Both the position numbers and the translations under genes were made by a program. From positions 3,658,001 to 3,722,000 of the forward strand of contig NZ_CP099489.1 of NCBI RefSeq assembly GCF_023923225.1: a stretch of DNA of 64,000 nt. Reading direction: 5' to 3'. The notes under the pieces were generated by a model that saw only the letters and a program-made list of their open reading frames with translations, was not told where the DNA came from and did not search any database. Position 1 is the stretch's first letter; every line of letters begins with the position of its first letter. The DNA comes from Ornithinimicrobium faecis. Lineage in GTDB: Bacteria; Actinomycetota; Actinomycetes; Actinomycetales; Dermatophilaceae. Of the stretch, positions 1-64,000 are shown in pieces.

Positions 1-2
1 AT

Positions 3-257
3 GCCGCGGGCACCCGCGCGCCAGAGTTTGCCGAGGCAATGGGCGAGCTGTTGTCGAGTGCCACAGAGCATCGCACCGTCATCATGTGCAGCGAGGCCGT
101 GTGGTGGCGCTGCCACCGCAGGATCGTGGCCGACGTGGCAGTGCTGGCCCACGGGCTGCCGACGTCGCACCTGATGCACACCGGGAAGCTCACCGATCAT
201 CCGGTCAGCGAGGGTGCGCGGGTGAACGAGGACGGCGAGGTCGTCTGGGACGGGTGA
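3..257 (+). CDS. DUF488 family protein, 3' part only
   Basis: The reading frame is open from the window edge and ends at TGA 257, so only the last 84 residues are visible. The segment CSEAVWWRCHRRI followed by a hydrophobic stretch and HLMHTGKL is typical of the C-terminal half of DUF488 proteins, a small uncharacterised family with conserved Cys and Arg residues. The ATG at 39 is internal to the domain and is not the start. The molecular role is unknown. It converges with the MFS gene that ends at 309. Confidence 0.75.
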   Translation, partial: AAGTRAPEFAEAMGELLSSATEHRTVIMCSEAVWWRCHRRIVADVAVLAHGLPTSHLMHTGKLTDHPVSEGARVNEDGEVVWDG

Positions 258-308
258 CTGCGCTGCGCCGCACGGGGGCGTGCTGCGTGACGCTGGGGCC
301 AGTCGTCC

Positions 309-1748
309 TCAGGCGTGCGGCGTGGCGCCGCCGCGCCGGTCGTAGAGGTCCTTGTAGGCCACGGCCAGGGCCACCAGGATGACGCCGGCGATCAGGGCGA
401 AGCCCAGAGCGGTCGCGGTCGACCAGCTGGTGGCCTGCAACAGCGAGAAGACCGCGGCGGTGATGACGGCTATGCCGATGGAGGTGCCCATCCGCTGACC
501 GGTCTGCATGATCGCACCGGAGCTGCCGGCATACTGCAGCGGCACCTCGGCGAGGGTGAGGGTCTGATTCGGGCTGATCACCGTGCCCTGGGCCATCCCG
601 ATGAAGGACAGGGTGAGCAGCAACCACCAGACGCTGAGGCCCACGGCCTCGTGGAGGAAGACCACGGCGGCGCTCAGGCCGAGTCCGAGCAGCGCGAGAT
701 AGAGACCGGCGATGACGAGTCGGCGCCCGAGCCGCAGCACCCGGTTGCCGGCCCAGTTCGCCGCGAGGGCAGACAGGACGGCCGACGGCAGCCCCACGAT
801 GCCGGCCTCGAGCGCGGAGTGGCCAGCGCCCTGCTGCATATAGAGCGCGATGAGCACCCAGATGCTGGTCATGCCCAGGAAGTACAGGGTGATGATGAGC
901 GTGCCGTTGCTGAAGCTGCGGGTGCGGAAGACGCTCAGGTCCACCATCGGGCTGCCGCCGTGCTGCTTGAACCGGCGCTCCCAGCCCAGCCAGAGGCAGA
1001 CCAGCAGCACCCCGGCCGGGAACAGCAGCCAGGTCACTGCCGAGGACCGGGCTTCCATGAATGGCCACAGGATCGCCAGGACGGCGACGGCCAGGAGCAG
1101 GGAGCCGATCGGGTCCAGCAAGCGCACGGTGCTCAGCGCCGTGCCGGCGTGGGCGCTGCGCTGGATCATGGGCTTGGGGAACCAGAGCAGCGCCAGGACG
1201 ATGGTCAAGATCCCGATCGGCACATTCACCAGGAAGGTGAGCCGCCAGCCCAGGTCCGGGCCACCGGCGTCGATGAGCAACCCGCCGAGCACCGGCCCGA
1301 TCGCCACGGACACACCCACCGTGCTGCCGAAGTAGCCGAAGGCCCGACCCCGCTCGGCGCCACGAAAATACTGCTGGATCATGCCGACACCCTGGGGGTT
1401 CAGCAGCCCGGAGCCCACGCCCTGGGCGAAGCGGGCGACGATGAGCCACTCGGCGCTCGGCGCGAAGCTGGCGGCGACCGAGGAGAGGGTGAAGAGCAGC
1501 ACGCCGACCAGAAAGATGCCGCCGCGACCCATCACGTCTCCTGCGCGGCCGGCGGCAACGAGCACGACACCGAAGGTCAGGGCATAGCCGGACAGCACCC
1601 ACTGCAACTGGGACTCGGCAGCGCCCAGGCCGTCCTGGATCGCCGGGAGCGCGACGTTGACGATGCTCACCGAGATCAGGGACATGAAGATCGCCGCGAG
1701 CAGCACCAGCAGGATCCGCCAGCGCGCGGGGTCGGGGACATGGTCCAC
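309..1748 (-). CDS. MFS transporter, DHA2 (EmrB/QacA-type) drug exporter
   Basis: A 479-residue integral membrane protein with about 14 hydrophobic segments, the layout of the proton-driven DHA2 exporters. SIVNVALPAIQ (about residues 28-38) is the usual motif after TM1, GRAGDVMGRGG (67-77) is motif A in the TM2-TM3 loop, and AIGPVLGGLL near residue 150 is the antiporter motif C. The start is GTG 1748 (GTG GAC CAT GTC), preceded by a GGAGG ribosome site. It begins 12 nt after the ligA stop on the same strand, so it may be cotranscribed with ligA. The exported substrate cannot be told from sequence. Confidence 0.88.
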   Translation of the reverse strand: MDHVPDPARWRILLVLLAAIFMSLISVSIVNVALPAIQDGLGAAESQLQWVLSGYALTFGVVLVAAGRAGDVMGRGGIFLVGVLLFTLSSVAASFAPSAEWLIVARFAQGVGSGLLNPQGVGMIQQYFRGAERGRAFGYFGSTVGVSVAIGPVLGGLLIDAGGPDLGWRLTFLVNVPIGILTIVLALLWFPKPMIQRSAHAGTALSTVRLLDPIGSLLLAVAVLAILWPFMEARSSAVTWLLFPAGVLLVCLWLGWERRFKQHGGSPMVDLSVFRTRSFSNGTLIITLYFLGMTSIWVLIALYMQQGAGHSALEAGIVGLPSAVLSALAANWAGNRVLRLGRRLVIAGLYLALLGLGLSAAVVFLHEAVGLSVWWLLLTLSFIGMAQGTVISPNQTLTLAEVPLQYAGSSGAIMQTGQRMGTSIGIAVITAAVFSLLQATSWSTATALGFALIAGVILVALAVAYKDLYDRRGGATPHA

Positions 1749-1760
1749 GTGGTCCTCCGG

Positions 1761-5020
<3,260 letters not shown>

Positions 5021-5024
<4 letters not shown>

Positions 5025-5096
5025 GGCTCAGCGCACCGGCTGAGCTTCAGCGCACCGGCTGAGCTTCAGCCCACCGGCTGAGCTTCAGCGCACCGC
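5021..5096. repeat. Four tandem 19-bp repeats between convergent genes, hairpin-forming
   Basis: Four copies of CTGAGCTTCAGCGCACCGG (small variations) run head to tail from 5021 to 5096 and fill the gap between the lipoprotein gene and the MetE-like gene. Each unit junction contains GCTGA-GCT-TCAGC, a short stem with a 3-nt loop. The first copy contains the lipoprotein TGA (5022-5024) and the last contains the MetE-like gene's TGA (5085-5087). A bidirectional terminator made by tandem expansion is a reasonable guess, but there is no U tract. Confidence 0.85.
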
Positions 5097-6089
5097 CTCT
5101 TCGGCGATCGCCCGGGCCGTCTCCACGGTCGCCCGGGTGATCGCCGTCGCGTCGGCGGGGGTGCTGCCCGCCAGCCCGCACGAGGGGGTCACCCCGAGAT
5201 GGGCCAGGCTCGCGGGGGGCAGGCCGAGCTCGTGCCAGCGGGTGGCCAGTGCCGAACTGACCCGGCCGTATGCCGAGGGTCGGGTGCTCGACAACGCGCC
5301 GGCCCAGAAGGTGGTCCCGCTCTCGACCGCGGTGGCGATGGCGTCCCAGTCACCGGTGCGCAGGGTGCTTGTGTCCAGCGAGATCGCGTCAGGGCCGGCG
5401 CCGCGGAGCAGGTCGATGGGCGGCTCGTCCCCGCAGCAGTGGATCGTGGTGGCTGCGCCGGCGTCCTTGGCAGCTGAGACCACCGTGCCGAGGATGTGCT
5501 CGGCCTGGCTGCTGTCCGGGGTGGGGAGCACCCGGAAGCCCGAGTCGGACTTCACCCGACCGAGCACGACGGCAGGCAGCGAGGGCTCGTCGATCTGCAG
5601 GGTGAGGTGGGCGCCGGGCAGCAGGCCCGCGACCTCGATCAGGTGGGCGCGGATCCCCTCCGCGAGCGAGACCGCGAGGTCCCGGGTGGCGCCGGCGTCG
5701 GAGAGCACCCGGTCCCCCAGCGGCAACCACAACGCCGCGGCCAGCGTCCACGGTCCGGTGACCTGCAGTTTCAGTGGGCCGTCCCAGCCGTCGAAGGCCT
5801 CGGCCAGCTCGTCCAGGTCCTGGCGTCGCAAGGAGGCGGTCCGCTCGGCATCCCGCCCCGGGCGATCCACCAGGCGCCAGCCCTGTGGCTGCACGTCGAC
5901 CGGCAGGTCGACCAGGAGGCCGGCGCCACGGCCGATCATGTCCGCGCCGGGGCCTCGAGCGGGCAGCTCAGGCAGATAGGGCAGGGTCGTCACGCCCTCG
6001 GGGGCGTCGGTCAGTGAGTCACGCACGGCCCGCAGAGCTTCACGAATGTCCGTCCCGGGCCATGACCCGATCCCGGTTGCAACCACCAT
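5085..6089 (-). CDS. Cobalamin-independent methionine synthase (MetE C-terminal-like/UROD fold) protein
   Basis: A 334-residue protein matching the catalytic-barrel family of MetE (EC 2.1.1.14-like). GIGSWPGTDIREALR at the N-terminus, TTIHCCGDEPP (zinc-ligand His and Cys) near residue 230 and VTPSCGLAGS (third ligand Cys) near the C-terminus are visible. It is about half the length of full MetE because the N-terminal barrel is absent, as in many archaeal and actinobacterial homologues. Methyl donor and acceptor are not known. The frame is open to 6191, but the upstream residues come from the repeat array at 6107-6163. I therefore place the start at ATG 6089, with CAGACT 6 nt upstream as a possible leaderless -10 box. 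Confidence 0.8.
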   Translation of the reverse strand: MVVATGIGSWPGTDIREALRAVRDSLTDAPEGVTTLPYLPELPARGPGADMIGRGAGLLVDLPVDVQPQGWRLVDRPGRDAERTASLRRQDLDELAEAFDGWDGPLKLQVTGPWTLAAALWLPLGDRVLSDAGATRDLAVSLAEGIRAHLIEVAGLLPGAHLTLQIDEPSLPAVVLGRVKSDSGFRVLPTPDSSQAEHILGTVVSAAKDAGAATTIHCCGDEPPIDLLRGAGPDAISLDTSTLRTGDWDAIATAVESGTTFWAGALSSTRPSAYGRVSSALATRWHELGLPPASLAHLGVTPSCGLAGSTPADATAITRATVETARAIAEEAVR

Positions 6090-6106
6090 GGGCACAGTCT
6101 GCCCCA

Positions 6107-6163
6107 CCCGCATTTTGATAGAGGTCTCGCACGCCCCGCCCGCATGTTGATAGAGGTCTCGCA
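6107..6163 (-). repeat. Family A repeat array A1 (2 units, 32-bp period)
   Basis: Two 25-bp units (6107-6131 and 6139-6163), read on the minus strand as TGCGAGACCT, an AT-rich core (CTATCAAAAT or CTATCAACAT) and GCGGG. Unit starts are exactly 32 bp apart. The array fills the gap between the multicopper oxidase stop (6166-6168) and the MetE-like start (6089). Confidence 0.9.
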
Positions 6164-6165
6164 CG

Positions 6166-7677
6166 TCAGTGCCGGTGCTCCGCACGCTCACCGACCGCCG
6201 GCTCCTGCCCCTCCTCGACCACCACGAACTGGCCCATCATCCCCTGGTCCTCGTGCCGGAGCAGGTGGCAGTGATACATGTAGGGCACGGTCGCGTCGGC
6301 GTAATCCGTGAACGTCATCAGTAGTCGATAGGTCACGCCCTCCTCGGTCAGGATCGTGTCCTTCAGGCCGGACAGCTCCGCCGGCGGCTCGCGACCGTCG
6401 ACCGTAAGCACCCGGAACTGCACGTCGTGCACGTGGAAGGAGTGGAACTCGCCGCCGTTGTTGACGACCTCCCACACCTCGGTGTCACCGAGGGTGACGA
6501 CCTCGTCGGCATGGCCCATCCGCATCTGCGCGCCGTTGATCTGCCGGCCGCTGAGCCGGAACTCCCGGGCCTCATCGACCGCCTCCGGGTCTCCGGCGTG
6601 CTCCACGATGTCCGGCGCCAACTCGACGGGGACCTCCGGGGACGCGGCCAGCTCATCGGCCGCGCGCAGCTGCAGCACGTCGAACTTGTCCTCGCCGCCG
6701 CTGAACCGCTCGCTGATGAAGTTCTGCCCCAGGTCGGGCGCGATGCTGCGCAAGGTTCTGGTCTCCCCCGGCTCCATCGCCACCAGCACCTCAGCCCGCT
6801 CACCGGGCGAGAGCCGCACGCTGGTGGCCTCATGCGTCTGCGGCAGCAGCCCACCGTCGCTGGCGACCTGCACCAGCGGCGACCCGTCGTCGAGCCGGAA
6901 CTGATAGACGCGCATCGGCGAGCCATTGAGCAACCGCAGCCGGACCACCTCGGTCGACACCTCGGCATACGGCCCCTCGGTGCCGTTGACCAGCACCCGG
7001 TCACCGAACTCCCGACTCGGCTCGATCTCGCCGCGACTGCTGGAGGGGTCCGTGACGATGACGGGCAGGTCATCCACGCCATAGTCCGAGGGCAGCTCGA
7101 CCTGCTGCGCGGGGTCGTCGACGATGAACATCCCGGCCAGCCCGCGGCTGACGTGATCCATGGTCTCGCCGTGCGGGTGCGGGTGATACCAGAGCGTCGC
7201 CGCCGGCTGGTCGATCGTCCAGGTCGGCTCCCACGTGCCGCCCGGCTCGATCATCTGGTGCGGCCCGCCATCCATCGCCGCGGGCAGATGCATGCCGTGC
7301 CAGTGCACGGTGCTCGCCGTGCCCAGCTCGTTGCGATAACGGATCAGCACCTCCTCACCACGCTCTGCGCGCAGGGTCGGCCCGAGGTAGTCGCCGTTGA
7401 AACCCCACGTGTCCACCGTCCCCTCGCTCAGGTCCAGGCTCCCCTCCTGGGCGGTCAGGTCGAAGACCCGCCTCCCGTGGTCGTCGAGGCTCGACTCGGC
7501 CAGCGGCGGGATGGTCAGCTCGGTGTCGAAGTCGACCTCACCGACCGTGTCCTTGGGACCGAACAGCATCCACGCACCGGCGACCAGGCCCCCGACCAGC
7601 AGCACCAACCCGGCGGCGCCGATCGCGACCACGCGGCCAAAGATCGAGAGCATGCTGCGTGGACGGCGCAGGGCCAT
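6166..7677 (-). CDS. Multicopper oxidase, membrane-anchored
   Basis: A 503-residue three-cupredoxin-domain oxidase that couples one-electron substrate oxidation to reduction of O2 to water. All four copper motifs are present: HWHGMHLP (about residue 123), WYHPHPHGE (about 165), HSFHVHDVQF (about 412) and MYHCHLLRHEDQGMMG (about 470, type-1 Cys, His and Met). Residues 13-36 form a single hydrophobic segment after basic residues, with no Cys lipobox or twin Arg, so it is probably a signal anchor with the enzyme outside the membrane. CueO/bilirubin-oxidase-like cuprous oxidase activity is plausible but unproven. AGGAG lies 5 nt before ATG 7677. Confidence 0.93.
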   Translation of the reverse strand: MALRRPRSMLSIFGRVVAIGAAGLVLLVGGLVAGAWMLFGPKDTVGEVDFDTELTIPPLAESSLDDHGRRVFDLTAQEGSLDLSEGTVDTWGFNGDYLGPTLRAERGEEVLIRYRNELGTASTVHWHGMHLPAAMDGGPHQMIEPGGTWEPTWTIDQPAATLWYHPHPHGETMDHVSRGLAGMFIVDDPAQQVELPSDYGVDDLPVIVTDPSSSRGEIEPSREFGDRVLVNGTEGPYAEVSTEVVRLRLLNGSPMRVYQFRLDDGSPLVQVASDGGLLPQTHEATSVRLSPGERAEVLVAMEPGETRTLRSIAPDLGQNFISERFSGGEDKFDVLQLRAADELAASPEVPVELAPDIVEHAGDPEAVDEAREFRLSGRQINGAQMRMGHADEVVTLGDTEVWEVVNNGGEFHSFHVHDVQFRVLTVDGREPPAELSGLKDTILTEEGVTYRLLMTFTDYADATVPYMYHCHLLRHEDQGMMGQFVVVEEGQEPAVGERAEHRH

Positions 7678-7973
7678 GGTGACTCCTGGGTGGGGTGGGA
7701 CTGCTGTCCCTCCACCCTGTGACCTGCCGTATGCCGTGGGGCCGGCTTTGCGGGTCCGCTCAGGGTCGGTCTCAGGGGCGGCTCAGGGACGACCCCCAGT
7801 CCGTCACTCCCTCAGTTGCCCCGCCATCGCGACCCCCTGGTGCCCAATCGGCGTTGCGGGTTCTGTGCTGGAGCACGGGACACGCCGCAACGATGCCCGC
7901 ACCGTGCGCGACACGCCGGGGCGAGGGGGCGGGCGCAGCGCCTGGGCCCTCCTGACCTGCTGTGGAGCTCTCC
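7678..7973. promoter_or_regulatory. Intergenic region upstream of the multicopper oxidase with three CTCAGGG direct repeats
   Basis: No coding signal is seen in these 296 bp. CTCAGGG occurs at 7759, 7771 and 7782, i.e. spaced 12 and 11 bp, about one helical turn. On the oxidase-coding strand this reads CCCTGAG three times. Tandem sites with 11-12 bp spacing are the usual format for OmpR/PhoB-type response regulators, so this is a candidate operator for the oxidase gene. The regulator is unknown. No regulator gene is adjacent. Confidence 0.5.
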
Positions 7974-8498
7974 TCACCCGCCCGTGAGCGCCTGCTCGAT
8001 GCGGTCCAGGGCCGTGACGGCGGAGCGCTGACTCACCAGACCCTCGAGCGCGTGGGCGGTGACCTCCACCCTGCCCGGGTGCCCGACCGCCTGGATCACC
8101 GCGGTGTTCATGTTCATCACGCCGGTGCCGACCACGCCGATCACGACCTGCGCTCCCGCACCCGGGTGCGACCCGGTTGGCCCAGTGGGCAGCACCTGGC
8201 GCAGGGACCCGGCGATCAGGCTCAGGGCCGCGGCCTCGTCCCGGACCGCCACCGTGCGTCCCTGACCGGTGACCTTGGTGAAAAGCCTGGCCCCGAGACG
8301 GCCACCGGTCCTGCCACCGCTCCTGCCGCCGGCGGCACCAGCAGCCCCGGCGAGCGGACCGTGCGCCGCACCACCGATGGCCCCTCCGACGGCACCGCCG
8401 GCCGCGCCCGCCTCACCGTTGGCCTCGATCAGGATGTCCCGCACCTGTGCGGCCGGCAGCACGGGGGACGGATAGTCACGACTCGCCTTCGCACTCAT
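7974..8498 (-). CDS. Conserved hypothetical protein with Gly-rich segment
   Basis: A 174-residue protein that I do not recognise. Residues about 25-65 form a Gly/Ala-rich stretch (AGAAGGAVGGAIGGAAHG, then repeated GGR), like a glycine zipper. The C-terminal half (VVIGVVGTGVMNMNTAVIQAVGHPGRVEVTAHALEG is its core) looks like a compact alpha/beta domain. There is no clear signal peptide. The frame is open to 8831, but upstream residues are Arg-rich out-of-frame sequence, and ATG 8498 (MSAKASRDYP) is the sensible start. Confidence 0.6.
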   Translation of the reverse strand: MSAKASRDYPSPVLPAAQVRDILIEANGEAGAAGGAVGGAIGGAAHGPLAGAAGAAGGRSGGRTGGRLGARLFTKVTGQGRTVAVRDEAAALSLIAGSLRQVLPTGPTGSHPGAGAQVVIGVVGTGVMNMNTAVIQAVGHPGRVEVTAHALEGLVSQRSAVTALDRIEQALTGG

Positions 8499-8560
8499 GT
8501 GACCATTCTTGCGCAGCCCACCCGGCGAGGCCGCCACCTGGGCGTCCGGCGAATGAGCCG

Positions 8561-9253
8561 TCAGCGCAGCAGCAGGCTGACGACCGCGGCCAGGATCACG
8601 GTGTTGAAGCCGAAGGCCAGGATGCTGTGCCCGGTGACGGTCCGGCGCATCCGCGGGCTCAGGATCTGGACGTCGCTGGCGGCGAAGGTGGTGGAGACGC
8701 CTGCGCTGAAATACAGATAGTCCGTCCAGCTGCGGCGCTCGGCCTCGCCGGGGAACTCCAGCTCGCGATGGCCGGACCGGGCGTCCTTCATCAGGTAGGC
8801 CACGCTGTAGGTGAGCACCACCGTCGCCCACGCCCCCACCACCATCACCGCCACCAGCAGGCCGCCGACCACCGGCGGGAGCAGCCCTTCGGCCAGGGCG
8901 CGTGGATACCAGAAGACACCCAGCGCCAGGGCGATGATGCTGACGCCCTGCGCGGTGCCCGGGCCGGGGTGCGTGCCGAGGATGTAGTGGTCAACCCAGG
9001 TCCCGGGCCGGGACGCCTTCGCCCAGGTCAGATAGCGGCTCGGCGCGGTCCGGGCGAACGCCAGGAACGTGCCCAGCACGTAGGTCACCAGATAGCTGGC
9101 CAGCACCAGCAGGAGCAACATCTCCAGGTTCTCCCCGGGCGCCTCACCGCGGGAGCGCAGCACCAGCACTGCCCCCACACCCACCGCCACGCCCGCGGCC
9201 ATCGCGACATAGCTACGCCGGCCCTCCTGCAACCAGCCCCCCGGCATACTCAC
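8561..9253 (-). CDS. DUF1345 family membrane protein
   Basis: A 230-residue integral membrane protein with about five hydrophobic segments. The C-terminal block [16 protein letters not shown] followed by [20 protein letters not shown] is the DUF1345 signature. Function is unknown. GTG 9253 overlaps the mnmA stop (GTGA), and an alternative ATG lies at 9247. The overlap suggests translational coupling to mnmA, although no functional link is known. Confidence 0.82.
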
Positions 9254-10356
9254 TCCCTGCGACTCGTCCCTGTCTTCGCAATGGTGGCAGACCCGACCAC
9301 GCGCGTCCCGTCATACAACACCACCGACTGGCCGGGGGCCACCCCGCGGATGCGGCGCTCCAGGCGGACCTGCACGTCCTCACCATCGGCCCAGGCAGTC
9401 GCCGGGATCTCCTCGCCGTGCGCGCGGACCTGCGCGCCGACGGACACGATGCCCTCGGGCGCGGGGCCGCACCAGCGGGCGTGGTCGCCGGTGATCTCGT
9501 CGACCCCGAGCAGCTCGGCGGTGCCCACCACGACGGTGTTGATCTCGGGCTTGGTCTCGACGACGTAGCGCGGCGCGCCATCAGCGGCCGGCACCTGCAA
9601 CCCCAGGCCCTTGCGCTGGCCGACGGTGTAGCCGAAGGACCCGCCGTGCTCGCCCAGCACTGTGCCGTCGGTGTCCACGATCTCACCCGGCTGCTCACCG
9701 AGCCGGTCGGCCAGCCAGCCGCGGGTGTCGCCGTCGGCGATGAAGCAGATGTCATGGCTGTCCGGCTTCTTCGCGACCGAGAAACCGCGTGCCGCTGCCT
9801 CGGCCCGGATGTCGGGCTTGGTGGTGTCACCGAGCGGGAAGAAGGACCGCTCCAGCTGCTCGGCGTCGAGCACCCCGAGGACGTAGGACTGGTCCTTGGC
9901 CATGTCCACAGCGCGGTGCAGCTCGCGCCGGATCCCTTGCGGGGCAGTGGGATCGGGCACTTCCTCGATCTGCGCGTAGTGCCCCGTGGCGACGGCGTCA
10001 AAGCCGAGGGCGAGGGCCTTGTCCAACAGCGCGGCAAACTTGATCTTCTCGTTGCAGCGCAGGCACGGGTTGGGGGTGCGGCCAGCGGCATACTCGGCCA
10101 CGAAGTCCTCGACCACGTCCTCCTTGAACCGCGCCGCCATGTCCCAGACATAGAACGGGATGCCGAGCTTGTCGGCCACGCGGCGGGCGTCCCCGGCGTC
10201 CTCGATGGTGCAGCAGCCGCGCGCGCTCTCGCGCAGGGTGGCAGCGGACTGGCTCAGCGCGAGGTGCACGCCGACGACCTCGTGCCCGGCCTCGAGCATC
10301 CGGGAGGCTGCCACGGCGGAGTCGACCCCGCCGCTCATGGCGGCAACGACGCGCAT
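9250..10356 (-). CDS. mnmA: tRNA-specific 2-thiouridylase MnmA
   Basis: Inserts sulfur at U34 of Lys, Glu and Gln tRNAs, using persulfide from a cysteine desulfurase. The 368-residue protein has the PP-loop SGGVDSAVA (8-16), the catalytic CXXC-type pair in NPCLRC (Cys98, Cys101) and the second catalytic Cys in DICFIADGD (Cys204). ATG 10356 overlaps the upstream cysteine desulfurase stop by one base (TGATG), so the two are translationally coupled. Longer upstream frame to 10566 is desulfurase shadow. Confidence 0.97.
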
Positions 10357-11558
10357 CACGCGCTCCTGGTGGTGCCCCGTGCGCGACGGGCTCGGTCGAT
10401 GGCAGCGGGCAGCGCGGCCAGCAGGGCGTCCACGTCGGCGTCGGTGGACGTGCGCCCCAGGGTCAGTCGCAGCGACCCCCGGGCGTCGGTCTCCGGCACA
10501 CCCATGGCGAGCAGCACGTGGCTGGGCTGCGGCACCCCGGCCTGGCAGGCGGACCCGGTCGAGCACTGCACGCCAGCGGCGTCGAGCAGATAGAGCAACG
10601 AGTCACCGTCACAGCCCGGCACCCGCAGGTGAGCGTTGGCGGGCAGGCGCCGTATGCCGTCACCCGGCTCCCACACACCGCTCACCTCGATCGTCGGGTC
10701 CAGCGCGAGGGCCCCCTCAATCAGTCGGTCCCGCAGGCCGATCATCGTCTTGGCGTGCAACTCCTGGTCGGCCACGGCCCGACGCACGGCAACCGCCAGT
10801 CCGGCGATGGCCGGGGTGTCCAGCGTGCCACTGCGGATCTGTCGCTCCTGGCCACCGCCGTGGGTCAGCGGGACGGGGCTCTGGTCACGGCCGGCGATCA
10901 GCAGGCCGGCGCCCATCGGGCCGCCGATCTTGTGGCCGGTCAGGGCCACCAGGTCAGCGCCCACCTCGCCCAGGGGCAACGGCACCTGTCCCAGGGCCTG
11001 CACCGCATCGGTGTGGAAGGGCACGCCGTGCTCGCGCGAGATGGCCGCCAGCTCGGCCACCGGTTGCACCGTGCCGACCTCGTTGTTGGCCCACATCACA
11101 CTCACCAGCGCGGCGTCAGCGGCACGGGTGCTCAGGATCTCCTCGAGCGCCTCGGGGCTGACCCGGCCTGCCGCGTCCGGCTCGAGCCAGGCGACCTCTG
11201 CGTCGTGCTCGGTGACCAGGTGCTCAACGGCATCGAGCACCGCGTGGTGCTCGATGGAGCTGACGATGAGCAGGTTGCGGCCGGTGTCGTTCTCGAAGTT
11301 CTTGAACCACGTGCCCTTGACCGCCATGTTGTCCGACTCGGTGCCGCCGGAGGTGAAGATCACCTCGGAGGGGCGGACCCCCAGATCCGAGGCGATCGAC
11401 TCGCGCGACTCCTCCACGACCCGGCGCGCGTCGCGGCCTGAGCCGTGCAGTGAACTGGCGTTGCCCAACCGCTGCATCTGCTCGACGATGGTCTCGATGA
11501 CCTCGGGGAGCACCGCCGTGGTTGCGGCGTGGTCGAGATAGGTGGGGGCAGATGGCAC
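10356..11558 (-). CDS. Cysteine desulfurase (IscS/NifS-like)
   Basis: A PLP enzyme that converts cysteine to alanine and a protein persulfide. The 400-residue protein has LDHAATT at the N-terminus, [19 protein letters not shown] lysine in TGHKIGG (Lys210) and active-site Cys338 in STGSACQAG. Direct coupling to mnmA indicates that it supplies sulfur for tRNA thiolation; a wider Fe-S role is possible because no isc/suf genes are nearby. The frame is open to ATG 11585, but that start lies against the repeat array. GTG 11558 has GATGAT exactly 6 nt upstream, the same hexamer and spacing as the adenosyltransferase gene at 54746, so I choose the GTG. Confidence 0.93.
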
Positions 11559-11587
11559 CAGCCCATCATCCCACCCGCCCCACACCC

Positions 11588-11703
11588 CACCAATTTTGAT
11601 AAAGGTCTCGCACGCCCCACCCGCCTTTTCAGGGAGGTTTCGTACGTACGAGACCTCCCTGAAGTTGCGGTGGAGGTGTGCGAGACCTCCCTATTTTTTT
11701 GGG
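11588..11703. repeat. Family A repeat array A2 (2+2 units, head to head)
   Basis: Units at 11588-11612 and 11620-11644 read on the minus strand, and units at 11647-11671 and 11679-11703 read on the plus strand. Period is 32 bp on each side. The two inner units form a near-perfect 36-bp palindrome (11628-11663) centred on GTACGTAC, with one mismatch per arm. Cores are ATTTTGATA, CTTTTCAGG, CTGAAGTTG and CTATTTTTTT types. The array lies between the desulfurase start and the etfA terminator. Confidence 0.9.
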
Positions 11704-11750
11704 GTGGTCCCGCACACCCGCCCCTCGGCATACGGCCTCCTGACACAGAG

Positions 11751-11781
11751 CGGCCCCGGTGCTCAGTGAGCGCCGGGGCCG
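11751..11781 (-). terminator. Strong hairpin downstream of etfA
   Basis: A 31-bp inverted repeat whose arms are CGGCCCCGGTGCTCA and TGAGCGCCGGGGCCG, pairing throughout with one G-T wobble. It starts 22 bp past the etfA stop. It is followed on the minus strand by CTCTGTGT and not a clean U tract, so it is a probable terminator or 3' stabiliser of the etf transcript. Confidence 0.75.
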
Positions 11782-11802
11782 TTCCGTATGCCGTGGGGCA
11801 GG

Positions 11803-12762
11803 TCAGCCCTTGCGGGCCTGGACCTCTGCGGTGGCCTGGGGCAGCACCTGGAAGAGGTCGCCGACGACGCCGTAGTCGACCAGCTCGAAGATCGGGGCCT
11901 CGGGGTCCTTGTTGACCGCGACGATCGTCTTGGAGGTCTGCATGCCGGCGCGGTGCTGGATGGCACCGGAGATGCCGGCGGCGACATAGAGCTGCGGGGA
12001 GACCTGCACGCCGGTCTGTCCGACCTGGTTGGCGTGCGGATACCACCCGGCGTCGACCGCGGCACGGGAGGCACCGACAGCAGCACCGAGAGAGTCAGCG
12101 AACGCCTCGACCGGGTTGAAGTCACCGCCGGTGCCACGACCACCCGAGACCACGATCGCGGCCTCAGTCAGCTGCGGGCGACCAGAGGCGGCCTTCTCCT
12201 TGCGGTCCACGATCTTCGCGGCGGTGGCGCCCTCGGACAGCGACACGGACACGACCTCGTCGGCGGCGGCACCAGCAGCCTCCTGGACCGGGATCGAGTT
12301 GGGCTTGACCGTGATGATCGGGGAGCCCTTGGACACCGAGGACGTCACGGTGTAGCTGCCGGCGAAGACGGACTGCACGGTGCGCACTGCGCCCCCGTCA
12401 CCGGCCTGGACGTCGACGGCGTCGGTGATCAGGCCGGACTCGGTCTTGATCGCCAGGCGGGCGCCGATCTCCTTGCCCTCCGAGCTCGACGGCAGCAGGA
12501 CCGCCGCGGGGCTGGTCTGGGAGACGAGCTGGGCCAGGACCTCAGCGGTCGGGGCCACGAGGTGGTCGGTGACCGCAGCGTCCTCAACGCGATAGACCTT
12601 CGCCGCGCCATACTGCGCCAGCGCGTCCTTGGCGGTCTCGAAGCCGGTGCCGACGAAGACGGCCGACGGCTCGCCCAGGCGGGCGGCCGCGGTCAGCATC
12701 TCGGCCGTGGTCTTGCGGACATTTCCGTCGACGTGGTCGACCAGAACAAGCACTTCAGCCAT
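11803..12762 (-). CDS. etfA: Electron transfer flavoprotein alpha subunit
   Basis: FAD-binding subunit of the ETF heterodimer that takes electrons from acyl-CoA dehydrogenases and passes them to the respiratory chain. The 319-residue protein has the N-terminal alpha/beta domain ([10 protein letters not shown]) and the C-terminal FAD domain with [34 protein letters not shown] and [13 protein letters not shown] (from about residue 255). It lies 26 bp downstream of etfB, has GGAGAA before ATG 12762 and ends at a strong hairpin. Confidence 0.97.
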
Positions 12763-12788
12763 GGTGGTTTCTCCTTCTTCCGGTCGGA

Positions 12789-13571
12789 TCAGACGAACTT
12801 GCGGGAGGCCAGGAACTCAGCAAGCGCCTTGCCGCCCTCGCCCTCGTCGGTGACGATCTCACCGGCAGCGCGCGGCGGACGGGCCTCCACGCCCTCAACG
12901 GTCGTCCAGGCAGCGGCCAGACCGACCTGCCCGGCGTCGACGCCGAGGTCGGCCAGGGACCAGGTGTCCACCGGCTTCTTCTTGGCGGCCATGATCCCCT
13001 TGAACGAGGGATAGCGCGGCTCGTTGATCTGGTCGGTGACCGACACGACGGCCGGCAGTGAGGCCTCGATGGTCTCGCTCGCCACGTCACCGTCGCGGCG
13101 GATCCGGGCGGTGCCACCCTCGACCGTCAGCTCGGAGGCGAAGGTCACCTGCGGCAGGCCCAGGCGCTCGGCCAGCATGGCCGGGACGACAGACATGGTG
13201 CCGTCGGTGGAGGCGATGCCGGTGATCACCAGGTCGACCGGACCGATCTTCTTGATGGCCTCGGCCAGGATCAGCGAGGTCGCCGGGGCGTCGGAGCCGG
13301 CGATCGCGTCGTCCAGGATGTGCACGCCCTTGTCGGCGCCCATCTGCAGGGACTTCTTGATCGCGTCGGCGGCGTCGTCCGGACCCATGGTCAGGACCGT
13401 CACCTCACCACCGTCCCCCGCCTCGTTCACGGACAGGGCCGTCTCCACGGCATACTCATCCAGCTCGGAGAGCAGGCCGTCCACGGCCTCGCGGTCGGTG
13501 GTGTTGTCCGGCTTGAACGACCGGTCGGACTGCGCGTCCGGCACGTACTTGACACACACGACGATGTTCAC
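12789..13571 (-). CDS. etfB: Electron transfer flavoprotein beta subunit
   Basis: Partner of EtfA; binds AMP in the heterodimer. The 260-residue protein starts MNIVVCVKYVPD and contains the beta-subunit signature EPRYPSFKGIMAAKKKPV (about residues 185-202). The start is GTG 13571 with GAGGA about 7 nt upstream. It is the first gene of the etfBA pair. Enoyl-CoA hydratase, hydroxyacyl-CoA dehydrogenase and thiolase genes elsewhere in the window fit a beta-oxidation role. Confidence 0.97.
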   Translation of the reverse strand: MNIVVCVKYVPDAQSDRSFKPDNTTDREAVDGLLSELDEYAVETALSVNEAGDGGEVTVLTMGPDDAADAIKKSLQMGADKGVHILDDAIAGSDAPATSLILAEAIKKIGPVDLVITGIASTDGTMSVVPAMLAERLGLPQVTFASELTVEGGTARIRRDGDVASETIEASLPAVVSVTDQINEPRYPSFKGIMAAKKKPVDTWSLADLGVDAGQVGLAAAWTTVEGVEARPPRAAGEIVTDEGEGGKALAEFLASRKFV

Positions 13572-13651
13572 GTGTCGATCCTCATCGTTGGGGGTGGGTG
13601 GTTACCTAGTGGTCATCTTCGCACTGCCCGGCCGGGCTGCACCAAACCGGG

Positions 13652-14398
13652 TCAGCTCACGGCGCGGAAGATCACGTCCATCCCCAGCACCAGCAGGGTG
13701 AGGAAGGGGAAGATGAAGGCGGTCAGCCACTGCAGCGTGGTCCGCCCGGGGGCGGGCTGGCGCGGGTCGAGCAGCTGATCGGGCTCGGCGAAGTCGGCCC
13801 AGGTCAGCACCACCTGCAGGGCGAGCGCCAGCACGCCGACGGCCCCCACTGCACCCCAGGCGAACTCGGCGACCGTGTCCCGCAGCAGTGCCTGCGGCAC
13901 GATCAGCGCGATCAGCACCGCGAAGGGCAGGACAAAGGTCAGCCACCCGTGGCGCACCAGAGCCAGCACCGGGCCGGACCGCAGCGCGACCACCAGCGTC
14001 AGCACCAGCGCGAGGCCGACGGCGACCAGATCGCCCTGGGTCACGGCGACCTGCGTCCCCTCGACCCAGGCGCCCACCGCACGAGGCACCGCGACCAGCC
14101 CGAAGAGCCCGAGGACCAGACCGATGACTGTGGCTGGCCGGAGCCGGAAGGTGCGGGCGGGAGTGCCGTCCACCAAGGACCTGCTGTATGCCGCGGGGTC
14201 GCCGAAGGCGTCCTGCGCGCTCTCCCCCGACTCGGCACAGTGGGTGTCGACGACGGCGAGCGCGTCGCCGATCTCGGCGCCGGTGCGGTCGGCCAGGCGC
14301 TGCTCGAGGACGAAGGTGTCGCGCCAGGACCGGTCAACGTGCGGGGTGCTGATGTCGACGCCGCCCGTTGCGGTGGTGTCGGGGTTCGGCTGCTTCAT
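13652..14398 (-). CDS. Membrane protein partner of PadR (HAAS/DUF1700-like)
   Basis: A 248-residue protein. Residues about 20-75 form a soluble helical domain (WRDTFVLEQRLADRTGAEIG, then DAFGDPAAYSRSL) that resembles the HAAS domain found beside PadR regulators. Six or so hydrophobic segments follow. ATG 14398 overlaps the padR stop (ATGA), so the two are coupled. Such pairs are common in Gram-positive bacteria and may form a membrane stress or signalling module; the signal is not known. Confidence 0.72.
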   Translation of the reverse strand: MKQPNPDTTATGGVDISTPHVDRSWRDTFVLEQRLADRTGAEIGDALAVVDTHCAESGESAQDAFGDPAAYSRSLVDGTPARTFRLRPATVIGLVLGLFGLVAVPRAVGAWVEGTQVAVTQGDLVAVGLALVLTLVVALRSGPVLALVRHGWLTFVLPFAVLIALIVPQALLRDTVAEFAWGAVGAVGVLALALQVVLTWADFAEPDQLLDPRQPAPGRTTLQWLTAFIFPFLTLLVLGMDVIFRAVS

Positions 14399-14775
14399 GG
14401 TCGTTGCTGTCCCTTCGAGACGGCCTGGTTGGTCAGTGAGACGCTCTGGTCGGTCAGTGCTCTCGTGATGTCGGTGAACTCGGCCCAGCGGTGGGCCTGG
14501 CGCTCCGCCTCTGCGTGCCCCTCGGGTGTGAGCGCATAGAACTTGCGGCCCGGGCCACCCTCGCCGGGGCGCCACTCGACCTCGACCCAGCCGGACTGCT
14601 CAAGTCGGCCGAGCAGCGGATAGAGCGTGCCGCCCTTGACTGCGCCGAGGCCGGCCTCCGCGAGTTCGGACGCGATGGCATAGCCGTAGGTCGGGCCATC
14701 ACGCAGGATCCGCAGGGTGCAGACGCTCAGCACCCCCCGCAGCCACTCGCTGGGCCACTCCTGTTCTGGATTCAC
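14395..14775 (-). CDS. PadR family transcriptional regulator
   Basis: A 126-residue winged-helix repressor. WLRGVLSVCTLRILRDGPTY is helix 1, YGYAIASEL and VKGGTLYPLLGRLEQSGWV are the recognition region and wing, and GPGRKFYALTPEG is the typical PadR end. It is probably autoregulated through the ACTAGT-rich region just upstream. The start is GTG 14775 with no Shine-Dalgarno; CATCAT lies 6 nt upstream, which suggests leaderless translation. Confidence 0.92.
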   Translation of the reverse strand: MNPEQEWPSEWLRGVLSVCTLRILRDGPTYGYAIASELAEAGLGAVKGGTLYPLLGRLEQSGWVEVEWRPGEGGPGRKFYALTPEGHAEAERQAHRWAEFTDITRALTDQSVSLTNQAVSKGQQRP

Positions 14776-14820
14776 AACTAGATGATGTCACTGACTAGTC
14801 AGGCGCGTCAACTAGTCTCC
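14776..14820 (-). promoter_or_regulatory. padR promoter and candidate PadR operator
   Basis: ACTAG or ACTAGT occurs three times in 40 bp. The central copy is the perfect palindrome TGACTAGTCA (14792-14801). On the minus strand TTGACG serves as a -35 box 18 nt before CATCAT, which lies 6 nt before the GTG. The palindrome falls inside this spacer, an ideal place for a repressor to block polymerase. This is inferred from position and symmetry only. Confidence 0.6.
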
Positions 14821-14875
14821 CGAAAAAATATAAAGGTCTCGCACGCCCTTCCCGGATTTTCGTAAAGGTCTCGCA
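14819..14875 (-). repeat. Family A repeat array A3 (2 units, 32-bp period)
   Basis: Units at 14819-14843 and 14851-14875, minus-strand sense. The padR-proximal unit has an A-tract core on the plus strand (GAAAAAATATAAAGG); the distal one has GATTTTCGTAAAGG. The array fills most of the space between divergent padR and the VOC gene. Confidence 0.9.
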
Positions 14876-14907
14876 CGGCTGTCGGTGGTGGCTCCTACGG
14901 TCTGGAG

Positions 14908-15267
14908 ATGACACAGACTCATCACGCGATCGACTACATCGAGATCAATGTCAGTGACCTGGCCGCGGCCCGCGACTTCTACGCGCAGGCCTTCGGGTGG
15001 ATGTTCAACGACTACGGCCCGGCCTATGCCGGGATCCAGGCCCCGGGCGGCGAGGCCGAGGTCGGCGGACTCAACGCTGGGGGCACGCCCGGCCCCGGTG
15101 GGCCACTCGTCCTGCTCTACTCCGACGACCTGGACGCCAGCGTCACGGCGGTGGAGAGCGCCGGCGGTCGCATCCTGCAGGCGCCCTACGAGTTCCCCGG
15201 TGGGCGGCGCTTCCACTTCGCGGACCCCAGCGGCAACGAGTTGGGCGTCTGGTCGGCCCACTCGTGA
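14908..15267 (+). CDS. VOC (glyoxalase-like) family protein
   Basis: A 119-residue single-module VOC protein. IDYIEINVSDLAAARDFYAQ is the first beta-alpha-beta motif, LVLLYSDDLDASVTAVESAGG the second, and RRFHFADPSGNELGVWS the terminal strand with a metal-ligand Glu. The DPSGNELGVW ending is typical of this broad enzyme and resistance superfamily; the substrate is unknown. TACGGT at 14896-14901 lies 6 nt before ATG 14908, indicating a leaderless transcript. Confidence 0.87.
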   Translation: MTQTHHAIDYIEINVSDLAAARDFYAQAFGWMFNDYGPAYAGIQAPGGEAEVGGLNAGGTPGPGGPLVLLYSDDLDASVTAVESAGGRILQAPYEFPGGRRFHFADPSGNELGVWSAHS

Positions 15268-15282
15268 CCAGGCCGGTGGCAC

Positions 15283-16080
15283 TCAGCCGGCAGGCAGGTG
15301 CGCCGCGATCGTGTCGGCGAGCAGCTCTGGCGCCGCGACGTGGGCGATGTGGTCCTGACCCTCCAGCACCAGCACGTCGACGCCGAGGGCTCGCTGGAAG
15401 GCCGCGACACTCTCGCCATACGGCGGGCGGTGGACCGTGTGCTCCCCCGCGATCAGGGTCACCGGGACGCCCAGCTTCCCGTAGTCCGCCCACGGTGGCT
15501 CGAAGGCCGCGATGGCCTCGAGCTCGGCAGCGGCTGGGCCGGCAGGCTCCACCAAGGGCGCCCACGCTCGTGTGGCGCGCAACCGCGCGACGTGCGCCTC
15601 GGCATACCCAGACACTGCCGTGTTGATCAGGGCGACCACCGCGTCGAGGTCGCCTGCATCAGTGGCTCGTCGGATCGCTGCCCGCGCGGCGTCATCGGCA
15701 AAGGGGCGCGCAACCGGGTCGTAGAGCGTCAGCGAGGCAGCGGGTGCCCCCTGGCGCACCGCCTCGGTCGCGATCAGGCCACCCAGGCTGTGGGCAACGA
15801 CGTCCACCGGTCTGGGGAGCGTGCTCACCCAGGCCAGCAGGTCATTGACCTCGGACTGCACGGAGTAGGACGCGTCGGGGTCGGTGCTGCCACGTCGCCC
15901 GCGACGGTTGGGCACCAGGAGCGGGCGTGCAGGCTCGAGGCGCTCGGTGACCTTGCGCCAGGCCGGTGCGTCGGCCAAGCCGCCGTGCACCAGGACGATC
16001 GGCCTTCCCGTGCCCGGCCGAGAGCGGGCCGTCAGTTTGGCGGCGACATCGCGAACGGCCCGGACAGCACGCCGCTGCAC
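15283..16080 (-). CDS. Alpha/beta-fold hydrolase, 5' end uncertain
   Basis: Fold and catalytic motifs are clear: IVLVHGGLADAPAW (oxyanion hole), VDVVAHSLGGLIATEA (nucleophile Ser) and VLEGQDHIAHV (catalytic His). Such proteins are esterase or hydrolase enzymes of unknown substrate. The core needs only residues from about RPIVLVHGG. The frame is open to 16227, but upstream of about 16035 the other strand carries the remains of a luciferase-like gene, so the original start may be lost. GTG 16080 would give 265 residues and is the only ordinary start codon close to the domain; it has no good ribosome site. Confidence 0.7.
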   Translation of the reverse strand: MQRRAVRAVRDVAAKLTARSRPGTGRPIVLVHGGLADAPAWRKVTERLEPARPLLVPNRRGRRGSTDPDASYSVQSEVNDLLAWVSTLPRPVDVVAHSLGGLIATEAVRQGAPAASLTLYDPVARPFADDAARAAIRRATDAGDLDAVVALINTAVSGYAEAHVARLRATRAWAPLVEPAGPAAAELEAIAAFEPPWADYGKLGVPVTLIAGEHTVHRPPYGESVAAFQRALGVDVLVLEGQDHIAHVAAPELLADTIAAHLPAG

Positions 16081-16792
16081 CCGGCGCCAGTGGTGCGGGA
16101 GGTGCTGGCCGAGGGACAACTGGCCGACCGGTTGGGCCTGGACTTCTTCGGCGCACGAGCGCTTTGCGACGGTCGACGCCCTCTCTGGCGGTCGGGCCGA
16201 GATCACCGTCGGGCGCGGGTCTGTCATCGAGTCCTTCCCGCTCTTCGGCTTCGCGCTTGAGGACTACGAGGTTCTGTTCTCCGAGAAGCTCGATCTCCTG
16301 GCGCACCTGCTCCCTGAGGCGCCGGTCCGCTGGGAGGGCACCACGCGGCCGGTCGTGGTGGCGATCATCGGTGGCCCAGCACGCCAGTTCGCTCCCCTGG
16401 TCGACCTGTACCGCCGGGCCCTGAAGCAGGCCGAGCAGCCTGAGTTGCCCGTGGGTGTGCACTCACCCGGGCACGTGGCGGCGACCGATGAGCAGGCGGT
16501 GGAGGAATACCTCGACCCGTTCGTCGACTACATGAACCGCCTGGGTCGCGAGCGCGGCTGGCCCCCGATGACGCGGGACCACGCCCTCGAGCAGCTCGGC
16601 CCGAACGGCACGGCCTACGTCGGGTCGCCGGAGACGGTCGCCCGCAAGATCGCGGACACAGCGCGACTGCTCGGGCTCACCCGGTTCCAGCTGAAATACA
16701 GCATGGGTCACCTCTCGCACGCGCAGCGGCTGGAGTGCATCCGGCTGTATGCCGAGCACGTCGCCCCTCGCGTGCGGGAGCTGCTGGCCTGA
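16033..16792 (+). pseudogene. Decayed LLM-class (luciferase-like) flavin oxidoreductase
   Basis: Three pieces of one LLM protein are in order but broken. Piece 1 (16033-16155) reads FGGDIANGPD to ADRLGLDFFG in one frame. Piece 2, shifted one frame, starts at about 16158 with HERFATVDALSGGRAEITVG and FPLFGFALEDYEVLF; roughly 70-80 codons normally between them are missing. Piece 3 continues in frame from WEGTTRP directly to VAIIGG, without the some 40 residues normally between, and runs through the family ending YVGSPETVARKIA to VAPRVRELLA (TGA 16790). No start codon remains. Its 5' end overlaps the hydrolase gene on the other strand, and its 3' end is 1 nt from the hydratase stop. Confidence 0.8.
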
Positions 16793-16793
16793 G

Positions 16794-17600
16794 TTACTTC
16801 GCGGTGAACTTGGCCTTGCCGGGACCGTCCTGCACGAACGAGGTCATCCCGATCTGCCGGTCCTCGGTCGCGAAGACGCCAGCGAACAGCATGGCCTCGA
16901 TCGCCAGGCCGGTGTCCAGGTCGGTCTCGATGCCCCGGTCGATGGCCTCCTTGGCCGCCCGCAGGGCGTAGGCCGGACCACTGACGTAACGGGCTGCGCG
17001 GGCGCGCGCCTCGGCATACACCTGGTCCGGCTCGACCACCTCGTCGACGAGCCCGATCGCCAGGGCCTCCTGCGCGTCAACCATCCGGCCACTGAAGACC
17101 AGGTCCTTGGCCTTGGAGGGGCCGACCAGGCGCGGCAGCCGCTGCGAGCCACCGGCCCCGGGGATGACGCCCAGCAGGATCTCGGGCTGGCCGAGCTTGG
17201 CGTCGCTGCCGACGATGCGGAAGTCGGCGCACATCGCCAGCTCGCAGCCGGCGCCGAGGGCATAGCCGGTGATCGCAGCGATGGTCGGCTTCGGGATGTG
17301 CGCGACCGCCTTGAAGCACTCCTGGATCACAGCGGCGCGGTCGACCATGTCGGTGTAGGACATGGTCTGCATCTCCTTGATGTCCGCGCCGGCGGCAAAC
17401 ACCTTCTCGCCGCCATAGATGATCACGGCGCGAACCTCGGCATCGCCGGAGACGATGCCAGCGGCCTCACCGAGCGCGTCCTGCACGGCGGTGTCGAGCG
17501 GGTTCATCTTGGGACGGTCGATGCGGATCGTGCCAATGCCGTCCTCGATCTCGACGCGGACGTGCTCGCTGCCGGTCGGGATCGTGCGGATGTCGCTCAT
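16794..17600 (-). CDS. Enoyl-CoA hydratase (crotonase family)
   Basis: Hydrates trans-2-enoyl-CoA in beta-oxidation. The 268-residue protein has the oxyanion-hole segment FAAGADIKEM (about 68-77), GYALGAGCELAM with the first catalytic Glu120, and GQPEILLGVIPGAGGSQRLPR with the second Glu140; both acid residues are present, which supports true hydratase activity. ATG 17600 overlaps the upstream YbjN-like stop (ATGA). Sequence 17601-17654 continues the open frame but lacks homology. Confidence 0.93.
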   Translation of the reverse strand: MSDIRTIPTGSEHVRVEIEDGIGTIRIDRPKMNPLDTAVQDALGEAAGIVSGDAEVRAVIIYGGEKVFAAGADIKEMQTMSYTDMVDRAAVIQECFKAVAHIPKPTIAAITGYALGAGCELAMCADFRIVGSDAKLGQPEILLGVIPGAGGSQRLPRLVGPSKAKDLVFSGRMVDAQEALAIGLVDEVVEPDQVYAEARARAARYVSGPAYALRAAKEAIDRGIETDLDTGLAIEAMLFAGVFATEDRQIGMTSFVQDGPGKAKFTAK

Positions 17601-18187
17601 GCCTGACCGCCGTCGCCCTGGGGCTTGCTGCGGCCCAGCCCCTCGGACAGCCACGGGCCGACCTTGGGGGCCTCGCCGTCGGTGACCGCGTCCGTGTCGC
17701 CGGAGACGACGTCACCGGTGCCGCCGGCCGCGATGTCTTCCTCGCGCTTGGACTTCGCGGTCACGTTGCGGTGCCACAGGGCCACGGCCTGCAGGAGCAT
17801 GCTGACTGCGATCTGCACCTTGGGCTTGGGGTTCTCCTTGGGCGCGATCACCTGCTCCACGCTCAGGACCAGGTTGCCAGCAGCAATCCCGGCCTTGACC
17901 AGGTTGACGCCCAGGGTGATGTCGTTGCATCCGTTGAGGCGGGTCTGCATGTCGGCCGGGACGGTGTCGGCGATCTGCCACTGGCCATAGATGCGTAGGA
18001 TGTCGACCTGGCCACCGGTCAGCGAGCGCGCGAACAGCTGCTGCTCCTGGGCGGTGAACTTGACGTCACCGTCGGAGTCGAGGTCGGGCTGGAGCTTGAG
18101 GTCCTGCAGCGCGTCGAGGACTCGCCCGCGCAGCGGGTGCTCCTCGGGGGGCGGGGGGAAGTTCGGCAGAGAGGTGGGGTCGGTCAT
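17597..18187 (-). CDS. YbjN-like domain protein
   Basis: A 196-residue cytoplasmic protein. The segment DILRIYGQWQIADTVP, then RLNGCNDITLGVNLVKAGIA and GNLVLSVEQVIAP, resembles YbjN/T3SS-chaperone-fold proteins, whose role is unclear. The C-terminal 50 residues are polar and low-complexity. It is cotranscribed with the hydratase through a 4-nt overlap. TACGTT (plus-strand 18194-18199) lies 6 nt before ATG 18187, so translation is probably leaderless. Confidence 0.62.
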   Translation of the reverse strand: MTDPTSLPNFPPPPEEHPLRGRVLDALQDLKLQPDLDSDGDVKFTAQEQQLFARSLTGGQVDILRIYGQWQIADTVPADMQTRLNGCNDITLGVNLVKAGIAAGNLVLSVEQVIAPKENPKPKVQIAVSMLLQAVALWHRNVTAKSKREEDIAAGGTGDVVSGDTDAVTDGEAPKVGPWLSEGLGRSKPQGDGGQA

Positions 18188-18221
18188 GGTTCTAACGTAA
18201 CCGAGTCCCTAGGCTGCGACC
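18188..18221. promoter_or_regulatory. 34-bp divergent leaderless promoter pair (YbjN-like gene / glgX)
   Basis: On the plus strand TAGGCT (18210-18215) lies 6 nt before glgX ATG 18222. On the minus strand TACGTT lies 6 nt before ATG 18187. With only 34 bp between the start codons, the two -10 boxes are about 10 bp apart and each -35 region would fall inside the opposite gene, so the two promoters should interfere. Confidence 0.6.
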
Positions 18222-20333
<2,112 letters not shown>

Positions 20334-20791
20334 ACCACAAGAGGTTCGAGTCGACGCGGTCGAGCGCCTCCGCAAGTTCGTCGGGAGCGCGCAGCAGCAC
20401 CAGCTCGCGGGAGTAGCACCCCGTGTCGTCATTGACCCCGACCCCGCCCGCCAGGACATAGGGCGGAGACTCGGGGAGGAGGTTCCGCTCCAGTTCGGCG
20501 AGGAGTTCCATGAGTCCAGAGGTCTCGTCCAGCACGGTCGCGAGTTCAGCTCCGTGGGGACGCTCGTGGTTGGCGGCATGCCACGAGATCACGGACAGGT
20601 GGTCCGAGGAGCGCTCGCCGGTCACCGTCACAAAGGCTCCCGGAGGCGGGAGGTCCTCTCCAGACAAGGCGGATCCGTAGGTGCGGAATGATGTGAGGTC
20701 ATCCTGAGGTCCTCCGGGCAGGCCACACGGGACAATGAGCGGTCCATCCAAAGCAACGCGCCCAGTCATCTCAAGCAGGTTCATCATGACG

Positions 20792-21118
20792 TCAAATGTA
20801 TTCACGGACATAGAGATGGTAGAGCCCCGTGTTCGGTCCCGATGTGACGTAATCGCAGCGATAGTTCACGATGGTTGGCTCCGTGGCCACGAGGCCCGCT
20901 CCCGTCGCCTCGCACTGGCCTAGGGAGGTGTAGTAGCCCCAGGGCAGCCAAACGAATCCGCGCTGCTCAATCGGCGTTGCACCGCTCCCGAGGGCCTCAA
21001 TGTGTGCCGAGGATGCTGCCTGCGCCGCGTAGACTCCACCGACCCACGGCGTTGCGGCGAAAACTCCGCCGCACAGCACCGCGGCCAGCATAGATTGGAG
21101 GCGTTGAGGCCACTTCAT
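20792..21118 (-). CDS. Small secreted protein, unknown function
   Basis: About 108 residues from ATG 21118 (MKWPQRLQSMLAAVLCGGVF), with a classical signal peptide ending near AAQAAS. The mature part, about 75 residues, has two cysteines (CEATG and NYRCDY) that could form one disulfide, and is rich in Tyr and Trp (WLPWGYYTSLG). An upstream ATG at 21136 gives six extra residues. Its 3' end overlaps the next gene by 20 bp. I know no function. Confidence 0.55.
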   Translation of the reverse strand: MKWPQRLQSMLAAVLCGGVFAATPWVGGVYAAQAASSAHIEALGSGATPIEQRGFVWLPWGYYTSLGQCEATGAGLVATEPTIVNYRCDYVTSGPNTGLYHLYVREYI

Positions 21119-21453
21119 GACAGGAGAGTAGGGCATCGTTCGGTGGGGTGCAAGAGCACAGAGCTAACGCCAATTTGAGGTGCTCCTGGCCGGCATGTAC
21201 GCGTTTCACGGGTGGCCGGCCCGTGAACGTCTGGTTGATCACGTTGGCCCACGGGCATCCTGCCTCAGGGTCGGGCTGGGCCTAGGTAACGGTGCGGAGC
21301 ACAAGGCAGCGCTCACCCGAGCCTGCACCCAGGCGGGGGCGCTCGCGGACGAGGTCACGGGCCCCGTGACCGACGTGAGCAACATGACTATCGACGAGGC
21401 GTGGCTGAGCGACGCCCTGGACCAGTTGGCGCAGGCCAGCGGTCATTAGCACG
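21119..21453. other. Non-coding or decayed stretch with hairpin
   Basis: No convincing gene. The clearest structure is the perfect inverted repeat TTCACGGG/CCCGTGAA with a 7-nt loop (21205-21227). An 89-codon frame from GTG 21180 to TAG 21449 lacks a ribosome site and family features, although its last 21 residues (MTIDEAWLSDALDQLAQASG) are protein-like and may be a remnant of a lost gene. I do not call it a gene. Confidence 0.4.
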
Positions 21454-22383
21454 TCACCACCAGTCGTCGACCTCGGGACATCTCCAGGCGTCCACCCGTT
21501 GGTCTCGGGCGCGGGCGCGCGCATAACCATCGAGCAGCAAGTCCTCGACCTTGTCGCGGTCCTCTTTGCGGATCTCGACCACGGTGATGTTCATCGACTC
21601 GAGCCGTGTGGTGCGGGCCTCATCCAGCTCGGGAGCCAGGTCCATGTCGTGCCAGAACCCCTGGTACTCGGCCGCGAGACCACTCTCTCGATCAAACAGG
21701 TCGACGCGCCCGACGAAACGATCGAGCCGATCGTGCACCGGCTGGTTCGCCACGGGGACCGGCAGTCCGGCACTGAGCCAGTGGAGGCGCATCTCGCTCT
21801 CGGGGACGGACTCCGCCCGGGCACTGATGTGCGACACGAGTTCCCGGACGTTGTTCAGGCGGTGCAGACCGCCCAGGGGGGCGATGAACTCCGCGAACTC
21901 TGCCTTGTCGATCAGTCCGAAGCGTGCCGACAGGTCCAGCATGGCCAGGCGCGTCGGCTCAGAGCGCACCCAACGAGCCAGATCCAGCGCCGTGCGCAAC
22001 GGGTTCGTCACGACCAGGGGCCCACACTGCACACGCTGGGCCTCGGGAACCCGGCTCCGGCGAGGCCGCAGTCCCTCGGTCTCGTACGCGCCAGCATCGT
22101 CGGGCACACAGACGTCCACCCGCCGCAGCGTGTCCGGCCCAGCCATCCCGTCGATGAACTCCGGCGGCACACCGTGCACGACGGCCGCGGCCCATCCGGA
22201 GAGAACCGACCCCTCGGGCGCCCTGGCCCACGCCGCGTGGATCCGGATCAGCCTCCGGTCCTCCGGTTCATCGCCTACGAGCCGGAGCCCGGCCATCCCC
22301 TCAACCCGGGGAAGCCGATCAATCCCGCGCCTCGGCATACCGTCGGCCAACAGCTCGGCCGTCCTGCGAATCTGGAACGTCAT
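21454..22383 (-). CDS. AbiEi-like antitoxin/DUF559-type protein
   Basis: A 309-residue protein of the actinobacterial group with an AbiEi-like N-terminal region and a C-terminal DUF559 restriction-endonuclease-like fold. The N-terminal winged-helix region is short (IRRTAELLADGMPRRGIDRL). ALDLARWVRS and GLIDKAEFAEFI lie in the middle. The end has VGRVDLFDRESGLAAEYQG and ITVVEIRKED, which match the fold's Asp...Glu pattern. No partner toxin gene is adjacent, so a toxin-antitoxin role is not supported. The start is ATG 22383 (the preceding in-frame codon is TTG), with GGAGGAGG 8 nt upstream. Confidence 0.72.
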   Translation of the reverse strand: MTFQIRRTAELLADGMPRRGIDRLPRVEGMAGLRLVGDEPEDRRLIRIHAAWARAPEGSVLSGWAAAVVHGVPPEFIDGMAGPDTLRRVDVCVPDDAGAYETEGLRPRRSRVPEAQRVQCGPLVVTNPLRTALDLARWVRSEPTRLAMLDLSARFGLIDKAEFAEFIAPLGGLHRLNNVRELVSHISARAESVPESEMRLHWLSAGLPVPVANQPVHDRLDRFVGRVDLFDRESGLAAEYQGFWHDMDLAPELDEARTTRLESMNITVVEIRKEDRDKVEDLLLDGYARARARDQRVDAWRCPEVDDWW

Positions 22384-22538
22384 CAAGCCACCTCCTCCGA
22401 GCGAGCCTGACCGATCCGATGTATGCCGTCACGCGCCCGAGTGGATCTGTGGACAAGAGAGGTGGCTGGCCCAGGGGTGTGGTCGGCAGGCGACCGCAAT
22501 GTCGCCTCGAGGGGCGTGACGCAGCGCGCGGGGAGGTG

Positions 22539-22627
22539 TACGAGACCTCTATTTTTCTGCGGGCAGGGTGTACGAGACCTTTATCTTTTTCCGGGCAAGG
22601 CGTGCGAAACCTCTATCTTTTTGCGGG
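22539..22627 (+). repeat. Family A repeat array A4 (3 units, 32-bp period)
   Basis: Units at 22539-22563, 22571-22595 and 22603-22627 on the plus strand, starting TACGAGACCT or TGCGAAACCT, with T-tract cores (ATTTTTCT, ATCTTTTT) and ending GCGGG or CCGGG. The last unit ends 4 nt from the glgP stop codon. In the glgP transcript this reads stop codon, C run, GCAAAAAGATAGAGG. Confidence 0.92.
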
Positions 22628-22631
22628 GGGG

Positions 22632-25214
22632 TCAGGCGTTGGCGACCAGGCCCAGCTCGGCGTCGGCGGCCAACTGCGGGTGGGCGGGCAGCGCCCGCAC
22701 GGTCCAGCCGAGGCTGCCGGTGCGGGTCAGCTCCAGCTCGCCGTCGAAGCGGTGCCGCCCGTTGTCATAGGACTCCACCGGCTCCAGGGTGCTGGTCTCG
22801 ACCTCGGTGAGCTCGTCGGTCTCCGAGGCCCGGCCGAAAGCCACCTGCACGCTCACGTCCTCCGGAGAGAGGCCACCGAGCGCGAGATAGGCGTGCACCC
22901 GCACCGTCTCACCGATCTGCGGGCTGTCGCTGACACCCTCGGCCTCCACGTGCTCAACACGCACGGACGGCCAGGCGGCACGGATGCGCTCGACCGCACC
23001 GGCCAAGTCACGGGCACGGGCATAGTTGTTCTCGCGCACGGCCCAGCCGGCACGTGCGGCGGGCAGATACAGCGCCCGGGTGTAGTCGCGCACCATCCGA
23101 TCGGCCATCACCTTCGGCCCGAGCGTGCCCAGCGTGTGCTGGATCATCTCCAGCCAGCGCGTGGGCAGGCCGGCCTCGTCGGTGTCATAGAAGGTCGGCA
23201 CGACGCTGTTCTCCAGCAGGTCATAGAGCGCCGAGGCCTCCAGCTCGTCGCGGCGGTCATCATCGACGCCGTCAGCGGTGGGGATCGCCCAGCCGTTCTC
23301 GCCGTCGAACCACTCGTCCCACCAGCCGTCCAGGATGGACAGGTTCAGGGCGCCGTTGAGGGCGGCCTTCATGCCGGAGGTGCCGCACGCCTCGAACGGG
23401 CGCAGCGGGTTGTTCAACCAGACGTCGCAGCCCGGATAGAGCCGCTGGGCCATCGCGATGTCGTAGTTGGGCAGGAAGACGATCCGGTGGCGCAGCTTGT
23501 GGTCGTCCGTGAAGCGCACCATCTCCTGGATCAGCCGCTTGCCGGTGTCGTCGGCCGGGTGCGCCTTGCCGGCGATGACCAGCTGCACGGGGCGGTCGGG
23601 GTCCAGCAGGATCTTGGCCAGCCGCTCGGGGTCGCGCAGCATCAGGGTCAGGCGTTTGTAGGTCGGCACTCGCCTCGCGAAGCCGATCGTGAGGATGTCT
23701 GGGTCCAGGACTTCATCGATCCAGCCCAGCTCGGCGGAGGTGGAGCCGCGCGTGCGCATGGACTTGCGCAGGCGGGTGCGGGTCTCGGCCACCAACTGCT
23801 CGCGCATCTCACGCTTGGTCGCCCAGATCCGATCGACCGGCACCTGCGACACCTTCTCGAAGGCGGTCCCGTCGGTCAACGCCTCGGGGCCCATGAACTC
23901 GGCGGCCAGGTCGAAGACCTTGCGGTCCACCCAGGTGCCGGCGTGCACGCCGTTGGTGATCGAGCCGATCGGCACCTCGGCCTCGTCGAAGCCCGGCCAC
24001 AGGCCCTTGAACATGCCGCGGCTCACCTCGCCGTGCAGCACGGAGACGCCGTTGGCCCGCTGGCCCAGGCGCAGGCCCATCACGGCCATGTTGAACACGC
24101 CACTGTCCCCGCCCTCATAGGTCTCCGCGCCCAGCTCGAGCAGCTTGTCGAGCGCAACGCCAGGCAGCTCGGCGGCCCCGCCGAAGTGCTGGGAGATCTG
24201 GTTGACACCAAACCGGTCGATGCCGGCGGGCACCGGGGTGTGGGTGGTGAAGACCGTGGAGGCCCGCACCGCGCGCAGCGCCTCCTCAAAGGACAGGTCC
24301 GCGCCGGAGACCAGCTCGCTGATCCGCTCCACGCCCTGGAACCCGGCGTGGCCCTCGTTCATGTGATAGACGTCCGGCTCCGGGGCACCGGTCAGTCGCG
24401 ACCACAGCCGCAGCGCCCGGACACCGCCGATGCCGAGCAGCATCTCCTGCTGCAGGCGCTGGTCACCGCCGCCGCCATACAGCCGGTCGGTCAGGTCACG
24501 TTTGCTCGCGTCGTTGCTCTCCACGTCGGAGTCGAGCAGCAGCAGCGGCACCCGCCCGACCTGGGCCCGCCACACGTGGGCGTCCAGGTGTCCTTCACCG
24601 GGCATCGCCAGGGAGATCACGGCCGGGGTGCCGTCCTCCTCGCGCAGCAGCGCCAGCGGCTGGTCGTCGGGGTCCAGGACCGGATAGGACTCCTGCTGCC
24701 AGCCCTCGGCGTTGAGCCGCTGGCGGAAGTAGCCGCTCTTGTAGAACAGGCCGATGCCGACGATCGGCACACCGAGGTCGGAGGCGCTCTTGAGGTGGTC
24801 GCCGGCCAGGATCCCGAGGCCGCCGGAATACTGCGGCAGCGCGGCGGTGATCCCGAACTCCGGGGAGAAATAGGCATAGGCCTGCCCGAACCCGCCGGCC
24901 TCCCCTCCGGCCTGCGCCTCCTGCTGATACCAGCGCGGCTCGCTCAGATAGCGCGTCAGCCCCTCGCCCGCCTCGCGCACGCGCTGCACGAAGGCCGGGT
25001 CGCCGGCCAGCCGGTCCAGCTCGTCGGGCGTCAGTGCGCTGAGCATGGCCAGCGGCTCGCGGCGGCACTCGGCCCACTTCTGCGCGTCGATGCTCTCGAA
25101 CAGGTCGAGCGTCGGCGGGTGCCATGACCAGCGCAGATTGAGCGCGAGGTCGTGCAACGGGGACAGTGCGTCGGGCAGGACGGTGCGCACGTGGAGTCTG
25201 CGGATGGCCTTCAC
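22632..25214 (-). CDS. glgP: Alpha-glucan phosphorylase
   Basis: Releases glucose-1-phosphate from glycogen or maltodextrin ends using PLP. The 860-residue protein belongs to the actinobacterial/archaeal-type phosphorylases: an N-terminal DUF3417 segment (LALNLRWSWHPPTLDLFESI), GGLGILAGDHLKSASDLG, MNEGHAGF, and the PLP site EACGTSGMKAALNG (Lys about 616). The start is GTG 25214 with TACCCT 7 nt upstream and no ribosome site, so it is leaderless. The longer open frame to 27320 runs antisense through glgE and is not real. Divergent to glgE. Confidence 0.95.
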   Translation of the reverse strand: MKAIRRLHVRTVLPDALSPLHDLALNLRWSWHPPTLDLFESIDAQKWAECRREPLAMLSALTPDELDRLAGDPAFVQRVREAGEGLTRYLSEPRWYQQEAQAGGEAGGFGQAYAYFSPEFGITAALPQYSGGLGILAGDHLKSASDLGVPIVGIGLFYKSGYFRQRLNAEGWQQESYPVLDPDDQPLALLREEDGTPAVISLAMPGEGHLDAHVWRAQVGRVPLLLLDSDVESNDASKRDLTDRLYGGGGDQRLQQEMLLGIGGVRALRLWSRLTGAPEPDVYHMNEGHAGFQGVERISELVSGADLSFEEALRAVRASTVFTTHTPVPAGIDRFGVNQISQHFGGAAELPGVALDKLLELGAETYEGGDSGVFNMAVMGLRLGQRANGVSVLHGEVSRGMFKGLWPGFDEAEVPIGSITNGVHAGTWVDRKVFDLAAEFMGPEALTDGTAFEKVSQVPVDRIWATKREMREQLVAETRTRLRKSMRTRGSTSAELGWIDEVLDPDILTIGFARRVPTYKRLTLMLRDPERLAKILLDPDRPVQLVIAGKAHPADDTGKRLIQEMVRFTDDHKLRHRIVFLPNYDIAMAQRLYPGCDVWLNNPLRPFEACGTSGMKAALNGALNLSILDGWWDEWFDGENGWAIPTADGVDDDRRDELEASALYDLLENSVVPTFYDTDEAGLPTRWLEMIQHTLGTLGPKVMADRMVRDYTRALYLPAARAGWAVRENNYARARDLAGAVERIRAAWPSVRVEHVEAEGVSDSPQIGETVRVHAYLALGGLSPEDVSVQVAFGRASETDELTEVETSTLEPVESYDNGRHRFDGELELTRTGSLGWTVRALPAHPQLAADAELGLVANA

Positions 25215-25283
25215 ACCGCACAGGGTATGCCGTGGTGCCGGTGTGTCGTGCACGCGCACCTCCCGACCGGTAGCGTCGGCCTC
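25215..25283. promoter_or_regulatory. Divergent glgP/glgE promoter region
   Basis: The 69-bp gap holds two leaderless-type promoters. On the minus strand TACCCT (plus-strand 25222-25227) lies 7 nt before glgP GTG. On the plus strand TAGCGT (25271-25276) lies 7 nt before glgE GTG 25284. Neither gene has a Shine-Dalgarno. The close back-to-back layout could link glucan breakdown and synthesis. Confidence 0.6.
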
Positions 25284-27344
25284 GTGAGCCAGACAACAGC
25301 CAACGGCAGCAACCAGTCCGTGCTCGCCCTCGTGGGCCAGACGCCCATCGGGCGGATCCCGGTGCAGAACGTCCGTCCGGCCGTCGACGGTGGCGCCCGA
25401 CCGACAAAATCTGTGGTCAACGAACTGTTCGCGATCACCGCCACCGTCTTCCGCGAGGGCCACGACAAGGTCAACGCGACGGTCGTGCTGACCGACCCCG
25501 ACGGCGTCGAGCACCACATCCGGATGCACCTGCTCAACCCCGGACTGGATCACTGGGGCACCACCGTCTTCGCCGACCGCGAGGGCATCTGGAGTTATCG
25601 CGTCGAGGGCTGGTCCGATCCCTATGCCACCTGGCACCACGACGCCACCATCAAGGTGGAGGCCGGGGTCGACGTGGAGCTGATGCTCGAGGAGGGCGCC
25701 CGCGTGATCGAGCGCGCCCGCGACGAGGTGGAGCGCTCCCCCGAGGACGGGCAGCTGCTCACCGAGGCGGCGGCAGAGCTGCGCGACACGGGTCGCCCCG
25801 TCGGGGAGCGCCTGGCCGCGGGCACTAACCTGCACGACCTGTTGACCCACGCGCCGCTGCGTGACCTGGTCAGCCCCAGCCGCGAGCACTCCTGGTGGGT
25901 GGAGCGCCAGCTGGCCCTGCACGGCGCCTGGTATGAGATCTTCCCCCGCTCCGAGGGGGCCACGCAGGACCCCGAGACGGGGCTGTGGACCAGCGGCACG
26001 TTCGCCACCGCCGCCGAGCGGCTCCCCGCGATCGCCGACATGGGCTTCGACGTCGTCTATCTCACCCCGATCCACCCCATCGGTCGCACCAACCGCAAGG
26101 GACGCAACAACACCCTGGACGCCCAGGAGCACGACCCGGGCAGCCCCTACGCGATCGGCGCGCAGGAGGGCGGCCACGACGCGCTCCACCCCGACCTGGG
26201 GGACTTCGACGACTTTGACGCCTTCGTGGCCCGCGCGCAGGAGCTCGGGCTCGAGGTGGCAATGGACCTGGCGCTGCAGGCCGCCCCCGACCACCCGTGG
26301 GCCACCGAGCACCCCGAGTTCTTCACCACCCGCGCCGACGGCACCATCGCCTATGCCGAGAACCCGCCGAAGAAATACCAGGACATCTATCCGGTCAACT
26401 TCGACAACGCCCCGCCGGCCGCCTATGCCGAGGTGCGACGCATCATGCAGGTCTGGATCGACCACGGCGTCAAGATCTTCCGCGTCGACAACCCGCACAC
26501 CAAGCCGGTTGAGTTCTGGCAGTGGCTGATTGCCGATGTCGCGGTCGATCACCCCGATGTCATCTGGCTGGCCGAGGCGTTCACCAAGCCGGCGATGATG
26601 CACACGCTGGCCAAGGTCGGTTTCCAGCAGTCCTACACCTACTACGCCTGGCGCAACCAGGCGGCCGAGCTCACGGAATACGTCACCGAGCTCGCGGGCC
26701 CCGCCGCGGCCTACATGCGGCCCTCGTTCTGGCCGACCACGCACGACATCCTCACGCCCTACATGCAATACGGCGGTCCGACCGCCTTCCAGGTGCGGGC
26801 TGCCCTGGCCGCGACGCTGGTGCCGACCTACGGCATCTACGCCGGCTATGAGCACTGCGAGAACGTCGCCCGCCCGGGGGCCGAGGAGCACATCGACAAC
26901 GAGAAATACGAGTTCAAGAACCGCCGGTGGGACCTCGACACCGAGCACGGCGGCCGCGACGAGGCCCACGGGCGGCCCAACCTGGCCCCGTTCCTGAAGC
27001 GGCTCAACGAGATCCGCCGGGAGCACCCCGCGCTGCACTGGATGCGCAACATCACCTTCCACAGCGCCGAGGACGAGAACATCCTGGTCTTCTCCAAGCG
27101 CGGGGGCGGTGCGCACGACGGGTCCGACTCCGACGAGATCATCGTGGTGGCCAACCTGGACCCGCACGCGGACCGCGCGACCACCGTGCACCTCAACATG
27201 CCCTCGATCGGACTCGGCTGGCACGAGCGCTTCGTGGCCCACGAGCTGCTCACCGACCAGCAGTGGCACTGGGGCGATGCCAACTTTGTCCAGCTCGGCC
27301 CGAGCGCTCTGCCGGTCCACATCATCTCGGTCAGGAAGTTCTGA
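25284..27344 (+). CDS. glgE: Alpha-1,4-glucan:maltose-1-phosphate maltosyltransferase GlgE
   Basis: Adds maltose from maltose-1-phosphate to growing alpha-glucan (GH13_3). The 686 residues comprise an N-terminal domain ([15 protein letters not shown]), an inserted helical bundle ([10 protein letters not shown] region) and a barrel with [29 protein letters not shown] (nucleophile Asp about 403), WLAEAFTKP (Glu about 428) and FWPTTHDIL (Asp about 485). The sequence [15 protein letters not shown] is typical of GlgE phosphate binding. The start is GTG 25284. The stop overlaps treS by one base (TGATG). First gene of glgE-treS-mak/glgB-pgm. Confidence 0.97.
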
Positions 27345-29050
27345 TGCAGGGCCTGAACCTCCAGCAGCCCGGGCTCAAATACGACCCGGACTGGTATCGC
27401 AAGGCCGTCTTCTACGAGGTGCTGGTCCGCGGCTTCGACGACTCGACCGGCTCGGGGTCGGGTGACTTCAGCGGCCTGATCAACCGGCTGGACTATCTGC
27501 AGTGGCTGGGCATCGACTGTCTCTGGATCCCCCCGTTCTATGCCTCACCCTTGCGCGACGGCGGCTACGACGTCGCCGACTACACGGCCGTCCTGCCCGA
27601 GTTCGGCACGCTGCCCGACTTTCAGGAGCTCATCTCCCAGGCGCACGCGCGCGGCATACGGATCATCACTGACCTGGTGATGAACCACACCTCCGACCAA
27701 CACGCCTGGTTCCAGTCCTCCCGATCGGACCCGGAGGGTCCCTACGGCGACTTCTATGTGTGGTCCGACACCGACGACAAGTATGCCGACGCCCGGATCA
27801 TCTTCGTCGACACCGAGGTCTCCAACTGGAGTTTCGACAGTGTGCGGCGCCAGTTCTACTGGCACCGGTTCTTCAGTCACCAACCGGACCTGAACTTTGA
27901 GAACGAGGCCGTCCAGGAGGCCATGTTCGAGGTGGTCCGGTTCTGGATGGACATGGGGATCGACGGCTTCCGGCTCGACGCGGTGCCCTATCTGTTTGAG
28001 GAGGAGGGCACCAACTGCGAGAACCTCCCTCGCACCCACGAGTTCCTGGCCCGGCTGCGCGCGATGGTCGATGACGAGTTCCCCGGCCGCGTGCTGCTTG
28101 CCGAGGCCAACCAGATGCCCGCCGAGGTGGTCGACTACTTCGGCACCCCGGAGGCGCCGGAGTGCCACATGTGCTTCCACTTCCCGGTGATGCCGCGCCT
28201 CTACTACGCGCTGCGCGAGGAGACGGCGGCCTCGATCATCCGGGTGATGGAGGAGACTCCGCCGATCCCGCAGGGCACGCAGTGGGGCACCTTCTTGCGC
28301 AACCACGACGAGTTGACGCTGGAGATGGTCTCGCCCGAGGAGCGCTCGGCGATGTATGGCTGGTATGCCCCCGACCCGCGGATGCGCGCCAACATCGGGA
28401 TCCGGCGTCGGCTGGCCCCACTCCTGGACAACTCCCGCGCCGAGATCGAGCTGATCAACGCGCTGCTGCTGAGCCTGCCCGGCAGCCCGTGCCTCTATTA
28501 CGGCGACGAGATCGGGATGGGCGACAACATCTGGCTGGCCGACCGGGACGCGGTGCGCACGCCGATGCAGTGGACCCCGGACCGCAACGCCGGCTTCTCC
28601 ACCGCCGACCCGGGCAAACTCTATCTGCCAGTGATCTCCAGCCTCGTCTATCACCACGCCGCGGTGAACGTGGAGGCGCAGATGGCCACGGGTTCCTCAC
28701 TGCTGCACTGGGTCCGGGGCATGCTGCAGATCCGCTCGCGCCACGAGGTCTTCGGGCTCGGTGAGTTCACCGTGTGCGAGGCGGACAACCCGGCCGTGCT
28801 GGCCTACACCCGCCTGATGACCGACCCCGAGGTGGAGATCGAGGGCCGCCCCGGCGTGCTCTGCGTCAACAACCTCTCGGGCCGCCCGCAGGCTGCCCGG
28901 ATCCAGTTGCCCGAGGGTCAGGAGGGCGCGGTGACCGTTGACCTGTTCGGTGGCACGGGCTTCCAGGACGTGGATGCGGACGGCTCGATCCACCTGGCCC
29001 TGGGCTCGCAGGACTTCTACTGGCTCGGCCTGACACCTCAAGGAGTCTGA
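27344..29050 (+). CDS. treS: Maltose alpha-D-glucosyltransferase / trehalose synthase TreS
   Basis: Interconverts maltose and trehalose; in the GlgE route it supplies maltose for maltokinase. The 568-residue GH13_16 protein starts [18 protein letters not shown] and has [23 protein letters not shown] (nucleophile Asp about 208), LLAEANQ (Glu about 252) and [12 protein letters not shown] (about 319). Length is that of a stand-alone TreS, without the C-terminal maltokinase domain seen in some fusions; here the kinase is fused to GlgB instead. ATG 27344 overlaps the glgE stop. Confidence 0.96.
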
Positions 29051-29051
29051 G

Positions 29052-32000
29052 ATGCCAACACTGACACCACCTTTCGCGCAGTTCCTGCCGGGATGGGTCG
29101 GCTCCCAACGCTGGTTCACCGGCAAGGGCCGCTCCCCCTCGCTGCGCCGGGTCGGCGGCTATCGGCTGGAGGACCCGGCCGGTGAGGTCGGCATCGAGGT
29201 CCATCTCGTGGCCGACGAGTCCGGGCCGAGTCCGGTGATCTATCACGTGCCGCTCACCTATCGGGGCGAGGCGGCGCCCGAGCTGCACACGGCGCTGGTC
29301 GCCACCGTCGAGCACAGTGAGCTGGGCACCCGGTGGATCTATGACGGCTGCCACGACCCGGTCTATGTCCAGGCGCTGGCCGACCTGATGCACTCCGGGG
29401 CGCACGTCTCCGGCAGCGACGAGGGCACCGACCTGACCGGCAGCGCCACCACGGCACGTGCTGCGGGGCCATGCCCGGTGGTGCGCCGCTCCGCCGTCCT
29501 GGTCGGTGAGCAGTCCAACACCTCGATCATCGTCGAGACGGGCGAGCCGGGTGAGTCCGCCCCGGTCATCATCAAGGTCTTCCGAGTCCTGCAGGCCGGG
29601 GAGAATCCCGACGTGTCCGTGCAGAGTGCCCTGGCCGAGGCGGGCAGCACCCTGGTGCCGCAGCCCGTCGGCTGGGTGACCGGCACCTGGCACGAGACCG
29701 ACGGATCGTCCGCGCAGGGCCACCTGGCCTTCGCCCAGGAGTTCCTGCCGGGCGTGCAGGACGCGTGGCGCACGGCGCTGGTCGCGGCCCGCGACGAGAC
29801 AGACTTCACCGACCGGGCCCGCGAGCTCGGCGTCGCCACCGCCCAGGTCCACGCGACGCTGCGCGAGGCGTTCGGCACGCAGGACCTGACGCCGCAGCGC
29901 CAGCAGGCGCTGCTCGAGGGCCTGCGCGACTGGCAGCGCCGTGCGGTGGAGGCCGCGCCCGAGCTCGCCGAGGACGAGGCCCGGATCACGGCAGCCCTTG
30001 CTGCTGCAGAGGACGCGCAGTGGCCTGCGCTGCAACGCATCCACGGTGATTATCACCTCGGTCAGGTGCTCGACGTCCCGGACCGCGGCTGGGTGCTGGT
30101 CGACTTTGAGGGCGAGCCGCTGCGCCCGCTGGAGGAGCGCTCGCTGCCCGACCTGGCACTGCGCGACGTGGCCGGCATGCTCCGCTCGTTCGACTACGCG
30201 GCCGGGTCGGTCGCCCAGGACGGCGACCTCGACCGGGCCGACTGGGCCCGGGCAGCCCGCGCTGCGTTCCTGGACGGTTATGCCAGCGAGTCCGGGACCG
30301 ACCTGGAGAGCTCTGCCTCGATCCTGGCCGCGCTCGAGCTGGGCAAGGCGCTCTATGAGGTGGTCTACGAGGCCAGCAACCGCCCGGCCTGGATCGGCAT
30401 CCCCGTCGCCGCCGTCCGCGCCCTCGTCACGCCCTCCCCCACCCCCGACCGAGCGCACGGTGTGGCGACATCCGACCCCCACCGAGCGCACGGTGTGGCG
30501 ACATCCGACCCCCACCGAGCGCACGGTGTGGCGACATCTGGCCCCACCGAGCGCGCCGCAGAGGACACACCGGCCCCACCGAGCGCGTGGTCGAGTGGTG
30601 AGCCCGAGCCGGTTGGCGACGCCGGGGGCGGATCGACCGTGCAAAACCTCCCTGAAAATACGGGAGAGGTGAGCGAAACCTCCCCCAAAATTGGGGAGAA
30701 ACCGCTCGCTGAGCGGGAGGTGGAGCTGCTGCTGCGCGGTCTGCACCGCGACCCACACTCCCTGCTGGGCGCGCACCCGCACGACGGCGGCATCACCATC
30801 CGCACCCTGCGCCCCCTGGCGGAGTCGGTGACGGTCCTGCTCGCTGAGGGCGAGCGCCACCCGATGCACCACGAGACCCACGGCATCTGGACGGCAGTGC
30901 TCCCGCGCACCGACATCCCCGACTATCGCCTCGAGGTGTCCTGGGGCGACGGGGTGGGCCACCAGCAGGACGACCCCTATCGTTTCCTGCCCACGCTGGG
31001 CGAGATGGATCGGCACCTGATCAGCGAGGGCCGCCACGAACAGTTGTGGAAGGTGCTCGGCGCCCACCTGCGCGCCTATGACGGGCCGATGGGCCAGGTG
31101 CGCGGCACGAGTTTCGCCGTCTGGGCCCCCAACGCCCGCGGGGTGCACGTGGTCGGCGACTTCAACCAGTGGGACAACACGGCCCACCCGATGCGCGTGC
31201 TCGGCGACAGCGGGATCTGGGAGATCTTCGTGCCCGGCGTCTGGCAGGACAACCGATACAAGTTCGACATCACCGGCCCCGACGGCCACCGCCGGCTCAA
31301 GGCCGACCCGATGGCCCGGGCCGCAGAGGTGCCACCGAGCTCGGCCTCGATCGTCACCCACGCCTGGCACGAGTGGGGCGACCAGGAGTGGATGGATCGG
31401 CGCGCCACGACCGACCCGCACACCGGGCCGATGAGCATCTATGAGGTGCACCTCGGCTCCTGGCGTCAGGGCGCGTCCTACCGCGACCTGGCCGAGCAGC
31501 TGACCAACTACGTCACACAGATGGGCTTCAGCCACGTCGAGTTGATGCCGGTGATGCAGCACCCCTACGGCCCGTCCTGGGGTTACCACGTCACCGGTTA
31601 CTACGCCGCCGACTCCCGGCTCGGCTCCCCCGACGACCTGCGCTATCTGATCGACCGGCTCCACCAGGCGGGCATCGGCGTGATCCTGGACTGGGTGCCG
31701 GGCCACTTCGCCACCGACCCGTGGGCGCTGGCCCGGTTCGACGGCACCCCGATCTATGAGCACCCGGACCCGCGCCGCGGCTGGCAGAACGACTGGGGCT
31801 CCTACATCTTCGACTTCGGTCGCCCCCAGGTGCGCAACTTCCTCGTGGCCAACGCCCTGTTCTGGATGGAGGAGTTCCACGCCGACGGCCTGCGGGTGGA
31901 CGGGGTGGCCTCGATGCTCTACCTCGACTACTCCCGCAACGACGGCGAGTGGCTGCCCAACAAGCACGGCGGGCGGGAGAACCTCGAGGCGGTGGCGCTG

Positions 32001-33029
32001 CTGCAGGAGACCAACGCCACGGCCTACCGCCGCAACCCGGGCGTGGTCATCATCGCCGAGGAGTCCACCTCCTGGCCCGGCGTGACGCGCTCCACGAGCA
32101 GCGGTGGGCTCGGCTTTGGCTTCAAGTGGAACATGGGCTGGATGCACGACTCGCTGGACTACATCAAGCGCCAGCCGATCCACCGTCAGTATCACCACCA
32201 CCAGATGACCTTCTCGCTGATGTATGCGTTCTCCGAGCAGTTCGTGCTGCCCATCAGCCACGACGAGGTGGTGCACGGCAAGGGCTCCCTGCTGCGCAAG
32301 ATGGGCGGCAGTGACCGGTGGCAGATGATGGCCAGTCTGCGTGCCTATCTGGCGTTCATGTGGGCCCACCCCGGCAAGCAACTGCTCTTCATGGGCCAGG
32401 AGTTCGCGCAGATCGCGGAGTGGGCGGACGGTCGTGGACTGGACTGGTGGCTGCTCGACCAGCCAGCTCACGTGGGTGTCCAGCACCTGGTGCGCGACCT
32501 CAACCTGACCTACCGGGACACGCCAGCCCTGTGGCAGCTGGACCACAAGGGCTCGGGCTTCCAGTGGCTGGACGCCGACGACTCCCGCGGCAACACCTTC
32601 TCCTTCGTGCGCTATGGCACCGAGGACGCGGACGGCGAGCGCCCGGTGCTGGTGGCCGCGGCCAACTTCTCCGGGTCACCGCGGACGGTCCGTCTCGGCG
32701 TCCCGCGGGCCGGTCGCTGGCACGAGGTCGTCAACACCGACGCCGACCACTACGGCGGCTCTGGCGTGGGCAACATGGGGTCGGTGACGGCCTCCGACCA
32801 GCCGCACCAGGGGCAACCGCACTCACTGACCCTGACGCTGCCACCCCTTGGCGTGCTCTGGCTCGTGCCCGCCGCGCCTGAGCCAACTGAGGCAGCCGAG
32901 GCAACTGAGGCAGCCGAGGCCCGACCCACCCAAGCCGTGACCGAGGCGAGCTCACCGGAGCAGCCAGCTGACGGCATACCGAAGCAGTCCCCCGACCCCG
33001 ACACCCCGACGCCCACCACCACGGAGTAG
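29052..33029 (+). CDS. Maltokinase - GlgB branching enzyme fusion
   Basis: One unbroken 1325-residue frame. Residues 1-455 are maltokinase (Mak/Pep2; ATP + maltose to maltose-1-phosphate): [28 protein letters not shown] (about 330) and [13 protein letters not shown]. Residues about 551-1275 are GlgB (EC 2.4.1.18): [10 protein letters not shown], a CBM48 module ([20 protein letters not shown]), [16 protein letters not shown] (Asp about 946), IIAEEST (Glu about 1001) and [10 protein letters not shown] (about 1069). Residues about 458-550 are a linker encoded by both repeat families of this window. A Pro/Thr/Ala-rich tail ends the protein. An in-frame GTG at 30669 could start a separate GlgB but has a badly spaced ribosome site. 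It lies 1 nt after treS, with pgm following. Confidence 0.93.
30450..30593 (+). repeat. Family B repeat array B1 inside the mak-glgB linker (5 units)
   Basis: CGAGCGC-centred units start at 30450, 30483, 30516, 30548 and 30580. The first three are near identical (CACCGAGCGCACGG then TGTGGCGACAT) and 33 bp apart, so they encode an 11-residue peptide repeat containing RAHGVATSD. The last two steps are 32 bp, the spacing seen for this family outside genes. Confidence 0.9.
30640..30696 (+). repeat. Family A repeat array A5 inside the mak-glgB linker (2 units)
   Basis: Units at 30640-30664 (TGCAAAACCT, core CCCTGAAAAT, ACGGG) and 30672-30696 (AGCGAAACCT, core CCCCCAAAAT, TGGGG). Start-to-start distance is exactly 32 bp, as in the non-coding arrays, although here both are translated ([17 protein letters not shown]). 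Confidence 0.88.
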
Positions 33030-33031
33030 CC

Positions 33032-34684
33032 ATGGCCATCCACGAGCGCGCCGGGCAGCCCGCCCAGCCCGAGGACCTGACCGACATCGACGCGCTGCTG
33101 GCTGCCTACGCGCAGATCGTCCCCGACCCGGACAACATCGACCAGCAGGTCGCGTTCGGCACGTCCGGGCACCGCGGCAGCTCGCTGGACGGCGCCTTCA
33201 ACGAGCATCACATCCTGGCCACCACCCAGGCGATCTGTGAGTATCGCCTGGAGCAGGGCATCGAGGGCCCGCTGTTCATCGGCAAGGACACCCATGCCCT
33301 GTCGCTGCCCGCCTGGCACAGCGCGCTGGAGGTGCTGGTCGGCAACGGCGTCGACGTGTGGATCGACCGCGGTGGCGCCGAGGCCTACACGCCGACCCCA
33401 GCGGTGTCCCGGGCCATCCTGGCGCACAACCGTGAGGTGGAGGGCGCGACCGGCACGGCCGACGGCATCGTGGTGACGCCCTCGCACAACCCGCCGCGCG
33501 ACGGCGGCTTCAAATACAACCCGCCCCACGGCGGACCGGCCGACACGGACGCGACGGGGTGGATCGCCGACCGGGCCAACGAGTTGCTGCGCGCGGGGCT
33601 GGAGGGCGTGCGGCGCGTGCCGCTTGACCAGGCCCTCGAGGCGGCCGAAACCTATGACTTCATGGGCGAGTATGTCCGTGCGCTGCCACGAGTCATCAAC
33701 CTCGACGCCATCCGGGAGGCCGGCGTGCGCATCGGTGCCGACCCGCTCGGTGGCGCCTCAGTGGACTATTGGCAGGCGATCGCGGACGAGCACCGCCTGG
33801 ACCTGACGGTGGTCAACCCTAGGGTGGATCCGGCGTGGGCCTTCATGACCCTGGACTGGGACGGCAAGATCCGGATGGACTGCTCCTCGCCCCACGCGAT
33901 GGCCTCGCTGATCGACGCCAAGGACGACTTCGACATCTCCACCGGCAACGACGCCGACTCCGACCGGCACGGCATCGTCACCCCGGACGGTGGGCTGATG
34001 AACCCCAACCACTACCTGGCCGTCGCCATCGACTATCTGTATGGCGGGGGTCGCCCGGACTGGCCCGATGGGGTTGCGATCGGCAAGACCCTGGTCTCCT
34101 CGTCGATGATCGACCGGGTCGCCGAGGACCAGGGCCGGGAGCTGATCGAGGTCCCGGTCGGCTTCAAGTGGTTCGTCCCGGGCCTGATCGAGGGCACGAT
34201 CGGCTTCGGGGGTGAGGAGTCGGCCGGCGCCTCGTTCCTGTGCCGGGACGGCTCGGTGTGGTCCACGGACAAGGACGGCATCATCCTGGCGCTGCTGGCC
34301 GCGGAGATCCAGGCAGTCACCGCCAAGTCCCCCTCCCAGCGCTATGCCGAGCTGGTCGCCGAGCACGGTGACCCCGCCTATGCGCGCATTGACGCCCCGG
34401 CCAACCGCGAGCAGAAGGCCAAGCTCAAGGCGCTCAGCCCCGCGGACGTCACCGCCACGTCACTGGCCGGCGAGGAGATCACCGCGACCCTCACCGAGGC
34501 GCCCGGCAACGGTGCGGCGATCGGCGGCCTGAAGGTGCAGACCGCGAGCGCCTGGTTCGCCGCCCGCCCGTCCGGCACGGAGGACGTCTACAAGATCTAT
34601 GCCGAGTCTTTCCAGGGCCCCGATCACCTGGCTCAGGTGCAGCAGGAGGCGCAGGCGCTGGTGGATGGTGCCCTGGGCGGATAG
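33032..34684 (+). CDS. pgm: Phosphoglucomutase (alpha-D-glucose phosphate-specific)
   Basis: Interconverts glucose-1-phosphate and glucose-6-phosphate, joining glycogen to central metabolism. The 550-residue protein has the catalytic phosphoserine loop [11 protein letters not shown] (about 150), the metal loop DADSDRHG (about 305), the sugar loop [10 protein letters not shown] and the phosphate loop [12 protein letters not shown] near the C-terminus. [10 protein letters not shown] near residue 45 is typical of this subfamily. It follows mak-glgB by 2 nt, so it is the last gene of the operon, ended by the hairpin at 34736. Confidence 0.96.
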
Positions 34685-34735
34685 GCCCAACGACGGCGTA
34701 TGCCGAGGCGCGCCGGCGGCGCACTCCTCACCGGC

Positions 34736-34755
34736 GTCCCCGCACCAGTGGGGAC
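34736..34755. terminator. Bidirectional terminator hairpin between pgm and the thioredoxin-like gene
   Basis: GTCCCCGC-ACCA-GTGGGGAC forms an 8-bp stem with one G-T wobble and a 4-nt loop in the 87-bp gap between convergent genes. There is no U tract, as is common in high-GC actinobacteria. Confidence 0.6.
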
Positions 34756-34771
34756 TGACTGGCCGCAGGGA

Positions 34772-35776
34772 TCAGAAGAGCGCGCTCATCAGCGAGCCAC
34801 GCGCCTTGACCACTCGCGGGTCGGTGCCGCCGATCACCTCAAACTGGCTGAGCAGATGCTTGCGCACAGTGTCGCGCTCGTCGCCAGTGGTCTTGCGCAC
34901 CAACTCGATGAGGCGCAGGAAGGCGTCCTCGACGTGTCCGCCGACCAGGTCCAGATCGGAGGCCTGCACCTGGGCCTCCACGTTGGTGGGGTCTGCGGCG
35001 GCCGCCTCACGCACGGCGTTAAGGTCGAGCCCTGCGGTGCGGCGCAGCAACTCGACCTGCCCGAGTCCCAGGCGGGCGTCCTCGTCCTTGGGGTTGCTCG
35101 TGAGGGCCTGCTGATAGGCCGCGGCGGCAGCGTCCAGGTCGCCGCGGTCGATCGCGTCGTAGGCCTGCTGGTGCAGCGGCGGGAGCTCGGCCTCCTCCTG
35201 CGTGGCGGCCGCGGCATCGGCCACGCCCTCGACCCGACCGGCGACGCCGTTGGTGACGGCAGCCGAGAGGAACTGCTCCAGCAGGGCACGCAACTGCTCG
35301 ACGGGCTGCACGCCCAGGAAGAAGGGCACCGGCTGTCCCTGCAACAGTCCGACCACGACGGGGAGGGAGTTGACCTGGCCGAAGGCCTCCTGCAGCACCG
35401 GCGAGAGGGCCTGCACGATGCCCGGGTTGGCGGCCAGGTCCACGGCGATCACGCGGAAGCGGCCCTCGTTGGCCACGGCCTCATCGACCAGGGTCTGCAC
35501 GAACGCAGCCGACTCGGGGATCTGGTCGGTGTAGAGCACGAGCACAGCCGGCACCTGCATCGAGCCGGTCACCAGAGAGTTGAAGTCAGCGTCGGTGCCC
35601 TGCACCAGGACACCCTCGGCACCGCTCGGCGCAGCACCAGCGGTCGCGCCGCCGCCGGGGGCCCCCGCACCTGCGGCAGCACCCGGTGGGGTCTGCTGGG
35701 GCGGCCGCGAGAGGGCCGAGAGGTCGACGGCACCGCGCAGGGCGGCATTGAGCGACGAAGGGGTCGGCTGTGTCAT
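34772..35776 (-). CDS. YbbN-like co-chaperone (thioredoxin fold + TPR), CXXC absent
   Basis: A 334-residue cytoplasmic protein. The N-terminal 60 residues are Pro/Gly/Ala-rich. Residues about 60-165 are a thioredoxin fold (VPAVLVLYTDQIPESAAF, then RFRVIAVDLAANPGI, SLPVVVGLLQGQPV) in which the active-site CXXC is replaced by DQIPES, so it cannot be a redox protein. TPR-like helices follow (AYDAIDRGDLDAAAAAYQQA). A holdase or co-chaperone role is inferred from E. coli YbbN (CnoX). CACAAT lies 6 nt before ATG 35776 (MTQPTPSS), a leaderless-type start; the seven codons upstream are not needed. Confidence 0.85.
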   Translation of the reverse strand: MTQPTPSSLNAALRGAVDLSALSRPPQQTPPGAAAGAGAPGGGATAGAAPSGAEGVLVQGTDADFNSLVTGSMQVPAVLVLYTDQIPESAAFVQTLVDEAVANEGRFRVIAVDLAANPGIVQALSPVLQEAFGQVNSLPVVVGLLQGQPVPFFLGVQPVEQLRALLEQFLSAAVTNGVAGRVEGVADAAAATQEEAELPPLHQQAYDAIDRGDLDAAAAAYQQALTSNPKDEDARLGLGQVELLRRTAGLDLNAVREAAAADPTNVEAQVQASDLDLVGGHVEDAFLRLIELVRKTTGDERDTVRKHLLSQFEVIGGTDPRVVKARGSLMSALF

Positions 35777-35939
35777 GCCTCTATTGTGACCTGTCACCGG
35801 CCGCGGAACTGAACCGGCACCAGGGACTCAGTGCTGTGTGCGCCGCGGGGGCCGGGTGCTGCAGAGGCGTCTGGCTCGTCCCGATACGGTGACAACGAGT
35901 CTGCGTGTCCCGCCTCCCTCACGATTGGACCATGTGCCC

Positions 35940-36791
35940 ATGGCTTCCCCTGCTGCCCCTTCCGCGTTCGGCCGCCTCGGATTCTGGCGTGGCGGAGCGC
36001 TCCTCACGCCCGAGCTGGCCGCCGCCGTGGAGCGGCTCGGCTACGGAACGATCTGGATCGGTGGCTCGCCCGCTGCTGACCTCGCCCTTGCTGAGCAGCT
36101 CCTCGACGCGACCGAGCACGTGAGCATCGCCACCGGCATCGTGAACATCTGGCAGTCCCCGGCGGCAGAGGTTGCCGCGTCCTTCCACCGGCTCGAGAGG
36201 ACCCACCCGGGGCGGTTCACGCTCGGTGTCGGCATCGGGCACCGCGAGGCGCTGGGCGACCGTTACCAACGGCCCTACGCCGCCCTCGTCTCCTACCTCG
36301 ACACCCTCGATGCCGAGAGCGTGCCCGCTGGGCGCCGCGTGATCTCGGCGCTTGGTCCACGCACCCTTGCCCTCTCGGCAGAGCGCGCCGCCGGCACCCA
36401 CCCCTACATGACCACTCCCGCGCACACTCGATTCGCACGCGAGGCTCTCGGTCCCGGCCCTCTGGTGGCACCGGAGCAGCGTCTGGTGCCGACCATCGAT
36501 TCCGCGGCCGCACGCGAGTCAGCCCGCGGGTTCCTGTCCACCTACCTGTCGCTCGCTAACTACCGCCGCACGCTGGAGTCCCACGGGTTCACTGCGGCCG
36601 AGCTGGACGACGGTGCGACCGCTGCCGCGGTCGACGCGCTTGCTCCGCATGGCACCCCCGCCGTGCTGGCGGCCGCCGTGCGGGGGCACCTCGAGGCGGG
36701 AGCCGACCACGTCTGTGTCCAACTGCTCCCGGCCCGCGAGGACCCGCTGCCCGCACTGGCGGCACTGGCTGGCGAGCTCGACCTGCGCTGA
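35940..36791 (+). CDS. LLM-class F420-dependent oxidoreductase (TIGR03620-like)
   Basis: A 283-residue luciferase-like TIM barrel. GRLGFWRGGALLTPELAAAVERLGYGTIWIG at the N-terminus, ATGIVNIWQSPAAEVAASFH and GRFTLGVGIGHRE are typical of the actinobacterial F420 subfamily; substrate unknown. The C-terminal region has AAAVRGHLEAGADHVCVQLL. It is complete, unlike the related pseudogene at 16033. ATG 35940 is chosen; GTG 35934 two codons upstream is an alternative. Neither has a clear ribosome site. Confidence 0.85.
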   Translation: MASPAAPSAFGRLGFWRGGALLTPELAAAVERLGYGTIWIGGSPAADLALAEQLLDATEHVSIATGIVNIWQSPAAEVAASFHRLERTHPGRFTLGVGIGHREALGDRYQRPYAALVSYLDTLDAESVPAGRRVISALGPRTLALSAERAAGTHPYMTTPAHTRFAREALGPGPLVAPEQRLVPTIDSAAARESARGFLSTYLSLANYRRTLESHGFTAAELDDGATAAAVDALAPHGTPAVLAAAVRGHLEAGADHVCVQLLPAREDPLPALAALAGELDLR

Positions 36792-36796
36792 GCTAC

Positions 36797-36820
36797 GACG
36801 CCAGTGGGACAGTTGGCGTC
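36797..36820. terminator. Bidirectional hairpin between convergent genes
   Basis: GACGCCA and TGGCGTC form a perfect 7-bp stem around a 10-nt loop; outer AGCT pairs can extend it past a 2-nt bulge. The structure overlaps the stop codon of the minus-strand lipoprotein gene (36819-36821) and follows the oxidoreductase stop by 5 bp. Confidence 0.55.
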
Positions 36821-38063
36821 AGCTGCCGTTCGCGCCGACGACCTGCTCGCGGGCGGCGATGACCTCAGGGTCGCCACCGTCGGCACGCACGTGCACGGCC
36901 AGGAAGACCAGGGTGGTCATCTCGGCGCTGTCGGTGATCGTGTCGTCCTCGGCGAAGTGCGCAAACGCTGACGACGGCTCCAGGATCATGCCGTCCAGCA
37001 CGTCAAAGGTGCTCTTGCGCTCCAGGACCGGGAACATGATGGCTGAGCCATCGGCCAGCTCGATCGTGCGCAGGGTGCCGGACCGCAGTGAGTGATCCTG
37101 GGTCAGCGTGGCCTGCTCGGCGACGCTGGCCGCCTGCTCCTCCGCGGCCGCACGGACCTGCGGGCCGTAGTTGTTGGTGCGGAAGTCCGGGCGCTCGTCG
37201 GCAAACGGATAGTCCAGGATCTGGAAGAGCATGTCCACGACATAGCTCGGGTAGTTAGTCAGGCCCGCCTTGCCGTCACGGATCACGGTCGACCCCTCCG
37301 AGCGGGGGTCGAAGGTGCCGATCTCGGTGCCGGCAAGCATGGGGGCGCTCCAACCGATCTTCCAGTCGCCCCCGTCCTCCTCCTGCACCATCAGGTGCAA
37401 CTCGGGCAGGCCCGACTCCGGCACGGACTGCACGACCATGTAGGCCGGGAACTCACCGTCCTCGCGGCTGATGGCCAGGACATTGGGACTCGTCGGGTGA
37501 TAGTCGATGACCGGGGTGATCCCGATGTCACGCAAGGAGGTGGCAGCCACGGCGGCACGCAGCTCCGAGCCGGAGAAGGCCGACTCGTTGAGCTCGGCTG
37601 CCTCCTCGGCATCAGCGTTCTGGGAGTCGGCGGCCTCGCGCATCAGCTGGCTGGCGATCTCCTCGCCCTCCTCGACGGAGAGGACACCCGCGCCGGCAGC
37701 AGGGGCGGTGATCACTGCGTCGTCGGTCTCAGAGTCCTCACCCGGCGCGGCCGTGCTGTCGCCGGCGTCACCGGTGGATCCAGCGGCGTCACCGGTCGAC
37801 TCGCTCGCGTCGCCAGTGGACTCTGCCGCATCGCCCGTGGACCCTGCGGCATCACCGGTCGACTCACCCGCGTCTCCCGTGGACTCGCCAGCATCGCCCG
37901 TGGACTCACCGGCGTCACCGGTCGTGTCAGCGGCGTCGGGGCTGGCGTCAGCGGCCGTCGAGGAGGTGTCGGTGCTCTCCTCGGGCTCGTCCGAGCCGCT
38001 GCAGGCAGCGAGCAGCAACGAGGAACTGAGGGCAAGGGCAAGCGCAGTGCGGGGCAACTTCAT
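36819..38063 (-). CDS. Lipoprotein with heptad STGDAGE repeats, unknown function
   Basis: A 414-residue predicted lipoprotein: signal peptide MKLPRTALALALSSSLLLAAC, lipidated Cys at about residue 21. Residues about 45-105 contain eight imperfect 7-residue repeats of the STGDAGE/STGDAAG type, encoded by 21-bp tandem repeats (about 37760-37925), making an acidic stalk. The folded C-terminal domain (about 290 residues, LRDIGITPVIDYHPTSPNVL onward) is unfamiliar to me and probably extracellular. TACCAT lies 6 nt before ATG 38063, so it is leaderless. Repeat number may vary between strains. Confidence 0.82.
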   Translation of the reverse strand: MKLPRTALALALSSSLLLAACSGSDEPEESTDTSSTAADASPDAADTTGDAGESTGDAGESTGDAGESTGDAAGSTGDAAESTGDASESTGDAAGSTGDAGDSTAAPGEDSETDDAVITAPAAGAGVLSVEEGEEIASQLMREAADSQNADAEEAAELNESAFSGSELRAAVAATSLRDIGITPVIDYHPTSPNVLAISREDGEFPAYMVVQSVPESGLPELHLMVQEEDGGDWKIGWSAPMLAGTEIGTFDPRSEGSTVIRDGKAGLTNYPSYVVDMLFQILDYPFADERPDFRTNNYGPQVRAAAEEQAASVAEQATLTQDHSLRSGTLRTIELADGSAIMFPVLERKSTFDVLDGMILEPSSAFAHFAEDDTITDSAEMTTLVFLAVHVRADGGDPEVIAAREQVVGANGS

Positions 38064-38195
38064 AACGAAATGGTAAACCTCAGACTGCAGGTTCAACCTA
38101 ATCCATCATCCTCAGGCAGCCCACACCGGGGGGTGGTATGCACAGCGCCCACGCACAGAAACAGCGTGACGGACATCTCATCCGAACACGGCGGA

Positions 38196-39944
38196 TCAGA
38201 AGCGTGCGGGCTCGCGATAGACGCCCCACTCATCACGCAGCGCGTTGCAGATCTCACCCAGGGTCGCCTCGGCGCGCACGGCCTCGAGCATGCTCGGGAT
38301 CATGTTCTCGCCGGTGCGGGAGGTGGCCATCATCGTCTCCAGGGCGCCCTGCACCTTGGCCAGGTCGCGGCCCTCGCGCCGCGAGCTCAGCAGCGAGACC
38401 TGATCGACCTCCACCTCGTGGCTGACGCGCAGGATCTCCAGCTCGTGGCTGACCGACTCGGTGTGCACGTTGACCCCGACGATCTTCTTGTCGCCCTTCT
38501 CCAGCGCGATCTGATACTGGAAGGCCGCCTCGGCGATCTCGGACTGGAACCAGCCCTCCTCGATGCCGCGCAGGATGCCGCTGGTCATCGGGCCGATCGG
38601 GTGGTCAAAGGTGCCGTCAGCGTTCGGGGTGCGGTCCCGCTCGCCCATCTGGCGGATGTTCTCGAAGATCTTCTCGGCCTCGGCCTCGATCTTGTCGGTG
38701 AGCGCCTCGACATACCAGGATCCACCGAGCGGGTCGGCGACATTGACGATGCCGGTCTCCTCCATGAGCACCTGCTGGGTGCGCAGGGCGACCTCGGCGG
38801 ACTGCTCACTGGGCAGGGCCAGGGTCTCGTCGAGGGCGTTGGTGTGCAGGCTGTTGGTGCCGCCGAGCACACCGGCGAGGGCCTCGACCGCGGTCCGCAC
38901 GACGTTGTTGAGCGGCTGCTGAGCGGTGAGGGAGACGCCAGCGGTCTGGGTGTGGAAGCGCAGCCACTGCGCCTTCTCGTCGGTGGCGCCATAGACGTCA
39001 CGCATCCAGCGCGCCCAGATGCGGCGGCCAGCACGGAACTTGGCGATCTCCTCAAAGAAGTCGAGGTGGGAGTCGAAGAAGAAGGACAGACCCGGCGCGA
39101 ACGTGTTGACGTCCATGCCGCGCGACTGGCCCAGCTCGACATAGCCGAAGCCGTCGGCGAGGGTGAACGCCAGCTCCTGAGCGGCCGTCGAGCCCGCCTC
39201 ACGGATGTGATAGCCGGAGACCGACAGCGGCTTGTAGGCCGGGATGGTGGCGTTGGTGTATTCCATCAGGTCGCCGATCAGGCGCAGGTGGGGCTCCGGC
39301 GGGAACAGCCACTCCTTCTGGGCGATGTACTCCTTGAAGATGTCGGTCTGCAGCGTGCCGTTGAGCTTGGTGATGTCCACACCCTGCCGCTCGGCAGCCA
39401 CGAGATACATGCAAAAGACCGGCACGGCGGGCCCGCTGATCGTCATCGAGGTCGTGACGTCGGACAGCGTGATGTCGGAGAACAGGATGTCCATGTCGGC
39501 AGCGGAGTCGATCGCCACGCCGCAGTGCCCGACCTCCCCCACGCTCAGCGCCTCGTCGGAGTCGCGGCCCATCAGCGTCGGCATGTCGAAAGCGACCGAG
39601 AGGCCGCCACCGCCGCGCGCCAGGATCATCTTGTAGCGCTCGTTGGTCTGCTGCGCGTTGCCAAAACCGGCGAACTGGCGGATCGTCCAGGTGCGTCCGC
39701 GATAGCCGGTGGGGTAGAGCCCACGCGTGAACGGGAACTCCCCCGGCCAGCCGATGCGCTCCATGCGCTCGTCGGCGGCCTCGGCCTCGGGGGTGGGCCC
39801 ATAGACGGGCTCGACCTCCATGCCAGAGAGGGTGGTGAAGTCCGCGTCCCGGACCTGCCCCTTGGCGACCGCAGCCTCATAACGCTGCTGCCACCGGTCG
39901 CGGCCGGAGGTCTGGGAGGAGTCGGAAACAACGCTGTCGCTCAT
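38196..39944 (-). CDS. Acyl-CoA mutase large subunit (methylmalonyl-CoA mutase family)
   Basis: Catalytic TIM-barrel subunit of a B12-dependent carbon-skeleton mutase. The 582-residue protein has RGLYPTGYRGRTWTIRQFAG, GGLSVAFDMPTLMGRDSDE, QTDIFKEYIAQKEWLFPPEP and SGYHIREAGS. The C-terminal B12-binding domain (DxHxxG) is absent, so a small subunit must be encoded elsewhere. The Tyr in PTGY and the Arg in PEPHLR sit where methylmalonyl-CoA mutase has its carboxylate-recognition Tyr and Arg, as far as I recall, which weakly favours a methylmalonyl-like substrate over isobutyryl-CoA. meaB, the epimerase and the adenosyltransferase lie within 16 kb. Confidence 0.88.
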   Translation of the reverse strand: MSDSVVSDSSQTSGRDRWQQRYEAAVAKGQVRDADFTTLSGMEVEPVYGPTPEAEAADERMERIGWPGEFPFTRGLYPTGYRGRTWTIRQFAGFGNAQQTNERYKMILARGGGGLSVAFDMPTLMGRDSDEALSVGEVGHCGVAIDSAADMDILFSDITLSDVTTSMTISGPAVPVFCMYLVAAERQGVDITKLNGTLQTDIFKEYIAQKEWLFPPEPHLRLIGDLMEYTNATIPAYKPLSVSGYHIREAGSTAAQELAFTLADGFGYVELGQSRGMDVNTFAPGLSFFFDSHLDFFEEIAKFRAGRRIWARWMRDVYGATDEKAQWLRFHTQTAGVSLTAQQPLNNVVRTAVEALAGVLGGTNSLHTNALDETLALPSEQSAEVALRTQQVLMEETGIVNVADPLGGSWYVEALTDKIEAEAEKIFENIRQMGERDRTPNADGTFDHPIGPMTSGILRGIEEGWFQSEIAEAAFQYQIALEKGDKKIVGVNVHTESVSHELEILRVSHEVEVDQVSLLSSRREGRDLAKVQGALETMMATSRTGENMIPSMLEAVRAEATLGEICNALRDEWGVYREPARF

Positions 39945-39986
39945 GTCCGCAGCCTACCGCTTGACGTCGCGTCAACCCCGAGTCGA

Positions 39987-40802
39987 TCAGTCCGTATGCC
40001 GAGGCTCACCGTGGGCGGTTCGCTGCGCCTCGATCTTGTCCTGGGTGCGCACGCCCTCGGGGTTGGCCGGGCCACTGACGAGACGTTCCACGACCCGATA
40101 GACCACCAGCAGCACGGCCAGCGCGATCGTGACGTGCAGCAGGAGGGCCAGGGCGATGCCGATGATGACGCCCGCGGCCCGGAACCGTCCCCAGCTCAGC
40201 GCGAGCACGGCCGGGATCACGATGGCTCCGGCGGCGCCGCCCAGCACCTTCTGCCACCACGGGGTGTCCGGTCCACCCATCCACGGCACGAGGTCGATCA
40301 CGTTGAAGAAGTCCAGGGTGGCCAACACGCCCAGCACCGTGACAGTGCCCAACAGCCCGATCAGCACCGCCCGGGTCCAGGTCTTCCCGGAGTGCCACAT
40401 GGTGGTCAGGGTGACCGCCGACCACATCAACCAGGCACGGACCCGCCCGGTGCCCAGCCCGATCATCGCCTCGCGGAAGATCCGGTCGGCCTCGGGCCGG
40501 GCGAACGGCCGCCCGTCGCGATCCGTGTCCGGCCCCAGGAAGGCTCCGGGCCGCACCAGCGCGTCGTGCAGCACCGCGGCCGGCAGGAAGTCGCCGGTCC
40601 TGGGCACCAACCAGGTGAACAGTTCGGGAACCGAGGCCAGGTCGGTGGTGAAGCGCCGCAGGTCGGCCGGCACCACAAAACACTCCGCATAGTGGTCGCT
40701 GCGGAAGGCGATCTGGCGCAGCAGCGTGAAGTCGCTGCCGTCGATGCTGCGCAGTTCCAGACGGAGCGGGCCTCCCTGCTCCGCGTCGAAGAACTCGCCC
40801 AT
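39987..40802 (-). CDS. DUF1353 protein with C-terminal membrane segments
   Basis: A 271-residue protein. Residues about 48-125 match DUF1353: FTTDLASVPELFTWLVPRTG, FLPAAVLHDALV, then EADRIFREAMIGLG. Four hydrophobic segments follow (about 130-245), which is more than in plain DUF1353 proteins. DUF1353 is found in phages and bacteria and has no assigned function. It lies between the GNAT and mutase genes on the same strand, 8 bp after the GNAT stop. Confidence 0.75.
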   Translation of the reverse strand: MGEFFDAEQGGPLRLELRSIDGSDFTLLRQIAFRSDHYAECFVVPADLRRFTTDLASVPELFTWLVPRTGDFLPAAVLHDALVRPGAFLGPDTDRDGRPFARPEADRIFREAMIGLGTGRVRAWLMWSAVTLTTMWHSGKTWTRAVLIGLLGTVTVLGVLATLDFFNVIDLVPWMGGPDTPWWQKVLGGAAGAIVIPAVLALSWGRFRAAGVIIGIALALLLHVTIALAVLLVVYRVVERLVSGPANPEGVRTQDKIEAQRTAHGEPRHTD

Positions 40803-40810
40803 GTCAGGGC

Positions 40811-41329
40811 CTAGCGCCGCACCATGCGCAGCTCGACGAGCCCGTCGTCCCGGTCGGTCGTCTGCACCCCGTCGAGCCGGAAGTTGTTGCGCTCATAGAA
40901 GCGGATGGCCCGGTCGTTGCCGTCGGCCACCCAGAGGTAGGCCGGACGGTCGCTCAGCACCTGGTCCATCAGCCGCTGGGCCACGCCGGTGCCCAGGTGG
41001 TCAGAGACCACGTTGATCGCCCAGAGCTGGGTGTCGGTCGGAGGGTCCTCGTCACGGGCTGGCCCGACGCTGATGAAGGCCACGACGTCGTCACCGTGCT
41101 CAGCGACCGCGACCTGCTCGCCGTTGGGGTGGTGCCCGTCAGCCCCCATCCGCTCCATCCGCCGCCTCCACTGGATGGCAAAGCGCTCAGGGGTCAGCTC
41201 GGCGAAGGCCGCCTCGTCCATCAGCCCGACATAGGCCTCCTGCCACACCCTGCAGTGCACTGCGCCGAGCGCCTCGACGTCCTCGACCCGGGGCGGACGG
41301 ATGACGTATGCCGACTCCTCCTCAGTCAT
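40811..41329 (-). CDS. GNAT family N-acetyltransferase
   Basis: A 172-residue single-domain acetyltransferase. YVIRPPRVEDVEALGAVHCRVWQEAY is the N-terminal motif, VVSDHLGTGVAQRLMDQVL is the acetyl-CoA-binding V/A motif (HLGTGVAQRL in place of the usual Q/RxxGxG/A), and AIRFYERNNFR is the C-terminal motif. The acceptor substrate is unknown. First gene of a possible GNAT-DUF1353-mutase transcript. Confidence 0.86.
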   Translation of the reverse strand: MTEEESAYVIRPPRVEDVEALGAVHCRVWQEAYVGLMDEAAFAELTPERFAIQWRRRMERMGADGHHPNGEQVAVAEHGDDVVAFISVGPARDEDPPTDTQLWAINVVSDHLGTGVAQRLMDQVLSDRPAYLWVADGNDRAIRFYERNNFRLDGVQTTDRDDGLVELRMVRR

Positions 41330-41394
41330 GTCCCCAACCTAGCCCGTGGGTCACCTGATTGGCCATGGTGACAAGGGAGACCAAGAGGTGGACG

Positions 41395-41520
41395 ATGGGT
41401 GTCATGACGGCCATGCCGCGCACGGGCGAGGAGTGGACGGTCGATGACCTCGACCGCCTGCCACCCCACCGAGCGCATGGGCTGGCGAAAAAACAGCCCA
41501 CCGAGCACATGGACGCCTGA
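41395..41520 (+). pseudogene. Remnant of a Uma2-family (DUF820) gene cut by a family B array
   Basis: A 41-codon frame beginning MGVMTAMPRTGEEWTVDDLDRLPP. The segment EEWTVDDLDRLP is the characteristic N-terminus of Uma2/DUF820 putative endonucleases, which are normally about 180-200 residues. Homology stops exactly where the first family B unit starts (about 41463); the remaining codons translate repeat sequence (HRAHGLAKKQPTEHMDA) to TGA 41520. No other Uma2 part remains downstream, so the gene body is gone. Confidence 0.65.
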
Positions 41521-41665
41521 GAAATCCCACCACCGAGCGCGGGACCGGCGGCTGTATGCCGAGGCGCGCCTCGGCATACCCGTCCCCCGTGCGCTCGGTC
41601 GGCCTGAGAACCGCCTCCTCACGCGCTCGGTGGGGGTAAATCTCGCCACACGACGCGCTCGGTCG
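41463..41665. repeat. Family B inverted array B2 (3+3 units around a palindrome)
   Basis: CGAGCGC/CGAGCAC motifs on the plus strand at 41470, 41502 and 41534, and the reverse motif GCGCTCG at 41591, 41623 and 41655. Every neighbouring step within an arm is 32 bp. Both arms point inward to the perfect 26-bp palindrome at 41554-41579 (left half GTATGCCGAGGCG), whose centre coincides with the array centre within 1 bp. Confidence 0.9.
41554..41579. repeat. Perfect 26-bp palindrome at the centre of array B2
   Basis: GTATGCCGAGGCG followed at once by its reverse complement CGCCTCGGCATAC, with no spacer. It can extrude as a cruciform or bind a dimer. Confidence 0.9.
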
Positions 41666-41749
41666 GCTTCGGCAACGCCGATCCCGCACGAGAGGGAGCG
41701 CCTCGGGCAGGTCCCCGCCCACGTCCCGGTCCAGCGTGGGTCAGCCCGC

Positions 41750-42706
41750 TCAGAGGGCGGCGACGACGCGGTCTGCTGCGGCATAGGGGTCGGACTCGCC
41801 CGCCACGACCTCCTCGGCCGCCGAGGTGAGGTCGTCGCCGTGGCCGAGCACACCCATCCGCGCCCGCAACTGGGCGAGGGCGATGGCCTCGATCTCGGCG
41901 CCGGCCCGACGGACCCGCCGGCGGTGCAGCTCGCCGTCGGCCATCCATGCGCGGTGCTTGTCGAGGGCCTCAAGGACCTCGTCGAGGCCCTCGTGCCGGT
42001 CGGCAATCGTCTTGACGACGGGCGGGCGCCACAGGCCGGGCTCGGTGCGGTCACCGAGACTGATCATGTGCCGGATCTCGCGGACAGTGTTGTCCGCGCC
42101 CTCCCGGTCGGCCTTGTTGACCACGAAGACATCGCCGATCTCCAGGATGCCCGCCTTGGCGGCCTGCACGCCATCGCCCATGCCGGGCGCCAACAGCACC
42201 AGCGTGGTGTCGGCCAGGCCCGCGACCTCGACCTCACTCTGCCCGACGCCGACGGTCTCGACGAGCACGACGTCGCACCCGGCGGCATCGAGCACCCGCA
42301 GCGCCTGCGGGGTGCTCCAGGACAGGCCACCGAGGTGCCCGCGACTGGCCATCGAGCGGATATAGACCTCGGGGTCGAGGACGTGGTCGGTCATCCGGAT
42401 CCGGTCACCCAGCAGGGCACCGCCCGAGAACGGTGAGGACGGGTCGACCGCCAGCACGCCGACCCGCAGGCCGCGGGCACGCAGGCCGCTGACCAGCATG
42501 GACGTGCTGGTGGACTTGCCGACCCCGGGGCTGCCGGTGAGCCCGATGATGTGGGCGTTGCCGGTGTGCGGAGCCAGCGCCGCCATCACCTCACGCAGGG
42601 CAGGGTGATCGTTCTCGACGAGCGTGATGAGCCGTGCCACGGCACGCGCTGACCCCGCCCTGGCCTGCTCGACCAGGGCGGTGACGTCGACCTCGCGGGG
42701 AGCCAA
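41750..42706 (-). CDS. meaB: Methylmalonyl-CoA mutase-associated GTPase MeaB
   Basis: G-protein chaperone that gates adenosylcobalamin delivery to, and protects, acyl-CoA mutases. The 318-residue protein has the Walker A loop GSPGVGKSTSTSML (about 59), DPSSPFSGGALLGDRIRM, VETVGVGQSE (switch/Walker B) and NKAD base specificity. It starts 1 nt downstream of the thiolase stop, so it is cotranscribed with the thiolase. The likely client is the mutase encoded at 38196, though other mutases may exist. Confidence 0.95.
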   Translation of the reverse strand: MAPREVDVTALVEQARAGSARAVARLITLVENDHPALREVMAALAPHTGNAHIIGLTGSPGVGKSTSTSMLVSGLRARGLRVGVLAVDPSSPFSGGALLGDRIRMTDHVLDPEVYIRSMASRGHLGGLSWSTPQALRVLDAAGCDVVLVETVGVGQSEVEVAGLADTTLVLLAPGMGDGVQAAKAGILEIGDVFVVNKADREGADNTVREIRHMISLGDRTEPGLWRPPVVKTIADRHEGLDEVLEALDKHRAWMADGELHRRRVRRAGAEIEAIALAQLRARMGVLGHGDDLTSAAEEVVAGESDPYAAADRVVAAL

Positions 42707-42707
42707 C

Positions 42708-43940
42708 TCAGGCCTGGGCGGGCACGCGCACGATCAGGGCGTCACCCTGACCACCGCCACCACACAGGGCCGCCGCGCCGGTGCCACCGCCACGACGAGA
42801 CAGCTCCAGGGCCAGGGTCAGGACCAGGCGGGCACCGGACATGCCGATCGGGTGACCGAGGGCGATGGCGCCACCGTTGGGGTTGACCCGCTCCGGGTCC
42901 AGCCCGAGCTCCTTGGTGGAGGCCAGGCCGACGGCAGCGAAGGCCTCGTTGATCTCGACCAGGTCCAGGTCGGTGGGCTCGATGCCGTCCTTCTTGCAGG
43001 CCGCGAGGATGGCGTTGCCCGGCTGGCTCTGCAGGGTGGAGTCCGGGCCGGCGACCACGCCGTGGGCGCCGATCTCGGCCAGCCAGGTCAGCCCCAGCTC
43101 CTGGGCCTTTGCCTTGCTCATCACCACGACCGCCGCCGCACCGTCCGAGATCTGCGAGGCGCTGCCGGCGGTGATCGTGCCGTCCTTGGAGAAGGCCGGG
43201 CGCAGCTTGCCGAGGGACTCGGTGGTCGTCCCCTCACGGATGCCCTCGTCGGTGCGGAAGTCGACGGGGTCGCCCTTGCGCTGCGGCACCTTGACGGTGA
43301 CGACCTCGTCGTCGAACTTGCCGTCCGCCCACGCCTTGGCAGCGAGCTGGTGGCTGCGCGCGGAGAAGGCGTCCTGCTCCTCGCGGCTGAACTCCTTGTC
43401 CGCGACGTTGGCGTCCTCGGTCAGGTTGCCCATCGCCTGGTCGGTGAAGGCGTCCCACAGGCCGTCGTGGGCCATGTGGTCACGCATCGTGACGTCGCCA
43501 TACTTGAAACCGGCGCGGCTCTTCTCCAGCAGGTGGGGAGCGTTGGTCATCGACTCCTGGCCGCCTGCGACGACGACGTCAAACTCGCCGGCGCGGATCA
43601 GTTGATCGGCCAGCGCGATGGCGTCGAGCCCGGAGAGGCAGACCTTGTTGATGGTCAGCGCGGGCACGTCCATCGGGATGCCGCCCTTCACCGCGGCCTG
43701 GCGGGCGGGGATCTGGCCGGCACCAGCGGTCAGGACCTGGCCCATGATCACGTAGTCGACCTGGTCGCCACTGACCCCAGCCTTCTCGAGCGCGCCCTTG
43801 ATGGCGAAGCCGCCGAGGTCCGCACCGGAGAAGTCCTTCAGCCCCCCGGACATGCGACCCATCGGGGTGCGGGCACCGGCGACAATGACCGAGACGTTCG
43901 CTCCCTGGTCGGTCTGCGGGGCGTGGGGTGTTGCGGTCAT
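42708..43940 (-). CDS. Acetyl-CoA C-acetyltransferase (thiolase)
   Basis: Condenses two acetyl-CoA, or cleaves acetoacetyl-CoA. The 410-residue protein has [12 protein letters not shown] (nucleophile Cys about 98), NEAFA (about 338), [16 protein letters not shown] (catalytic His) and [12 protein letters not shown] (second Cys). Single domain order and length are normal for the degradative/biosynthetic thiolase group. GGAGGACACCTC precedes the ATG. It is paired with meaB; etf, hydratase and hydroxyacyl-CoA dehydrogenase genes elsewhere in the window fit acyl-CoA metabolism. Confidence 0.94.
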
Positions 43941-44005
43941 GAGGTGTCCTCCAGCGACATCGGTGGTGCGTGAGCGGTCCTGCCATCCTAGCCGCGCGGC
44001 TCAAC

Positions 44006-45616
44006 TCACCCGCCGTGGACCAGGTGACCACCGATCACGGTTGCTCCCACGGTCATGTCGCGCAGCACCTGCGCCTGCTCGGCCGCCCGCTGCGGGAGGG
44101 GAGGGGACCCGGGAGCCCCGCCCTCGGCATACGGATCGTTGTGCAGCAGCACCAGGTCACCGGGCTCCCCCACAGTCAGCCGCCGCCCGTCGACCGAGCC
44201 GGTGAGCGCCTCGGCAGGAGTGAGCGAGAGCTCGGGGTGCCAGGCCTCATCGCCGGCGGCCCCGCGCCAGACCGCGGCCGCCATCGCCAGCCACGGGTCG
44301 AGGGGCGCGACGGGGGCGTCCGAGCCCAGGGCGAGCGGGATGCCGGCGTCCAGGAGCGGGCGATAGGCGAAGGCGTTGCGGGTGCGATCGGGCCAGAGCG
44401 TCTCGGTGGCGCTGCGGTCGTCGATCAGGTGCGCGGGCTGGATGCTGGCGCGCACCGGCAGGCCCGACCAGTGGGGCAGGTCCCTCGGGGCGACGAGCTG
44501 GGCGTGCTCAACCGAGCCGGTTGCGCCGGTCGCGCGGAAGACGTCCAGGGCCTGGCGGACCGCGCGGTCGCCGATCGCGTGCAGCGCCGTCTCCAGGCCG
44601 TGCTCGTGCGCGGTGGCGACCAGCTCGGTCAACTTCTCCTGGGTGAAGTTGGGCAGACCGTGTGACGCGACGAGGTCCGCGGAGTCGGCATAGGGGTCGC
44701 AGCACCAGGCGGTCCGGGTGTTGAGCGAGCCGTCGGAGATGATCTTCAGCGCGCCCATCCGGGCCCACCCGTCGGTGCCGGGCAGCGGGTCGCCGGTGCG
44801 CCAGCCGCGCGCGGTGATGTCGGCGAGCTTGCTGGCATAGACGCCGGTGCGCACCCGGAACGGCCCGCGCCCGGCGATCCGGGCCGGCCACAGGTCCCAG
44901 GCAGGGCTGAACTCCAGGTCCACGATGCCCACGACACCCTGCGCCCGGGCGGCCGTGATCGCCTCCAGCACAGCGGCTTCGGCCTGCTCGGCCGCGCCGG
45001 GCAGGTCGCCGAGGCGGTCATAGGCGTCGAACCACTCGTTCTCGGCGACCACGCCCTGCCGCGGCGGGCAGCCGAGCAGTTGCAGCGCCGGTGTGTTGAG
45101 CCAGCCGTGGTGGCCGTCTCCGCTGATCAGCACGACGGGCCGCCCGGGGCTGATCGCGTCCAGGTCGGCCACCGTGGGCTGGCGGTCCCAGCCGGCCGTG
45201 CGGTGCCCCCAGCCGATCAGCGGTGCGCCGAGGCCGCCGCCCGTCGCGGGGGTGCCTGCCGTGGCCTCCAGCTCGTGGCGCACCCGCTGGACGACGTCCT
45301 CCACGCTCGCCGTCCCCGACACGTCGAGCCGCGAGCGCACCAGGGCCCACTGGACCATGTGCACGTGCTGGTCCCAGAGGCCGGGGACCACCCAGCGGCC
45401 CTCCCCCGCGAGCTCGGGCACACCTGCGTCGGGCAGGTTGGTCCCGACAGCGGCCACCTGCCCGTCCTTGATCAGTATGTCGAGGGGCTGGGTCGGCTCG
45501 TCCACGCCGGCGCCCGCGTGGGTCGGCTGTCCTGCGTGGGTCGGCTGTCCCGCATGGGTCGGCTGTCCTGCATCCAGCGGCACGAGGCGCACGTCGCGCA
45601 CCAGGAGTTCGCTCAT
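44006..45616 (-). CDS. YtcJ-like metal-dependent amidohydrolase
   Basis: A 536-residue amidohydrolase superfamily member. WDQHVHMVQWAL carries the HxH metal motif, GDGHHGWLNT and GALKIISDGSLNTRT follow, then HAIGDRAVRQALDVF and LGSDAPVAPLDPWLAM with the metal Asp. This YtcJ/exoenzyme-regulatory AepA-type group hydrolyses unknown amide or ester bonds. Near the N-terminus, GQPTHA is repeated three times in frame (about 45516-45575), an 18-bp tandem expansion. TACGGT lies 6 nt before ATG 45616, so translation is leaderless; the open frame beyond this to 45901 is antisense to the epimerase gene. Confidence 0.85.
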   Translation of the reverse strand: MSELLVRDVRLVPLDAGQPTHAGQPTHAGQPTHAGAGVDEPTQPLDILIKDGQVAAVGTNLPDAGVPELAGEGRWVVPGLWDQHVHMVQWALVRSRLDVSGTASVEDVVQRVRHELEATAGTPATGGGLGAPLIGWGHRTAGWDRQPTVADLDAISPGRPVVLISGDGHHGWLNTPALQLLGCPPRQGVVAENEWFDAYDRLGDLPGAAEQAEAAVLEAITAARAQGVVGIVDLEFSPAWDLWPARIAGRGPFRVRTGVYASKLADITARGWRTGDPLPGTDGWARMGALKIISDGSLNTRTAWCCDPYADSADLVASHGLPNFTQEKLTELVATAHEHGLETALHAIGDRAVRQALDVFRATGATGSVEHAQLVAPRDLPHWSGLPVRASIQPAHLIDDRSATETLWPDRTRNAFAYRPLLDAGIPLALGSDAPVAPLDPWLAMAAAVWRGAAGDEAWHPELSLTPAEALTGSVDGRRLTVGEPGDLVLLHNDPYAEGGAPGSPPLPQRAAEQAQVLRDMTVGATVIGGHLVHGG

Positions 45617-45684
45617 GGCAGCACCGTACGGCCCGGGACCAGAAATCCACGACACCTGGCATCCCCGATCGGTAGGCTCGGCGC
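45617..45684. promoter_or_regulatory. Divergent leaderless promoters of the amidohydrolase and epimerase genes
   Basis: Minus strand: TACGGT (plus-strand 45623-45628) lies 6 nt before ATG 45616. Plus strand: TAGGCT (45673-45678) lies 6 nt before ATG 45685. Neither gene has a ribosome site. Confidence 0.6.
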
Positions 45685-46176
45685 ATGACTGGCCTTCCTG
45701 ACGACGTGACCCCGCTGCTGCTCGCCATCGACCACGTGGGGATCGCCGTGCCCGACCTCGACGCGTCGATCGCCTTCCACCGCGACGTGCTCGGCCTGGT
45801 GGTGCTGCACGAGGAGACCAACGAGGAGCAGGGAGTCCGTGAGGCGATGATCGGGGCCGCTGGCGCACCGGAGGGTTCCACGCTGATCCAGCTGCTCGCA
45901 CCGCTGTCCCCCGAGTCGACGATCGCGAAGTTCATCGACCGCTCCGGGCCGGGGCTGCAGCAGCTGGCCTATCGCGTGGCCGACGTCGAGGCCGTCTCTG
46001 CGGCGCTGCGCGAGCGCGGGCTGCGGCTGCTCTATGACGGCCCCCGCCGCGGCACCGGGGGCAGCCGGATCAACTTCGTCCACCCCAAGGACACCGGTGG
46101 CGTCCTGGTCGAGCTGGTTGAGCCCCCGGTCGGTGGCAGCGGTGAGGTTGGCGGTGAACACGCCGCCCATGGGTGA
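45685..46176 (+). CDS. mce: Methylmalonyl-CoA epimerase
   Basis: Interconverts (R)- and (S)-methylmalonyl-CoA, feeding the mutase. The 163-residue VOC-fold protein has LLAIDHVGIAVPDLDASIAFH (metal His), STLIQLLAPL, GPGLQQLAYRV (second metal-binding region) and VLVELVEPP (catalytic/metal Glu). It is typical in length, with a short extension after the domain. ATG 45685 is leaderless by position of TAGGCT. Its 3' end overlaps the AI-2E permease start by 8 bp. Confidence 0.92.
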   Translation: MTGLPDDVTPLLLAIDHVGIAVPDLDASIAFHRDVLGLVVLHEETNEEQGVREAMIGAAGAPEGSTLIQLLAPLSPESTIAKFIDRSGPGLQQLAYRVADVEAVSAALRERGLRLLYDGPRRGTGGSRINFVHPKDTGGVLVELVEPPVGGSGEVGGEHAAHG

Positions 46177-47767
46177 TGATGAGTCCGTGAGCGAGGGAGA
46201 AGCCACCTCGGGTCTGGGGGGCGCGGGTCGGCGGCGGTTGCGCCTGCCCCGACTGGGCCGCGGGGCGCGTGGCGACGGCGGTGGGGTGCGTGGGCGTGGG
46301 CGCGAAGCCGTCGAGACCTGGCGGCGTTATCGCGAGACCCAGCTGACCGAGCTGGCGGAGAGCAACCGTCTGCAGCGGGAGATGATCGAGCGACGACACA
46401 CCACGGTGCCGCCACAGACGACGGTCGCGCCAGCGACCTCGCCGCAGGCCACCCTGCCCGGCCTGGCGGAGCACGACCGGCCGGGGTCTGACACAGCGGG
46501 GGCTGGCACAGCGGTGACCGACCCGACCGGGGCGCACAACAGGGGCGCGGGCACGACGGGCCCACACACGTCGGGGCCACACACGTCGGGGCCACACACG
46601 TCGGGCCCACACACAACGGGACCGGGCGAAGGTGCCGCCACGACTGCGGCCGCTGGCACTGGGCCCAGCGCACCGGTGGCTGGGGCGGGCCCGTCCGAGG
46701 AGCCCATCGTCGAGCGCCGACGCGAGATGATGATGGTGACCTCGCCCTTCATGTTTGGCTTCTTCGGCGCCCTCGGCGTGCTCGTGGCGTGGTGGCTCGC
46801 GCAGAACGTCTCCCAACTCAGCTCGGTGATCACCTTCGTGGTGATCGCGATCTTCCTGACCCTGGCGCTCAACCCGATCGTGGAGAGCCTGACCCACCGC
46901 GGGCTGAACCGGCCTGCCGGCGTCTTCACGGTCTTCGTCGGCCTGATCCTGGTGCTCGGCCTGTTCACCTGGCTCGTCGTGCCGACCATCGTCTCGGAGA
47001 CCTCCACGCTGATCGAGCGGGCGCCGCGCTATGTCGAGGACCTGGGCAATCAGGAGTGGGTGACGCGACTGGACGCCGAGTATGACGTCAGCACCCGCCT
47101 GGAGGCCGAGTTCGAGAACCGGCTGCAGGACAGCACCTTCATCTCCACGATCTTCGGCGGGGTCCTGGGTGCCGCAGGCGCTCTGGCTGGCGGACTCATC
47201 GGCGCCTTCACGGCACTCGTGCTGACGCTCTATTTCCTGGCCGCGCTGCCGACCGTCAAGGACGCGGCCTACAAGATCGTGCCGCTGAGCCGGCGGGCCC
47301 GGGTCATCGGGTTGGCCGAGGAGATCATGCGCCGGGTCGGTGGCTATGCCCTCGGCCAGGTCGCAGTCGCCACCATCAACGGCACCTGCTCCTGGATCAT
47401 GATGCAGCTGCTCGGCGTTCCCTACGCGATCGTGCTGGCCGTCGTCGTCGGGATCCTGGGGCTGATCCCCCTGGTCGGTGCCACCATCGGCGCCGTCATC
47501 GTCGCCCTCGTGGCGCTCAGCCAGGGCTGGGTCGTGGCGCTGGTCGTCTGCATCTACTACCTGATCTATCAGCAGTTCGAGAACTATGTGATCGTCCCGC
47601 GCATCATGGCGCGCACGGTCTCGGTGCCCGGCGCGGTGACGGTGGTGGCGGTGCTGGCCGGTGGCACGCTGATGGGCGTGCTCGGCGCTCTCGTCGCGAT
47701 CCCCGTGGCGGCGGGCATGCTGTTGATCTATAACGAGGTCGTCGTCCCCCGCCAGAACCGCCTCTGA
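46169..47767 (+). CDS. AI-2E family transporter (PerM-like permease) with long disordered N-terminus
   Basis: A 532-residue protein. Residues about 1-190 are disordered and rich in Arg, Gly, Thr and Pro, with four imperfect GPHTS/T repeats (15-bp units, about 46558-46620). The membrane part has about eight segments with the family order: FMFGFFGALGVLVAWWLAQN, NPIVESLTHRGLNRPAGVF, FTALVLTLYFLAALPTVKDA, LGLIPLVGATIGA and QQFENYVIVPRIM. Such proteins export small molecules or Na+; few really export AI-2. The start is ATG 46169 (GTG 46187 possible), overlapping mce. It ends 2 nt before array A6. Confidence 0.88.
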   Translation: MGDDESVSEGEATSGLGGAGRRRLRLPRLGRGARGDGGGVRGRGREAVETWRRYRETQLTELAESNRLQREMIERRHTTVPPQTTVAPATSPQATLPGLAEHDRPGSDTAGAGTAVTDPTGAHNRGAGTTGPHTSGPHTSGPHTSGPHTTGPGEGAATTAAAGTGPSAPVAGAGPSEEPIVERRREMMMVTSPFMFGFFGALGVLVAWWLAQNVSQLSSVITFVVIAIFLTLALNPIVESLTHRGLNRPAGVFTVFVGLILVLGLFTWLVVPTIVSETSTLIERAPRYVEDLGNQEWVTRLDAEYDVSTRLEAEFENRLQDSTFISTIFGGVLGAAGALAGGLIGAFTALVLTLYFLAALPTVKDAAYKIVPLSRRARVIGLAEEIMRRVGGYALGQVAVATINGTCSWIMMQLLGVPYAIVLAVVVGILGLIPLVGATIGAVIVALVALSQGWVVALVVCIYYLIYQQFENYVIVPRIMARTVSVPGAVTVVAVLAGGTLMGVLGALVAIPVAAGMLLIYNEVVVPRQNRL

Positions 47768-47769
47768 CC

Positions 47770-47826
47770 CCCGCAAAAAGATAAAGGTTTCGTACGCCCA
47801 CCCCGCATTTTCGTAAAGGTCTCGCA
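47770..47826 (-). repeat. Family A repeat array A6 (2 units, 32-bp period)
   Basis: Units at 47770-47794 and 47802-47826, minus-strand sense. Only 2 nt separate the permease TGA from the array, and the permease transcript continues CCCCCGCAAAAAGATAAAGG. The proximal core is an A tract, the distal one ATTTTCGTA. Confidence 0.92.
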
Positions 47827-47852
47827 CATCCTCGAACGCTCGAGCCTGGCTG

Positions 47853-48500
47853 TCAGGACGCGTCGCTGATCGCGTGCATATTGGCCATCGACACCCGGCT
47901 GAACTGATAGGCGGCCAGCGTCAGCGCGGCCACCGACCCGATCCACAGGGCGGGAGCCAGCCACTCCGGAGCGCCCATGACCAGCCACACGGACGCGGCC
48001 ATCAGCGCCAAAGTGATCAGGATGACCGCGATGCTGACCGCGGCTCCCCACCACGTGCCCAGGTGCCAAAGCCGCGGGAGGGTCACCAGACCCGCAGTCG
48101 CGACCAGTGCCGGGAAGACCGTGCTCACCACCAGGTCCGCGAGCGGCGGCGAGGTTCCCTCCACCTGACGCAGCACCAGGGCCGCAACCAGGGTCGTTGT
48201 GATCGTGAGCGTCAGCACGCACGCCCACCCCAGCGCTAACTGCCCCCGGGTCATCGAGCGCCGCCCCAGCCGCTGCCCGAGACCTGTCACGGTGTAGGCC
48301 GGCACGGCGAACTGCACGGCCACCACACCGCACGCCCAAGCGGTCCACGGGTCGGGGTCACCCCACGTCAGCCACGCCCAGAACAGCGCCGCACCGATGA
48401 GCACCCAGAGCGCTGCGACCCGCAGCAGGTGCCACAGCACCACCGCAGTTGCCGCGCGTGGGAAGTGCCTCCCAGCTAATCCAGGTTCGTGCCCGTCCAC
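47853..48500 (-). CDS. Hypothetical membrane protein
   Basis: A 215-residue protein with five or six hydrophobic segments (for example AVVLWHLLRVAALWVLIGAA, WACVLTLTITTTLVAALVL, AVSIAVILITLALMAASVWL). I do not recognise a family. The start is GTG 48500 with a good AGGAGAGGAG site 9 nt upstream; an in-frame GTG at 48530 is less likely. It lies between arrays A6 and A7. Confidence 0.62.
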   Translation of the reverse strand: MDGHEPGLAGRHFPRAATAVVLWHLLRVAALWVLIGAALFWAWLTWGDPDPWTAWACGVVAVQFAVPAYTVTGLGQRLGRRSMTRGQLALGWACVLTLTITTTLVAALVLRQVEGTSPPLADLVVSTVFPALVATAGLVTLPRLWHLGTWWGAAVSIAVILITLALMAASVWLVMGAPEWLAPALWIGSVAALTLAAYQFSRVSMANMHAISDAS

Positions 48501-48556
48501 GACGGTCGTCTCCTCTCCTGCGACTCGCACGCCGCCACGACAGGGCGGGAGCGGCG

Positions 48557-48645
48557 TGCGAGACCTCTATCAAAATGCGGGGTGGGCGTGCGAGACCTGT
48601 ATGAAAATGCGGGGTGGGCGTGCGAAACCTCTATATTTTTGCGGG
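48557..48645 (+). repeat. Family A repeat array A7 (3 units, 32-bp period)
   Basis: Units at 48557-48581, 48589-48613 and 48621-48645, plus-strand sense, TGCGAGACCT or TGCGAAACCT + cores CTATCAAAAT, GTATGAAAAT, CTATATTTTT + GCGGG. The third unit contains the stop codon of the minus-strand gene at 48631. Confidence 0.93.
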
Positions 48646-49095
48646 GGCGACGCGGACCCAGCGGGAGAGCTCGACGACGGCGAGGTGGCGGCTCTGCGGC
48701 GTGCCGGTCAGCGCCACGATGCCCCAGCCGTTGGTGAGGTGGATTGTCAGGATCGTGCCGTGTGAGGGGTCGGGCTCCTCGACGAAGCTGACGTTCGCGT
48801 AGGGATGGCGCTTGGGGCCGCGCAGGGGGCGGGTGTATTCGAAACCGTCGGGCGTGATCGTCAGGGTGCCGCGCATGGCATACCGACCCAGCGCGAGCCA
48901 CTTCAGGCTCGAGCGGACCACCGAGATCTGCTTGGTGGGGATCTGGGTCACCGGGCCGCCCGGGCCAGCGGTGCTCGTCGGCTCGGGGCTCGGTTTCTGG
49001 TGATAGCGGAAGATGAAGAACGCGATCCCTGCGATGAAGAGACCGACAACCGCCATGATCCCAAACGCGAGCCAGATGACGGCGGTGTCACTCAC
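48631..49095 (-). CDS. Small membrane-anchored hypothetical protein, stop codon inside repeat A7
   Basis: A 154-residue protein: one N-terminal transmembrane segment (VIWLAFGIMAVVGLFIAGIAFFIF, about 5-28), a short Pro-rich linker, and a cytoplasmic domain with RYAMRGTLTITPDGFEYTRP and TILTIHLTNGWGIVALTG. The family is unknown to me. The last residues VAPAKI and the TAG stop are encoded by a family A unit, so the natural 3' end was probably replaced. The GTG start overlaps the upstream stop (GTGA), with GGGAGG upstream. Confidence 0.65.
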   Translation of the reverse strand: MSDTAVIWLAFGIMAVVGLFIAGIAFFIFRYHQKPSPEPTSTAGPGGPVTQIPTKQISVVRSSLKWLALGRYAMRGTLTITPDGFEYTRPLRGPKRHPYANVSFVEEPDPSHGTILTIHLTNGWGIVALTGTPQSRHLAVVELSRWVRVAPAKI

Positions 49096-49406
49096 GCCCA
49101 GGCCTCCCCGGGGCGGCGCCGCTCACGAGCGGCCCAGCAGGTGGTGTGCCAGTGGCGGCGGTTCTCCACCCCGTGCATGCCAGCAGTCGGCCAAGCGACC
49201 GTATGCGGAGTGGCCGCCGGGAACTCCTGAAGGCACCCTGGGCACAGATAACGTCGACCGGAGTCGTTGCCCCGGACCTGCCGGGCAGCCCACGCCTGCC
49301 CCTGGAACTCAACCTCGTCGAGCACTGGGCCGCGGTCGGCAGGTGGCGGGCCGCCCTGCTTGGGCAGGACCCGCCCGCCGCGACGCTTCCGGTTGGACCG
49401 GCCCAC
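49092..49406 (-). CDS. Small zinc-ribbon-like actinobacterial protein
   Basis: A 104-residue basic protein. The N-terminus SNRKRRGGRVLPKQGGPPPAD is unstructured. YLCPGCLQEF and, 22 residues on, HWHTTCW provide Cys/His ligands consistent with a zinc site. Similar small proteins are widespread in actinobacteria and are often named ATP/GTP-binding without evidence. It lies 4 bp after the dehydrogenase stop (49411) and overlaps the next gene, so all three may be cotranscribed. The start is GTG 49406. Confidence 0.7.
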   Translation of the reverse strand: MGRSNRKRRGGRVLPKQGGPPPADRGPVLDEVEFQGQAWAARQVRGNDSGRRYLCPGCLQEFPAATPHTVAWPTAGMHGVENRRHWHTTCWAARERRRPGEAWA

Positions 49407-49410
49407 ACCG

Positions 49411-51114
49411 TCACTGCCCGTCCGGACGTGCCTGCCCGCTCAGGAACGGCTCGTCCAACAGCACGTGCTCCACCAGCAGCGGCGACGGTGCCAGGTGGGT
49501 CTGGAACCCGGCGGTGCCGGAGTAGAGCTCCTCGGCCACCGCGAGCACCTCGTCGGCGCCGAGCGTGTCGATCATCGCGAACGGGCCACTGGGATAGCCC
49601 AGGCCGAACTGCAGGGCGGTGTCGATGTCCTCGGCGCTGGCATAACCCTCGTCCAGCATCTTCACGCAGTCGTTGAGGTGGGTGACCAGCAGGGCATCGA
49701 CCACCAGGCCGGTGCGGTCCTTGCAGACGACGGGCTCGGCGCCGATCGCCTTGATCACCGCGCGGACGGTGGCGATCGTCTCCTGCGAGGTCTTGATGGT
49801 GCGACCCGCCTCGATCACCTGGCCGTTCGGGGTGGGTGCGTGCACGCTCAGCACCACGGTGTCCTCGGGGCGGCCGCTGATGGCCGCGAGCGCGACGGCG
49901 GAGTAGGTGTTGACGGTGGCCAGAATCGTGCCCGGCGCCGTGACCTCGCCCAACTCGGCGAACAACTCGTCGACGTCCCGCAACTCGACCGTGCCCTCGT
50001 CCTGAGCACCCTCGCCCTGAGCACCTTCGCCCGGGGCGTCCTCGTCCTGGGCCTCGACCACCAGACCCACCTCAGCCAGCCCTGACAGGTCCGCAGCGGG
50101 GTCGGTCAGGTGAGTGACGGCATACCCGCCCTCGGTGAATCGCCCGGCCAGCTCCTCGGCGAGGGCACCGGCACCGATCACGGCGACCGAACTGATCTCA
50201 CGGCCAGAGGTCACCTCTGGGGTGCGCTCGTCGTCGACGAGCTGCCCGCTGCCCGGCTTGGCGAAGGTGTAGAAGCCCTGCCCGCTCTTGCGGCCGAGTC
50301 GTCCGGCCAGGACCATCCGCTCGAGCATGGTGCTCGGGGCGTGGTGGGGGCTGCGGCTGTGACCATAGATCACGTCCGAGATGTGGTGCAGGACATCGAG
50401 GCCGACCAGGTCGCCCAGGGTCAGCGGGCCCATCGGCAGCCCGATGCCCACCCGCACCGCGGTGTCGAGGTCCTCGCGGCTGACGTGGCCGGACTCATAC
50501 ATCGCCAGCGCGGCGCTGAAATAGCCGTAGAGCAGGTAGTTGGCCACGAACCCGGCGCGGTCGCCGATCACGACCGGCTTCTTGCCCAGCGACTCCGACA
50601 GCGTGCGCACCGTCTCTGTCGTCTCCGGCGCGGTCAGCGGCGTGGTGATGACCTCGACCAGCTTCAGGATCGGCGCCGGGTTGAAGAAGTGCATGCCGAT
50701 CACGCGGCCGGGCACCTTGGCCGGCGCCGCGATCTCGGTGATGGACAGGCTGGAGGTGTTGGTCGCCACGATGGCGTCGTCGGCCAGGACGGCCTCGAGC
50801 TTGCCGATCACGTCGTGCTTGAGGGACATGATCTCGGGGACCGCCTCGACCACAAGATCAACCGGCGCCAGATCGGCATACTCGGTCGTGATGGAGATCC
50901 GGCCGAGGATGTCGGCCTGCCCGGCCTCGTCCAACTTGCCCTTGGCGACCGCACGATCGGTGGACGCCTGCAGGATGGACCGGCCGCGCTCGGCAAACTC
51001 CTGACTGCTCTCCACACCGATCACGGTGAGCCCGCCCCGGGCGAACACCTCCACGATGCCGGCACCCATGGTGCCCAGTCCGACGACTCCGACGGTTGTG
51101 ATCTCACGTGCCAT
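49411..51114 (-). CDS. 3-hydroxyacyl-CoA dehydrogenase, two tandem 3HCDH units
   Basis: Oxidises 3-hydroxyacyl-CoA with NAD+. The 567-residue protein contains a complete first unit: Rossmann motif [21 protein letters not shown] (residues 8-28), catalytic HFFNPAP (His) and a C-terminal 3HCDH domain with [21 protein letters not shown] second unit follows (about 305-560) with a weaker nucleotide fold ([17 protein letters not shown]), VHAPTPNG where HFFNP would be, and a second 3HCDH domain with [17 protein letters not shown]. The second half has lost the catalytic His motif and is probably structural. Divergent from nucS; GAGAGGA precedes the ATG. Confidence 0.92.
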
Positions 51115-51151
51115 GCGCCGATCCTCTCAGACCACCTTTAGGGTGTGGGAC

Positions 51152-51847
51152 GTGCGTGTCGTGATTGCCCGGTGCAGCGTGGACTATGAAGGGGCCCTGG
51201 TGGCCCACCTCCCCCTCGCCACCCGCCTGTTGATGGTCAAGGCCGATGGTTCGGTGCTGATCCACTCCGATGGCGGGTCCTACAAACCTCTGAACTGGAT
51301 GGCGCCGCCCTGCAAGATGGTTGAGCTCGAGCCGGACGACGAGGAGCGCGAGCAGGGCGTGGCCTCGGTGTGGCTGGTGCAGCACGCCAAGCGCGAAGAT
51401 CACCTGCGGATCCGCCTGCACGAGGTCATCTCGGACTCCTCGCACGACCTGGGCATCGACCCGGGCCTGATCAAGGACGGCGTGGAGGCCCAGTTGCAGG
51501 CGCTGCTCGCCGAGCACATCGCCACCCTCGGTGACGGCTACACGCTGCTGCGCCGGGAGTATGCCACCGCCATCGGTCCGGTCGACATCCTGTGCAAGGA
51601 CGCGGCCGGTGCCACCGTCGCCGTGGAGATCAAGCGTCGGGGCGACATCGACGGTGTCGAGCAGCTGACCCGCTATCTCGAGCTGCTCAACCGCGACCCG
51701 CACCTCGCGCCGGTCCAGGGGGTCTTCGCGGCGCAGGTGATCAAGCCGCAGGCGCGCGTGCTGGCCACCGACCGTGGCATCCGCTGCGTGACGCTGGACT
51801 ACGAGGCGCTGCGGGGCCAGGACGACACGACGTCCCGGCTGTTCTGA
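51152..51847 (+). CDS. nucS: Mismatch-specific endonuclease NucS/EndoMS
   Basis: Cuts both strands at G-T, G-G and T-T mismatches and replaces MutS/MutL repair in actinobacteria. The 231-residue protein has the N-terminal DNA-binding domain ([14 protein letters not shown], with SYKPLNWM) and the C-terminal RecB-like nuclease GPVDILCKD (Asp145) and VAVEIKRRG (Glu159, Lys161), followed by [10 protein letters not shown]. The tail ends SRLF, which may be the sliding-clamp-binding end. GTG 51152 has TAGGGT 7 nt upstream: leaderless. Confidence 0.96.
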
Positions 51848-51992
51848 GCGTCGGATCGACCGACGACCCAGACAGACCGTCCGCGCTCGTGCAGGGCCGC
51901 CCGAGCCGGACCGGGATGTTGTCCACCAGAACGACTCTGACCTGAGCCGCGGCGATGGTGCGCCACACCGGCAGTCCGGGCACAATCGCAGG

Positions 51993-53540
51993 ATGACCCG
52001 CCGTGCTGCCATCGCCGCCCCGAACTCCTCGGCCACCCAGGCGGGAGTGCACGCCCTCGGCAGCGGCGGCAACGCCGTCGACGCCGCGATCGCTGCGATG
52101 GTGACCGCCACCGCGACCGAGCCGGGCATCGTCAGCCCGCTCGGCGGCGCCTTCATCAACATCTGGCCCGTGGACGGCGACCCCGTCGTGATCGACGGCA
52201 ACGTCGAGATGCCGGGCCGCGGTGCAGCCCCCGAGCGGTTCGGGAAGGGCCTGATCGAGTGCGTGACGACCTATGGCGGCGGGCTGACCACCTATGCCGG
52301 ACCCGGCTCGGTCGCCATCCCAGGCATGTTCGCGGGGATGGGCCTGGCCCACGAGCGGTTCGGGGCCGCACCGTGGGGCGAGTTGCTGGGCAACGCTGCC
52401 ACCCTCGCGGCAGACGGCTTCCAGCTCAGCCACACGGCGGCGTCCTACTTCGAGCTGGTGGCCCACAGCATCTTTGCCTGGGACCCGGACACCCGCCGGA
52501 TCTACACCAACGACGCAGCGGCCTGGGAGCCCGGCCACGAGATCCGCGACGACAGCCTGGTCGCGACGCTGCGTCAGATCGGTGAGGAGGGAGCCGCCAG
52601 CGTCTACACCGGAGACATCGCCGCCCGGATTGTGGCTGACATGAGCGAGCGGGGCGGTCTGATCACCGCCCGCGACCTGGCCGACTATCGTCCCGTGGCT
52701 CGCAAACCGCTGCGCACCCGGCTCAACGGCTGGGAGCTGGCCTGCAACCCCCCGCCGGCGATCGGTGGCCCGGTGCTCACCGCGATGCTGCGACTCATCG
52801 GCGACGTCAGCGGGCCGGTCTCCCCCGAGCACGCGGCCCGGGTGATGAAGGACGTGCTGGACCTGCGGCTGCATCGGGTCGATGTTGCCGACGACCTGGA
52901 GACTGCCGGGCACGAGCTGCTGGAGACGATCGCTGCGATGGGCGCGGTCGGTCTGCCCACCTCACCGGACACCGCCCACGTGTCGGTGGTCGACAGTGAC
53001 GGCAACGCCTGCGCGATCACCGCCTCCGCTGGCTATGGGTCCGGGATGTATGTCGGCGGCACCGGCATGCTCGGCAACAATGCCCTCGGGGAGCCGGAGC
53101 TGAATCGTCGGGGCCTGCACGCGCTGACACCGGGCACCCGGATGGCCTCCAACATGTCACCGACGACGGCGCGCCACCCCGACGGGACGGTCCTGTCGAT
53201 CGGCACCCCCGGCGCAGACCGGATCACGACCGCCTTGCTGCAGGTGCTGCTGCACTTCTGTCTGCACGGCGAGACGCTGCAGTATGCCGTGGACGCACCT
53301 CGACTGCACGTGCGTCACTTGGACGACGGCACAGTGCGCATCGACCACGAGGCGTCAGAGACGTTGCTCGAGGCGCTCACCGACCTGAGGGCGGCGGGTG
53401 CTCAGACGGCCGTGCCGCTGCATGCACACGAGCCGCACTCGATGTATTTCGGTGGCGTGGGCGCCGCCCTGCGCGCTCCGGACGGTGAGTTGACGGCGGC
53501 GTCGGACCCGCGACGCGACGCCGCGACGGTGGTGGGCTGA
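51993..53540 (+). CDS. Gamma-glutamyltransferase family protein
   Basis: An Ntn-hydrolase of the GGT family, 515 residues. ALGSGGNAVDAAIAAMVTATATEPG and GPGSVAIPGMFAGM are N-terminal family motifs; PDTAHVSVVDSDGNA contains the expected nucleophile Thr (about 326) at the autoprocessing site. There is no signal peptide, unlike classic periplasmic GGT, and no standard glutamyl-binding segment that I can point to, so the substrate may differ (compare cephalosporin acylase-like or cytosolic homologues). CACAAT lies 6 nt before ATG 51993, a leaderless-type start. Nothing notable is seen in 51848-51992. Confidence 0.85.
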   Translation: MTRRAAIAAPNSSATQAGVHALGSGGNAVDAAIAAMVTATATEPGIVSPLGGAFINIWPVDGDPVVIDGNVEMPGRGAAPERFGKGLIECVTTYGGGLTTYAGPGSVAIPGMFAGMGLAHERFGAAPWGELLGNAATLAADGFQLSHTAASYFELVAHSIFAWDPDTRRIYTNDAAAWEPGHEIRDDSLVATLRQIGEEGAASVYTGDIAARIVADMSERGGLITARDLADYRPVARKPLRTRLNGWELACNPPPAIGGPVLTAMLRLIGDVSGPVSPEHAARVMKDVLDLRLHRVDVADDLETAGHELLETIAAMGAVGLPTSPDTAHVSVVDSDGNACAITASAGYGSGMYVGGTGMLGNNALGEPELNRRGLHALTPGTRMASNMSPTTARHPDGTVLSIGTPGADRITTALLQVLLHFCLHGETLQYAVDAPRLHVRHLDDGTVRIDHEASETLLEALTDLRAAGAQTAVPLHAHEPHSMYFGGVGAALRAPDGELTAASDPRRDAATVVG

Positions 53541-53548
53541 CCCGAGGG

Positions 53549-53959
53549 TCAGCGCGGCTGACCGGGCACCGAGGACATGCCCGAGAGGCCGACACCGGCG
53601 TGCAACTGCGGGGGCCCAGCAACGTGCAGGCCGTCCACCCGTGCCAGCACGAGGTGCAACCGGGTGATCCGCATCAGTCGCTCCAGGCGTTCGGAGGCCT
53701 CCGCGATCACCAGGCGACGGTTCTGCCGCCGAGCCCGCTGGTGCAGCCCGACGAGCACCCCCAGCCCCGTGGCGTCGGCCACCTCGGCGTCATTGAGATG
53801 CAACACCAGGTCCCCATCGCCAGCGGCGAGGATGCGTTGCAGCTGTGCGCGGAGCTCAGGCACGGTGCGCACACCGAGCTGTCCGCGGATGGTCGCTTCA
53901 CGGCCCGGCGAGTCAATGAACAACTCGATGCCTGGCCCTGTCCAAGCCACTGCGGTCAT
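53549..53959 (-). CDS. STAS-domain protein (anti-sigma factor antagonist-like)
   Basis: A 136-residue STAS protein. EATIRGQLGVRTVPELRAQLQRIL is the N-terminal part and HLNDAEVADATGLGVLVGLHQRARRQNRRLVIAEAS the core. The usual DSSG loop reads DATG, so the phosphorylatable Ser is Ala or Thr, which suggests altered or absent kinase control. No cognate kinase or sigma factor is nearby. The start is ATG 53959 (MTAVAWTG), with GGAGGCCGGA directly upstream; a longer frame to 53998 has no support. Confidence 0.85.
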   Translation of the reverse strand: MTAVAWTGPGIELFIDSPGREATIRGQLGVRTVPELRAQLQRILAAGDGDLVLHLNDAEVADATGLGVLVGLHQRARRQNRRLVIAEASERLERLMRITRLHLVLARVDGLHVAGPPQLHAGVGLSGMSSVPGQPR

Positions 53960-54089
53960 TCCGGCCTCCGCCCACGTGCCCCTGAGTCTCCGGCACACTC
54001 GGTGAGTGTTGTCGAATCGTGTCTAACCAGGAAACGCCGTGAGGGCAGGAATGGTTGCCCCCTTTGAGGTCACAGTTTCGTAAATTCTC

Positions 54090-54746
54090 TCAATCGCTCG
54101 CGCGACCCGTGCGCCCAGCCTTCTGCGGCTGCTCTGCGCGACCGCCTCCGGGCTGCCACAGCACGTCGCCCCCAGCCTCCAGATTGGCGACCCGCGCCAG
54201 GATGAAGAGCAGGTCCGAGAGCCGGTTGAGATATTTCGCGGTGAGTGGGTTGACCCCGCCGATTCCCCGCTCGGCGTCCTCGGGTGCCGGGTCCGCGCCA
54301 TAAGCCTCCAGTGCCGCCCACGCACCGCGCTCCGCGCGACGCGCCACCGTCCGGGCCACGTGCAGGTGCGCCGAGCCCGGCGTGCCACCGGGCAGGATGA
54401 AGGAGCGCAACTTCTCAAGCTCCTCGTTGTAGCGGTCACAGTCCGCCTCGAGCTCATCGATCCAGGCAGCGTCGACCCGCAGCGGCGGGTACTCATAGGA
54501 CGCGCGCAACGGCGTGCACAGGTCCGCGCCGACGTCGAAGAGGTCGTTCTGCACGCGCACCAGCGTCTCCTCGACGTCGTGCCGCAGGCCTCCAGCCGCA
54601 ACGGCCACGCCGATCGTCGAGTTGGTCTCGTCGGAGTCGGCATAGGCAATCAGTCGCGGGTCGTTCTTGCTGGTGCGGCTGAAGTCTCCGAGGGCAGTCG
54701 TGCCGTCGTCGCCGGTGCGGGTGTAGATCCGGTTGAGGATGACCAT
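54090..54746 (-). CDS. Cob(I)alamin adenosyltransferase, PduO type
   Basis: Makes adenosylcobalamin from cob(I)alamin and ATP, the cofactor of the acyl-CoA mutase. The 218-residue protein has the N-terminal ATP-binding motif IYTRTGDDGTTALGDFSR, KNDPRLIAYADSDETNSTIG, FILPGGTPGSAHLHVARTV and ARRAERGAW (RxxxR-ER motif). A polar tail of about 30 residues (QPGGGRAEQPQKAG) follows. It starts at ATG 54746 (MVILNRIYTR), with GATGAT 6 nt upstream. The gene follows the atp operon and DUF2550 on the same strand, separated by array B3. Confidence 0.93.
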   Translation of the reverse strand: MVILNRIYTRTGDDGTTALGDFSRTSKNDPRLIAYADSDETNSTIGVAVAAGGLRHDVEETLVRVQNDLFDVGADLCTPLRASYEYPPLRVDAAWIDELEADCDRYNEELEKLRSFILPGGTPGSAHLHVARTVARRAERGAWAALEAYGADPAPEDAERGIGGVNPLTAKYLNRLSDLLFILARVANLEAGGDVLWQPGGGRAEQPQKAGRTGRASD

Positions 54747-54773
54747 GCCCGCATCATCGCATCCGGGCCAGGA

Positions 54774-54856
54774 CACGACGCGCTCGGTGGGCCAAGAACT
54801 CAGGCGCCCACGCGCTCGGTCGGGTCTGAGAGCGCCACACCACGCGCTCGGTCGGT
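54774..54856 (-). repeat. Family B repeat array B3 (3 units, 32-bp period)
   Basis: GCGCTCG (minus-strand CGAGCGC) at 54780, 54812 and 54844. Minus-strand units start CCGACCGAGCGCGTGG or CCACCGAGCGCGT, followed by variable 10-15 nt containing CTCAGA or CTGAGTT. The array abuts the DUF2550 stop codon (54857-54859). Confidence 0.92.
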
Positions 54857-55285
54857 TTAGGCGACGTTGGCGTTCCAGCCGGGGGGCACCGACTCCAGCC
54901 AGGAGCGCAAGGCCGTGTAGTGCTCCAGCCCGAGGGCGAGCTCGAAGCGGTCCGGCCCGTATTCACAGGGGACCGCAAGCACGGGGCCGTTCAACCACGG
55001 GAAGTCGTTGGGGTCCTGCGACCGGGCGATCCCAAGATCCAGCCCGGAGCGCTGCCACCGGTGCAGTGGGGAACGGAACGGGCCACCGCGACCGTAGTGG
55101 TCGAGGCGGCCCGAGTCGTAGGTGAGTTGTCCGCGGCGCCAGTCTGCGGACTGGTCCGTGCGGTAGGCGCAGGGGAAGGCGTGGTGAGCGCCGGCATACC
55201 GGGAGAAGAGGAGGAACCCCACTGCCATGACCAGGACGGCGCCCAGCATCGCGAGAGCGATGAGGAGGAGGGCGCCGCTGTTCAT
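54857..55285 (-). CDS. DUF2550 membrane protein
   Basis: A 142-residue protein with one N-terminal transmembrane segment (LLLIALAMLGAVLVMAVGFLLF) and a DUF2550 domain: FPCAYRT, RRGQLTYDSGRLDHYGRGG and CEYGPDRFELAL. DUF2550 genes commonly follow atpC in actinobacteria, as here (7 bp after atpC). The function is unknown; a role in ATP synthase assembly is only suggested by position. Confidence 0.9.
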   Translation of the reverse strand: MNSGALLLIALAMLGAVLVMAVGFLLFSRYAGAHHAFPCAYRTDQSADWRRGQLTYDSGRLDHYGRGGPFRSPLHRWQRSGLDLGIARSQDPNDFPWLNGPVLAVPCEYGPDRFELALGLEHYTALRSWLESVPPGWNANVA

Positions 55286-55292
55286 GGTCAGC

Positions 55293-55562
55293 TCAGGCGG
55301 TCAGACCGGACGCATCCACCTGTGCGGCGACGATGGTCACTCGGTCGTGGTCGACGGACAGGAAGCCCGAGTCGATGGTCACGGACTGGTGGCCGTTCTC
55401 ACCGTCGAAGCTGACGTCACCTGCGACCAGCACGCCCAGGAGCGGTGAGTGGCCCGGCATGATGCCGAGGTCACCGTCGGTGCTGCGCGCGCGCACAAAA
55501 CTAGCCTCGCCCTTCCAGACCATCCGGTCGGCGGCGACGAGCTCAACCTGCAGTGCACTCAC
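55293..55562 (-). CDS. atpC: ATP synthase epsilon subunit, short form
   Basis: F1 epsilon, 89 residues. The N-terminal beta sandwich is complete (LQVELVAADRMVWKGEASFV, GDLGIMPGHSPLLGVL, DSGFLSVDHDRVTIVA) and links gamma to the c-ring. The C-terminal helical hairpin present in epsilon of about 130 residues, which can block ATP hydrolysis, is missing; the frame ends at GLTA. It is separated from atpD by a strong hairpin. Confidence 0.95.
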   Translation of the reverse strand: MSALQVELVAADRMVWKGEASFVRARSTDGDLGIMPGHSPLLGVLVAGDVSFDGENGHQSVTIDSGFLSVDHDRVTIVAAQVDASGLTA

Positions 55563-55616
55563 GTGCTGTGTCCTCTCGGTGATGACGTGTGATCAGTCTA
55601 GTCCAGTGTCGTTCCC

Positions 55617-55648
55617 GAACGGGCGGCGGCCGAAGCCACCGCCCGTTC
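55617..55648 (-). promoter_or_regulatory. Intercistronic hairpin between atpD and atpC
   Basis: GAACGGGCGG pairs perfectly with CCGCCCGTTC. After one C-A mismatch, GGC/GCC continues and closes a CGAA tetraloop. It lies 27 bp after the atpD stop inside the operon; likely an attenuator or RNA-stability element. Confidence 0.7.
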
Positions 55649-55675
55649 GTGAACTCACCAGCTGATGGTGCTCGG

Positions 55676-58050
<2,375 letters not shown>

Positions 58051-58100
58051 GCCTCGCCTCTCTTGTCAGCCGTTTCGGGTGGTGGTGGTTGGTGGTGCCT

Positions 58101-58129
58101 GCCGCGCGACCGGTGACCGGTCGCGCGGC
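58101..58129 (-). promoter_or_regulatory. Intercistronic hairpin between atpA and atpG
   Basis: A perfect inverted repeat, two 14-bp arms (GCCGCGCGACCGGT and its complement) with one spacer base, lies 6 bp after the atpA stop and 50 bp before atpG. Such a stem could pause polymerase or protect upstream mRNA, lowering atpG expression against the three-copy alpha subunit. Confidence 0.75.
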
Positions 58130-58135
58130 GGGCGG

Positions 58136-59785
<1,650 letters not shown>

Positions 59786-59803
59786 CTTCTTCTCCTCGTA
59801 TGC

Positions 59804-59818
59804 GGCCCGGTCCGGGCC
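59804..59818 (-). promoter_or_regulatory. Short hairpin between atpH and atpA
   Basis: GGCCCGG and CCGGGCC, 7-bp perfect arms with one spacer base, 18 bp before the atpA start. Confidence 0.5.
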
Positions 59819-59846
59819 CGTGGGGGTGGGTCAGGGGGGTGCAGGG

Positions 59847-60655
59847 TCAGCTGATCATCTTGCGGCGCGCCTCGTCGAGACGGCTCAGGATGGTGCCGTC
59901 GATGACCTCGTCACCGATGGCGACACGGATGCCACCGACCACCGTGGGGTCGACGACCTCGTTGATGCGCACCGCACGGCCGTATTGCTGGCCGAGTGCG
60001 CTGGTGAGGCGCTCGCGGTGCTGCCCGGAGAGCGGCACCGCAGTGGTGATCGTGGCGGTCAGCTGTTCCTGCCGCCGGGCCGCGATGGACAGGTAACCGT
60101 CGATCGCGTGGTCGAACCGGGTGCTCCGGTGCGTGGCGGCCAGCTCGGCCAGACGCACCGTCTCCGGGGCGCTGCGGCCGTCGAGCAACCGGTGCACAAC
60201 CTGGGCCTTGGAGTCCGCGGGGGCACGGCGGTCGGTCAGCGCCGAGCGCAGCTCGCCGGTGCCGTCCACGATGCGTCCGAAGCGGAACAACTCGTCCTCG
60301 ACCTGGGAGAGTCGGCCCTCGGCCTCGGCCTGAGCCAGGAACGACTCGACACCGAAGGCCTCCAGGGTGGCGCTCAGGTCAGCCTCCGAGGCCCACCGCT
60401 GCGACGCGATGGTCGCCGCGATGCGCTGGGCGGGCTCGCTGACCTTGCCCGCCAGGAGACGGTTGGCCAGCTCGGCCTTCTCGCCACCCTCCCGGGACGG
60501 GTCGGCCAGCGCGCGCCGGAGCACCGCGTTGCCGCCCACCAGGTTGGCGACCTGGAGCAGTTCCTCGCCCAGGCGGCCGCGGTCGGAGTCCTGGTCGAGC
60601 ACCTGCGAGAGGACCCCGCGGGACTCGGCGAGAGCCGATCGTGACGCGCCCTGCA

Positions 60656-60656
<1 letters not shown>
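59847..60656 (-). CDS. atpH: ATP synthase delta subunit
   Basis: Peripheral-stalk subunit connecting b to F1, 269 residues, the long form seen in many actinobacteria. The N-terminal half includes SRSALAESRGVLSQVLDQ and FGVESFLAQAEAEGRLSQVED; the conserved OSCP end is VDPTVVGGIRVAIGDEVIDGTILSRLDEARRKM. ATG 60656 overlaps the atpF stop by one base (TGATG). Confidence 0.95.
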
Positions 60657-61318
<662 letters not shown>

Positions 61319-61369
61319 TCAACGAGGCAACGCCAGGATCGGTTCTGATGGGTTCTGGAGAAGCCAGCG

Positions 61370-61585
61370 TCAGGCGCCAGGCAGTCGGATGAAGTAGAGC
61401 ACCAGGGCGAAGATCGCGAGCGCCTCGGCGAGCGCGAAGCCCAGGATGGCGATCGGCTGGAGGATCTTCTGGGCCTCCGGCTGGCGGGCAACGCCATTGA
61501 TGTAGGCAGCGAAGATCAGGCCCACGCCGATGGCCGGGCCGATGGCAGCAAGGCCATAGCCGATGAGGGAGATGTCACCAGTCAC
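61370..61585 (-). CDS. atpE: ATP synthase c subunit
   Basis: Rotor-ring proteolipid, 71 residues, two transmembrane helices joined by the polar loop ARQPEAQ. The proton-binding carboxylate is Glu54 ([13 protein letters not shown]). It shows the H+-type pattern and not the extra Gln/Ser ligands of Na+ rings. A hairpin at 61611 precedes the gene. Confidence 0.97.
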
Positions 61586-61610
61586 GTCAGTTCTCTTTCT
61601 ATGTGTTGTC

Positions 61611-61633
61611 CCGGGCGACTGTCAGCCGCTCGG
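61611..61633 (-). promoter_or_regulatory. Hairpin between atpB and atpE
   Basis: CCGGGCGACTG and CAGCCGCTCGG pair at 10 of 11 positions, counting one G-T wobble, around a single T. It lies 26 bp before the atpE start. Confidence 0.5.
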
Positions 61634-61658
61634 TGGCAATGAGCTATTTAGTTGTTGG

Positions 61659-62483
61659 TCAGTGCTCGTCCACCAGGGCGCCACCGATGTAGGAGGCGGC
61701 CAGGAGGACGAAGACGTAGGCCTGCAGGAACTGCACCAGCGCCTCGAAGAGGGTCATCGCGAAGGCCATGATCCAGGCGGGCACCGAGACGAGGCTCAGC
61801 AGCCCGCCCTGCAGGAAGAGCTCCCAGCCGCCGATGATGAAGACGACGAGCAGGAGGTGGCCAGCAAACATGTTGCCGAACAGTCGCAGCGCCAGCGTGA
61901 GCGGGCGGGTCACGAAGAACGTGAGCATCTCCAGAGCCAAGATGAACGGCTTGATCCAGCCGGGCAGCCCGCCGGGGAGCATGAACTTGAAGTAGCCGAT
62001 CGCGCCGTGCTTCTTCACGCCGACCCAGTGGTAGACGACGTAGACCAGCAGCGTGAGACCGATCGGAATGCCGATCCTCGCCATGGACGGCATCTGCACC
62101 GGCGGGATGATGCCCATCCAGTTGTTGAACAGGATGAGCACGAACATCGTGAAGAGGAACGGGACGAACGGCAGGAAGTCGCGGCTGCCGATCATGTCGC
62201 GAGCCACGCCATTGCGCACGAAGTTGTAGACGGCCTCGGTGCCGGCCTGACCCTTGCTCGGCACGATCGCGGCCTTGCGGGTCGTGGCGACGAGCCACCA
62301 GGAGAGCAGCCCGACGGTGATCGCCATGACGACCATGGGACGGGTGATCGCCAGGGTCATCTCGGACCCGAAGAGGTCGACGGTGCCGAACTTCACCAGC
62401 GGCTGCCAGAACAGCGAGGGGTCGGGCGGGAAGTGGCTCTCCCCCTCGGCCATAGGCAGCAGCATCGCCGCGGTCGGGCTCAC
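61659..62483 (-). CDS. atpB: ATP synthase a subunit
   Basis: Membrane stator subunit, 274 residues, six or so transmembrane segments. LALRLFGNMFAGHLLLVVF contains the essential Arg facing the c-ring, and LVQFLQAYVFVLLAASYIGGAL is the conserved last helix. The start has several candidates; ATG 62483 is taken from family-like length (SPTAAMLLPMAEGESHFPP), and ATG 62453 (MAEGESHFPP) is also possible. The 124-bp leader upstream contains short direct repeats. Confidence 0.96.
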   Translation of the reverse strand: MSPTAAMLLPMAEGESHFPPDPSLFWQPLVKFGTVDLFGSEMTLAITRPMVVMAITVGLLSWWLVATTRKAAIVPSKGQAGTEAVYNFVRNGVARDMIGSRDFLPFVPFLFTMFVLILFNNWMGIIPPVQMPSMARIGIPIGLTLLVYVVYHWVGVKKHGAIGYFKFMLPGGLPGWIKPFILALEMLTFFVTRPLTLALRLFGNMFAGHLLLVVFIIGGWELFLQGGLLSLVSVPAWIMAFAMTLFEALVQFLQAYVFVLLAASYIGGALVDEH

Positions 62484-62607
62484 AGGTTCTCCTCAGTCGT
62501 GCTCGGACGGGTGGTCGTGCTCAGTCGCGTCATGCTCAGTCGGATCGTGCACAGTCGGTCTGGGGCCGTGCCACATCGCGGCAGCAGGTGCCGACTCGCG
62601 GGGGACG
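62484..62607 (-). other. atpB leader with CTCAGTCG direct repeats
   Basis: CTCAGTCG occurs on the plus strand at 62492, 62520 and 62535, with CACAGTCG at 62550. The last three are spaced 15 bp. No gene is seen here. These may be a protein-binding array or a local tandem duplication in the leader between the AtpZ-like gene and atpB. Confidence 0.5.
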
Positions 62608-62892
62608 TCATGACGTACCGTACCGGTTCCAGATGACATACATGGACAGGGCCATCCCCGCCAGCAGGCCGATGACCACGAAAAAAGTCAGGTCGAGCCA
62701 GTGGTCGAGGGCAAAGCCGGCGCCGCCGAACAGCAGCGGGCCAGCCAGCAGATAGGCGATCACATCAGTGGCAATGTTGGTCTGGGCGGCATAGCCCTGC
62801 GTGTGCTCGGGCTCGGCACTCCCCTGGGGGTCGCTCGAGCGCTCGGGCTGCTCGGTCATCGGTGCACTCCCGCCATCGGCTCGCGACATCAT
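62608..62892 (-). CDS. AtpZ/AtpI-like small membrane protein
   Basis: A 94-residue protein with a polar N-terminus and two hydrophobic segments (VIAYLLAGPLLFGGAGFAL and LTFFVVIGLLAGMALSMYVI), the layout of AtpZ/AtpI-type proteins encoded at the head of atp operons. ATG 62892 overlaps the upstream stop (ATGA); ATG 62859 is an alternative start. It has a probable assembly or Mg2+ role known only for distant homologues. Confidence 0.78.
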   Translation of the reverse strand: MMSRADGGSAPMTEQPERSSDPQGSAEPEHTQGYAAQTNIATDVIAYLLAGPLLFGGAGFALDHWLDLTFFVVIGLLAGMALSMYVIWNRYGTS

Positions 62893-63365
62893 CGCACCTC
62901 ACCGGCCGTTGAGTCACTCTCGCCGCCAAAGACGAGCTGGCGCGAGCCGGTGTAGCCCACCACCGTGCCGATCTGGAAGGCCATGCCGGCCGCCAGGAAG
63001 CCCAACCCGAGCGGGAGCATGTCGATCCAGCCCACGCGGGAGAGCAGGAAGAGCACTGCGAAGCCCACGAGGACCTGCAGGCCCAGCAGGGCGAAGGCCC
63101 CCGCCATCGTGGCGTAGGCGGGGCCGGCCACGACACCGGTGATGCCGACCAGGCCCGCCAGGAAGATGCTCACGCCGATCCCGCCACCGATCAGGGCAGA
63201 GATCGCGGCCCACTCGTCCCAGACGGCCCAGGCGATGACGCCGGCCAGCAGGGTGACGGCCAGTCCGGGCAGGAGGGAGAAGGTGACCATCCGGCGCCGC
63301 ACGGACCCGAGCGCACGCCGAGGGCGTGGCTGGGGGCTGCGGCTGCCTGGCATCGGCTTCCTCAC
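62889..63365 (-). CDS. AtpI-like membrane protein, first gene of the atp operon
   Basis: A 158-residue protein with a basic N-terminus (RSPQPRPRRALGSVRRRM) and four hydrophobic segments (LLPGLAVTLLAGVIAWAVW, ISALIGGGIGVSIFLAGLVG, LLGLQVLVGFAVLFLLS and MLPLGLGFLAAGMAFQIGTVV). Position and topology fit AtpI, which assists c-ring assembly in some bacteria. The start is ATG 63365 or ATG 63353. Confidence 0.72.
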   Translation of the reverse strand: MRKPMPGSRSPQPRPRRALGSVRRRMVTFSLLPGLAVTLLAGVIAWAVWDEWAAISALIGGGIGVSIFLAGLVGITGVVAGPAYATMAGAFALLGLQVLVGFAVLFLLSRVGWIDMLPLGLGFLAAGMAFQIGTVVGYTGSRQLVFGGESDSTAGEVR

Positions 63366-63593
63366 TGGTCGGAGCGGGGGTCGGTGCTGTCGGGATGACG
63401 TCAGAAACGCACGTCGAGGTGCTTGTGAAAGTTATCACAAGCACCCGGCGGGGGCCTAGTCGCAATCCTTCATACCCTCGGTGACCTTGCTCACGCAGGC
63501 CCACATGAGGCCCCGAGTTCGGGACATCTGTCACGAACTGTGGGCCCTCTTGGCGCTTATCGTGAGACGACCAACGACGGTGGGGGATCACCA
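63366..63593. promoter_or_regulatory. Upstream region of the atp operon with an 11-bp perfect inverted repeat
   Basis: This 228-bp gap between divergent genes should hold the atp promoter. GGTGCTTGTGA and TCACAAGCACC (63418-63445) form a perfect 11-bp inverted repeat around AAGTTA, 53 bp before the AtpI-like start. The arms and 28-bp size fit a dimeric repressor or activator site, or an mRNA leader hairpin. I could not place convincing -35 and -10 boxes. Confidence 0.55.
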
Positions 63594-64000
63594 ATGCTGA
63601 CTGAGTTTGTGCGCGACCACGCGTTCACCATCGGGTGGTTCGGGCTGATGACCTTCGTGTGGTTCGGATGGTCCCAGGAGGACCCACCGCCCAGGTGGCG
63701 ATGGGCGCTGGGCGCCGGCAGCCTGCTGGGCGCAGCGATCGCGGGGGTCTTCGTCCCGGCGGTGGTCACGGGCTGGGACGGACCCAGCGCCCTGGACGGC
63801 CACTACGCCGGCTTCGGGCTCATCGTCCTGCTCGAGGTGCTCGTCGCGGGGCTGGGAGCCCTGGTGCTGTGGCGTCGGGGCAGGGCGCACTGGACGGCCT
63901 GGTGGATCGCCCTCGTCGTGGCGCTGCACTTTCTCCCGCTCGCCGTCGTCCTGGGCGACTGGTCGCTCGTGGCCCTGAGCGCGGTGCAGACGCTCGGTCT
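63594..64000 (+). CDS. Membrane protein, 5' part only
   Basis: The first 135 residues or so of an integral membrane protein, open at the window edge. Five hydrophobic segments are visible (TIGWFGLMTFVWFGW, ALGAGSLLGAAIAGVFVPAVV, GFGLIVLLEVLVAGLGALVL, WWIALVVALHFLPLAVVL, then VALSAVQTLG), an aromatic-rich pattern. GGGGGA precedes ATG 63594. No family is recognised. Confidence 0.6.
   Translation, partial: MLTEFVRDHAFTIGWFGLMTFVWFGWSQEDPPPRWRWALGAGSLLGAAIAGVFVPAVVTGWDGPSALDGHYAGFGLIVLLEVLVAGLGALVLWRRGRAHWTAWWIALVVALHFLPLAVVLGDWSLVALSAVQTLG

Follow-up and report, generated by a model that had tools for sequence, protein, structure and literature searches.

How the maltokinase (Mak) and GlgB parts of one protein came to be joined through repeated DNA is the question raised by a single reading frame of the window, by which we mean the whole 64,000-nucleotide stretch of DNA that was analyzed. 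The frame runs from 29052 to 33029 without an internal stop and encodes 1325 residues, with units of two repeat families, A and B, in its middle part. The reading that we favor, with a probability of roughly 0.85, is an old Mak-GlgB fusion with a fast-changing linker, which was colonized long afterwards by two clade-specific dispersed 32-bp repeat families. The features of the locus are as follows.

25248 to 27344, plus strand: glgE, upstream (Pfam GlgE_dom_N_S and GLGE_C; borders from our own gene caller)
27344 to 29050, plus strand: treS, ending 1 nt before the fusion frame (TIGR02456 above cut-off; borders from our own gene caller)
29052 to 33029, plus strand: fused maltokinase-GlgB frame, 1325 aa (open frame, domain matches)
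29052 to 30425, plus strand: maltokinase part, Mak_N_cap and kinase, residues about 1 to 458 (Pfam, PDB comparison, NCBIfam)
30426 to 30707, plus strand: in-frame linker of 94 residues (open frame between maltokinase and GlgB)
30444 to 30476, plus strand: B unit 1, 33 bp (repeat comparison, B pattern match)
30477 to 30509, plus strand: B unit 2, 33 bp (repeat comparison, B pattern match)
30510 to 30541, plus strand: B unit 3 (repeat comparison, B pattern match)
30542 to 30573, plus strand: B unit 4, degenerate (83% over 18 nt)
30574 to 30605, plus strand: B unit 5, degenerate (89% over 18 nt)
30641 to 30672, plus strand: A unit 1, 32 bp, unit borders arbitrary (A pattern match)
30673 to 30704, plus strand: A unit 2, 32 bp, unit borders arbitrary (A pattern match)
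30711 to 33026, plus strand: GlgB part, with GlgB_N from residue 554, CBM48, GH13 and the C-terminal domain, then a tail (Pfam, PDB comparison, NCBIfam)
33032 to 34684, plus strand: pgm, starting 2 nt past the fusion frame (TIGR01132 above cut-off)

The genes glgE, treS, mak-glgB and pgm lie on one strand with almost no gaps and are probably co-transcribed. The enzyme set of the GlgE pathway (glgE, treS, mak, glgB) is complete at the locus, which places it in this pathway. Mak would make maltose 1-phosphate, and GlgB would branch the glucan built by GlgE. The closest database match to the fusion protein, among the best 120 of 6868 listed, is an Ornithinimicrobium faecis protein that is 98% identical, in line with placing the genome in the Ornithinimicrobium group. 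It is encoded on a separate 86,791-base contig and has the same linker with two copies of an 11-residue B peptide instead of the three in the window, and with three extra residues, the frame being kept. Thus, the open frame is real and not an accident of assembly, and the conservation of the frame suggests that the full fusion is translated. Still longer Mak-GlgB-Pgm fusions of about 2000 residues were seen in some relatives (e.g. Ornithinimicrobium cerasi and Serinicoccus; P0046, P0055, P0059, P0080, P0104), the domain make-up having been checked with Pfam for P0046.

The original prediction had described the linker as five B units followed by two A units, all read in frame. Three exact B units and two A units were recovered. 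B units 1 to 3 are spaced by 33 and 33 bp and their core is identical at 24 of 24 bases; as predicted, this spacing keeps the frame and encodes an 11-residue repeat. The claim is weaker for B units 4 and 5 (30542 and 30574, spacing 32), which are degenerate and were missed by the B pattern. Between the B and the A units lie 35 other bases. The A units start at 30641 and 30673, a spacing of 32. Over 26 positions they carry 6 and 7 differences from the commonest A unit of the genome, with 0 mismatches to the degenerate A pattern of the clade. The chance expectation in the window was 0.00 for either pattern (dinucleotide shuffling, 100 rounds per pattern).

Both families are dispersed over the genome, with 63 matches for A and 56 for B at up to 3 mismatches and none for the reversed-pattern control. 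Their unit period is 31-33 bp; units per array were counted in the fetched stretches with a loose pattern, and some single units may be chance matches. Among the 31 genomes of the genus, A is concentrated in seven and B in six of those seven. The degenerate A pattern matched 77 times in this genome (G000), 103 in G005, 75 in G006, 126 in G023, 82 in G025 and 15 each in G002 and G016, once in G026 and not at all in the other 23; with the reversed control, G025 and G026 each had a single match and every other genome had zero. B pattern matches numbered 56 in this genome, 53 in G023, 12 in G016, 5 in G025, 4 in G005, 3 in G002 and none in G006, with a single match in each of four further genomes of the genus. 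Some A arrays form inverted pairs, e.g. 408885/409474, 1927083/1927944, 2214488/2215174, 2707582/2708350 and, in the window, 47770/48556, and the genes between them differ. That A units are the flanks of a mobile gene cassette was considered and rejected: inverted pairs do lie 300-800 bp apart, but the longest reading frames between six pairs appeared unrelated by eye. Read in the sense direction, eight non-coding B arrays start 4-18 bp past a stop codon and a ninth overlaps its stop, as judged from crude gene calls. A 63-bp/21-bp tandem repeat within a long reading frame at 37759-37938 of the window is unlike A and B.

The A and B units could be DNA or RNA elements, either 3'-end signals or binding sites for a protein with a phase of about three helical turns, and their translation in the linker would then be a tolerated by-product. 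The common period of the two families, the variation of the units by species, the position of several B arrays a few bases past stop codons and the orientation of A units outside genes, where by crude gene calls the downstream gene faces the unit in 68 of 87 cases, all agree with such a role. On the other side, Rfam gave no match at E 1 or below in 30000-31200 and no inverted repeat was reported in 30380-30760, and we know of no protein that binds A or B units. We consider this role unlikely; it is compatible with late colonization of an old fusion.

Outside this linker, the units had been taken as non-coding. This did not hold, as in-frame arrays were found by reading inside 14 other genes, e.g. 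those for TreZ, NuoB, DapA, transporters and RsmH. Counting both arrays of the linker, 11 B and 5 A arrays lie in genes; coding status was assigned by our own codon-score gene caller and by reading, which was not blind. Relatives lacking the insert were compared for TreZ and NuoB, and the other in-frame arrays were recognized by reading. In TreZ of this genome, one complete and one partial B unit sit in a loop of CBM48 in the same frame as in the linker. A like insert occurs at the same place in G016 and G002 and a different one in G025, while G005, G006, G023, G009, G021 and G014 have none. The C-terminal tail of NuoB holds 13 in-frame B units of 33 bp, which encode an 11-residue repeat (stretch L151, 850-1500). 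B cores in the NuoB tails of relatives number three in G016 and in G023, two in G005, one in G025 and zero in G002, G006, G009 and G021. The copy number in O. faecis NuoB was not found among the best 120 of 3045 listed protein matches.

By reading, B units also form C-terminal tails in DapA, one ABC ATPase and one DUF4233 protein. They further make up the joint in a double ABC ATPase, occupy a loop in an NrfD-like protein and extend three ABC ATPases at the N terminus, each of these extensions depending on the start codon used. Two of the extended proteins, both in stretch L132, are putative ABC ATPases. Their adjoining frames appear by eye to open with B arrays of opposite orientation (sense in one, antisense in the other), each at 33-bp spacing. 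A units were read in the middle of an MFS protein, within the membrane portion of a molybdopterin-domain protein and in two tails, that of RsmH and that of an FAD-binding dehydrogenase subunit. The frames used differ: linker and TreZ share one, NuoB uses another and DapA reads the opposite strand. By this reading, the linker is not a special case: 14 other genes likewise carry A or B units in frame, in their tails, loops or domain joints.

The spacing of the units was compared with their coding status. There are 30 multi-unit B arrays, of which 582268 (ambiguous), 1317587 (spacing 50) and 3712768 (spacing 64) were left out, giving 10 coding and 17 non-coding arrays; seven single B matches had flanks too short to classify, and the two degenerate B units of the linker (32 bp apart) stand outside the count. 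Units mostly 33 bp apart were found in 7/10 coding arrays and in 2/17 non-coding arrays (Fisher p = 0.0036). Counted by interval, 33 bp was seen in 25/30 coding against 6/34 non-coding cases. When the three N-terminal extensions were removed, the ratio was 5/7 against 2/17 (p = 0.009), and when they were recoded as non-coding it was 5/7 against 4/20 (p = 0.023). The 33-bp spacing is nevertheless ruled out as proof of coding, because of the two non-coding arrays that have it. A arrays are mostly spaced by 32 or 31 bp, also inside genes.

Two known kinds of repeat invite comparison. Rickettsia palindromic elements (RPE) encode a conserved peptide in one frame, and MIRU-type and other variable tandem repeats of mycobacteria are short, lie near gene boundaries and vary in copy number between strains. 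By this description, A and B would resemble the MIRU type as short tandem units near gene boundaries with variable copy number. One review describes RPE as dispersed repeats that occur between genes and in frame in many unrelated protein genes, where they encode short peptides, with a length of about 150 bp and a palindromic structure by name (PMC10969869). Like RPE, A and B are inserted in frame in unrelated protein genes, as seen for TreZ and NuoB against relatives lacking the insert and elsewhere by reading. In contrast to RPE, their units measure 31-33 bp, are often in tandem and are not palindromic, and they are translated in more than one frame and from either strand instead of as one conserved peptide. 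By this analogy, A and B would best be read as dispersed short repeats that become translated filler, RPE-like without being RPE. More tentatively, and with rather less than even confidence, a genome-wide system in one small actinobacterial clade may bring mobile 32-bp repeats into genes and fix them there at a coding period of 33 bp, or 11 residues. A single supply of repeats would thereby lengthen core metabolic proteins (Mak-GlgB, TreZ, NuoB, DapA, ABC ATPases, transporters) in their linkers, tails and loops and vary these between strains.

The comparison of mak-glgB junctions in related genomes, which had been proposed as a check, was carried out. Among the 31 genomes of the genus, 27 junctions were readable (those of G024, G008, G022 and G023 were not read across) and at 26 of these a single open frame crosses the junction, the linker measuring 29-308 residues. 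The exception is G015, in which the junction is out of frame and GlgB itself is frameshifted too. All 14 rows of the sister clade are fused in one frame, and in the family sample outside the genus 28 of 62 readable genomes are fused and 34 have separate genes. The survey found no mak in the locus of G008, G022, G023 and G036, and G024, G061, G063, G066 and G093 were excluded. In a FastTree tree of 104 Mak+GlgB rows, where the rows L039 and G048 are identical, the genus (27 rows) adjoins the 14-row all-fused clade, and the label fused or separate changes at least 8 times with G015 scored as separate. A Mak cap and a GlgB N-terminal domain are both present in all of the best 120 of 6868 listed matches.

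This kind of fusion is already known, as NCBIfam holds a Mak+GlgB equivalog model, NF011293 (PRK14705, 1224 aa). The model has the same domain order as the window protein, Mak then GlgB in one reading frame, with its positions 4-468 on Mak and 505-1223 on GlgB. The window protein differs in that its linker holds repeats and in that it scores 1395.3 bits, below the curated cut-off of 2376, which was passed by 2/69 sampled genomes of the order. In the same sample, 16/69 genomes have one match that begins no later than model position 15 and reaches at least position 1221, three of these with one TGA inside the match. Two papers describe TreS-Mak (TreS-Pep2) fusions, in which enzymes of the GlgE pathway are joined (PMC11046441, PMC4306142), and TreS-Mak fusions are also the subject in PMC2885305, PMC6520443 and PMC6509496. 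Here, in contrast, Mak is joined to GlgB, and treS is a separate gene upstream. A literature search judged by title returned no paper on a Mak-GlgB fusion or on such repeats.

GlgB might also, or mainly, be made separately from a start inside or just past the linker. A Shine-Dalgarno-like stretch with ATG or GTG lies in the linker of many fused relatives (e.g. G033, G055, G057, G070, G088, G003, G019, L036) by a loose test (4 nt, run without a shuffled control), and G005 and G025 have an ATG at GlgB position 8 with GAGGTG 9 nt upstream. If losing the mak stop codon is what produced the fusion, start signals of this kind are to be expected. The same test, applied in this genome to the linker and the 20 codons that follow, gives no in-frame start, and by reading the GTG codons that remain (30669 and 30720) have purines too close; five other fused rows (G021, G034, G048, G053, L039) have none either. 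Separate production of GlgB is therefore less likely here, and we regard it as quite unlikely.

The arrival of the repeats was followed in the 56 fused linkers. Six of them, from this genome, G005, G016, G006, G025 and G002, which form one clade, have A matches (up to 3 mismatches), and B matches (up to 5 mismatches) occur in two, with three in this genome and one in G005, the sister species. As a control, shuffling of the six subclade linkers gave an A match in 0-6 of 200 shuffles per linker. Two forward A units stand right before GlgB in five of the six, and G002 has one at the threshold used; reverse A units are also present, one in G016 and two in G002. Since the fusion is common to the genus and its sister clade and the arrays are found in few linkers, the fusion predates the arrays. 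A linker built from repeats might be adaptive, e.g. by tuning the distance between active sites or by binding glucan; the repeat is indeed kept in frame between nearly identical proteins, but fused linkers range from 16 to 308 residues over the 56 rows with very different sequences, the shortest (16-17 residues in G053, G033 and G048) having neither A nor B, and such a role seems very unlikely to us. The original prediction, that intergenic arrays replaced the mak stop and the glgB start and thereby made the bifunctional enzyme, drew on the presence of both families in the linker and between genes, but it is highly improbable, as 50/56 fused linkers lack an A match and 54/56 a B match, the fusion is genus- and sister-clade-wide, an NCBIfam model for it exists and the tree contradicts it unless the array-less fused relatives each lost their arrays.

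Colonization of an old fusion would have proceeded in four steps, whose order is suggested by the distribution on one gene tree. The fusion would have been in place before the genus. An A pair would then have entered beside GlgB in the ancestor of the six species, a B unit in the line of the window species and its sister species, and in the window species B would have been copied in tandem to three units with a 33-bp period. Copies probably multiply by slippage or unequal recombination, and selection would remove changes that break the frame. The repeat peptide is likely a flexible hydrophilic tether without a specific role. The repeats made the joint longer; they did not give rise to the fusion.

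The joint is old, and dispersed repeats came to fill it at a later time; this linker is a datable example of repeats turning into protein. This corrects an attractive but wrong story of how a bifunctional enzyme originated. With 0, 1, 2, 3 and 13 copies, close species and nearly identical proteins offer a natural series of intergenic-type repeats becoming protein, which makes testable both the recruitment of repeats into coding sequence and how selection for frame may reshape their period. The contigs of G023, G008 and G022 end at or near the mak-glgB junction, and glgB of G023 starts at a contig edge, perhaps due to repeats. In 17 genomes of the genus (e.g. G003, G010, G020), the linkers are 221-308 residues long, and short motifs recur in them (ASGGxPHAPVPPP and ASGWSG, for instance), which are perhaps binding sites in a disordered tether.
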